The translations under genes were made by a program, and so were the position numbers. A DNA stretch of 34,440 bases from Defluviitaleaceae bacterium (GTDB lineage: Bacteria; Bacillota; Clostridia; Lachnospirales; WQUN01): NCBI GenBank assembly GCA_009788085.1, contig WQSB01000009.1, positions 1-34,440 on the forward strand, written 5' to 3'. Below are positions 1 through 34,440 of the stretch, piece by piece. The notes beneath the pieces were generated by a model. The model saw only the letters and a list, made by a program, of their open reading frames with translations, made no database searches and was not told the DNA's origin. The stretch's first letter is position 1. The number at the start of each line of letters is the position of its first letter.

Positions 1-1177
1 AAGATGAAACACCCTCAATTGCTGTAACTGAAATGGGTGTAGTGATAAATGCTGGCTCGACTTCATTAATATTTCCCGTCCTAAATGAGTGAATCGTCAC
101 TCGAGGTGGAATTCTCTTAGGTACTTGGAACATGAAACCAGATGCAAAGATGCCATTTCTGTCAACAATGCTTCTTGTAAGGGCCGTATGCACTGTAGCC
201 GCACCAGGAGCAATATGGTATGGATACGATTTTTCATAAAACCGCATACAGGTTAGTAACTCCCGCCCGAAATCCATCGGCACACGGTTGGCCAGAGTGG
301 AAACAGTGCCGGGTACGAGTTCGACGGCTTCAATATCAATAAAAGAGCCGACGGGAGTTCCTTCTATGGAGCCCACATTAAAGGTTAATACCCCCGCAGC
401 ATTTCTCCATAAGTATGTGACAAATGACGTATTCCCAAGAGGCGTCATGCCACCGCTCCAATTTGAGCCATTGATTAAAGGGATGGCGTGTGTATTAAAA
501 AATATACCTTCGGGAATTTTTACTGACAATGTTACTGTCATACCAGCATAAGAATCTGGAAACTCAATGGATTGCGAGAAGACAGTATCAGGACGAATGG
601 TTGATGTACGAGTAAGTCTGATGCCACCGTTTTGCATGGTTAAAGTTCCACAAGCTACAGCCCATCTGTCAATACTATAAATGGCCCCCCAATTTAGATT
701 TTCATACTCCATCAACCCTCTCTGGTTAATAATACTTGCTATATGCCTAAAATCCCAATTGCGGAGGATGTTTTGGCCGGCAACTACGCTCTGGATAGCG
801 GTTAATTCATTCGCCATATTGTCCAATTCTGAATTAGCGTGATTCAAAGCACTACTAAGACTTTTAGTATTTTCTACCAAAGCCCGGTAATGTGCCTCCG
901 TGAAGTTACAGGCTATTGTTGTGCCCTGCGGCCATGCTTGCGCTGTACCTTGATAGCCTCGCTCCACTGTGAGAGTATTGCCGCTTACCGCTATTACCCT
1001 GATGGTTTCAGCATTGGGGAAACCTCCACCTAGTACGAGTACATAGGGTTCGTTGGTTTCTGGGAAACCTGTTGTGCTTTGTACGGTTATAATTGTGTCC
1101 GTTTCGGACACGTCCGCCGTTATAAATGTTTCGGGGCTATTTACTGCGCCGGGAAACATCGGTAATAATTCAATCAT
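1..1177 (-). CDS. Tail fibre / receptor-binding-like protein, partial
   Basis: The frame is open from an ATG at 1177 to the left edge (392 residues, C-terminus missing). The ATG shares the ATGA overlap with the stop of the preceding tail gene, so the two are translationally coupled. Residues 1-100 form a small beta-rich region (VTVERGYQGTAQAWPQGT-like turn near residue 75). From about residue 145 comes a segment reading NILRNWDF...INQRG...W...SIDRWAV, the hallmark of the carbohydrate-binding-like modules found in many Firmicutes phage tail fibres. Location at the distal end of the tail operon fits a host-recognition role. The fibre function is family inference; the missing C-terminus prevents a firmer call. 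Confidence 0.7.
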   Translation of the reverse strand, partial: MIELLPMFPGAVNSPETFITADVSETDTIITVQSTTGFPETNEPYVLVLGGGFPNAETIRVIAVSGNTLTVERGYQGTAQAWPQGTTIACNFTEAHYRALVENTKSLSSALNHANSELDNMANELTAIQSVVAGQNILRNWDFRHIASIINQRGLMEYENLNWGAIYSIDRWAVACGTLTMQNGGIRLTRTSTIRPDTVFSQSIEFPDSYAGMTVTLSVKIPEGIFFNTHAIPLINGSNWSGGMTPLGNTSFVTYLWRNAAGVLTFNVGSIEGTPVGSFIDIEAVELVPGTVSTLANRVPMDFGRELLTCMRFYEKSYPYHIAPGAATVHTALTRSIVDRNGIFASGFMFQVPKRIPPRVTIHSFRTGNINEVEPAFITTPISVTAIEGVSS

Positions 1178-3297
1178 AGATTTTCGCCTCCCCTCGAATT
1201 TGTAAAGACACTTAAAAAAACACACGCCGCTATGCGTGTGCGAGTGTTTGGTATAATTTCCAGCCGGTGCCAAGCGTTACGGACAATGCGCCCGCCGCCG
1301 TCTGTCCGTAGAAATGGGATGATGTTTATATCGTCCAGGCTTCCGGTGATGGGCACGGTGTTGCCATCAACCCGGATACTTATGCTTTCCGCCCGCTCCC
1401 CGGTGACTATGCCAAATTCTATATCATGGGTATGGTCGGGTAGGGTAATCCCGTGGTCGTGCGGTGGAATGGTTACGTTATGACTATGGGCCGGTATGGT
1501 TACACTGTGGCCATGGGCCGGTATGGTTACGCTGTGGCTATGGGCCGGTATGGTTACACTGTGACTGTGACCGGGGATGGTTACGGTGTGACTGTGGCCG
1601 GGTATCGTCAATTGATGAGAGTGGGCTGATATTATATGAGTATGGGCCATGCCGTGAGTGTGGGCAATCAGCTGATATGAATGCTGGTGCTGGTTAATTG
1701 TGTGATTATGCTGGCTGGGTGTGCTCGATACAGTTGAAAAGTTTATAAACGACCCTGCATAACCCGTATGCTGCCCTGTGCCAAAACCCCCGCTTCCGGT
1801 GACTGTTTGATTACTTGCCCCGCTTGTGCCCCCGCCACCGTTTTGCGTTGTGGCGGCTTGCTGGGCTTGCGTAGAGGTTGTGGGAGTTTGCGTACTTGTG
1901 GTAGAGGTAGTCGGGCTCTGAACGGCTTGCTGCGTGGTGGTATGGGTCAAGGTATTTTGCTGTGTGGTTGTGGCCGTTGTCCCGCCGCCACTGGTGGAGG
2001 TTTGAGTAGTCCCGCCGCCGCTGGACGTGGTAGATGTTACCCCACCGCCTCCCCGGATAGCTCTGGAAAATGCCCGGTATGGTTCTAAGCGTACTCTCAA
2101 ACGGGCTTGATTGATATTTACCATACCCGCATCAATGAAAAATTCAAAAACTGCGGGAAACCCCGGTTCTGCATTATCTGCAAATGGGATATGTTGCGGT
2201 GTTTCAGAGCCTTGGGCGTAGGTTTCATTTATCCGCGCTCGCTCCTGTAGTGCGGCAATGCTCCCGGCTACATTGCGGTCTTTGTTGGCAATGACTACGA
2301 CTATATCCGCAGTGGTTACGTCGGGTTTGTATATTTCCATTATTCTAGTGTCTAGGTCAATGCCATCCGCCCGGTCGATAACCCGCACCATTTTGCCTTC
2401 TCGGAATTCGTCAAATTCATCATGGGTACGCTTGAAGAGGTCTATAGACTCTACAGAATAACTTACATATGGATGTTTGAGTTCTTCTAGCATTTGGCTG
2501 CCTGTGGCCATTAAGCTATCAGCATTTTCAAAACGACGGTCTGTCCAGATACTTTGTTTTACTCCGTAAATGGGTATAGTATCTGCATCCAAAAATGGTA
2601 CGCCATTATTAACGCTTGCAATAGTAAGCTGGTTGTCCCCCTCTCCGTAGCCAAGCGGATATATACGGGTTACAAGATTTTTAACATCCATATTTTTTGT
2701 TACGCCTTGCATATTTTTGCGGCGGCGCAGCTCGCATCCTATTTCCGTTTCCGCCCGTACAAGGTTAAATGTCCACGGATAAGATGTTGTGTCATACGTA
2801 AAATGCCATTTGTTTATAAATGGCCGGGGGATAGAGAATAATGCCGCAAGCAAATTTTCACTTTCCCATTTATATAAAAATTGATGGTTGAAATCACAGC
2901 GGCCAAGCCGCCAATTTTGTGTAGTCTGAAAACTCAATACATAATTTATAGCTTCCGGCGTGAATACGCCCCTATTGCCAATTTGGTGAAACTTGAAAAG
3001 CACATCATCTAAAAGCGTAATTATTACATGCTCACAGGCATATGTTCGAAAGCCTTTTACAGCGCGGGTGAAATCTTCCCCCACGATGCGGAAAAGTTCT
3101 ATGCGCCGCCTTTCATCAAAAATTTCTACATAGTTAAAGGGCTTGCAATATTCATTTTTAGGGTCGTCCGCCGGAAGTGTAAAAGAAGCTGTCCAAAGGC
3201 CGTTGAAAACCTCTCTATAGCCTGCTTTCCCATTTTCCAGCACGGCCTCCAACTCCATACGCTGATTATATATTCGCGGCTTATTTGCTACGCTCAA
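1174..3297 (-). CDS. Tail endopeptidase/tail-spike (Tal-like) protein with His-rich C-terminus
   Basis: 707 residues, starting at TTG 3297 behind an AAAGGGGG ribosome binding site. Residues about 1-380 resemble the N-terminal domain of siphovirus minor structural proteins (gp37-like/Prophage tail endopeptidase family), which form the tail-tip hub below the Dit ring. Residues about 420-515 are a low-complexity Thr/Ser/Gln/Gly linker. Then come about a dozen H-x-H motifs, the last seven in exact 9-residue repeats (HSHSVTIPA type, residues 559-625), and an 82-residue C-terminal domain. H-x-H motifs coordinate iron in trimeric phage spikes and fibres, so this stretch may be a metal-stabilised shaft. 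No peptidase catalytic site could be identified by eye. It lies 15 bp after the upstream gene and overlaps the fibre gene by 4 bp. Confidence 0.72.
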   Translation of the reverse strand: MSVANKPRIYNQRMELEAVLENGKAGYREVFNGLWTASFTLPADDPKNEYCKPFNYVEIFDERRRIELFRIVGEDFTRAVKGFRTYACEHVIITLLDDVLFKFHQIGNRGVFTPEAINYVLSFQTTQNWRLGRCDFNHQFLYKWESENLLAALFSIPRPFINKWHFTYDTTSYPWTFNLVRAETEIGCELRRRKNMQGVTKNMDVKNLVTRIYPLGYGEGDNQLTIASVNNGVPFLDADTIPIYGVKQSIWTDRRFENADSLMATGSQMLEELKHPYVSYSVESIDLFKRTHDEFDEFREGKMVRVIDRADGIDLDTRIMEIYKPDVTTADIVVVIANKDRNVAGSIAALQERARINETYAQGSETPQHIPFADNAEPGFPAVFEFFIDAGMVNINQARLRVRLEPYRAFSRAIRGGGGVTSTTSSGGGTTQTSTSGGGTTATTTQQNTLTHTTTQQAVQSPTTSTTSTQTPTTSTQAQQAATTQNGGGGTSGASNQTVTGSGGFGTGQHTGYAGSFINFSTVSSTPSQHNHTINQHQHSYQLIAHTHGMAHTHIISAHSHQLTIPGHSHTVTIPGHSHSVTIPAHSHSVTIPAHGHSVTIPAHSHNVTIPPHDHGITLPDHTHDIEFGIVTGERAESISIRVDGNTVPITGSLDDINIIPFLRTDGGGRIVRNAWHRLEIIPNTRTRIAACVFLSVFTNSRGGENL
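1423..1623 (-). repeat. 27-nt tandem repeats encoding HxH nonapeptides
   Basis: Seven and a half consecutive units of 27 nt encode the 9-residue pattern H-S-H-x-V-T-I-P-x. The central units are almost identical at DNA level (GGTATGGTTACACTGTGGC-like on the + strand), while the outer ones have diverged. Near identity suggests recent expansion by slippage or recombination. Confidence 0.9.
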
Positions 3298-3312
3298 TAC
3301 TTCCAGCCCCCT

Positions 3313-4155
3313 TTATAACCATGCATCACGCCAAAGCACTCGCATATCCGCCCGGTCGTTGATGTTTCCACTTGTAAATGTAAGTTCATTTTCAGATGGA
3401 TTAAGTAGGAAAAATTCACTATCACGGCTTAGGAAGCGCATCACATTTTGACCATCCATTGTTATAGTCATGTTATCTGTGTCTATGACAAGCTCCCCGC
3501 CCACTCCCATAACAAGATTGGGTAAGTGAATATGTTCGTAACGCCAAATATTAAAACTCTCACTAAATATCATGAGAGCAATGTGGGCCGCACTTCGTAT
3601 GGACTGTGCAGCACTAAGACGGCTTGCAGTGGCGGTTAATGCTATCGCCTTATTTCCCTCAAATGGGATATTGATGCCTAGTGGGGCGTCCGTGCCCAAA
3701 GAAATAGCTGTGTTGCCATGCAATGGTTTAAATCGGCTAAGCATTCCCCCGGAAGCTAGAGAAATTTCCCCGCTTCCGTGGAATGCATTAATAGTGTTTA
3801 AGTGGCTTGCGGCGGATAATTTCATATCAACATTGCTTTTTATGGCTGCGACAAGGTTGAATTTTCCCGCCATTTCGAGGTTAATGACAATGTCAATATT
3901 GCCGCTTATTGTGCGTCGTCGTGCAATGTTGTCGCTTTCGGCTGTTAAACTAATGGAAGCTTTACTTTGCATGTATCGCGGGATGCCTTTATATCCTTTT
4001 AGTATCAACTTTATTGGAACTTCCCCGCTTAAACCATGCGCCACGGACATGCTGCCATTAAGGGATAGGCTGGCGTTTACATCGCCCTCTAAATAAACCC
4101 TGCCTGTGCTTCTGCGATTAAACCGCCCCCTGTTAAATGGCTGTCTATTAAACAT
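3313..4155 (-). CDS. Tail protein with repeated N-terminus and Dit-like C-terminal domain
   Basis: 280 residues; ATG at 4155 behind AAAAGGGGCG. It opens with MFNRQPFNRGRFN, a signature of a Clostridia prophage tail family. Residues 25-200 contain imperfect repeats of about 27 residues (pattern GxxxISLxAxxxL...FxG), probably beta-solenoid or stacked beta hairpins. The last 75 residues (GGELVIDTDNMTITMDGQNV ... SEFFLLNPSENELTFTSGN ... W) match the C-terminal galectin-like half of distal tail proteins. The separate gene at 4571-5116 carries the N-terminal half, so the two may work as a split Dit. The domain assignment is from recalled patterns, not a search. Confidence 0.6.
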   Translation of the reverse strand: MFNRQPFNRGRFNRRSTGRVYLEGDVNASLSLNGSMSVAHGLSGEVPIKLILKGYKGIPRYMQSKASISLTAESDNIARRRTISGNIDIVINLEMAGKFNLVAAIKSNVDMKLSAASHLNTINAFHGSGEISLASGGMLSRFKPLHGNTAISLGTDAPLGINIPFEGNKAIALTATASRLSAAQSIRSAAHIALMIFSESFNIWRYEHIHLPNLVMGVGGELVIDTDNMTITMDGQNVMRFLSRDSEFFLLNPSENELTFTSGNINDRADMRVLWRDAWL

Positions 4156-4175
4156 ATGCCCGCGCCCCTTTTGTT

Positions 4176-4574
4176 TTAGTCAAATGTGATGGCAAGTGAC
4201 CCTTCACGATATACGGCCTCATCTCCGGCCATTATTTCCCGTGGCACTGGTACAGCACCATGTACCATAAGTTCTCCGCCCGTTGCGGCTGTGAAAATTC
4301 CAAAGTGCGTGATATTGCCCCAATTGGCAGAAGCAACCGGGAATATTATCTCTGCGTCATTTTCGATTTGTGCCTTGCCTAGTTCTGTTTGTATCGGGGC
4401 TGTAAATGTTCCCGGCTGCCGTTCGTAATTTCCGCCGCTTACTTCCGTGCCTATGTTCTCATCTGTAGGGTCTGAAATAAGCAACCCTATAAATGGTTGT
4501 GGCGGCGGGGTTGGTATATTGCGGAAAAAATGGTTTAATGCGGTTACTTCAAGCCAATTTGATGCACTACTCAT
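4176..4574 (-). CDS. Small tail-fibre-like virion protein
   Basis: 132 residues; ATG at 4574 in an ATGA overlap with the upstream Dit-like gene. It has the pattern of a widespread small phage protein: N-terminal amphipathic stretch (ALNHFFRN), then IGLLISDPT, EVSGGNYERQ, ISFP-like region (EIIFPVASANWGNITHFGIF), TGGELMVHGAV, and a final G-S-L-A-I-T-F-D. Members are usually annotated as phage tail fibre or minor virion proteins. It lies between two genes carrying halves of a Dit-like protein. Its exact location in the particle is not known from the sequence. Confidence 0.6.
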   Translation of the reverse strand: MSSASNWLEVTALNHFFRNIPTPPPQPFIGLLISDPTDENIGTEVSGGNYERQPGTFTAPIQTELGKAQIENDAEIIFPVASANWGNITHFGIFTAATGGELMVHGAVPVPREIMAGDEAVYREGSLAITFD

Positions 4575-5116
4575 CGTACTATTGCCCTCCTTGTGATTCT
4601 TATATTTGTTATTGCTGTTGTACCTGTGTTTCGTACAAATATCATGCAGGGTGTTTGCTGTGTTCCGTGGCTGTATATGGGTATCATACCGCCGCTGGCG
4701 ACGCCTGCATTAATACTTTGCCTATGATGAATGGTTTTGGCGAATGGCTGGCATTCGAAAATTATGGTCGCCCGCTTCGCGGTTATTAGTTGGTCTGTGT
4801 CTACGGCTTCATATACTACGGCGGTATAGGCTTTGTCGGGCTCATCGTCAAAATATAAGAGCCCTTTGCCGCTTAACCAGTGGGCCACGCTACGAGCAAG
4901 GATTTGTAAATTCGGCTCATCTACGTCTATAAAGCAAATATCCACAGATACTTGCCGGGTGTTATATGTTTCGCCGCCGAAATCTACCGTACCATGTCGC
5001 CCGTTAATGACATAATCATTACGTCGCAGAGAGGGCAACAACCCCCTTGATGCGTACTCCATTGCCATTATGTTAAATTCCTTACTGTGTTTATCAGCGA
5101 AAAAGAATCCTATCAC
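4571..5116 (-). CDS. Distal tail protein N-terminal half (Dit-like)
   Basis: 181 residues from GTG 5116, which overlaps the tape measure stop by 4 bp (GTGA). The sequence (FFADKHSKEFNIMAM..., R-R-N-D-Y-V-I-N-G-R-H-G, VSVDICFID, ARSVAHWLSGKGLLYFDDEP, IIFECQPFAK) matches the N-terminal ring-forming domain of SPP1 gp19.1/Dit family proteins, which join the tail tube to the tip. Typical Dit proteins are about 230-280 residues with a second galectin-like domain. Here the frame stops a few strands into it (TPCMIFVRNTGTTAITNIRI), and a matching C-terminal end is found in the gene at 3313-4155. Confidence 0.75.
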   Translation of the reverse strand: MIGFFFADKHSKEFNIMAMEYASRGLLPSLRRNDYVINGRHGTVDFGGETYNTRQVSVDICFIDVDEPNLQILARSVAHWLSGKGLLYFDDEPDKAYTAVVYEAVDTDQLITAKRATIIFECQPFAKTIHHRQSINAGVASGGMIPIYSHGTQQTPCMIFVRNTGTTAITNIRITRRAIVR

Positions 5117-8100
5117 GGCTGGAACACCATCCCCCCTATTCGGCCCGCATAGCCCACTTCCCGGCTAATTTCGCGTGTAACCTCTTTTGCAATTTTTGAA
5201 ATATCCGCATCCTCGCGGATAGAATAATGCCCGCCTGTCATATCAACTTTGATAGAGATAGGCGGGCCTGTGGTTGCAGTGGCATATTGCTGGCCAGTTA
5301 CGCGCTTTGCATAGTTTTGCATAGTTGGAAGCGCGTTATTGACGCTTTGCAAAATATCATTTGTGGAAAATATAAATTCCGACGGGTCTATATAAAGGCT
5401 GTCTATAACCCGCTCGGTAATACGTTTACAGGCTTCCACAAGTTGGTTTTCTTTGGATAAGAGCCCGATTATTACGCCATCGCCTAGCTGCATACCCATT
5501 TCCGTGGTGCGTCGGGACGGTGAAGAAATGGCCGCCGCTGCTCTCATGGCCGCAAGTGCGTTGTTAATCATGTTTCGGCCAGCGTTTGACACTATGCTAT
5601 CGCCGCTTTGTATGCCACGGGCTACGCCGTTCGCCATTTCTATACCGATGCTGTCAAAATGGGCGTTCATTACGGCCATGTCTGCAACGCGGCGCATATC
5701 CTCTACTTGGCGGCGGGTAGCGTTGTCTATATCGTGACTGTGATTAATTTTATCAGCTATAGCATTGATAAAGGCTCGGGCCAAGGTTCTGGCGGTATCA
5801 GTCACACGGGGTTGAATATCAGCTACACCTCTTATCAAGCCCTCACCGGCGAATACACCTATTCTTTGTGTTGCACGGCTGGGCGATTGACTTTCAAGTT
5901 CGCGATTAAGGGAATTCAAAAGATTTTCCCCGGTGCTTTCCCCTGCATTTCTTACCTCGTCTTGCATACTGTCTATGCCATTTGTAAAACCTTCCACGGC
6001 ATTTGTCCCAGCACTATCAAAGCCTATGGATGAAATTGTATTGTCCAATGATTCAAAGGCGGATGTTATTTGTGATACAAGTGCGTCCTCCATGCCTTGA
6101 TTTTCAAGTATGGTGTTGGCTACACTGTTTATGAGCTTTTCGGCGGACTCCATAACCCCGGCGGGGTCAAATTCCCGCTTCATGGATTCAACTGCAACCC
6201 GTGTCGAGTTTTCAAAGGCATCATTAAGGGCGTCTAGTTCTTCATCGGAAGCATCTACTAATTCTCGCACGGTTGCGGCGGCGGCTGGCCCGGCATCGCG
6301 CAATTGCTGTATAAGCCCTTGGTCTACGCCACGTTCCGTAAGAATGGCGATATTTGTACTCCATTCTTCTACGGCGCGGGCATTTTCCTGTAAATTCGCG
6401 GTTAAATTCTGTACGGATATTGCAGCATTTTCGGAAACGGTGCTGAAAGCGTTGGAAGCAATCCGCTGGTAATTCTCAAAAGAGCGGTTCATTTTATCCA
6501 GAGCTTTAGTTTGGGCCTGCTCCAATTCCTCGGCGGCTCGGGCCTGTTCTTCCATTTCGGCGGTTAATTCCGCCACGGCTTCTGCTGCGTCATGATGCGC
6601 TTTTTCCAAATATACCAGCGCGGCGGCATAAGCCTCTACACTTTCTGCTACAGCATCTTGCATTTGGACATTGGCTTCGATGGCAGCTTTGTAATTTTCT
6701 TCGGCGGTTATGAGGTCTCGAATGGCATCTTCCAAGGCGCGGCGGTCGGCGCGGCGGCGGTTTGTGCCATCATTAAGCTTTTCCTCCAAAGCTTCCCTCT
6801 GTTCCGCTACGGCCATTGCTTCCGCTTGCAGGTCTATAAATTCCCGCTCCAGCCGGGAGCGTTCTGTAAGCTGGGCATCTAAGGCGGCTCTTTTTTCGGC
6901 GGCCCTTAGATATGCTTGTAAGGCTTCCGTAGTTAAATTTAAAGCCCCGGTTTGCTCGTCATAGGCCAAGGTTAAACCGGGTACGCCTCGGTTAAGCTCT
7001 TCTATTTTGTGGCGCAGGGTTTCCATTTCTCCGGCGGATAGATTTTGCTTTGAACTTAAATAGGCGATGCTGTCCGCGAGGCTCCGGTAATATTCTGCTT
7101 GGTTTTGTAGCCCTGTTATTTGTTGCTGGAATTGTGCCGCCGCTGTAGCCGATGCATTTTTTAATTCTTGCTGCCGCTCGGTTAGGCGGGCAGTTTCGTC
7201 AGCCATTTCTCGGTAGGCTTCGCTTACACGATTAAGCCGCACTATTAAATATGCAATACCGCCCGCTAAAGCCGCAACCCCGGCTACAATAAGCCCGATA
7301 GGATTTGCAAGCATCACAGTCTTTAATTTGATAAAGGCCGCTTTGACCGCCGCCAAAGCCCCGGTTACTGTGCCGGAGGTTTTGACAAAGGCTTTCATTG
7401 CCACGCCTTTTAAGGTAAAAGCTTTGGCGGATTTTGTGGCCGCGACGCCTGATGCAGTTGTGGCGGCTGTAGTGCCCCTCATGGTGGCGATTAATTTCAC
7501 GTTTGCGGCTTGGTACGCACCTGCGGCTTTTGTAAGTAGCGGAAATTTTGCGGCAAAATACGCTTTCGCGCCGCCCGCCGCTCCGATGGCCGTTGAAAGC
7601 GCACCGAAAGAAGATGTTATTTTCCCCGCCGTGGTAACGAGTTTTCCGCCGATAATTAAAACCGGGCCGATTGCGGCGGCAATACCCGCGATTTTTAACA
7701 CGGTGCGCTGCGTCCCTTCATCAAGGGATGCAAAACGCTGTACCAATCCGCCTACAAAATCTGTAAGCCGCTGAATATGCGGCATGAGTGCATCGGCTAT
7801 TTGCAGCTTTATTTCTTCCAGCGATGCCCGCACCCGTGCGGCGGAAGCTGTAAGCCCTTCTTGTTGTATTGCAGCCATTTCAAAGGCCACGCCCGTACCC
7901 TCGGCGGCGTTGGCGGCCTCATAAAGGCCCGCAATAGTTTCCGGCAAAGTGCCCTTAATATCTACCATACCGCCTAAGAATGCAGAGCCCATAGCTGTTG
8001 AACCTAATAGCTGGTTATAGTAACTTAATTGCGCACCCTCTAATTCACTTAGAGCATATGCAACATCCATTAAGAACGGAATACCATCCCGTAACTGGCC

Positions 8101-9228
8101 GTTTTCGTCTTCCCGTGCTACGCCCAGCCTATAGAGCGCGGCTATTTGGTCTTCCGTGGGCTGCAATAAGCTACGCAAAGCATTTTCGACGCCGCTGTAG
8201 GCTTGCGCCCCTTTGATGCCCGCCTGATATAAACGGCCAAACATGGCGGAAGCTTCCGCGCCGCTGATATTTGTAGCCTGTAGGGTTACATTTGCCCGGA
8301 ATAAATAGTTTTGCAAAGTTGATAAACTTATGCCTGTTTTCCGGTTAGTTGCGGCAAATATATTGATGAGGCTTTCGAGGTCACTGACGTCCTTGCCTGT
8401 TTTTAAGAGGTAGTCACTCAAGAAAGCTGCAACGCTTCCGAGGTCTTTAACTGTGCCTGTGGCCAATACCATGGCGGTGCGCATGACTTCCGTGGCGTGG
8501 GTTGCGTCTTGCCCGTGTATGGCGATATTTGCGTAGGCGGCGGCTATTTGTCTCGCGGTGAACGTGCCATAATTGCCGGATGCGGCCATAGTCCTGAATT
8601 CGCGGCCAAGTTTTTCAACTTCATCTGCCGCCATGCCAGTGCGGGCCTGCACAGTTCCCATTGAATTTTCAAAATCCGCGCCAACTCGTACCGCTTGCAC
8701 TCCAATGGCCATTAACGGGGCCGTAAGTGCGAGGGACATGGTTTTGCCTACATCTTGCATTTTTTTACCGGCGGCCTGCATTTTCGCGCCCGTAGCTTCC
8801 AGCTTTTGCCCTAATTCCGTCCATGGAAGCCCCCGCAGGGCCCTTTCTTGCTCTTCAAGGGCGGCGGTAGTTTCGTTTAGTTGGCGAGTAAGGGCGATGC
8901 CCTTGGCTTCCGCATTGGTCAGCTTGGTTTGTAATACCTGTACTTCCCGGGAATTTTCGCCGTATTTTTCTGTGGCGCGGGCCAGTTCTTCGTTTAATCG
9001 CTCTTGCTCTTGCCTGTTAAGTGTGATGGCATTATTAAGATGATTTTTTTGCGCAGTGAGGGTTTCTACATTGCGCTCATTTTTGCCGTATGCGGCGGTT
9101 GCTTTGTTTAATTCGGACTGGCTTTGTTTAAGCTGCCGATTAATTTCACCCATGCTCTTTTTAAAATCTGCCGCGCCGTTTATGGTTAAATCCATCGCCG
9201 CACGTCTTATAGTTTCGGCTGCCGCCAC
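5113..9228 (-). CDS. Tail tape measure protein (TP901 type)
   Basis: 1371 residues, the longest gene in the window. It sets tail length and is expelled during DNA injection. Residues 23-135 are a charged coiled coil; residues about 165-400 match the TP901 core domain (GADFENSMGTVQARTGMA..., then NRKTGISLSTLQNYL and SGAEASAMFGRLYQAG). Hydrophobic segments lie at about 511-535 and 640-664, followed by a long second coiled coil (665-960) and tail-measure C-terminal motifs ending in SPS-R (SPSRATQRIGVFAGEGLIRG and ISSPSRRTTEMGMQLGDGVI). The start is the GTG at 9228 behind a GAGGG; an in-frame ATG at 9195 is the alternative. The gene begins 16 bp after the frameshifted chaperone stop, the usual siphovirus arrangement. 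Confidence 0.92.
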   Translation of the reverse strand: MAAAETIRRAAMDLTINGAADFKKSMGEINRQLKQSQSELNKATAAYGKNERNVETLTAQKNHLNNAITLNRQEQERLNEELARATEKYGENSREVQVLQTKLTNAEAKGIALTRQLNETTAALEEQERALRGLPWTELGQKLEATGAKMQAAGKKMQDVGKTMSLALTAPLMAIGVQAVRVGADFENSMGTVQARTGMAADEVEKLGREFRTMAASGNYGTFTARQIAAAYANIAIHGQDATHATEVMRTAMVLATGTVKDLGSVAAFLSDYLLKTGKDVSDLESLINIFAATNRKTGISLSTLQNYLFRANVTLQATNISGAEASAMFGRLYQAGIKGAQAYSGVENALRSLLQPTEDQIAALYRLGVAREDENGQLRDGIPFLMDVAYALSELEGAQLSYYNQLLGSTAMGSAFLGGMVDIKGTLPETIAGLYEAANAAEGTGVAFEMAAIQQEGLTASAARVRASLEEIKLQIADALMPHIQRLTDFVGGLVQRFASLDEGTQRTVLKIAGIAAAIGPVLIIGGKLVTTAGKITSSFGALSTAIGAAGGAKAYFAAKFPLLTKAAGAYQAANVKLIATMRGTTAATTASGVAATKSAKAFTLKGVAMKAFVKTSGTVTGALAAVKAAFIKLKTVMLANPIGLIVAGVAALAGGIAYLIVRLNRVSEAYREMADETARLTERQQELKNASATAAAQFQQQITGLQNQAEYYRSLADSIAYLSSKQNLSAGEMETLRHKIEELNRGVPGLTLAYDEQTGALNLTTEALQAYLRAAEKRAALDAQLTERSRLEREFIDLQAEAMAVAEQREALEEKLNDGTNRRRADRRALEDAIRDLITAEENYKAAIEANVQMQDAVAESVEAYAAALVYLEKAHHDAAEAVAELTAEMEEQARAAEELEQAQTKALDKMNRSFENYQRIASNAFSTVSENAAISVQNLTANLQENARAVEEWSTNIAILTERGVDQGLIQQLRDAGPAAAATVRELVDASDEELDALNDAFENSTRVAVESMKREFDPAGVMESAEKLINSVANTILENQGMEDALVSQITSAFESLDNTISSIGFDSAGTNAVEGFTNGIDSMQDEVRNAGESTGENLLNSLNRELESQSPSRATQRIGVFAGEGLIRGVADIQPRVTDTARTLARAFINAIADKINHSHDIDNATRRQVEDMRRVADMAVMNAHFDSIGIEMANGVARGIQSGDSIVSNAGRNMINNALAAMRAAAAISSPSRRTTEMGMQLGDGVIIGLLSKENQLVEACKRITERVIDSLYIDPSEFIFSTNDILQSVNNALPTMQNYAKRVTGQQYATATTGPPISIKVDMTGGHYSIREDADISKIAKEVTREISREVGYAGRIGGMVFQP

Positions 9229-9243
9229 ACCCTCACACCCTCA

Positions 9244-9839
9244 TTACCAATACCCGTCTGGCAGTTGGTCAAATGTTAATATCTTGCGCTCTTGCTTTTC
9301 CGGCGTAGTTGCTTCAACTTCGCGGCGGTTCGCACCATTGGACAATAACCATTGTTGAAAAAGACCAAAATAAAAATAAAAGGTGCTGTCCATAAATTGC
9401 TCATAGCTCATATTCAGCTTGCTTTGTGCAAATTGGATATGAAAAAACCAGTCAAAATCCGTTGACTGGTCGCTTACTTCTTTTTTTTTCCTGTATCCGG
9501 CTCGTCGGTTTCGTCGATTACACTTTCTACTTTTTGGGTACGGTCGAGAAGGGTAATGATGCAGTTTGTGGCATGTGCTATAATGCTGGCGTCGATGTCT
9601 ATCTCGTCTAAATCTTCCCTTGTTACTTTCACACCGCCGCTTTTTAGGGTGATATGCAAAAAGTCCATCATATCGTCCAATTCGATACCGTAACCTGTAA
9701 ACCGCTCGAAAAGTTTAAAATATTTTACGCCCCACAATTCTTGCAGCTCTTTGGCAGCTTTGTTAGTTAGGCGCATCGGATATTCCGCACCGCCAATATT
9801 AATAAAAACAGGCTCTAGGCGTTTTAATTCAAATTGCAT
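9244..9839 (-). CDS. Tail assembly chaperone, -1 frameshift fusion (gpGT-like)
   Basis: A -1 shift at A-AAA-AAG (9486-9480) continues translation in the overlapping frame from 9480 to the TAA at 9244-9246, adding 78 residues for a fusion of about 198. The added part has DFDWFFHIQFAQSKLNMSYE and FYFYFGLFQQWLLSN, the D-W...MS-x-x-E-F/Y pattern of T domains. The coordinates give the whole span; the shift lies inside it. The extension has no separate start codon or ribosome binding site, which supports the frameshift reading. Confidence 0.8.
9447..9486 (-). promoter_or_regulatory. Programmed -1 ribosomal frameshift signal
   Basis: The slippery heptamer A-AAA-AAG (9486-9480, inside a run of nine A) is followed by a 9-nt spacer and a perfect 9-bp hairpin (ACCAGTCAA at 9470-9462 pairing with TTGACTGGT at 9455-9447, 6-nt loop). 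Heptamer, spacer and stem match the classical layout, and both frames encode recognisable tail chaperone domains. Confidence 0.85.
9474..9839 (-). CDS. Tail assembly chaperone, gpG-like zero-frame product
   Basis: 121 residues from ATG 9839 behind GGAGG. In siphoviruses this protein and its frameshifted longer form coat the tape measure protein during tail assembly and are absent from the virion. The sequence (MRLTNKAAKELQELWG, acidic ELDDMMDFLHITLKSGG) fits the Firmicutes chaperone families located between major tail protein and tape measure. It ends in four lysines encoded by a run of A bases that doubles as the slippery site for -1 frameshifting. Confidence 0.8.
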   Translation of the reverse strand: MQFELKRLEPVFINIGGAEYPMRLTNKAAKELQELWGVKYFKLFERFTGYGIELDDMMDFLHITLKSGGVKVTREDLDEIDIDASIIAHATNCIITLLDRTQKVESVIDETDEPDTGKKKK

Positions 9840-9864
9840 GGTCTACCTCCATAAACATGAATGA

Positions 9865-9899
9865 CCCCGCTACACGCCATTAATTGGCATATAGCGGGG
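9865..9899. terminator. Hairpin between major tail protein and chaperone genes
   Basis: Inverted repeat CCCCGCTA/TAGCGGGG (9865-9872 and 9892-9899) with an inner GCCA/TGGC pairing. On the - strand, the direction of transcription, it is not followed by a T run; on the + strand it is followed by TTTAATTTTTC. It may partly reduce or stabilise transcript after the highly expressed major tail gene rather than stop it. Confidence 0.5.
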
Positions 9900-9912
9900 C
9901 TTTAATTTTTCT

Positions 9913-10605
9913 TTATGGCTCATTTGGTTCCTCTGGCTCTGTTGGCGGTTCCGTTGGTGGCTCTGTTGGTGGTTCAATTGGGTCGCGCGTGGGTATTTGG
10001 TCTTCATTGTAAATGGGACTCAAGAAAAATGCGTCTTTTTCAAGGGGATTGTAACCCGCTTCCTCATCTTTCTTTGTGTTGTACCGGGTACGCCACAGGT
10101 TATTATATGGAATAACTCTAAGCGCGTAATTTCTTTCCGGCTCTGGTATTTCTGCTGTACGTGTTCCGTGGGTTTCTTCTGTTGGTGTCAACTTACACAC
10201 AGGATGCCAATAGTACATAAAGCTGCCATCACTGTTCTCTCCCCAATAACCAAAAGCAAACTCACGCTCTACATCGTTTGTACGGTTGAAAGTAAAGCCC
10301 GCATCCGCCGCCGCTCCTTCTATTTTGTCCAGCAAGTCAGGGGGAAGCGTTACCGCTGTAAGGGCAATTTGTGCCCCCGCTGTGCGATTTAGATAGTCAA
10401 ATAGGATGCCGCTGGCGTATACCTCTAATTCTGATACAGTACGACTTAATCCAAGGGTTTTTATAACAGGCACTTCCAATACTGTATCTTCATAGGTGAT
10501 TGTTTGATTATTCCTACTCTTGATAAGGCAAAAATAAGCCGACCCTATGGTTACTTCATATTCAGGCTTAACAAATTCTATTATGCGTTCCGTTGTTTCT
10601 GCCAT
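9913..10605 (-). CDS. Major tail protein (phi13-like)
   Basis: 230 residues from ATG 10605. It forms the tail tube. The sequence resembles phi13-type major tail proteins: an early ITYEDTVLEVPVIKTLGLSR segment, the ALTAVTLPPDLLDKIEG helix, a REFAFGYWGENSDGSFMYYWH segment interrupted by polar residues, and the PVCKLTPTEETHGT motif near the middle. The C-terminus is a proline/glutamate tail with three PPTEP repeats, perhaps flexible and surface exposed. It sits 4 bp after the HK97-gp10-like gene and before the chaperone, the canonical slot for the tube protein. Confidence 0.85.
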   Translation of the reverse strand: MAETTERIIEFVKPEYEVTIGSAYFCLIKSRNNQTITYEDTVLEVPVIKTLGLSRTVSELEVYASGILFDYLNRTAGAQIALTAVTLPPDLLDKIEGAAADAGFTFNRTNDVEREFAFGYWGENSDGSFMYYWHPVCKLTPTEETHGTRTAEIPEPERNYALRVIPYNNLWRTRYNTKKDEEAGYNPLEKDAFFLSPIYNEDQIPTRDPIEPPTEPPTEPPTEPEEPNEP

Positions 10606-10609
10606 GCTC

Positions 10610-11140
10610 TCACTCCTTCAATTCTTTTTGTAATGCTTCAATAATTTTTTGCCCTGCATTTTCTGTTACGGCTTCCAACGCCGGACGGATATGCGGGGTT
10701 TGTACGGTGCGGCCCTGCGGGTTTCTTTTTGAATTTTTCCATGTGGCTCGACCGCCGCGCATTATACGGATGCCCGGCTTGGCCCGGTATCCCTCTTCAT
10801 GCATACGGCCATAAAATCCGGTGGCGGATGGGCGGGTATGGAGCGGACGCCCCCAGCCTATGGCTTGCCCCGGTAGTCTAAAGGTGTCGTAGGTGTCGGT
10901 TATTGATTCAACCAACTCACCCCCACCCCGTCCGCTACGGCCAAAAACTGTCCGTGCGTTGGTTTTGGCGCGTTCTACGATAGGCTTGGCTCCGTGTGAT
11001 AATACCCGTTTGTGCATTTCTTCATCTGTAACTTTTTCGGCTATACCGTCCAGAACTTCCGCCAATTCGTTGAAACCATTTTCCAAATGTCCATCGTACT
11101 CAAACCACTCGTCTCTCTGGCGTGTAGCCCGTCGCGCCAT
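10610..11140 (-). CDS. HK97 gp10-like tail completion/neck protein
   Basis: 176 residues; its ATG at 11140 overlaps the last base of the upstream stop. HK97 gp10-family proteins act at the head-tail junction during tail joining. The features seen are an N-terminal helical region (ELAEVLDGIAEKVTDEEM), the GAKPIVERAKTNA helix, a middle segment with the G-R-P-L-H-T-R and E-E-G-Y-R-A-K-P-G-I pattern, and the closing helix ALEAVTENAGQKIIEALQKEL (HIRPALE motif just before). Position before the major tail protein agrees. Confidence 0.8.
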   Translation of the reverse strand: MARRATRQRDEWFEYDGHLENGFNELAEVLDGIAEKVTDEEMHKRVLSHGAKPIVERAKTNARTVFGRSGRGGGELVESITDTYDTFRLPGQAIGWGRPLHTRPSATGFYGRMHEEGYRAKPGIRIMRGGRATWKNSKRNPQGRTVQTPHIRPALEAVTENAGQKIIEALQKELKE

Positions 11141-11424
11141 TACTCTTTAGACTCGACCGACGGCTCATTTGCGGGTACGGTGTAGGACATTTCGTCGCCG
11201 CTTAAAAATGCAGTGATTTCTTCAAGGACGGTAGAGGCCTGCTTTATGGTGTCAAATTGCCCAATGCTCGTACCGTCTACACCCACAGAATATTTAAATG
11301 TGTTGTCGGGGGGTGGCTCTATCCTCCCGATGTCATAGACTTGACGCGCCCCACAAGTAAAAACTTGATGCCCGTCTTGGCTGGTAATCGTTTTATAGCC
11401 CATCATTTCTTTGTCTTTCTTCAC
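11140..11424 (-). CDS. Small hypothetical protein in the neck gene cluster
   Basis: 94 residues. A GGAGG lies 8 nt before the GTG at 11424, which supports this start despite a 32-bp overlap with the preceding gene; in-frame ATGs at 11406 and 11403 are alternatives. The central part (YKTITSQDGHQVFTCGARQ, then KQASTVLEEITAFL) looks like a compact alpha/beta domain with an acidic C-terminus. I do not recognise the family. Its position between two neck proteins suggests a structural or assembly role, which is inference only. Confidence 0.6.
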   Translation of the reverse strand: MKKDKEMMGYKTITSQDGHQVFTCGARQVYDIGRIEPPPDNTFKYSVGVDGTSIGQFDTIKQASTVLEEITAFLSGDEMSYTVPANEPSVESKE

Positions 11425-11761
11425 AGTTTATACCTCCCATCACAAATTCCCGCGCTATGGAAAAGTCAAAAGATGTACATATAACCTTTGTGTCCTCATA
11501 CCATATAGTGGCGGTTGTAAAATTTATTTTTTTGCGCAATAATGCGATTTTTAATGCATCAAGGGTTTTGTCCCATTCATCCTTTGTGAAGTACTCAACC
11601 CTCACCCGCGTAACTTCCCGCCATATGCGTCCGCTGGCGAGGCTGTAGCTTGTGCCCAGCTCTTGGAACACGATATAGGGAAAAGTGTCAAGGTTGGCCT
11701 CATAGTGGGATACGGTAATGCCAACTTCCATAAGGATATTGTAGAGGTCTTTTAGCGTCAT
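11393..11761 (-). CDS. Tail terminator-like neck protein
   Basis: 122 residues, ATG 11761 in an ATGA overlap with the upstream gene. The pattern (L-x-N-I-L-M-E-V-G-I-T-V-S-H-Y, FPYIVFQELG, RVRVEYFTKDEWDKTLDALK, W-Y-E-D-T-K-V-I-C-T-S-F-D-F) resembles tail terminator proteins of the YqbJ/gp17 type, which cap the tail tube at the head end. Gene order (connector, closure, this gene, gp10-like, major tail) supports it. Assignment is by pattern and context. Confidence 0.6.
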   Translation of the reverse strand: MTLKDLYNILMEVGITVSHYEANLDTFPYIVFQELGTSYSLASGRIWREVTRVRVEYFTKDEWDKTLDALKIALLRKKINFTTATIWYEDTKVICTSFDFSIAREFVMGGINCEERQRNDGL

Positions 11762-12099
11762 AGCGCATCATCCTCCAGCCCGTATGTTGTCGTTACCTTT
11801 TCCAGCGTGATATAGGTTACAGCTACACCCTTTTCTACGGTGGTAAATGTGCGTCCAACATCGTATTGAGTGCCGCCCAGAATAACCACATGTTTATTGC
11901 CAATGGTTTTATCCTCATGGATACGAACTCGCTTTTCAATTGATGTGCCCTCTTGCTTGGCGGTGTAATACTCATTTACGGTAAAACTGACCTCGCCGTA
12001 AAAGGCATCCCGGTAATGCTCCAGCACTTTCAAGGCCATCCCGGTCGCACTTTTGGCGGGTTTTTTCATGTAGATTTTTAATTTTCCGTCATTCAACAT
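11758..12099 (-). CDS. Head closure / head-tail adaptor protein (SPP1 gp16-like)
   Basis: 113 residues from ATG 12099, chosen because GGGTGATT precedes it; the frame is open up to 12126. Head closure proteins seal the connector after packaging. The sequence is a small beta barrel type: LKIYMKKPAK, DAFYGEVSFTVNEYYTAKQEG, KRVRIHEDKTIGNKHVVILGG, VGRTFTTVEKGVAVTYITLE. It overlaps the connector gene before it by about 11 bp and the terminator-like gene after it by 4 bp. Confidence 0.65.
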   Translation of the reverse strand: MLNDGKLKIYMKKPAKSATGMALKVLEHYRDAFYGEVSFTVNEYYTAKQEGTSIEKRVRIHEDKTIGNKHVVILGGTQYDVGRTFTTVEKGVAVTYITLEKVTTTYGLEDDAL

Positions 12100-12352
12100 T
12101 GTAATCACCCGCCAAGCATAGGGCATTTCTTAGGCTTTCATATGCGGCTACATACTTTTCGCTTATGTCAGCAAAACCAAAATAGCCCTTGCCATAGAGA
12201 ATCACGGCTTGCAAAATGAGCGGGTCATCGTCTGGAAATTTGACGATACCCGCCCTTTGTAAATCCTTTTTACAAGCCGCGATAAGATTTGCTATTTCTG
12301 TGTCAAAGTCATCGCCCATTATGCGTAGGGCAAGCCTTACATCATCAATCAT
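12089..12352 (-). CDS. Head-tail connector protein (HK97 gp6-like)
   Basis: 87 residues, ATG 12352, ATGA overlap with the capsid gene. All-helical pattern with the family signature: I-D-D-V-R-L-A-L-R-I, D-F-D-T-E-I-A-N-L-I-A-A-C-K-K-D-L, then D-P-L-I-L-Q-A-V-I-L-Y-G-K-G-Y-F-G and Y-E-S-L-R-N-A-L. Such proteins form the ring beneath the portal. The position directly after the major capsid protein is the usual one. Confidence 0.8.
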   Translation of the reverse strand: MIDDVRLALRIMGDDFDTEIANLIAACKKDLQRAGIVKFPDDDPLILQAVILYGKGYFGFADISEKYVAAYESLRNALCLAGDYNVE

Positions 12353-13617
12353 GCTGTTGTGTGTGTTGGCAAGCTAAGGGACAGGCCGCCTGCTCCCCCA
12401 TTCCCGCCGCCTTTGGATAAAAGCACAAGGGAATTTTCATCAACAACCCGACCGTCTGTAAGCATAACTGCCCTTGTAACCCAATCGTCGGTATCGGTAT
12501 CCTGATACCGCTTGATACCCATGTTTAAGTTGGTGTTAAGCACATAATCACGGAAGTTAAATAAAAAGGCGAAAGGCGTACCAGCTGGAAGACTAGGGGT
12601 GTATGATGGCAGATAATCACACAGTACAACGGAACGGCCTAAAATTGTACGCTCTGGCCTGTTAGTGACGCCTCCAAAGTTTACGCGGCCTATAGGCTGG
12701 CCTGTGGCATCAACAAGCCCGGCGAACGTCATGAAGGTCTTTTTAGTCATGCACCATCTTGTGTTACGCTCATATGCCATGGGCAAGGCGGACTCTGCGG
12801 CAACGAGGTCTTGGTATGACGGAGTTACCACTTCTATAAGTTGCCCTGTAGCCGGAGCAACCGTTAAAATGCCTTTAGGCTGTCCTATGCCAGAGCCATT
12901 GATTATGGCATTTTCCACGGCAATGGTCATAGCTTCAACTACGTTTTCAATTAGGCGGGCCTCAAAAATGGGCATCGCCATGGTGTCAACTTCAAGCGTG
13001 ACAGCCACGGCACAGCGTAATTTGTGATAGGCGAAAATAATTTCTCCTGTAGTTTTCTTTTGCTTATCGCTTCCCTCACCCTCTGCAACCCATGTAGCCA
13101 CGGGTTTTACACTTGATGTAGGAATGCGCAACCCGCCCTTAAAAGAAGTGCGCGTTACAAGCGGTAGAATCATCCCATTGCTTTCCATTTTTTCGATGAT
13201 TCGATTAAGAACGGGCGTAGGGATTACGGAGCCTACATCTGTTGTGTGGGTAATTTCTCCGGCTCTAAATTCTTCCGGAATCGGAGTCCCCTTCAAAGCG
13301 TGGCGCATAAACGCCCGGCGATATTCCATGCTGCTGTACGGGTCGTCCGCATCTTCTGCATTGTTTTTAGGCTCGGCGGATAGGCGGCTTAGAATTTTCG
13401 CGCTGCCGCCTGCTTCCTCGGTGCGGCCCTCGGCCAATGAATCAAGTAGGGCAGTACGTTTTTGGGCGGCTTCAAGTAAAGCCTTGCGCTCTGCCTTTAA
13501 TCTGTCAACCTCGTCCGTAAGGGCTTTTAATTCCTCGGCGGAAATTTCCGCGCCCCTTTCTTCAAGCTCGGCACCTATGGCAGCAAGCCTTTGTTCTATT
13601 TCTTTCCCTCGGTTCAT
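12349..13617 (-). CDS. HK97-family major capsid protein
   Basis: 422 residues, ATG 13617. Residues 1-90 are a charged coiled coil, the delta/scaffold domain normally removed by the prohead protease. The capsid fold starts at about residue 95 (YSSMEYRRAFMRHALKG). Recognisable elements are GEITHTTDVGSVIPTPVLNR (N-arm/E-loop start), LPLVTRTSFKGGLRIPT, VATWVAEGEGSD, and the P-domain region AVENAIINGSGIGQPKGIL. The protease gene is 3 bp upstream, so scaffold cleavage is expected at about residues 90-100; the exact site cannot be read. Confidence 0.93.
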   Translation of the reverse strand: MNRGKEIEQRLAAIGAELEERGAEISAEELKALTDEVDRLKAERKALLEAAQKRTALLDSLAEGRTEEAGGSAKILSRLSAEPKNNAEDADDPYSSMEYRRAFMRHALKGTPIPEEFRAGEITHTTDVGSVIPTPVLNRIIEKMESNGMILPLVTRTSFKGGLRIPTSSVKPVATWVAEGEGSDKQKKTTGEIIFAYHKLRCAVAVTLEVDTMAMPIFEARLIENVVEAMTIAVENAIINGSGIGQPKGILTVAPATGQLIEVVTPSYQDLVAAESALPMAYERNTRWCMTKKTFMTFAGLVDATGQPIGRVNFGGVTNRPERTILGRSVVLCDYLPSYTPSLPAGTPFAFLFNFRDYVLNTNLNMGIKRYQDTDTDDWVTRAVMLTDGRVVDENSLVLLSKGGGNGGAGGLSLSLPTHTTA

Positions 13618-13620
13618 GTC

Positions 13621-14214
13621 TCATACCTCCAATTTGATTTTTAATGCCAATAACTTTGCTTCCAGCCCTAGCCGCTCCGACTGCCTTAGCGCGTAGCTCC
13701 TACGCTCCAAGTCGCGGGCTGTTATTTCGGTATCGCCGTTGGCGGGTATGCTAACAGCTGATACGTCATACACTTTTTTGATTTTGCTGATTGTCCATGT
13801 GCGGGTATCGCGATTGTATGTTTCTTCTGCGATGGTGAACGCCCAGGACATCTTTGTAATAAGCCCCGCGCCTATGGCCTCATGCATCCGGCGGGCATCC
13901 TCTGTTTTTGATAAATCCGCATATACAAAAAGACCCCTGTCGTCGGCCTCAATACCCAATGTGCCGTTGGATTGACGGGCAAAGACCATGCCGCTATGGT
14001 CATATTGAAAAATGACGTCGGACATATCCGCGTCATTTAATGCATCCGGGGCTATATGCTCAAAAAACTGAACGCCATCCCGCTCGAATAACAGGTATGG
14101 CGCAAAAGTGGTGGCGTAGCCCTCTACATAGTGGCTACTTTCTATTCGTTTTTCCGTAGTCGTAGCCAATAACGGCGAATAATAGCGGTATAACCGCTCC
14201 TTACGAATCGGCAT
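13621..14214 (-). CDS. Prohead maturation protease (HK97/U35 family)
   Basis: 197 residues from the ATG at 14214, which follows GGGGGTG at good spacing; TTG 14232 and GTG 14223 are in-frame alternatives. Family elements are VEGYATTF, the catalytic histidine in QYDHS, GLFVYADL, the catalytic serine region M-S-W-A-F-T, and DVSAVSIPANGDTEI near the end. It cleaves the scaffold domain of the capsid protein encoded just downstream. It overlaps the portal gene end. Confidence 0.9.
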   Translation of the reverse strand: MPIRKERLYRYYSPLLATTTEKRIESSHYVEGYATTFAPYLLFERDGVQFFEHIAPDALNDADMSDVIFQYDHSGMVFARQSNGTLGIEADDRGLFVYADLSKTEDARRMHEAIGAGLITKMSWAFTIAEETYNRDTRTWTISKIKKVYDVSAVSIPANGDTEITARDLERRSYALRQSERLGLEAKLLALKIKLEV

Positions 14215-15406
14215 TTTCTTCACCCCCTGCAATTTCCTCTGTTGGTGCGGCTTTCGGGTCGGGTGCGTGCAGCTTATCTATTTGTGAATATTCTTTTCTG
14301 ATATAGAATTTATCCCCGCCCTCTACGTGCTTCCAGCCCCACATATCCGCAACCATATGTTGATTCATAAGCCCACGGTCAAAAAATTGCGTTGATAACT
14401 GCATCTTCGTTTGATTGCTGGCATACTGCAAATTGTTCATGAAGAATGTAATTTTATTATCAAAGGCAAGCTCCCGGGCCGTGAAGGTCATATTTGACAT
14501 GGCGAGCGATAACTGGAGAGCAAAAGGCGCGATTTTTCCTTCATAGTATGCATTCCATTCATCTTCTGTATATTTATTTTGAAGGATTGCTTCGTTTATT
14601 CCAAAGTAGCTGTATACATTTTCCGTAATTTGCTTCATTTGTGCCGGGTTTACTAAAAATGGTTTGCTTTCTATCGGTTTGATTTCCGCTATCTTGGCAT
14701 CGTATAGAATCATGCCGCTTTGATTTTCTCCGGATAGATTTTCCGCCGTAAAGCTTTCACGCATTTTCTTGATATCCTCCGGCTTAATGGCATTTGAAAG
14801 CCGCGCCAGAAATCGAATCACGGCGGAATTTTTCACGCCGTTTATTATGCCTTGATTTTGTGCATGTATGGCTTGCATAGTTGGCCTTAGGGCTGAATTG
14901 TCTGAGCCGAAAAAATCATCCTCGAATTGAAATTGCGTAAGCATCCCTGCACGGGCAAGCTCAATGGCAGCCCGCTCCCCGCTGTTAAATGTGTAGCGCA
15001 AATACGCCACGCCATCCACGTCCATAACTTCGCAGTTCATCGGTAGAAGCGGATAATACCCTGTGATTGCTCCAAAATCGTCCTCAATTGGTACGATGAA
15101 AGCATTATTTTTTATAGAGAATATGGTGGCAATTCGATAAAGAAACTGGCTGGTATTCATAAATGGATTTGGACGAAATTGTAGCGTGTTGGTCAAGTTG
15201 GCATACGCAGAGCCGTTGATTTCCGGTTTGAGTTTGCTACAGGCTGTGGCAAAAGAGTGTATGACAGCGCGGGTAAGCTCCATTTCATACAGTCCGCCCT
15301 CATACGTAGTAAACACAGGTGAATACGCTGTAAACGCTTTGAAATATTGCTGTACTTCCGCTTCCCGCGCTCCCCGATTGCCGAAAATTTTATTGAATAG
15401 ACCCAC
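14201..15406 (-). CDS. Phage portal protein (HK97 type)
   Basis: 401 residues from GTG 15406, preceded by GGAG at 8 nt; a further GTG at 15430 lies inside a terminator-like hairpin and is less likely. The portal is the dodecameric DNA channel at one head vertex. Features: LFNKIFGNRG start, FTTYEGGLYEMELTRAVIHS, RPNPFMNTSQFLYRIATIF, the long QGIINGVKNSAVIRFLARLS stem region, and the ENVYSYFGINEAIL(Q)NKYTEDEW motif typical of the family. Next gene downstream is the protease. Confidence 0.9.
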   Translation of the reverse strand: MGLFNKIFGNRGAREAEVQQYFKAFTAYSPVFTTYEGGLYEMELTRAVIHSFATACSKLKPEINGSAYANLTNTLQFRPNPFMNTSQFLYRIATIFSIKNNAFIVPIEDDFGAITGYYPLLPMNCEVMDVDGVAYLRYTFNSGERAAIELARAGMLTQFQFEDDFFGSDNSALRPTMQAIHAQNQGIINGVKNSAVIRFLARLSNAIKPEDIKKMRESFTAENLSGENQSGMILYDAKIAEIKPIESKPFLVNPAQMKQITENVYSYFGINEAILQNKYTEDEWNAYYEGKIAPFALQLSLAMSNMTFTARELAFDNKITFFMNNLQYASNQTKMQLSTQFFDRGLMNQHMVADMWGWKHVEGGDKFYIRKEYSQIDKLHAPDPKAAPTEEIAGGEENADS

Positions 15407-15416
15407 GTTATCAACT

Positions 15417-15449
15417 CCAAAAAGAAACACACCCGGCTAATTGGGTGTG
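15417..15449 (-). terminator. Hairpin and T-rich stretch between homing endonuclease and portal
   Basis: On the - strand, CACACCC and GGGTGTG (15449-15443, 15434-15428) form a 7-bp stem with an 8-nt loop followed by TTTCTTTTT, immediately before the portal ribosome binding site. It would terminate or attenuate transcripts leaving the endonuclease gene. Confidence 0.65.
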
Positions 15450-15457
15450 CTTCTGTA

Positions 15458-16066
15458 CTATTCGTCGGCATCTTGCCATATATAACCGCCTGCGGCTCTG
15501 GCTTTTCCTCGACAACAACTATTAATACTTTTGTTGCTAATGCCCATTTGCCTACCCGCTTCATGCTGGCTTTCGTATGTCCTTATAAATATCCCGTCCA
15601 TTGAAAACATATTGACTCTTTTTTTGGTTTTTGCAATGACTTTAGGTATTACTTTTGTGTAATCTCGCTTCTTTGCCGTTCTGTAATGCAGATTTTTGTA
15701 TGTTTTGTTGTATTGTTCCGTACACCACTCAAGATTATCCACATTGTTATTTTGTTTGCATTCATCCTTATGGTTGATTTGCGGTAAGCTTTTCGGATTT
15801 TCTAAAAATGCTAATGCAACAAGTCGATGTACTTTGTACTTTTTCTTTTTGCTTTTAGCGCATAGCTCAACCCTAAAATACCCGTCCTTGTCCTCTTGGG
15901 GCTTCAAAAGGCGATTCTTTGCACCCGGCTTGCTTAGATACGGTTTAATATTTTTAATGCGCCCTAGATTCGACACGGCGTAATTTTCATATCCGGGGAT
16001 TTCACGCCACACCTCACCGTCCAAGTCAAAAGGCGGTTCTTCGCCCCTTGTTGCTGTCGCGCTCAT
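15458..16066 (-). CDS. NUMOD4/HNH homing endonuclease
   Basis: 202 residues, ATG 16066 in an ATGA overlap with the upstream 65-aa gene. Domain order: NUMOD4 (EVWREIPGYENYAVSNLGRI, residues about 19-40), HNH_3 nuclease (VHRLVALAFLENP, INHKDECKQNNNVDNLEWC, residues about 78-115), and a NUMOD1 DNA-binding repeat (FSMDGIFIRTYESQHEAGRQ ... GGYIW, residues about 153-198). Free-standing enzymes of this type cut phage genomes lacking the gene and spread by gene conversion. It sits between terminase and portal and is followed by a hairpin that may insulate the portal gene. Confidence 0.9.
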   Translation of the reverse strand: MSATATRGEEPPFDLDGEVWREIPGYENYAVSNLGRIKNIKPYLSKPGAKNRLLKPQEDKDGYFRVELCAKSKKKKYKVHRLVALAFLENPKSLPQINHKDECKQNNNVDNLEWCTEQYNKTYKNLHYRTAKKRDYTKVIPKVIAKTKKRVNMFSMDGIFIRTYESQHEAGRQMGISNKSINSCCRGKARAAGGYIWQDADE

Positions 16067-16260
16067 AATTTTGCCACTTTTCGGCCTGCGGCCTTTGCTG
16101 CCTTTACGCCTTGCATATATCCAAATGCAAAGCTATTCACTATTATAGCAAGTGTACCCTCACTGTTATTTTTAATTTCTTCCATCTGCCCCCAGCTCAT
16201 AGAGTAGTGGTTATTTATGGCTCCTTGGGTATCCTGAATTTTCTGCATTAGATTTTTCAT
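16063..16260 (-). CDS. Small hypothetical protein upstream of the homing endonuclease
   Basis: 65 residues from ATG 16260, preceded by AAGGAGG with 8-nt spacing. The frame is open further up to 16323, but that part lacks a ribosome binding site and overlaps an ATGGAG/CTCCAT inverted repeat. The protein (MKNLMQKIQDTQGAINN..., then LAIIVNSFAFGYMQGVKAA-K) is probably helical with a weak hydrophobic central stretch. It recalls short phage proteins found near terminase genes, but I cannot assign a function. Confidence 0.65.
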   Translation of the reverse strand: MKNLMQKIQDTQGAINNHYSMSWGQMEEIKNNSEGTLAIIVNSFAFGYMQGVKAAKAAGRKVAKL

Positions 16261-16366
16261 TAAAAAAACCTCCTTCAAAATTTTTGGTTGAAAGAGATTC
16301 CCCGATGGAGTATAATTCTCCATGAGGGAAACCTCGTGTTGAAACGCTCGTAGCTGTCCAAGGCTT

Positions 16367-16558
16367 TTAAACGGGCGTTTCTTTTTGTTTTTTTAAAAGC
16401 AGATGAATCCCGTTGCGTATTGCTTCACCTCTCGAAACGTTGTTTTCCTCACAGTATAGATGTAAGCGTTTTTCCGTTTCAACATCAAGGCGTATTGAAT
16501 ACTGTACCGTTTTTGGCTTTTCTGCTTTCGGTCTTCCTGTTCTTGGCGATTTAATCAC
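16367..16558 (-). CDS. Ribbon-helix-helix DNA-binding protein
   Basis: 63 residues if read from GTG 16558; the start is uncertain because AAGGGGG lies directly against it, and the frame stays open to 16618. After a basic N-terminus (SPRTGRPKAEKPK) comes a ribbon-helix-helix fold: VQYSIRLDVETEKRLHLYCE, then NNVSRGEAIRNGIHLLL. Such proteins bind short inverted repeats as dimers and often repress their own promoter. The palindrome at 16841-16860, next to the promoter at 16868-16896, is a plausible target; that link is inference. Confidence 0.75.
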   Translation of the reverse strand: MIKSPRTGRPKAEKPKTVQYSIRLDVETEKRLHLYCEENNVSRGEAIRNGIHLLLKKQKETPV

Positions 16559-16641
16559 CCCCCTTGTATATTTTTGTATAATCGTTATAATGGCTCTAAG
16601 CGAGTGGCGCGGTGGCAAGTTCCGCGCCTGTTTGTTTTTTT

Positions 16642-16669
16642 CTCTGATTATTTGTTAATCAGAGTTTTT
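16642..16669 (+). terminator. Intrinsic-terminator-like hairpin
   Basis: Perfect 9-bp stem CTCTGATTA/TAATCAGAG (16642-16650, 16656-16664) with a 5-nt loop, followed on the + strand by TTTTTGTTTTTT. It overlaps the end of the 49-aa gene on the opposite strand. It would act on + strand transcripts; on the - strand there is no T run. Confidence 0.5.
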
Positions 16670-16804
16670 GTTTTTTCCTCGGTCATCTTCAAGAAGTTCA
16701 TCAAGCTCTTTTTCTATTTCTTCTTTTGTGTTGTTTGCTCTGACGATTTTTTTAACCATTTTGATGATGGACCTAAATTGATAATCTGTCATAACAGCTT
16801 CCAC
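16655..16804 (-). CDS. 49-aa acidic/basic small protein
   Basis: A GTG at 16804, 8 nt after GGAGGG, opens a 49-residue frame (alternative ATG 16792). The product reads MTDYQFRSIIKMVKKIVRAN at the ATG form, followed by a charged helix rich in Glu (KEEIEKELDELLEDD). Short proteins with a TDYQF-x-x-I-I-K-M start occur near terminase genes in Firmicutes prophages; the role is unknown to me. It is the first gene after the internal promoter and precedes the ribbon-helix-helix gene, so the two probably form one unit. Confidence 0.7.
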   Translation of the reverse strand: MEAVMTDYQFRSIIKMVKKIVRANNTKEEIEKELDELLEDDRGKNKNSD

Positions 16805-16840
16805 CAGTATCACCCTCCTAGATGCTTGCCCACCGAATTT

Positions 16841-16860
16841 GTTAAGGTGTTCGCCTTAAC
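16841..16860. promoter_or_regulatory. Operator-like palindrome at an internal promoter
   Basis: Inverted repeat GTTAAGG-tgttcg-CCTTAAC, 7-bp arms. It covers the expected transcription start of the adjacent promoter, a typical repressor position. It could also fold as an RNA hairpin at the 5' end of the transcript. Confidence 0.6.
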
Positions 16861-16867
16861 TGTGAAG

Positions 16868-16896
16868 ATTATAATTTATGGGTTGCATAAAGTCAA
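16868..16896 (-). promoter_or_regulatory. Consensus sigma-70-type promoter inside the late operon
   Basis: TTGACT at 16896-16891 and a perfect TATAAT at 16873-16868, with a 17-bp spacer, directed toward the 49-aa and ribbon-helix-helix genes. It is among the best promoters in the window and lies directly behind the terminase large subunit stop. Confidence 0.8.
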
Positions 16897-16915
16897 GAGG
16901 GTTTTAAAAATATTT

Positions 16916-18565
16916 TTATTCACTATTTTTCAAGTAATCGCCTATTTCTGCAAAGTATTTTTGACGCACAGTCATAGCACATATAGCGGCTACAAAGCCA
17001 TCTATTCGCGCCCGCTGCTCAATTTTTACCGGCCTGACTTTTCGGGTTTCCATGTTTTGTTTTAGGGCTACATTAAGGAAGTGTCCACGCAAAAGTGTGT
17101 TTCCCGGAATATGGAAGTCGCCATCTTTTATTACTCCTTCAAATTCTCGGATAACAGGGGTTAGATTCTCTCCCATAAACACATCATCCATTTGAAATCC
17201 ACAATCTTCCATTTCCCCTACAAGATATTGTGCGCTATAGCGGTCGTATCCCACCTTGAGTACATATAAATCATATTGCTCACGCAAGCCTACAAACCAT
17301 TCAGACACGTCACGATAGTTTACATAGTTTTCCCCGCTTAACTTGACGATGCCTTTTTTCACAAACATATCATAGGGCACTTTGTCCAGTTGAATGCCAC
17401 GTTCCAGCCTGTTTGCCGGTAGGAAGAACTGGCAGAAAGCATATAGCTTTCCATCACACTCAATTACAACGGTAGCGGCGGTAAGGTCTGTGGTTTGTGA
17501 CAGGTCTATACCGCCCACGGCGTAACACCCTGCAAAATCCGCAAGGGTTAAGCCCTCTGTGGTTGCCTTTTCCAATGCGATGCGGTCAAGCCATGCAACA
17601 GAACTATTCTGTTTTATGTTGCAGTATTTTGTTAAGAATTCAGCTTTTTTTGATAGGGAGTTTTTTGCTTTGATGATTTCTTTTTTGAAAAATTCCTCAA
17701 ATACTGATACTCCCATATTGGGGTTAGCTTTTTTTAATTCTTCTATATCGTCCCATTTATTTACATCATCAATAACATACAGAAATGGTAAAAAATCCTT
17801 TTCCTCACTTGTGCCCTCTAAAAAGCGCGTAGCTCTTAGAAACAACTCATCATAAATGCTGTCATCTTCATATCCGGCTGTAGAAATGCTAAAAATAATC
17901 GGCTGGAGCCTTGCGCCCACAGCCGATGCCATAACCTCATATTGTTTTAAGCCCCCGTCACCTCTCCAGCTTGACATTTCATCATTAATAGTCAATTCTG
18001 GATTAAAGCCGTCAGATTTTTTAAAATTAAATGCAAGCGGTTTTATTATGGTGTTAGTTTCGGACACATAAATATCACTACGACGCTTACGGGAAATTTC
18101 GTCAAGCTCATCCTCTTTTTGAATCATTTGATAAAAATTATCGTACACAATTTTAGCTTGGTCTAATTTTGGTGCGAGGCAATATATTTCTGACCCATAT
18201 TCGCCATCTAAGTACGCGATATAGGCCATTACAGCACTTGCAAACAATGTCTTTCCGTTTTTCCGTGCCACTACCTCAAAAACTTCGCGAAATATGCGCA
18301 AGCCGCTCTCGTTTACAATTCCAAACATAATAGACACTTTAGCTTTTTGCCAAAGTTCCAATTTTAAGAGGTCGTCCCGTCCCTTCGAGTGGTGACAAAG
18401 GTTTTCTATAAACTCAATGGCGGTATTTGCCTTTTTCTCATCAAGGAGGTATTCCCCGCTTTCTATACCGCTTACGATAATGTTGTAAAGTGCCTTAATC
18501 CATTTGCCCGCTACAATCTCCCCACTTTGAATCTTTGCGCGATACTCATAGATGTAATTCTGCAT
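16916..18565 (-). CDS. Terminase large subunit (HK97 type)
   Basis: 549 residues, ATG 18565 overlapping the small subunit stop by one base (TAATG). This is the packaging motor: ATPase plus nuclease. The Walker A-like P-loop is ARKNGKT (residues 100-106), and Walker B is LTINDEMSSW (191-200) with catalytic acidic residues 195-196. The nuclease domain shows GGIDLSQTTDL, VLKVGYDRYSA and a final RIDGFVAAICAM. Length is normal for the Terminase_1 family. The last residues reach an internal promoter region, and the next structural gene, portal, is separated from it by a 1.4-kb cassette. Confidence 0.95.
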   Translation of the reverse strand: MQNYIYEYRAKIQSGEIVAGKWIKALYNIIVSGIESGEYLLDEKKANTAIEFIENLCHHSKGRDDLLKLELWQKAKVSIMFGIVNESGLRIFREVFEVVARKNGKTLFASAVMAYIAYLDGEYGSEIYCLAPKLDQAKIVYDNFYQMIQKEDELDEISRKRRSDIYVSETNTIIKPLAFNFKKSDGFNPELTINDEMSSWRGDGGLKQYEVMASAVGARLQPIIFSISTAGYEDDSIYDELFLRATRFLEGTSEEKDFLPFLYVIDDVNKWDDIEELKKANPNMGVSVFEEFFKKEIIKAKNSLSKKAEFLTKYCNIKQNSSVAWLDRIALEKATTEGLTLADFAGCYAVGGIDLSQTTDLTAATVVIECDGKLYAFCQFFLPANRLERGIQLDKVPYDMFVKKGIVKLSGENYVNYRDVSEWFVGLREQYDLYVLKVGYDRYSAQYLVGEMEDCGFQMDDVFMGENLTPVIREFEGVIKDGDFHIPGNTLLRGHFLNVALKQNMETRKVRPVKIEQRARIDGFVAAICAMTVRQKYFAEIGDYLKNSE

Positions 18566-18921
18566 TATGATTTACGCCGCAATGCTTCAAGCTTGCTGTT
18601 TTTTCTGGCCTCTGGCGGGGCAAGGTCGGCCAGCTGTTTTATTATCGTGGTTTGGTTGCGGGTCATGGAGATGTAAATTTCGACTTCCGCGCTTTGCTTG
18701 ATGCCAAATTGGTTCGCGCCGTTTTTGTACTCCTGTGTGTAGCCCTCGACATTGATGATTTCCTGTAATTCATCCATCGTGACGGCGTTAAAGGCGGCAG
18801 CTTTTATCAGGGATTGGACGGTGGCCAATTTATTTTTGTCCAAACATTTGAAAACGCGGTTAAGTCGGGTTATCTCTTTTTTTATCTTTTGCTCTTTCGT
18901 CAAATCTTTCTTTGTGGCCAT
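18565..18921 (-). CDS. Terminase small subunit (P27 type)
   Basis: 118 residues, ATG 18921 behind AAAGGAGCG. Pattern: basic N-terminus MATKKDLTKEQKIKKEITRL, helix pair with TVQSLIKAAAFNAVTMDELQ, then YKNGANQFGIKQSAEVEIYI and a C-terminal helix QTTIIKQLADLAPPEARK. This matches P27-family small terminases, which recognise the packaging site. It is directly coupled to the large subunit. Confidence 0.85.
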   Translation of the reverse strand: MATKKDLTKEQKIKKEITRLNRVFKCLDKNKLATVQSLIKAAAFNAVTMDELQEIINVEGYTQEYKNGANQFGIKQSAEVEIYISMTRNQTTIIKQLADLAPPEARKNSKLEALRRKS

Positions 18922-19019
18922 AAGTCCGCGCTCCTTTCGAGGTTTTCCAGTTCATTCCAGTATCAAAAATTCCGCTGCGGCGGATACCACACCCCCCACG
19001 CGCACCACGCAGGGTTTTA

Positions 19020-19364
19020 TTATCCAGGCGGCTCGGTGCTCGGGCCGCACATGGGGGCGGCGAAATGGGGGGCGATTATGATTTGGCCGGCGTCGGTGAA
19101 GGTGTAGCCCCGCGCCGCTTCCCGTTCCGCCGCCCGCCCGTGGTGCTCGCAGTTGTGGCAGTCTTGACAAACTGCTTCAAGGTTGGCGGCGGCAAGGGTG
19201 GTGTATGTGTCATTGATATTGTCCGGAGTTAAATGTATTTTGTGATGAACTATTTTGGCTATTCCCCCACAACGCTCACAAATCCCATGAACCGATTTTA
19301 GATAGCTTTTTCTGCAATCTTTCCAAGTTTTGCTCTTATAGAATTTTTCTGCCCAAAGTTTCAT
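19020..19364 (-). CDS. HNH endonuclease of the packaging module
   Basis: 114 residues, ATG 19364 in an ATGA overlap with the upstream gene. Zinc-binding pairs CERCGG and CQDCHNCEHH frame the HNH core HHKIHLTPDNIND...NLEAVC. In HK97-like phages an HNH protein encoded beside the terminase supports terminase cleavage of DNA. The region after residue 85 (GYTFTDAGQIII...) is a poorly conserved tail. It lies upstream of the small terminase gene with a 98-bp gap holding a weak TCCGC/GCGGA hairpin. Confidence 0.88.
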   Translation of the reverse strand: MKLWAEKFYKSKTWKDCRKSYLKSVHGICERCGGIAKIVHHKIHLTPDNINDTYTTLAAANLEAVCQDCHNCEHHGRAAEREAARGYTFTDAGQIIIAPHFAAPMCGPSTEPPG

Positions 19365-19654
19365 TTTTCGTTTATTTGCGAAAAATTCAAAATTTCCATC
19401 TGGCCGGTGAGGTGGTAGGATACGGCCATGCGGTCAAATTCCGCCTGCCCTCTTTCCTGTTTGACTGTTATTGAAAATGCTTCATCTGTGTCTAAAAGCT
19501 CCATTATTTTGCTAAATACCCCGTTAAATGCAAAATCTGCCTTGTCGTTAGTGACATTTATATGAAACTGGTCGCGCTGGCGGTTTATATCCAAAGTGGT
19601 ATATTCAGCAAATACAAGGTCTCCAGCGGTAAAGTGCATTATTAGTGTAGTCAT
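19361..19654 (-). CDS. Small hypothetical protein, first gene of the packaging unit
   Basis: 97 residues from ATG 19654, preceded by AAGGGG at 6 nt. The frame extends to 19894, but that part overlaps the regulator gene and a leader hairpin. The protein (MHFTAGDLVFAEYTTLDINR..., HINVTNDKADFAFNGVFSKI, ending NFSQINEK) is predicted to be alpha/beta and acidic. I do not recognise the family. It overlaps the HNH gene start by 4 bp, so it is cotranslated with it. Confidence 0.65.
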   Translation of the reverse strand: MTTLIMHFTAGDLVFAEYTTLDINRQRDQFHINVTNDKADFAFNGVFSKIMELLDTDEAFSITVKQERGQAEFDRMAVSYHLTGQMEILNFSQINEK

Positions 19655-19681
19655 GGTAAACCCCTTCCCGGCACAATAGAT

Positions 19682-19711
19682 AAGCCCTGCGCGGGTGGCG
19701 CAAGGCTTTTT
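19682..19711. terminator. Leader hairpin with T run
   Basis: AAGCCCTGCGC and GCGCAAGGCTT (19682-19692, 19698-19708) pair over 11 bp with one mismatch and a 5-nt loop, followed on the + strand by TTTTT. It lies in the leader of the packaging transcript. On the - strand only ATCTATT follows, so it may shield against antisense transcription or regulate the leader. Confidence 0.5.
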
Positions 19712-19732
19712 GGTGTGGTGTTCCACGGTATC

Positions 19733-19738
19733 ATTATA
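19733..19738 (-). promoter_or_regulatory. Candidate late promoter -10 element
   Basis: A perfect TATAAT on the - strand 79 bp before the first packaging gene. No good -35 is found at 16-18 bp upstream (CGTTTT), which would fit an activator-dependent late promoter using the regulator encoded just upstream. The link is inference. Confidence 0.4.
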
Positions 19739-19778
19739 AAACATGAAAATCGAACAAAACGCACAAATTAAAAATTTT

Positions 19779-20198
19779 TTAGATTTCCGCAAAATATCGT
19801 GTGACTGCCATTCTTGCGCGGGCTTCGTTTGGATATCCGTATACCCGCCGTGATGTAGTTGCCCATGAAAATCCCTGTATATAGCGATAATCAATTATGC
19901 GGCGTATGTCGCTGCGTGGTACGGTGCTTATAAATTCCTCAATGATTATAAGTTTATCCTGTAGGCGAGTTGCCCGCTCCCTTAAAACTTCTTTTAGTTT
20001 ATCGTATTTGATTTTGCTACGCTGGTCTAGCCCCGTAATTGTAAATATGCACTCGCGGGCAGTTATATCGTGACTTGACCCCCTCACCGAATCGGATACG
20101 ATATTTTGTGGCTTACTTTGGAGAATTTCCAGCCGCTGGGTGATTCGCTTGACCTCATTTTGTAGTTGGCGATATTGCTCTAAATCTTTGATAGTCAT
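19779..20198 (-). CDS. ArpU/sigma region 4-like late transcription regulator
   Basis: 139 residues, ATG 20198. Residues 1-75 are an N-terminal helical part with coiled coil (EQYRQLQNEVKRITQRLEIL). Residues 85-139 resemble sigma-70 region 4: a helix with DKLIIIEEFI, then RRIIDYRYIQGFSWATTSRR and a recognition-like helix NEARARMAVTRYF. Regulators of this ArpU/DUF1492 type switch on late genes in Firmicutes phages. Its place between replication and packaging genes fits; the first late unit lies directly downstream. Confidence 0.75.
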   Translation of the reverse strand: MTIKDLEQYRQLQNEVKRITQRLEILQSKPQNIVSDSVRGSSHDITARECIFTITGLDQRSKIKYDKLKEVLRERATRLQDKLIIIEEFISTVPRSDIRRIIDYRYIQGFSWATTSRRVYGYPNEARARMAVTRYFAEI

Positions 20199-20213
20199 AT
20201 GCCCACCTCTCCC

Positions 20214-21158
20214 CTACACCCGCGCATTCCATGCTTTTAGTGCTGCATCTCGACCGCCGTAAAAATGGGCGTAAAGTGGTGTAAACACTTTGCACCCGCT
20301 ACATGATATTCGCCATGATGCCATGCCACTGCCGGTGCTGTCTGATTGGTCAATCGCCTTTTCCCCACAAAACGGGCAAGGCTTCAATTCTTGTACCGTT
20401 GGATTTAATGAATCTATTTCCGGTTTTTTGACTTTTTCCCGACGTTTCTTCACATTATCTGGAGTAAGTGTTGCGCCGATTTTGTGCTCCTTCAAGGCTT
20501 CTGCTTGCTGGCCGTTGTCAAGCCGTGATGCTTCGTAGGCGGTGGTAATATTTATATTGCCCTTCTTGAATTCGGTTGTAAGCTCCGGGGCAAGGTTTTT
20601 ATTTATACTTTCGTAACGGGCAATTTGTGAAGCTGACACGCCCAAAAGTCCGGCTATGATTTCCCTCTTTTTTCCGGTGAATTTATATCCTTCGTTTTTA
20701 AGCTCGGTTAAAAGCTCCTTTAGCCGTTGTGCTTGGCGGGACAGCTCATAATCCGAAAGCCTCCGTGCCGTGGAATTGGCAAAAATGAGCTGCAATTCCG
20801 CTTGAATATCGTCTATGGATTTTATAATTTTACAGGGCACACGCTGGAAGCCCTCTTTACCTTCCGATACAAGCTCTGTTATGGCTTTGTGCCGCCTGTG
20901 CCCGCTGATTAGCTCATAGCTTGTATAACCATGTGTGCTATTTTCCGGCATTTGGCGTACAAGTAAATTTTGTTGTAGCCCTATAAGCTCTATGCTGGCC
21001 TTTAATTCCGCGACGTCATCAACGGAATAATTATTGAATTCCGATGGCAGTATCTGCTCTATGTGTATATGCTCTATTTTGAAAGCGAGAGCATCATCCT
21101 CGCCCTCTTTTTTTGAGTGCTCATTCATAAGCTGACTAACGTTGAATTTACCGGGCAT
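20214..21158 (-). CDS. parB: ParB-like partition protein fused to a Lar-like zinc ribbon
   Basis: 314 residues from ATG 21158, preceded by AGGAGG; the frame is open up to 21287, but that part overlaps parA. Residues 28-125 are a ParB/Spo0J N-domain (VAELKASIELIGLQQNLLVR, then ELISGHRRHKAI with the box II CTPase/DNA-clamp signature). A helix-turn-helix follows (REIIAGLLGVSASQIARYES). Residues about 256-314 form a separate zinc ribbon, LKPCPFCGEKA...WRISCSGCKV...AALKAWNAR, the pattern of the Lar restriction-alleviation family. ParB proteins normally end in a dimerisation domain, so this fusion is unusual. It is encoded behind parA. Confidence 0.82.
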   Translation of the reverse strand: MPGKFNVSQLMNEHSKKEGEDDALAFKIEHIHIEQILPSEFNNYSVDDVAELKASIELIGLQQNLLVRQMPENSTHGYTSYELISGHRRHKAITELVSEGKEGFQRVPCKIIKSIDDIQAELQLIFANSTARRLSDYELSRQAQRLKELLTELKNEGYKFTGKKREIIAGLLGVSASQIARYESINKNLAPELTTEFKKGNINITTAYEASRLDNGQQAEALKEHKIGATLTPDNVKKRREKVKKPEIDSLNPTVQELKPCPFCGEKAIDQSDSTGSGMASWRISCSGCKVFTPLYAHFYGGRDAALKAWNARV

Positions 21159-21199
21159 TGCTATCCCTCCTATCTGAAAAATGTCCGAAACTGGCACTT

Positions 21200-21967
21200 T
21201 TACACTGCTAAATATTCCGCTACGAGTTTTATATAATCCTTGGCCGCTGTTGAATTTTTGGCGTAATCCAGAATAGGCTTGCCGCAAAATGTGGTTTCGT
21301 CAATTTTTACGGTCTTGCGAATCCCTGTGCGAAATACAGGATAATCTGTTTCATTTTCCAGCCATGCAGCACCCTGCATATTCACATTATGGCGGGTTTC
21401 CATTGTGATGAAGCACCCGGCAAGGCGTAGGGCCGGGTTAAATTCCCACATATCCTCTATTTGTTCTGCAAGTTGCTTTAGGCCATCAAAGGCGAATTTA
21501 TCTACTTTTATTGGCACTAAAACATCATCGGAAGCTACAAGGGCGTTAATGACGCTCATGTTAATATCCGGTGCATTGTCAATGATGCAGTAATCGTAAT
21601 GAGAAGAAATCATTTGTAAAAACTTATTAAGGCGCGTTTGCTGTGGACGGCTCATGTCAAGCAATACTTCTTTATTTGCACTTAAAAGGCTCATGTTTGC
21701 GGTTATAACGTGCAAGCCCGTATATTCCGTTTCGTAGATAAATTCAGATACAAGCCTTTTACCGTCTAACCGTTCTGTCATAACTTCCGCCATTCCGATA
21801 ACGTCATCGCCGTGTAATCCAAAGAATTTAGATACATTGCCTTGCTTGTCGTTGTCTATGAGTAGCACCCGTTTACTGTGTACCGCTGTAAGAACGTGGG
21901 CTATGTTGATTGCGGAAATGGTTTTACCTACGCCGCCTTTAAGATTAATAATGCTAATTACTTTCAT
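21200..21967 (-). CDS. parA: ParA-family partition ATPase
   Basis: 255 residues, ATG 21967 in an ATGA overlap with the upstream 89-aa gene. The deviant Walker A motif KGGVGKT is at residues 10-16, followed by RVLLIDNDKQGN (A') and YDYCIIDNAPDINMSVINAL (Walker B region). ParA ATPases move ParB-bound DNA over the nucleoid and stabilise low-copy replicons. No N-terminal DNA-binding extension is present (type Ib-like length). It sits between Rep-side genes and parB, as in plasmid partition operons. Confidence 0.92.
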   Translation of the reverse strand: MKVISIINLKGGVGKTISAINIAHVLTAVHSKRVLLIDNDKQGNVSKFFGLHGDDVIGMAEVMTERLDGKRLVSEFIYETEYTGLHVITANMSLLSANKEVLLDMSRPQQTRLNKFLQMISSHYDYCIIDNAPDINMSVINALVASDDVLVPIKVDKFAFDGLKQLAEQIEDMWEFNPALRLAGCFITMETRHNVNMQGAAWLENETDYPVFRTGIRKTVKIDETTFCGKPILDYAKNSTAAKDYIKLVAEYLAV

Positions 21968-22233
21968 GGCTTGCCCCCTGTTCTCGGAACTGTGCCGATA
22001 TATTTTATAAATGACGGAAGAATTACTACCCCTTCCTTAAATTGATTTTTGATATTTTCTCGGTGCTGGTTCAAGTCTTCATCATTCACAACTTCGCATA
22101 TGCTAAAGATGTGAATATGCTTTATCCGCTCGGTATCGGTATGCATCGCTACAGATGATGATGCCGGAAAACGCATAGGCGGTGGTGGTGCCACTTCCGT
22201 TGTTTTTGTATCTCTCTTTTTCCAAAATGACAT
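21964..22233 (-). CDS. Small hypothetical protein of the partition operon
   Basis: 89 residues, ATG 22233. A basic start (MSFWKKRDTK), a Pro-rich spacer (VAPPPPMRFPASSS), then a compact domain (IKHIHIFSICEVVNDEDLNQ..., FKEGVVILPSFIKYIG). The family is unknown to me. The 4-bp overlap with parA suggests a joint function in replication or partition. Confidence 0.6.
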   Translation of the reverse strand: MSFWKKRDTKTTEVAPPPPMRFPASSSVAMHTDTERIKHIHIFSICEVVNDEDLNQHRENIKNQFKEGVVILPSFIKYIGTVPRTGGKP

Positions 22234-22234
22234 A

Positions 22235-22738
22235 TTATTTACCTACCGTTCCCAAAGAATCAACTAGGTCTGCTACGGCTCCATGTTCAGCATTGCTTAT
22301 GCTTGCATTTCTTTCTGATTCAGGCAACCTTCCGAACGCATCTACTTCCTCTTCAATGTCCGTTAATTTCATTTGCATTTGCGGAATTTCCGCAAGTGTG
22401 AAGCGGCCACTTTCTTTGTCAAATTTTAACTCTAAGGTTTTCTTTGAAAAGGTGGCTTTGGCTTCTGTACGTTTTTTGAGGGTTAGCGTTACTTTGCTTT
22501 CAATTTGTGGCGTCCTAAAATATTTTGTTGTTGTTTCCTCTTCCCCGCTTTCATTTTGCACATATACCTCCTGTGTACTATCGCACAATTCAATTGATAT
22601 TTTCGCGCTTATTTCCCCGCCCTCAAAATTACCCTCGTAAAGCTCATAAAGGCACTTTTTTATCCTGTGGTTAAGATGTGCGTTAAAATCTTCGAATGCT
22701 TCACTTTGTGCAGTTAGTTCAAATTCCATTGTATTCAT
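22235..22738 (-). CDS. Conserved early phage protein, acidic
   Basis: 167 residues, ATG 22738, overlapping the rep stop by 4 bp. It starts with a helical region (FELTAQSEAFEDFNAHLNHR), followed by beta strands EGGEISAKISIELCDS and RTPQIESKVTLTLKKRTEAK, and a C-terminal acidic region (DIEEEVDAFGRLPESERN). The I-S-A-K-I-S-I-E-L ... K-V-T pattern occurs in a small family of Firmicutes phage early proteins of unknown function. Its location between rep and parA hints at a replication accessory role. Confidence 0.6.
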   Translation of the reverse strand: MNTMEFELTAQSEAFEDFNAHLNHRIKKCLYELYEGNFEGGEISAKISIELCDSTQEVYVQNESGEEETTTKYFRTPQIESKVTLTLKKRTEAKATFSKKTLELKFDKESGRFTLAEIPQMQMKLTDIEEEVDAFGRLPESERNASISNAEHGAVADLVDSLGTVGK

Positions 22739-23664
22739 TCGCTGCTTCGCTCCTTTCGTTTCCTCTGTGTGGGCTTTCGCATCATGCGGGCATAGATGTA
22801 CGCCCCACTTACATATTGACTAAATTTAATTTTTACCCCGCCCGCTGGTATTGTGTGATTACTATAATACTCTTCCAGCACTTGACGGACGACGTTTTCA
22901 TTTGTGGCAAGCTCCATCGCCCGTTTTTTAGACATCCTGTAATTTGTGCCGGGTAGTCTATACTCGGAGCAGACTATATCTGGCTGGGTTAGATTTGTGC
23001 TGTTGGCGTAGGTCTTTTGACCTTTGCGGTTTTTTCTTTTGGTTTCTGGCTTGGCTATGTATCTGGCAAGCCCCTCTAATCCGTAGTCGTCCGATTCCAG
23101 CCGCCGTGACTGTAGACGGAAGCCCTTTGTCCAAAATTTTTCTGCAATATCACGGTCTCTGAAATTCATAATAATATGGTGATGGGCGTAGGTTTCGCCG
23201 GTTTCTTCGTTTACAGCCCATTCCGTGACATAGATATATTTCAGGTCTGGCAACCCATTTTTTTTGATGTAGCCCCGCAGCCTCCTAATATAATTTTGTA
23301 TATCCTTTTGCGCGTCCTTGGCATCGGCAGGGGTATGTTCATGGCGATAATCGAATGTACACCAGATATCTTTATTGGTGAAATTGGCATGTACAAGGCG
23401 CGAAACATGCTTGCGAGTATTTTCACGATTGAGATTTTTCTGCACGGCGCGGGTAGGGTTTCCAGTCTTTGTCCTTATTTCAGCCGCCTTGTTTTCTCTC
23501 CATACCGGGTATATTTCAACCTCCAGCACATCACCGGCGCGGACGAGCTTGGCCCGGTATCTAAAAATATCCTTGTGCCGTATGGACTCTAAATAATCAT
23601 CAATGCTTAACTGCTCATACGGCAAAGAGAATACATCTTCATAGTTTGATAAAGAATATGGCAT
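22735..23664 (-). CDS. rep: HUH-type rolling-circle replication initiator (Rep)
   Basis: 309 residues from ATG 23664, preceded by GGAGG at 8 nt; the frame is open further to 23763 but overlaps the upstream gene. The fold pattern is that of single-tyrosine HUH endonucleases: motif 1-like IWCTFDYRHEH (100-110), motif 2 AHHHIIMNF (160-168) with the H-x-H metal ligands, and motif 3 LARYIAK (199-205), where Tyr 202 would attack the origin DNA. Such enzymes nick and join DNA at a plasmid or ssDNA-phage origin. The middle position of the H-x-H is His rather than a classic hydrophobic residue. Presence in an integrating dsDNA siphovirus is unusual. Confidence 0.75.
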   Translation of the reverse strand: MPYSLSNYEDVFSLPYEQLSIDDYLESIRHKDIFRYRAKLVRAGDVLEVEIYPVWRENKAAEIRTKTGNPTRAVQKNLNRENTRKHVSRLVHANFTNKDIWCTFDYRHEHTPADAKDAQKDIQNYIRRLRGYIKKNGLPDLKYIYVTEWAVNEETGETYAHHHIIMNFRDRDIAEKFWTKGFRLQSRRLESDDYGLEGLARYIAKPETKRKNRKGQKTYANSTNLTQPDIVCSEYRLPGTNYRMSKKRAMELATNENVVRQVLEEYYSNHTIPAGGVKIKFSQYVSGAYIYARMMRKPTQRKRKERSSE

Positions 23665-23686
23665 ATAGATATCCTCCGATTGAATT

Positions 23687-23974
23687 TTAGGTATGCAGTT
23701 CCTTGGTGGCGAGGTAATTTTCATATGCCGCATGTTTATCTTCCGCGCCCTGCGCGTGAACAATGGCGGTATACGCTTGCCGAATTACTACCTTGGATTT
23801 TTTACCTTCCAATTCGCAGAGAATAAATTTATATGCTTCCTTTTCATCGCTTGTGATGGTGCTCGTGTCCAGCATGTTTAAAAATTCCAACATACCGATA
23901 ACTGCCATAAATGATATTTGAACTTTTTTGGGATTTGCGGGATTATTCCCGAAACGACGCATCATTTCCATCAT
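23687..23974 (-). CDS. Small helical hypothetical protein upstream of rep
   Basis: 95 residues, ATG 23974 behind AAGGAGTG. Entirely helical with several short repeats of Met at the start (MMEMMRRFG) and a hydrophobic helix ISFMAVIGMLEFLNML. It lies 22 bp before rep. A hairpin (23994-24009) sits in its leader. Family unknown; by position it might be a copy-number or replication regulator, which is inference only. Confidence 0.6.
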   Translation of the reverse strand: MMEMMRRFGNNPANPKKVQISFMAVIGMLEFLNMLDTSTITSDEKEAYKFILCELEGKKSKVVIRQAYTAIVHAQGAEDKHAAYENYLATKELHT

Positions 23975-23993
23975 TACTAATCACTCCTTAACA

Positions 23994-24063
23994 CGGGCGT
24001 AAACGCCCGAGCAAAACACAAACATGATGAATGATAAAGAATACAAAAATGTGTTTGTGTTTT
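23994..24063. repeat. Inverted repeats upstream of the rep unit
   Basis: Two inverted repeats: CGGGCG-taaa-CGCCCG (23995-24000 core extended by one, through 24009) and a perfect 12-bp pair AAAACACAAACA (24013-24024) / TGTTTGTGTTTT (24052-24063) with a 27-nt AT-rich loop. In rolling-circle replicons, origins are formed by such hairpins next to AT-rich DNA, so this may be the Rep origin; it could also be a leader RNA structure. Confidence 0.55.
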
Positions 24064-24123
24064 TGTTTATATGGCCACCGTTGAGATGCTAATACTTATT
24101 ACAAGGACTCCAAAATGCCCCAT

Positions 24124-24139
24124 CGGACACTCGGACACT
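24124..24139. repeat. Tandem 8-bp repeat CGGACACT
   Basis: Two adjacent copies of CGGACACT (24124-24131, 24132-24139) end 5 bp before the -35 of the rightward promoter. Position suggests a regulator or Rep/ParB binding site; there is no direct proof. Confidence 0.5.
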
Positions 24140-24144
24140 TTTCC

Positions 24145-24173
24145 TTGACGTCTGGCCTATGGAGTGATAGAAT
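24145..24173 (+). promoter_or_regulatory. Rightward promoter upstream of rep leader
   Basis: TTGACG (24145-24150), 17-bp spacer, TAGAAT (24168-24173). Five of six bases match in each box. It points away from rep, and a terminator follows 40 bp after the predicted start, with no gene between. Confidence 0.65.
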
Positions 24174-24179
24174 TTACAC

Positions 24180-24257
24180 AATTAGAGTGTACTCCAAAGG
24201 CGTCACGCCTTGCCCCTCTGCATATCCCGCTAAGATATTGCAGGGGGTTTTTATTTT
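24180..24257 (+). ncRNA. Candidate 78-nt small antisense RNA
   Basis: The predicted start is 7 nt after the -10 box. The RNA would contain a hairpin AAGGCG-tca-CGCCTT (24197-24211) and end in a strong intrinsic terminator: CCCC-t-CTGCA (24213-24222) pairs with TGCAGGGGG (24239-24247), followed by TTTTTATTTT. It runs opposite to the transcript leading into rep and so would be antisense to that leader. Plasmid counter-transcribed RNAs that set copy number have this architecture. No expression evidence is available from sequence alone. Confidence 0.55.
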
Positions 24258-24460
24258 CCTTCCGCCGCGCTATCGCCCCCCAAAAGATAAATATACTCCT
24301 TACCGCAGCCGTTACACTGGCAAAGAACATGCGTACCGCTTGCGATTGTGCCCCGCATGATTAAAACACTGTCACATAATGGGCAGTCAATGAAGAGAAG
24401 GGATTTGCGCAAGGGTGGTTTCAATTTCTTTGTGGGGAATATTTCTTGGGGAAATGACAT
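24251..24460 (-). CDS. Small zinc-ribbon protein
   Basis: 69 residues; ATG 24460 lies directly after the upstream TGA, with GGGGGTG as ribosome binding site. Two cysteine pairs (CPLC at 26-29 and CNGC with neighbouring CQC around 48-52) would bind zinc. The core reads L-C-Q-C-N-G-C-G-K-E-Y-I-Y. Probably a small DNA or RNA binding domain. Its stop overlaps the terminator of the candidate antisense RNA. Confidence 0.65.
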   Translation of the reverse strand: MSFPQEIFPTKKLKPPLRKSLLFIDCPLCDSVLIMRGTIASGTHVLCQCNGCGKEYIYLLGGDSAAEGK

Positions 24461-24877
24461 TCAGGCACCCCCGTTGGTAAAGCGGTCTTGGTCGAATTGC
24501 CAATTTTTATATTCATCACCGCATAACGGACCGCATGTAAGATGTTTTTGTTCACTGCCATGATGTATGCACGCCCTACATACAGGCGGGTAAAAATCTT
24601 TTCCATAATTTATTAAATCTGATTTTACGGCCACCTCCAACGCTTTCTCCCGGGCTCTCCAGTGGTCGCGGCTCTCAAATGCTGCTTTTATATTCAACGA
24701 TAAATTTTCTATTGCGTCGTTTTTGGCAGCGGTTTCGACTTCCAGTAATTCAGCGGCGCGGGTGATGGTTGGTGCGCGGTCTATCATGTCCTCCACCCTA
24801 TAACCACGCATTTCGTAATACGCAAGGCTTGTTTCGCGCATAACGTCTATTAATTTATCAGCGTCAATCAGTCGCAT
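24461..24877 (-). CDS. Hypothetical RLIDADKL-type phage protein with Cys cluster
   Basis: 138 residues, ATG 24877. The start MRLIDADKLIDVMRE is a recurrent sequence in Firmicutes phage early proteins of unknown function, followed by the ID-R-A-P-T-I motif. A central coiled coil (DAIENLSLNIKAAFESRDHW) precedes a Cys/His cluster (CRACIHHGSEQKHLTCGPLC) that could bind zinc. It overlaps the DUF4031-like gene by 14 bp. Confidence 0.65.
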   Translation of the reverse strand: MRLIDADKLIDVMRETSLAYYEMRGYRVEDMIDRAPTITRAAELLEVETAAKNDAIENLSLNIKAAFESRDHWRAREKALEVAVKSDLINYGKDFYPPVCRACIHHGSEQKHLTCGPLCGDEYKNWQFDQDRFTNGGA

Positions 24878-25118
24878 AATCCACCTCCGAAAGTAGTGTC
24901 ATTTGTAGGTCTGCTAAACGGCTTCGTTTTGGTTTCTTTTTTTGGAGAGGCAAACCAGCTATCTCCTTAGTTTCGTTCGCACTCGCTGGGAATATCGCTC
25001 TGTAGAACTCATTTGGCGACATATTCTGCGCCCGCTTCAATCCCAGGCTTTCCGCGAAAGCGTGTAACTCTGGTAAGCTATCGGCAACCATATGGCCCGT
25101 GCGGTCTACGTAGACCAT
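24864..25118 (-). CDS. DUF4031-like small protein
   Basis: 84 residues from ATG 25118, chosen because the family starts with MVYVD; an ATG at 25148 is an in-frame alternative. The block HMVADSLPELHAFAESLGLK followed by the FYRAIFPAS stretch matches DUF4031 proteins, which are found in phages and usually have a further C-terminal HY-x-(L) motif that is not evident here. Function unknown. No clear ribosome binding site, so it is probably translated by coupling with the overlapping DUF5131 gene. Confidence 0.6.
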   Translation of the reverse strand: MVYVDRTGHMVADSLPELHAFAESLGLKRAQNMSPNEFYRAIFPASANETKEIAGLPLQKKKPKRSRLADLQMTLLSEVDYATD

Positions 25119-25900
25119 GGAAATTGCTGTATCAACGGTTCGCCCCATATTTTGGCAAGATTATTTTTGAGGAAAACCGGAACATTCTCGGCTTCACAGG
25201 CGGCTACAATGTCGGCTATCCATTCGCGCTTAGGAATGGTTTTGCCTTTGCGGTTGCCTGTTTCCGCGCCGATAATTACCCAATTCCAAAACCTAAAAGC
25301 ATTTCCATATTCAATTGGGGCAACAAGTGGCTCTAGTGACAAAAATACATTGCCGTTCACAGATGCGGAAATCACACTGTCGCTGTCTTGCCCTGTCCTA
25401 GTGCCCCCAAAGTAAAAATTATCATATAGTGGAAGTTTTCTCGCTTCATGAAGCGCATTGTATCTTGATGGATTCTTCGTCAAAAACAAATACCTATGCC
25501 AAGGCGCGGCTTCACAAGCCTTAAATACTTCTTGAATCCACTCGTCCGGCACCCATTCCCCAAACATATCCGCCATGCTCCCAACGAAGATTGTCTGCGG
25601 CTTTTTGATTTTGGCGGGTTCGTCAAGGCGGTAGCGGTGGAAGGTGGGGAGAAAGCCAAATGGATAAGATGCTTTCGCTATCTCTCTCTGTTTAGTCAGC
25701 CTGTAAAGCGGTTCTGTCAAATCGTGTCTGCCAAGGACTTTATGTGATACGCAGTCAATTCCCATGTCATCACAGACATCAGCGTTATATCCCTCGAAAC
25801 GCCGCGCAATCCCCCGAGCATAGCAATACTCGCACCCATTCAAGCAACCAGATATTGGATTCCATGTTGCGTCCGCCCAATCAATATCTGTTTTATTCAT
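25106..25900 (-). CDS. DUF5131 (phage Gp37/Gp68) radical-SAM-like protein
   Basis: 264 residues from ATG 25900 behind AGGAGG. The N-terminus is that of the Gp37/Gp68 family: TDIDWADATWNPISGCLNGC, with the C-x3-C-x2-C cluster (Cys 19, 23, 26) followed by YA, as in radical SAM enzymes. Further family motifs are IFVGSMADMFGEWVP, YLFLTKNP, VFLSLEPLVAPI and WVIIGAETGNR. It probably carries a 4Fe-4S cluster and SAM; the substrate is unknown. It lies 11 bp after the PAPS-reductase-like gene. Confidence 0.85.
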   Translation of the reverse strand: MNKTDIDWADATWNPISGCLNGCEYCYARGIARRFEGYNADVCDDMGIDCVSHKVLGRHDLTEPLYRLTKQREIAKASYPFGFLPTFHRYRLDEPAKIKKPQTIFVGSMADMFGEWVPDEWIQEVFKACEAAPWHRYLFLTKNPSRYNALHEARKLPLYDNFYFGGTRTGQDSDSVISASVNGNVFLSLEPLVAPIEYGNAFRFWNWVIIGAETGNRKGKTIPKREWIADIVAACEAENVPVFLKNNLAKIWGEPLIQQFPWST

Positions 25901-25911
25901 CGTGGCACCTC

Positions 25912-26979
25912 CTAAACTGCGCAATCGCAAGGCATAAGGCTTATTTGTCCCGGCAGCACCTGCGCCCACCTATTTGATGGCTCATTCCGCTTGCGACCTG
26001 CTTTGTACTTCCGGTATGCCCGCGTGTATTCGATACTGTCCCCAAAGATGTTCATAGCGGCGATGTAAAGGTCTGGTTCGTGTTGCCGCAACATCTCAAG
26101 CTCCTGTTCGAATCTACTACCAAACGGACAAGCAGCGCATCCTGTACGCTCACAGCCGTAAACGCTGTACGCTCGGCTATGGGTTACTCCAAAGCATTCG
26201 TCATACGCCTGCTTGTCTTTATCTGAAAAGTAGAAGAGTGGAAAATGTTGCGCTCCGTACTTCCCTTCGTTAAAACAACTCTTATACGCCGTCCCGCGCG
26301 CCCCACCCTCAGCCTTTCTTATTCCCATGAGGGTCAAATCTGCATTTACTCTCTTTGCATATGCCTGCGCGGGTTTGATTTTTCCATAAGTACAACATTT
26401 ACTGCTGATTTTGAATTGCGGCGGGTTTTCGTGTATAAACTCTTTTAAATAGGTGTTTTTACTTATATTGAATCTACTTTTTGCGCCCCACTCATTGCAC
26501 CACCAACGTAACGCCGACTTGCACTTTGGGTATTTTTGCAAAAGAACCTCGAAGGAGTCCATTTCCCATTGAAAATTGTGTCGCTGTAGCCTCTCCATGT
26601 ATTCGGCAACCTTTTTACTGAAAAATGGTTGCCCAAACTCTTTACATGCGGCAGGTATACTCTTTTTCGGGTCTGCCGTATCAATCTTGATGCTATACTT
26701 TTTTTCAAGCTCCTTGATGTGGTCTTTTGTTGCCCTCATTTCAAGCCCTGTGTTGTAAAATACATATTTAACTTTTTTTAGCTTGTCAATTTTGTAAACA
26801 AGGTCAAGCATAATATCGCTATCCCACCCGCCTGACACGGCGCAAATAATGTTATCGGGAAATATCATATGGCGGGTTGTTTTGCTAAACGCGCTCATAA
26901 TCGTTTGTGTTGGAGAGGTAAACCAGCATTCCGGAGGGTGGAATATTGTTTCTATTGCATCGCCATAGCTTATACTCAT
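25912..26979 (-). CDS. PAPS-reductase-like ATP pyrophosphatase (DndC-like family)
   Basis: 355 residues from ATG 26979, 5 bp after the methyltransferase stop and behind GGGGGATAGG. The PP-loop motif SGGWDSD lies near residues 49-55 after an NIICAV strand. Later motifs are YVFYNTGLEMRATKDHI, RWWCNEWGAKSRF, a KCCTYGKIKPA Cys region, and the C-terminal GCERTGCAACPFGSR cysteine cluster, possibly for an Fe-S cluster. Such phage proteins belong to the phosphoadenosine phosphosulfate reductase superfamily that includes DndC, used in phosphorothioate DNA modification. DndC identity is not claimed. Confidence 0.82.
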   Translation of the reverse strand: MSISYGDAIETIFHPPECWFTSPTQTIMSAFSKTTRHMIFPDNIICAVSGGWDSDIMLDLVYKIDKLKKVKYVFYNTGLEMRATKDHIKELEKKYSIKIDTADPKKSIPAACKEFGQPFFSKKVAEYMERLQRHNFQWEMDSFEVLLQKYPKCKSALRWWCNEWGAKSRFNISKNTYLKEFIHENPPQFKISSKCCTYGKIKPAQAYAKRVNADLTLMGIRKAEGGARGTAYKSCFNEGKYGAQHFPLFYFSDKDKQAYDECFGVTHSRAYSVYGCERTGCAACPFGSRFEQELEMLRQHEPDLYIAAMNIFGDSIEYTRAYRKYKAGRKRNEPSNRWAQVLPGQISLMPCDCAV

Positions 26980-26984
26980 TGGCC

Positions 26985-28643
26985 CTATCCCCCTATTTTT
27001 TTCAACTCCGGCAGATTTACCCTTACCAACGCTTCTGCAAAAGGCGGCGGCACGGCATTTCCGCATCGAGCAATTTGTGCAGCCTTAGTGATGGGTTTGC
27101 CGTCGGGTCCTGTTTCTATTGCATAATCCGGCGGGAAGCCCTGTGCGTTAAATAATTCACGCGGTGTGAGCATCCGCAGGCCGATATCGGCAATGGCGTA
27201 TTGCTCTCCGTGGATAGTCACCAGCCCGAAGGTGTCCCTGCTAGTAGCGGTGTGTAGGGATTCCGTGACGGGTTGCCCATCTCCCTGGCCGTAATATTTA
27301 ACCAAGAAAGCGCGAACCTCCCCAAAGTGGCCGGGGGTTGCCGTTATGGTGTTAAGCGGTTCTGTGTTCCCTTGGCACCCACGGGAATAACCATTTCGGA
27401 ATATCGTTAAGTGCGAGGTTACGAGCGCGTTATGGTCAATGGCTGTTACTGTATTGAGGGGCTGCTGTAGTGTGTTGCCGCATCCTTGGTGGCCACCGCT
27501 GTAATACTTGGACATGAATGCCATTACCAGCCCGTAGCGGTTCGCTGCGTCTGCGGTAAGTAATGGATTGCCTGGGTTTTGCCCGCGTACTTCGCGGCCG
27601 GACTGCTCTCCGTGGTATTGGATGAGAGTGGGAGCAACAACTGCCCATTCCGGCCTGGCAAGTATGGTTTTAAGTGGCTTTGATGTGGAGTCTATGTCCT
27701 CACGAAACCCGGAATGGCACTGCATAACATAAGGCGTCACAACTCCATACCCATTCACCGATGTAATCGTGCCCAGCGGCTCACCGCTTCGTTTAGGGGC
27801 ATTGTCGAACTTGAAATCTACAATAAACGGCTCCGGGTTCTCGAATACAAACTTCTGCAAGCCACGCGCAATGCGACGCAGGGTAGTATCAGCCAGGGGC
27901 CGTATGGCACGAAGTCCGTATTTTTTCCATATCTCTTCCGACGTATCGAAAATCGAAGGGCAGGGCAACGTCCAATCGATTATCTCGGCGGCGGTTCGCC
28001 ACGGCCTCAGCTTTCCTGTTTTAACAGCTTCGCTTTTCGGGTCGCCGTGAGTCGGCTTAGGCCAGCGTATGGGCTGCCCATCACACCGGGCGATGAGAAA
28101 GAACCGCTTGCGGATGGTGGGTGCGCCGTAATCACAGGCTTTTAATTCACGGAAATCTACCGCATAGCCGTGATGCCGCAGGGCATTTATAAAACTGTTA
28201 AACGTGCGCCCCGCTTCGCGCTTGTTTGGCTTGCCGTCCACCACCGGCCCCCATGTTTTGAACTCTTCTACGTTTTCAAGGATAATCACTCGCGGCCTAA
28301 CGGTTGCCGCCCACCGCACGGCTACCCATGCAAGCCCACGAATTTCTCTGTTGACAGGCTTGCCGCCCTTGGCTTTAGAGAAGTGTTTGCAATCCGGCGA
28401 GAACCAAGCCAACCCCACGCGCCTCCCCCGTGTGACCTTGCGCGGGTCAACATCCCAAACGCTTTCACAAAAATGTTGAGTATGCGGATGATTAACCTTG
28501 TGCATGGCTATGGCGTCGGGGTCATGGTTAATGGCAATATCCACCGGGCGGCCCGTTGCCAACTCAATGCCGGTGCTTGCACCGCCGCCGCCGGCGAAAT
28601 TGTCAACTATCAGTTCATCAAGTAAAGTCATTTGCACAGGCAT
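26985..28643 (-). CDS. C5 cytosine DNA methyltransferase with repeated recognition region
   Basis: 552 residues from ATG 28643, preceded by AAGGAGG. C5 motifs in order: I (DNFAGGGGASTGIELA, 14-29), IV (AWFSPDCKHFS, with the SPDC cysteine at residue 85), VI (ILENVEEF, 121-128), VIII (APTIRKRFFLIA, 174-185), IX (LTPRELFNAQGFP, 492-504) and X (CGNAVPPPFAEAL, 527 on). Between VIII and IX the target recognition region has six copies of a PL-x-T-x-T...LV pattern about 35 residues apart (288-480). It likely protects phage DNA from host restriction. No cognate nuclease is seen. Confidence 0.9.
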   Translation of the reverse strand: MPVQMTLLDELIVDNFAGGGGASTGIELATGRPVDIAINHDPDAIAMHKVNHPHTQHFCESVWDVDPRKVTRGRRVGLAWFSPDCKHFSKAKGGKPVNREIRGLAWVAVRWAATVRPRVIILENVEEFKTWGPVVDGKPNKREAGRTFNSFINALRHHGYAVDFRELKACDYGAPTIRKRFFLIARCDGQPIRWPKPTHGDPKSEAVKTGKLRPWRTAAEIIDWTLPCPSIFDTSEEIWKKYGLRAIRPLADTTLRRIARGLQKFVFENPEPFIVDFKFDNAPKRSGEPLGTITSVNGYGVVTPYVMQCHSGFREDIDSTSKPLKTILARPEWAVVAPTLIQYHGEQSGREVRGQNPGNPLLTADAANRYGLVMAFMSKYYSGGHQGCGNTLQQPLNTVTAIDHNALVTSHLTIFRNGYSRGCQGNTEPLNTITATPGHFGEVRAFLVKYYGQGDGQPVTESLHTATSRDTFGLVTIHGEQYAIADIGLRMLTPRELFNAQGFPPDYAIETGPDGKPITKAAQIARCGNAVPPPFAEALVRVNLPELKKIGG

Positions 28644-28861
28644 TGCTTTCCTCCTTTTTCCGGACCTGCAATCACATTTTCTGGAGCTTTGCATATGATA
28701 AAGTGTACGAGCATAGGATAAATTGAAAAATCAGAGGTATAAGAAATTAAGTCCATTAGTGGGCCAAACCATAAACGACCGTCTTGAGAATTTTTTGAGG
28801 CGGTTTTTTTAAATGCGTATTGCTTATGACGGTGGGGGAAGACGCGGATTATGCCGTTCAT
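28628..28861 (-). CDS. Small hypothetical protein before the methyltransferase
   Basis: 77 residues from ATG 28861, which shares the TAATG overlap with the upstream stop, a strong coupling sign. The start MNGIIRVFPHRHK resembles short Clostridia phage proteins beginning RVFPRRT; the rest (SQDGRLWFGPLMDLISYTS..., LVHFIICKAPENVI) does not match anything I know. Its end overlaps the methyltransferase start by 16 bp. Confidence 0.55.
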   Translation of the reverse strand: MNGIIRVFPHRHKQYAFKKTASKNSQDGRLWFGPLMDLISYTSDFSIYPMLVHFIICKAPENVIAGPEKGGKQCLCK

Positions 28862-29544
28862 TACTGCACCCAAATCCATGCAGGCAAAAGCGATAATGCA
28901 CTGTCGAACTTGCTCCGAAATTCGTAGTTGTATAAATCACCTTGCAGTTGTTCATACCTGTCCTCTATTGATTTTGCGATTGCCATTAATTCTTCGCGGT
29001 CTTCCTTTAAAACATCAAATGCAGATTTCAAGCAGTCGAAAGAGTGCCGAATATCCAAAAATGCCCAAAATATACCCATGCATTGCCCAGCTGCAGCAAG
29101 CAGTTCATTTTTTGTCAGACGAGAAAGACGCTTTCCCGCTTCCTTTTCAGCAAATGCAGGCTCCAATTCAACAAGGCTGTAATAATCCTCTTGGAAAGTA
29201 TCAAAACCTACCATCTCATAACTTTTTCCGAGGACACCGACAAGAAAATCGTCAAAATATTCTGTGATATGCGTGTCGCAAAGTGCGTCATGCAAACTTT
29301 CACATTTCGCTTCAAGGTCTGAGAAGCTGAACCTAAACTCATGCAAATCGTCCGTGTCGCCATCAAGCGCGCTTGCAAGCTCTTCATTCTCGTCACCTTC
29401 GATTAACCAGTACATATCGCTACATTTCCCTTGAATTTCGTATAACTCATCACAAATATGCTCTCGTTGAACTAAGGCAAGTGCGGCGCGTTTGTACCGT
29501 AAACCTTTAGCATTTTCCGTTGGACTCAGTTTTCTTGTATACAT
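28861..29544 (-). CDS. Acidic helical hypothetical early protein
   Basis: 227 residues, ATG 29544 behind GGAGGG. Mostly helical and acidic: KRAALALVQREHICDELYEI, FSFSDLEAKCESLHDALCDT, and a C-terminal coiled coil KEDREELMAIAKSIEDRYEQ. No catalytic motif visible. By position it belongs to the early operon. Family unknown to me. Confidence 0.6.
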   Translation of the reverse strand: MYTRKLSPTENAKGLRYKRAALALVQREHICDELYEIQGKCSDMYWLIEGDENEELASALDGDTDDLHEFRFSFSDLEAKCESLHDALCDTHITEYFDDFLVGVLGKSYEMVGFDTFQEDYYSLVELEPAFAEKEAGKRLSRLTKNELLAAAGQCMGIFWAFLDIRHSFDCLKSAFDVLKEDREELMAIAKSIEDRYEQLQGDLYNYEFRSKFDSALSLLPAWIWVQ

Positions 29545-29564
29545 GCGCTACCCTCCATTTTTGT

Positions 29565-29633
29565 TTATATTGTCCCTTGCTCGTTTTTCTTGTGCCCGCT
29601 GCAACAGGGGTCTAAGATTGGCTTATACATCAT
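29565..29633 (-). pseudogene. Truncated SAM-methyltransferase-like start
   Basis: ATG ATG at 29633-29628 open a 22-codon frame, MMYKPILDPCCSGHKKNEQG and two more residues. The first 11 residues match the start of phage class I methyltransferases (KPILDPCCGSRMF). After DPCC the similarity is lost. The next frame at the same place encodes an Arg-rich ending (LLQRAQEKRARDNINKNGG) like the end of the gene at 29913-30101. This looks like a deletion junction. The family match is from memory and short. Confidence 0.4.
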
Positions 29634-29916
29634 CCACCCCCAGCCGCTTATAGGCCCCCGGGAAAGCCTTTTCATATTCCGGGTCGATATCGTGCGGGTA
29701 CATGTCATAGCGCGTACTGCGCGTGAATATGGACTTGAAGTGGGTATGATGTACGATATCCACTATCGGTGATGTGGTAACAGCGGAACCATCCGGGAAA
29801 CGACCTGCTTGGTCGTCGTAGATATTCCCTTGTAAAACCTTCCGGCGCAGTTCCGGCGCGGTGAAATTATCGCCCGACAGGGCTATGCTCCAGTTTTTCA
29901 TTTTGGCTATGTTCAT
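29623..29916 (-). CDS. Conserved hypothetical early phage protein
   Basis: 97 residues, ATG 29916 in an ATGA overlap with the preceding gene, with GGGGATG upstream. Motifs: NWSIALSGDNFTAPELRRKV, LQGNIYDDQAGRFPDG, VTTSPIVDI, F-T-R-S-T-R-Y, and P-E-Y-E-K-A-F-P near the end. The APELR...LQG...FPDG...TSPI pattern recurs in small phage and plasmid proteins of unknown function. Probably a small beta-rich domain. Confidence 0.65.
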   Translation of the reverse strand: MNIAKMKNWSIALSGDNFTAPELRRKVLQGNIYDDQAGRFPDGSAVTTSPIVDIVHHTHFKSIFTRSTRYDMYPHDIDPEYEKAFPGAYKRLGVDDV

Positions 29917-30101
29917 GTCACATCCCCAGCCTTTCGTCGTGCCCGCTGCACCCTTTGTGCGGCTCTGGCCTTACGTGCCATGTGCCGCTCCAGTAGCTCG
30001 TCACAGGTAAAACGCACTCTTCCCGCGCCCACCTGCACCAATGCTTTTGCTTGCGCTATTGTTTCGCGGCAAAGTATCCGTCCTTCAAAGTCCATCAGCA
30101 T
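29913..30101 (-). CDS. Basic 62-aa hypothetical protein
   Basis: 62 residues, ATG 30101 with GGAGG at good spacing. Acidic start (MLMDFEGRILCRETIAQAKA), then the FTCDELLERHMARKARAAQR region, very rich in Arg/Ala. It overlaps its upstream neighbour by 7 bp. Perhaps nucleic acid binding; function unknown. Confidence 0.55.
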   Translation of the reverse strand: MLMDFEGRILCRETIAQAKALVQVGAGRVRFTCDELLERHMARKARAAQRVQRARRKAGDVT

Positions 30102-30340
30102 TTAACGCTCCTCCTTTCTGCCAAGCGATTCCATCTGTCAGCATCCTCCCGCTCTTTCAAGAACTCCTCCACGGTCGCGCCTTTTAGCCGGGCATTAAGG
30201 CTTTGCGTAAACATCAGGGAGCCTGCCATGGGCGAACGGTCGTAATCGGATAAAATCAGTTTCCGCGCCGTGTCGCGGGGAATTTTACGAAACGCGCCTA
30301 TTATTGGCTTGTATTGCACGGTTTTTGGTTTTGGCCTCAT
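30095..30340 (-). CDS. 81-aa hypothetical early protein
   Basis: 81 residues, ATG 30340 behind GGAGGATG. Basic, with RKIPRDTARKLILSDYDRSP and a C-terminal helix EEFLKEREDADRWNRLAE. The ARKLILSDYD segment resembles regions in short phage proteins of unknown function. Family not identified. Confidence 0.55.
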   Translation of the reverse strand: MRPKPKTVQYKPIIGAFRKIPRDTARKLILSDYDRSPMAGSLMFTQSLNARLKGATVEEFLKEREDADRWNRLAERRSVKC

Positions 30341-30375
30341 GGTGCATCATCCTCCCGCTGACGTCTGCTAAACGG

Positions 30376-30669
30376 TTATTCATCTATTCTTAAACTGACC
30401 CGTCTATTATTACGAAGGTTGGCATTTCCGGTTACTTTTGCCCTCGACATAGGCAATACAGCTATATTTTTTTGGACGCGCTCCATATTGGCGATATCAA
30501 TTTTATAGAGTGCAGCGCGTACCAGTTTCACATTTAATATGCGGCGGCGGCCACTTTGTCGAAATGGTATTTCACCATTTTCGATATGGCTGTCTATCAC
30601 TTTACGGGATATGCCCAAGATTTTTACAGCGTCGTCAATGCTGACCCATTCAGTGGTATGTTTTTCCAT
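30376..30669 (-). CDS. Excisionase-like MerR/HTH_17 DNA-binding protein
   Basis: 97 residues from ATG 30669 behind AAGGAG; upstream in-frame codons lack a ribosome binding site. Residues 5-48 (WVSIDDAVKILGISRKVIDS, then ENGEIPFRQSGRRRILN) form the winged helix typical of excisionases and MerR-like proteins. The remaining half is basic (MERVQKNIAVLPMSRAKV). In this position it could act as Xis or as an early gene regulator. Confidence 0.7.
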   Translation of the reverse strand: MEKHTTEWVSIDDAVKILGISRKVIDSHIENGEIPFRQSGRRRILNVKLVRAALYKIDIANMERVQKNIAVLPMSRAKVTGNANLRNNRRVSLRIDE

Positions 30670-30772
30670 GGCGTTCTCCTTAGATTGTTGTTTTTGTCGT
30701 ATGTTGCCCGCTCTCATCTTCGTATGGTAATATTCAGTCGCCCTTCTGGGCTGTGAAAGGAGCGCGATAACT

Positions 30773-30832
30773 TTGAAAGTGCTTTTTTATTGCCCTGTCC
30801 TAATTAAAGCTGATGCGTGGGGTGAAACATAA
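30773..30832 (+). CDS. 19-aa leader-peptide-like ORF
   Basis: AAAGGAG (30756-30762) lies 10 nt before TTG 30773, which opens MKVLFYCPVLIKADAWGET and then TAA. It is on the + strand, opposite to the early operon, and is followed by the inverted-repeat and terminator region below. A short translated frame before alternative hairpins is the layout of attenuation leaders. The frame is short, so chance cannot be excluded. Confidence 0.35.
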   Translation: MKVLFYCPVLIKADAWGET

Positions 30833-30839
30833 AGCGGAA

Positions 30840-31014
30840 CCCTTAACTGCTAAAGTGACGCGCCTTGTCAAGAAGCGAGTTGTGACGAACTTTCGTGCAA
30901 CGGAGTGATTTCACTGCAATAAGGTTTAGGAATACAAATTGGGGTAAAGACAACCAGCGCGTCACCGTTGGTTGTTTTTGTTTCTGCAAGGCGCATCACT
31001 TTAGCGGTTAAGGG
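30840..31014. repeat. 28-bp long inverted repeat with 119-nt loop
   Basis: The arms 30840-30867 and 30987-31014 are complementary at 26 of 28 positions (CCCTTAACTGCTAAAGTGAC... versus its reverse complement), so RNA from either strand would fold into a very long hairpin. The loop has smaller hairpins (AGTGA/TCACT near 30904-30915) and the + strand terminator at 30950-30983. The right arm ends 8 bp from the stop of the Cro-like gene. Could be a structured RNA, a mini transposable element (no clear target duplication), or a regulatory site. Confidence 0.75.
30950..30983 (+). terminator. Intrinsic terminator inside the long inverted repeat
   Basis: ACAACCAGCG (30950-30959) pairs with CGTTGGTTGT (30966-30975) with one mismatch and a 6-nt loop, followed by TTTTTGTTT. 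The loop side GCGCGTCAC (30957-30965) is exactly complementary to GTGACGCGC in the left arm (30855-30863), so the two pairings exclude each other. Confidence 0.7.
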
Positions 31015-31021
31015 TAAATAT

Positions 31022-31246
31022 TTATGACGCTTCGCCTTGGCGGGTCTGTTGAGGTTTTAGTAATAAATCATCTACAGAGACACCAAGGGCACTTGCGATA
31101 AAAGCAAGAGTATTTATTTGTACGGACTTTTTTCCTGTTTCTACATAATGAATGGCGACACTTGATACACCCGCCTCTTTTCCAAGTTCCGCTTGAGAAA
31201 TGCCAGTATCTTCCCTAAGCTGTTTTATTTTCGCGCCGTTAATCAT
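31022..31246 (-). CDS. Cro-like XRE-family regulator
   Basis: 74 residues, ATG 31246 behind AAGGAGG. A single helix-turn-helix covers the protein: IKQLREDTGISQAELGKEAG, VSSVAIHYVETGKKSVQINT, LAFIASALGVSVDDLL. It is divergent from the larger XRE gene and reads toward the early genes, as Cro does in lambda-like switches. The Cro label is positional. Its promoter contains operator O1. Confidence 0.85.
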   Translation of the reverse strand: MINGAKIKQLREDTGISQAELGKEAGVSSVAIHYVETGKKSVQINTLAFIASALGVSVDDLLLKPQQTRQGEAS

Positions 31247-31280
31247 CTGTTTGCCTCCTTTTTATTAACCCGGTTATTGA

Positions 31281-31353
31281 CGCCCCCACCCGTGCAGGGT
31301 AAAATCATGTTGTCGAAGCATGTTAGACCTGCACAGGAAGGGAGGCGTTTTTT
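31281..31353. terminator. Structured leader of the Cro-like gene / + strand terminator
   Basis: A long imperfect hairpin: CGCCccC (31281-31287) with GGaGGCG (31341-31347), GTGCAGG (31292-31298) with CCTGCAC (31328-31334), and an inner CATG/CATG. On the + strand T6 follows (31348-31353), so it would stop rightward transcripts. On the - strand it is the 5' untranslated region of the Cro-like transcript. Confidence 0.6.
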
Positions 31354-31382
31354 GGTGCATGGGTTTAACTTGGTTATATAAT
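31352..31382 (+). promoter_or_regulatory. Promoter of the large XRE repressor
   Basis: TTGGTG (31352-31357), 17-bp spacer, TATATA (31375-31380); alternatively TATAAT at 31377-31382. Its -10 overlaps the leftward promoter's -10, so the two should compete. The expected start falls in operator O1. Confidence 0.55.
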
Positions 31383-31407
31383 AATAGAGATATCTCTAAT
31401 TTGTCAA
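31378..31407 (-). promoter_or_regulatory. Promoter of the Cro-like gene and early operon
   Basis: A perfect TTGACA (31407-31402) and TATTAT (31383-31378), 18-bp spacer. Operator O1 lies inside the spacer, the expected position for a CI-type block. Confidence 0.75.
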
Positions 31408-31427
31408 TATTAAATATGAGAATTCTC
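31386..31427. promoter_or_regulatory. Two palindromic operators O1 and O2
   Basis: AGAGATATCTCT (31386-31397) is a perfect 12-bp palindrome; GAGAATTCTC (31418-31427) is a perfect 10-bp palindrome of the same type (A-GAGA-wwT-CTC). Their centres are 31 bp apart, three helical turns, which would allow cooperative binding. They are the likely sites of one or both XRE regulators. Confidence 0.75.
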
Positions 31428-31453
31428 TAAATATTTTTGGAGGTGATTATCTC

Positions 31454-32212
31454 TTGGTCGAAAGAATTTTTATGCTTATGGAAGAAAGGGGAATATCTGC
31501 GGCGCAATTAACAAAAGAAGTGTCATTGACAAATGGCGTTGTAACACAATGGAAGCAAGGCAAACAAAAGCCTAGTACAGACGCAGTAATAAAAATTGCT
31601 GACTACTTCGGCGTAACGACGGATTACCTATTGAAAGGAATGGAGGCGCAAGTGTGGCATGTAAAAAAAGAAAAGGAGAGTTGCGCTATGGACAAAACAT
31701 CTTATTTTTGCAAAATAAAAATATCTGAAAGACTAAAGGCATTGAGGAAGGAACTCGGGCTAACGATTGATAAGCTAAACGGAGAAATTGAGTTGGTATA
31801 TCCTGATGTTCGATATTTTTCGAAAATGGAGAGAGAGGAATTTTGGGAGGAATGTAATCTTACCGAAGTGGGAGGCAATATATGTAAGCTCGCATTGATA
31901 AATTTTTTTGGATATCCAGATTTATTCATTGAACCTTATAATGTCCCCGAAAAAAAACTTGAAGAAGTATTGCCAACGGATATATCTCTAAGAATAAAAA
32001 TCAAAATGAATGAAAAGGGATATACACCTAAAAATGTAGCTGATAATTTAAGTGTTGACGAAATTAGCGTTATTAGTTGGTCTACTGGTGAACGTATGCC
32101 CAATCAACGTTGTCTGCAATTACTTAATGGTGTATTGGAGCTAGGGGATGATATGATGCGAAAATACGAAACAACAGCTAAATCCAAGAAGGACAATGCC
32201 GTCAACGAATAG
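31454..32212 (+). CDS. XRE-family lysogeny repressor (CI-like)
   Basis: 252 residues from TTG 31454 after GGAGGTGATT. Residues 4-60 are an XRE helix-turn-helix (FMLMEERGISAAQLTKEVSL, VVTQWKQGKQKPSTDAVIKI, ADYFGVTTDYLLKG). Two later segments look like degenerate copies: residues 90-150 (ISERLKALRKELGLTIDKLN) and residues 180-235 (RIKIKMNEKGYTPKNVADNL, then VISWSTGERMPNQRCLQLLN). No LexA-like peptidase domain is present, so induction would need a route other than self-cleavage. Divergent placement next to the Cro-like gene and integrase supports a repressor role. Confidence 0.75.
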   Translation: MVERIFMLMEERGISAAQLTKEVSLTNGVVTQWKQGKQKPSTDAVIKIADYFGVTTDYLLKGMEAQVWHVKKEKESCAMDKTSYFCKIKISERLKALRKELGLTIDKLNGEIELVYPDVRYFSKMEREEFWEECNLTEVGGNICKLALINFFGYPDLFIEPYNVPEKKLEEVLPTDISLRIKIKMNEKGYTPKNVADNLSVDEISVISWSTGERMPNQRCLQLLNGVLELGDDMMRKYETTAKSKKDNAVNE

Positions 32213-32385
32213 CATCATTTGCTCGCAAGTACAACCTCCCCAACACCACCCTTTACGAAGTAGCCGCCGAATTCTGGACTAACCCGCCACGAAAGCCCGT
32301 TTTCCCATCTTCCAAGCGTAAGCCAAAGGGTGAGATAATCCATGTTGATTTTTCCCCTGAACATAACCCCGATAAGGACACGTAA
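32182..32385 (+). pseudogene. Out-of-frame gene remnant after the repressor
   Basis: Overlapping the repressor end, a second frame is open from 32182 to the TAA at 32385 with no start codon. It reads QRIASFARKYNLPNTTLYEV, AAEFWTNPPRKPVFPSSKRK, GEIIHVDFSPEHNPDKDT, which is protein-like in composition. It could be the 3' end of a gene cut off by recombination, or a frameshifted tail of the repressor. Family unknown. Confidence 0.45.
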
Positions 32386-32389
32386 GAAA

Positions 32390-32413
32390 AAGCCCGCTTC
32401 CTTTAGCGGGTTT
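32390..32413. terminator. Bidirectional terminator-like hairpin
   Basis: AAGCCCGCT (32390-32398) and AGCGGGTTT (32405-32413) pair over 9 bp with a 6-nt loop. The - strand shows the longer T tract (TTTTTTC), the + strand only TTT. It separates the repressor unit from the toxin-integrase unit. Confidence 0.65.
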
Positions 32414-32542
32414 GGAATGTTAGAGTATGTACATAGCCCACGGGGGCAATAAGCGCGTTTCTTTTCATGTGGAACGGCGTATACTATAGAAAAATCGGAA
32501 TGGTTTTAACGAGTCACTACTGAATAAGGTGGGGAATTTAAC

Positions 32543-32833
32543 TTGCAGAATAAGAGATTTACATGGGATGAAAATAAACATAGAGGCAATAGGCGCAAGC
32601 ACGGCGTATCATTTGAAGAAGCCGCTACAGTTTTTGACGATGCCAACGCCCTGTACGAATCTGACCCTGACCATTCAGATTATGAAGATAGATTTATAAT
32701 ATTAGGGTACAGCGAACACGAACGACTACTCCTTGTCTGTCATTGCTACAGGGAAAACGATTCAATTATAAGGATAATTTCAGCAAGAAAAGCAACACGC
32801 GAAGAGCATCAAAAATATGGAGGTGTATCATGA
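32543..32833 (+). CDS. brnT: BrnT-family toxin
   Basis: 96 residues from TTG 32543. BrnT toxins are RelE-fold ribonucleases that inhibit growth until bound by the antitoxin. The pattern is complete: FTWDENKHRGNRRKHGVSFE, EAATVFDD, D-H-S-D-Y-E-D-R-F-I-I-L-G-Y-S, LLLVCHCYRENDSIIRIISA and the RKATREEHQKY end. A TATACT box at 32480-32485 with a poor -35 may be its promoter. It overlaps its partner by 4 bp. Confidence 0.88.
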   Translation: MQNKRFTWDENKHRGNRRKHGVSFEEAATVFDDANALYESDPDHSDYEDRFIILGYSEHERLLLVCHCYRENDSIIRIISARKATREEHQKYGGVS

Positions 32834-33039
32834 GAGACAATTACGAATTTTCAAATGCACGAAAAAATCCTTTTGCCGGAACGTTTAAAGGTGAATATAC
32901 AGTCATTATTGAACGCAACGAGCATAAAGAAGTTGTAAAACTCGACTACAATAAAACACCACCTGCTCGGGAGATTTTGGAAGTTATTCCCAATTCACAT
33001 GAAGTAATTGCGCCACTTAAAAAAGTTTCCAATATTTAG
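32830..33039 (+). CDS. Putative antitoxin partner of BrnT
   Basis: 69 residues from ATG 32830, behind GGAGG and in an ATGA overlap with brnT, the layout of a toxin-antitoxin pair. It begins RDNYEFSNARKNPFAGTFKG, a start seen in small antitoxin-like proteins, then YTVIIERNEHKEVVKLDYNK and REILEVIPNSHEV. The ribbon-helix-helix domain of canonical BrnA is not visible, so the neutralising mode may differ. The antitoxin role is from context. Confidence 0.6.
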   Translation: MRDNYEFSNARKNPFAGTFKGEYTVIIERNEHKEVVKLDYNKTPPAREILEVIPNSHEVIAPLKKVSNI

Positions 33040-33063
33040 AATTTGAGACGAAAAGGGGCAATT

Positions 33064-34272
33064 ATGGCATCAATAAAAAAGCGTGGTGATAACACATACC
33101 AAATAACTGTATCTAATGGCTACGACCGCAACGGCAAGAAGCTGTCAGAGTTCAAGACTGTCACGCTTGACCCCGACATGACCGCGAAGCAACAGGAAAA
33201 AGAAATAGCCCGGATTGCCGCTAAATTTGAGGACGATGTAAAAAGTGGCCGACACCTAGACCAGACAATAACTTTCGAAGGATTTGTTATGCGCTGGCTT
33301 ATTGACCATGGGGAAACGCAGCTTAGAATAAAAACTCTATCCAGCTATCGGTCGGAATTGGAGTCTAAAATACTTCCCGCCATTGGGCATATAAAGATGT
33401 CTAAACTCCAACCCTTACATTTGATAAAGTTCTATGAAAAGTTAAAAGAAGATGGTGTCCGACTGGATGGGAGGCCCGGAAGCTATTCGACCCGCACAAT
33501 AAAATATTGCCATCAGATTATTTCAAGCGTCTTGCAGTCAGCCGTACATTGGCAGGTGTTATCTGATAATGTGGCTAAGCGAGTGAAGCCTCCCAAGGGG
33601 GCGGCCACAGAAAAGAAAAATAATTATTTTGACGAAAAGCAGGCTATAACGTTTCTTAGGTATGTAGAAAATGCACCGTTAAAATATCGCGTACTTATGC
33701 ACATAGCCATATATGGCGGTTTGAGGCTTGAAGAAACATTGCCGTTGATGTGGCAAGATATAGATTTTGTGAACCGCACTATAAACATTAATAAGGTGCT
33801 GGTTTATGTAAATAGAAAGCAACATATTGAGGACGATGCTAAAAATATCAGCTCGACACGGCGCATAACTATTCCGCGACATGTAATTGAGCTACTAAGA
33901 GAACAACGGGCGCAAGTTGATGACGAGAGGGTATTTGACATGCACTATTCAACTCCCGGCCACTGGCTACGTAAAACTATTGACCGCTATAACGCCACAC
34001 ACGAAGAGAAGTTGCCACGGATATCATTTCACGGTTTACGCCATACAAACGCAACACTGCTAATATCGGAGGGGCTTGATATTCGTACCGTATCCGGTCG
34101 CCTCGGGCACAGAGATGCATCAACCACTCTAAATATTTACAGCCATTACATCAAAAGCCGGGATGAAGCTGCATCTGATGCGCTTGAAGGATTGTTGAAC
34201 CATAAAACCGAAAATCTGCCTACTATTTGCCTACTGCCTACTGTTAAAACAAGAAAAAAGAGAACAAAATAG
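33064..34272 (+). CDS. int: Tyrosine recombinase / phage integrase
   Basis: 402 residues from ATG 33064, preceded by AAAAGGGGC; a TTG at 33043 is less likely. N-terminal arm-binding domain (MASIKKRGDNTYQITVSNGY, residues 1-60), SAM-like core-binding domain (residues 65-175), catalytic domain from about 185. Catalytic residues: Arg in YGGLRLEE, His-x-x-Arg in FHGLRHTNAT, His in LGHRDAST, nucleophile Tyr in LNIYSHY. It inserts the phage at the tRNA-Thr gene whose 3' part lies 70 bp downstream. Three TGCCTACT repeats lie in its 3' end. Confidence 0.95.
   Translation: MASIKKRGDNTYQITVSNGYDRNGKKLSEFKTVTLDPDMTAKQQEKEIARIAAKFEDDVKSGRHLDQTITFEGFVMRWLIDHGETQLRIKTLSSYRSELESKILPAIGHIKMSKLQPLHLIKFYEKLKEDGVRLDGRPGSYSTRTIKYCHQIISSVLQSAVHWQVLSDNVAKRVKPPKGAATEKKNNYFDEKQAITFLRYVENAPLKYRVLMHIAIYGGLRLEETLPLMWQDIDFVNRTININKVLVYVNRKQHIEDDAKNISSTRRITIPRHVIELLREQRAQVDDERVFDMHYSTPGHWLRKTIDRYNATHEEKLPRISFHGLRHTNATLLISEGLDIRTVSGRLGHRDASTTLNIYSHYIKSRDEAASDALEGLLNHKTENLPTICLLPTVKTRKKRTK
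34217..34242 (+). repeat. Three TGCCTACT repeats near the attachment site
   Basis: Copies at 34217-34224, 34228-34235 and 34235-34242 lie inside the last codons of the integrase gene. Direct repeats next to an att core are typical of integrase arm-binding sites, but they also encode protein (LPTICLLPT), so this is suggestive only. Confidence 0.4.
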
Positions 34273-34338
34273 CAAATCTGCATTTCGGAAAAACCCGCTA
34301 TTTATCATGGTTTTATGTATATTACCCAGACACTCTGC

Positions 34339-34386
34339 TTGATTCGTAATCAGCAGGTCGGGGGTTTGAGTCCCCCCATTAGCTCT
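34339..34386 (+). other. attR: Prophage attachment site in tRNA-Thr(CGT) 3' end
   Basis: The segment TTGATTCGTAATCAG carries an anticodon stem-loop with CGT anticodon, followed by variable loop AGGTC-type bases, a T arm GGGGG-TTTGAGT-CCCCC and acceptor strand ATTAGCT. The 5' half of the tRNA (an AGCTAAT strand and D arm) is missing upstream, where phage sequence stands. This is the standard result of integration into a tRNA gene, with the intact gene rebuilt at the other prophage end. Confidence 0.82.
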
Positions 34387-34394
34387 TCCCATAT

Positions 34395-34440
34395 TGGGCT
34401 GTCGCCAAGCGGTAAGGCACCAGACTTTGACTCTGGCACT
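34395..34440 (+). tRNA. tRNA-Gln (TTG), partial at window end
   Basis: TGGGCTG begins the acceptor strand, followed by the D arm (TCGCCAAGCGGTAAGGCA) and an anticodon stem CCAGA-CTTTGAC-TCTGG with anticodon TTG. The T arm and 3' end lie outside the window. It is host DNA just past the prophage end. Confidence 0.88.

Follow-up and report, generated by a model that had tools for sequence, protein, structure and literature searches.

The structured element at positions 30814-30980 (+) of the window, by which we mean the whole stretch of 34,440 nt that was analysed, is on the evidence of its sequence a prophage-borne FuFi-1 RNA (Rfam RF02986). The Rfam covariance-model scan gave it 82.3 bits (gathering score 59.6), and the match spans the full length of the model (1-175). 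The consensus helices of RF02986, including the 3' terminator hairpin, are present in the window, with several pairs flagged as non-standard in the alignment. The window's genome holds a single copy. The original prediction had described a + strand attenuator or structured RNA that is antisense to the early operon; a structured RNA, its strand and its layout were borne out, and the RNA is not of a new kind but belongs to an already known family. The left arm of a 28-bp inverted repeat, a terminator and a 19-codon frame, all noted earlier, are parts of this one RNA unit and hence not independent features. Judged from the sequences of related viruses, FuFi-1 is longer and more elaborate than its Rfam entry. 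Compared with the RF02986 model, the RNA seems to be extended upstream by ~75 nt in the window and by roughly 200 nt in other loci, and the window carries an extra inverted arm beyond the model. In addition, a kissing loop is supported here; the nested structure line of RF02986 cannot display pseudoknots, and we do not claim an oversight by the authors of the family. To our knowledge no function has been assigned to FuFi-1, and a full-text search for the name 'FuFi-1' found no paper in the literature collection covered. With a preferred address, a full-length outline including promoter and 5' domain, and a variable self-complementary loop pair, this orphan motif becomes directly testable.

For the comparison we used 34 distinct loci, the window counted. 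They were gathered from pattern scans of viral and genome contigs, from Rfam scans and from genome searches, and duplicates were merged according to the printed stretches (L012 with the window, L117 with L014, L136 with L131, L138 with L132 and L148 with L143). The Rfam gathering score was passed by 28 of the 34 loci. The six below it (L120, L124, L128, L131, L139 and L144) were retained for their core motif and, where there, for their 5' domain; our own model R1 matches four of them at E 0.002 or better. The pattern matches L140, L141, L142, L145 and L149 have neither an Rfam nor an R1 match and were rejected as chance. As the search patterns were drawn partly from the core and the 5' domain, the conservation of exactly those letters is partly made by the search. 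The loop pairing, the strands A and A' and the gene context played no part in finding the loci. The pattern used for the genome contigs was too loose and returned 101 stretches. Rfam scans of 14 of these gave a single match (L028), and R1 scans of all 101 gave L028 plus the weak matches L034 and L104. By eye, L034 shows a promoter-like box, a Shine-Dalgarno sequence, a frame, the strands A, B and A' and a core, with a loop complement of just 5 nt; it was left out of every tally.

Searches with blastn found no match among named phages (five queries) or plasmids (one query). The Rfam model scored above the cut-off in one of 61 sampled relative genomes, which was the window's own, and in one of 35 genomes of the order of genome G351, which was G351 itself. 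It did so in two of 398 sampled genomes of the phylum, one of them again the window's own, and model R1 in one of 391 genomes of the class (the window's own). Weak matches are lost to strict filters wherever a sample exceeds 40 genomes.

The original prediction had proposed RNA folding with a comparison across related prophages as a check, and this comparison revealed covariation in the core. In alignment A1, which consists of 12 compact relatives, the nested helices and the loop-loop helix together comprise 43 pairs; 96.7% of the cells hold standard pairs and 37 of the pairs show two-sided changes. None of 500 shuffles reached the observed values, and slid versions were 35-43% paired. G-U cells outnumber A-C cells by 51 to 6 in these relatives, and we therefore take the + strand to be the RNA. 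The terminator hairpin with its U-tract (30948-30983, +) was found as predicted and forms in the minimum-energy fold with the loop CGTCAC at 30960-30965; a simple T-run terminator scan did not list it. This hairpin is FuFi-1's own 3' hairpin, and the left arm of the repeat (30840-30867, +) is part of the conserved FuFi-1 core (AACUGC..AAGUGAC).

Hairpin 2 and the terminator hairpin are connected through their loops by a kissing helix (helix 5 in A1); each of its seven pairs shows two-sided changes, and 98.8% of its cells are paired. The window has the same feature, with GUGACG at 30882-30887 (+) facing CGUCAC at 30960-30965; it was derived from the relatives studied here and is not Rfam's. Of the 33 loci whose terminator could be read (all but L139, which is cut off), 29 have at least six contiguous Watson-Crick pairs between the two loops; when loops were combined across loci that differ in them, 71 of 1042 combinations reached this. 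L122 (5 pairs), L132 (4, or 8 with G-U), L124 (5, where the hairpin was probably mis-picked) and L134 (3) fall short, and L134 is a real exception. In six of the 33 loci the terminator was placed by where the model match ends on its 3' side or by an earlier pick; the hairpin chosen for L124 still seems wrong. It is the hairpin-2 loop, and not the left arm, with which the terminator loop has a conserved pairing.

Upstream of the Rfam model most loci have a 5' domain in common, which is composed of a -10-like box, a small hairpin, AAAGGAG, an inner hairpin and a strand B. For the window we propose a promoter at 30704-30733 (+) with TTGCCC at 30704-30709, an 18-nt spacer and an extended -10 box TGG-TAATAT at 30725-30733. 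Most of the 5' domains compared (29 in all) have a -10-like box in the corresponding position; a strict promoter scan did not list the proposed site. We infer that the RNA starts at about 30740. The following elements are a 5' hairpin GCCC/GGGC formed by strands B0 and A (30740-30751, +), the Shine-Dalgarno-like AAAGGAG (30756-30762, +), an inner hairpin GCGC/GUGC with the start codon in its loop (30762-30782, +) and strand B (UUGCCC, 30790-30795, +). Strand B is complementary to A as well as to A' (30819-30826), a later copy just before the core, and can pair back with the former or forward with the latter.

Because the MAFFT alignment A2 misplaced the helices of the 5' domain, we used permutation tests which contrast pairing within the own locus with permuted pairing. 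They cover 30 placed domains (L124, L128, L144 and L146 were left out), with strand positions set via hand-given motifs in five loci (the window, L119, L147, L153 and L157). In these tests, which ignore the relatedness of the loci, the observed pairing was reached by 0 of 10,000 permutations for A:B, by 4 for B:A' and by 2 for the inner hairpin (G-U allowed). The covariation of B0:A is weak, with 447 of 10,000 permutations reaching the observed value. The window's own strands form 4 contiguous Watson-Crick pairs for A:B and 3 for B:A', the latter being longer only with wobbles. When the 5'-domain pattern alone was used, 13 viral contigs matched and all 13 have an adjoining downstream FuFi-1-like core (that of L139 recognised by eye); the 5' domain therefore belongs to the FuFi-1 unit. 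For L124 and L146 the 5' domain of the core looks deleted or replaced, and these loci are natural variants that bear on the role of the domain.

The FuFi-1 region was correctly placed between two - strand genes, the Cro-like HTH_3 gene (31022-31246), which is the first of the early operon, and the excisionase-like HTH_17 gene (30376-30669), which is the next early gene (both identified with Pfam). The first gene on the same strand after the terminator starts at 31454 and encodes a CI-type HTH_3 repressor (31454-32212, +); a tyrosine integrase gene is found at 33064-34272 (+), both supported by Pfam and PHROGs. Transcription from a predicted early promoter (TTGACA-18-TATTAT, 31378-31407, -, 11 of 12 matches) would pass first through cro, next through the FuFi-1 region in antisense and last through the HTH_17 gene; the scan behind this promoter found 3 promoter-like sites, where shuffles give 2.7. 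By gene and promoter layout FuFi-1 is located opposite a lytic transcript in the window, the transcript itself being predicted. Among the 34 loci, 24 have a CI-type HTH gene downstream on the same strand, 18 have a Cro-like HTH gene just downstream on the opposite strand and 18 have a recombinase downstream on the same strand (L125 has one on the other strand as well). These tallies were obtained with our own iterative profile search, using locus-derived seeds and E 1e-4, and the Pfam check covers the window's genes. The CI-side and Cro-side counts indicate that the RNA is usually antisense to the early lytic operon. At seven of the 34 loci, mostly short stretches with little downstream sequence, no tested neighbour was detected. 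At L120 and L154 FuFi-1 adjoins terminase or portal and head genes and not the immunity region.

Several further genes were noted in these surroundings. FuFi-1 of L120 (9100-9450) adjoins terminase, endonuclease-like and tRNA genes, and that of L154 (633-816) has a transcription-regulator gene (phrog_36) on one side and head genes on the other. Between the CI and integrase genes of the window (32543-33039, +) there is a BrnT-type toxin gene (PF04365) and, behind it, a frame of 69 aa, maybe its antitoxin. The early region of the window (25912-28694, -) includes a PAPS-reductase-domain gene adjoining a C-5 cytosine methylase gene. Other Rfam RNAs near FuFi-1 are DUF3800-VII at L152:10083-10163 (-) and 6A at L122:1551-1601 (-).

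Given this position, an effect of FuFi-1 on the lysis-lysogeny decision is plausible. We favour the reading that FuFi-1 acts as a folded antisense RNA on the lysogeny side which damps early transcripts, and assign it a probability of roughly 0.4. An RNA of ~243 nt (30741-30983) would be made in the lysogen from its own promoter. Its transcription would run toward the genes for repressor and integrase and opposite to the early lytic operon, and leaky early transcription would be restrained through convergent transcription and antisense pairing. If the early promoter wins, the early mRNA with its full complement of FuFi-1 would titrate FuFi-1. The switch between A:B and B:A' may set the access of ribosomes to the short frame, with the Shine-Dalgarno sequence either free or covered. 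Specific to the window, read-through past the terminator would allow the 28-bp hairpin to dismantle the FuFi-1 core. Several observations count against the favoured reading: the address of L120 and L154, the seven loci without tested neighbours, L134 without a kissing loop, the weak B0:A covariation, the short A:B and B:A' helices of the window, and two features of the short frame described below, i.e. the missing codon-position signature and the offset of 17. The conserved unpaired motifs of the core also count against it, as they point to a bound partner more than to simple antisense action.

There are precedents for phage antisense RNAs. OOP RNA of the lambdoid phages and STnc6030 of prophage BTP1 are, according to PMC7067206, prophage-encoded RNAs opposite lytic genes, as FuFi-1 appears to be. 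FuFi-1 differs from both in its conserved fold and its kissing loop, and the likeness considered here is one of layout. With the P4 CI RNA and the IsrK locus, as described in PMC4825925, FuFi-1 shares complementary strands that pair alternatively around a short frame in a prophage RNA. There the regulated genes are downstream on the same strand (PMC4825925), whereas FuFi-1 is mostly followed by a gene on the other strand. According to PMC12286853, ROOL and GOLLD are likewise phage or prophage RNAs with kissing loops; they are separate Rfam families, and FuFi-1 is smaller. In L143 a ROOL RNA (281-873, -, 297.6 bits) occurs with tRNA genes on the same viral contig, ~9 kb from FuFi-1, and the two are distinct loci.

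Nearly as likely as the antisense brake, in view of the motifs that are conserved but unpaired and of the two loci beside packaging genes, is a role in trans. FuFi-1 would then act on a target outside the early operon, such as a host protein, the ribosome or another mRNA, and its address would merely ensure expression in the lysogen. The constrained tertiary contact is in line with such a role, and so is the self-contained appearance of FuFi-1 with promoter and terminator. The common address argues against it, as 24 of 34 loci share a position with respect to CI and 18 of 34 with respect to the Cro-like gene, and no co-travelling partner gene was noticed among the six protein families tested.

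The loops take 29 different sequences in 33 loci within an otherwise conserved RNA, and this diversity gave rise to another, rather unlikely reading: the kissing loops could be a self-recognition code and FuFi-1 an RNA-based immunity factor. The loop would pick early transcripts or copies of itself in a multimer, and ribosomes on the short frame would throw the A:B / B:A' switch. Immunity RNAs of the P4 CI type stop transcription of lytic genes by pairing with leader sites on the strand of those genes; FuFi-1 does not fit this type, as the window's lytic genes are on the opposite strand.

The short frame also raises the question of a dual-function RNA with the peptide as functional product, which we consider unlikely. 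As predicted, the window has a 19-codon frame (MKVLFYCPVLIKADAWGET, putative translation) behind a ribosome binding site; it starts with TTG at 30773 and ends with the stop codon at 30830-30832 (30773-30832, +). It is the window's counterpart of a conserved frame of the type M-T-K-L-L-x-L-P. A functional peptide would fit the Shine-Dalgarno-like sequence with an ATG, GTG or TTG start, observed in 30 of the 30 placed 5' domains, and strand B being in frame 0 in 28 of 30. We found no third-codon-position signature, however, and CTTTTG is conserved at all positions. The length varies from 11 to 32 codons and the C-terminal half is variable. One common offset between frame and strand B is seen in 25 of 30 loci, perhaps by descent, and three of the five differing ones are multiples of 3; in the window, frame and strand B are out of register, with an offset of 17 instead of 18. 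Given the lack of a codon-position signature, we regard translation of the short frame as likely and the peptide as unproven. A type I toxin reading, judged by eye from the peptides, was dropped.

The 28-bp inverted repeat is present as described: 26 of the 28 positions in its arms (30840-30867 and 30987-31014, +) can pair, and no other inverted repeat was reported within 30600-31200. The original prediction had named it first, but the comparison shows that it does not define this RNA. The right arm, which lies past the terminator, is matched at 24 or more of 28 positions in 2 of the 34 loci, the window (26) and L135 (24); for the other 32 the best match anywhere on their stretches is 15 to 19 of 28. 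The read-through transcript 30741-31020, which includes both arms, folds far better than shuffles (z -6.81), and the terminated RNA 30741-30983 modestly better (z -2.35). The two-locus repeat is therefore real and strongly folding on read-through, but accessory to FuFi-1. The earlier proposal of an attenuator, in which repeat and terminator form mutually exclusive folds, is improbable. It was drawn from the complementarity between GCGCGTCAC in the terminator loop and the left arm, which we confirmed over 9 nt and which, like the stable read-through fold, would suit an attenuator. The 9-nt complement occurs in the window alone and does not exceed 5 nt in any of the 32 further loci evaluated, so it does not represent a conserved switch; moreover, the next gene (31022-31246) is on the - strand and there is no close same-strand gene after the terminator to attenuate. 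The case of L135 is more favourable to attenuation, as the right arm there overlaps a Shine-Dalgarno-like AAGGGG that precedes an 84-aa frame on the FuFi-1 strand. A MITE or transposon end, suggested by the inverted-repeat geometry, can be dismissed as far as we searched: the arm occurs at 0 mismatches in the window's genome as the two arms at this site and no more, its pattern among viral contigs is limited to L012 (the same prophage as the window) and L135, and the left arm is inside a conserved RNA. The 84-aa frame of L135 is located directly behind the right arm, at 285-539 relative to the core, and has a hydrophobic C-terminal stretch.
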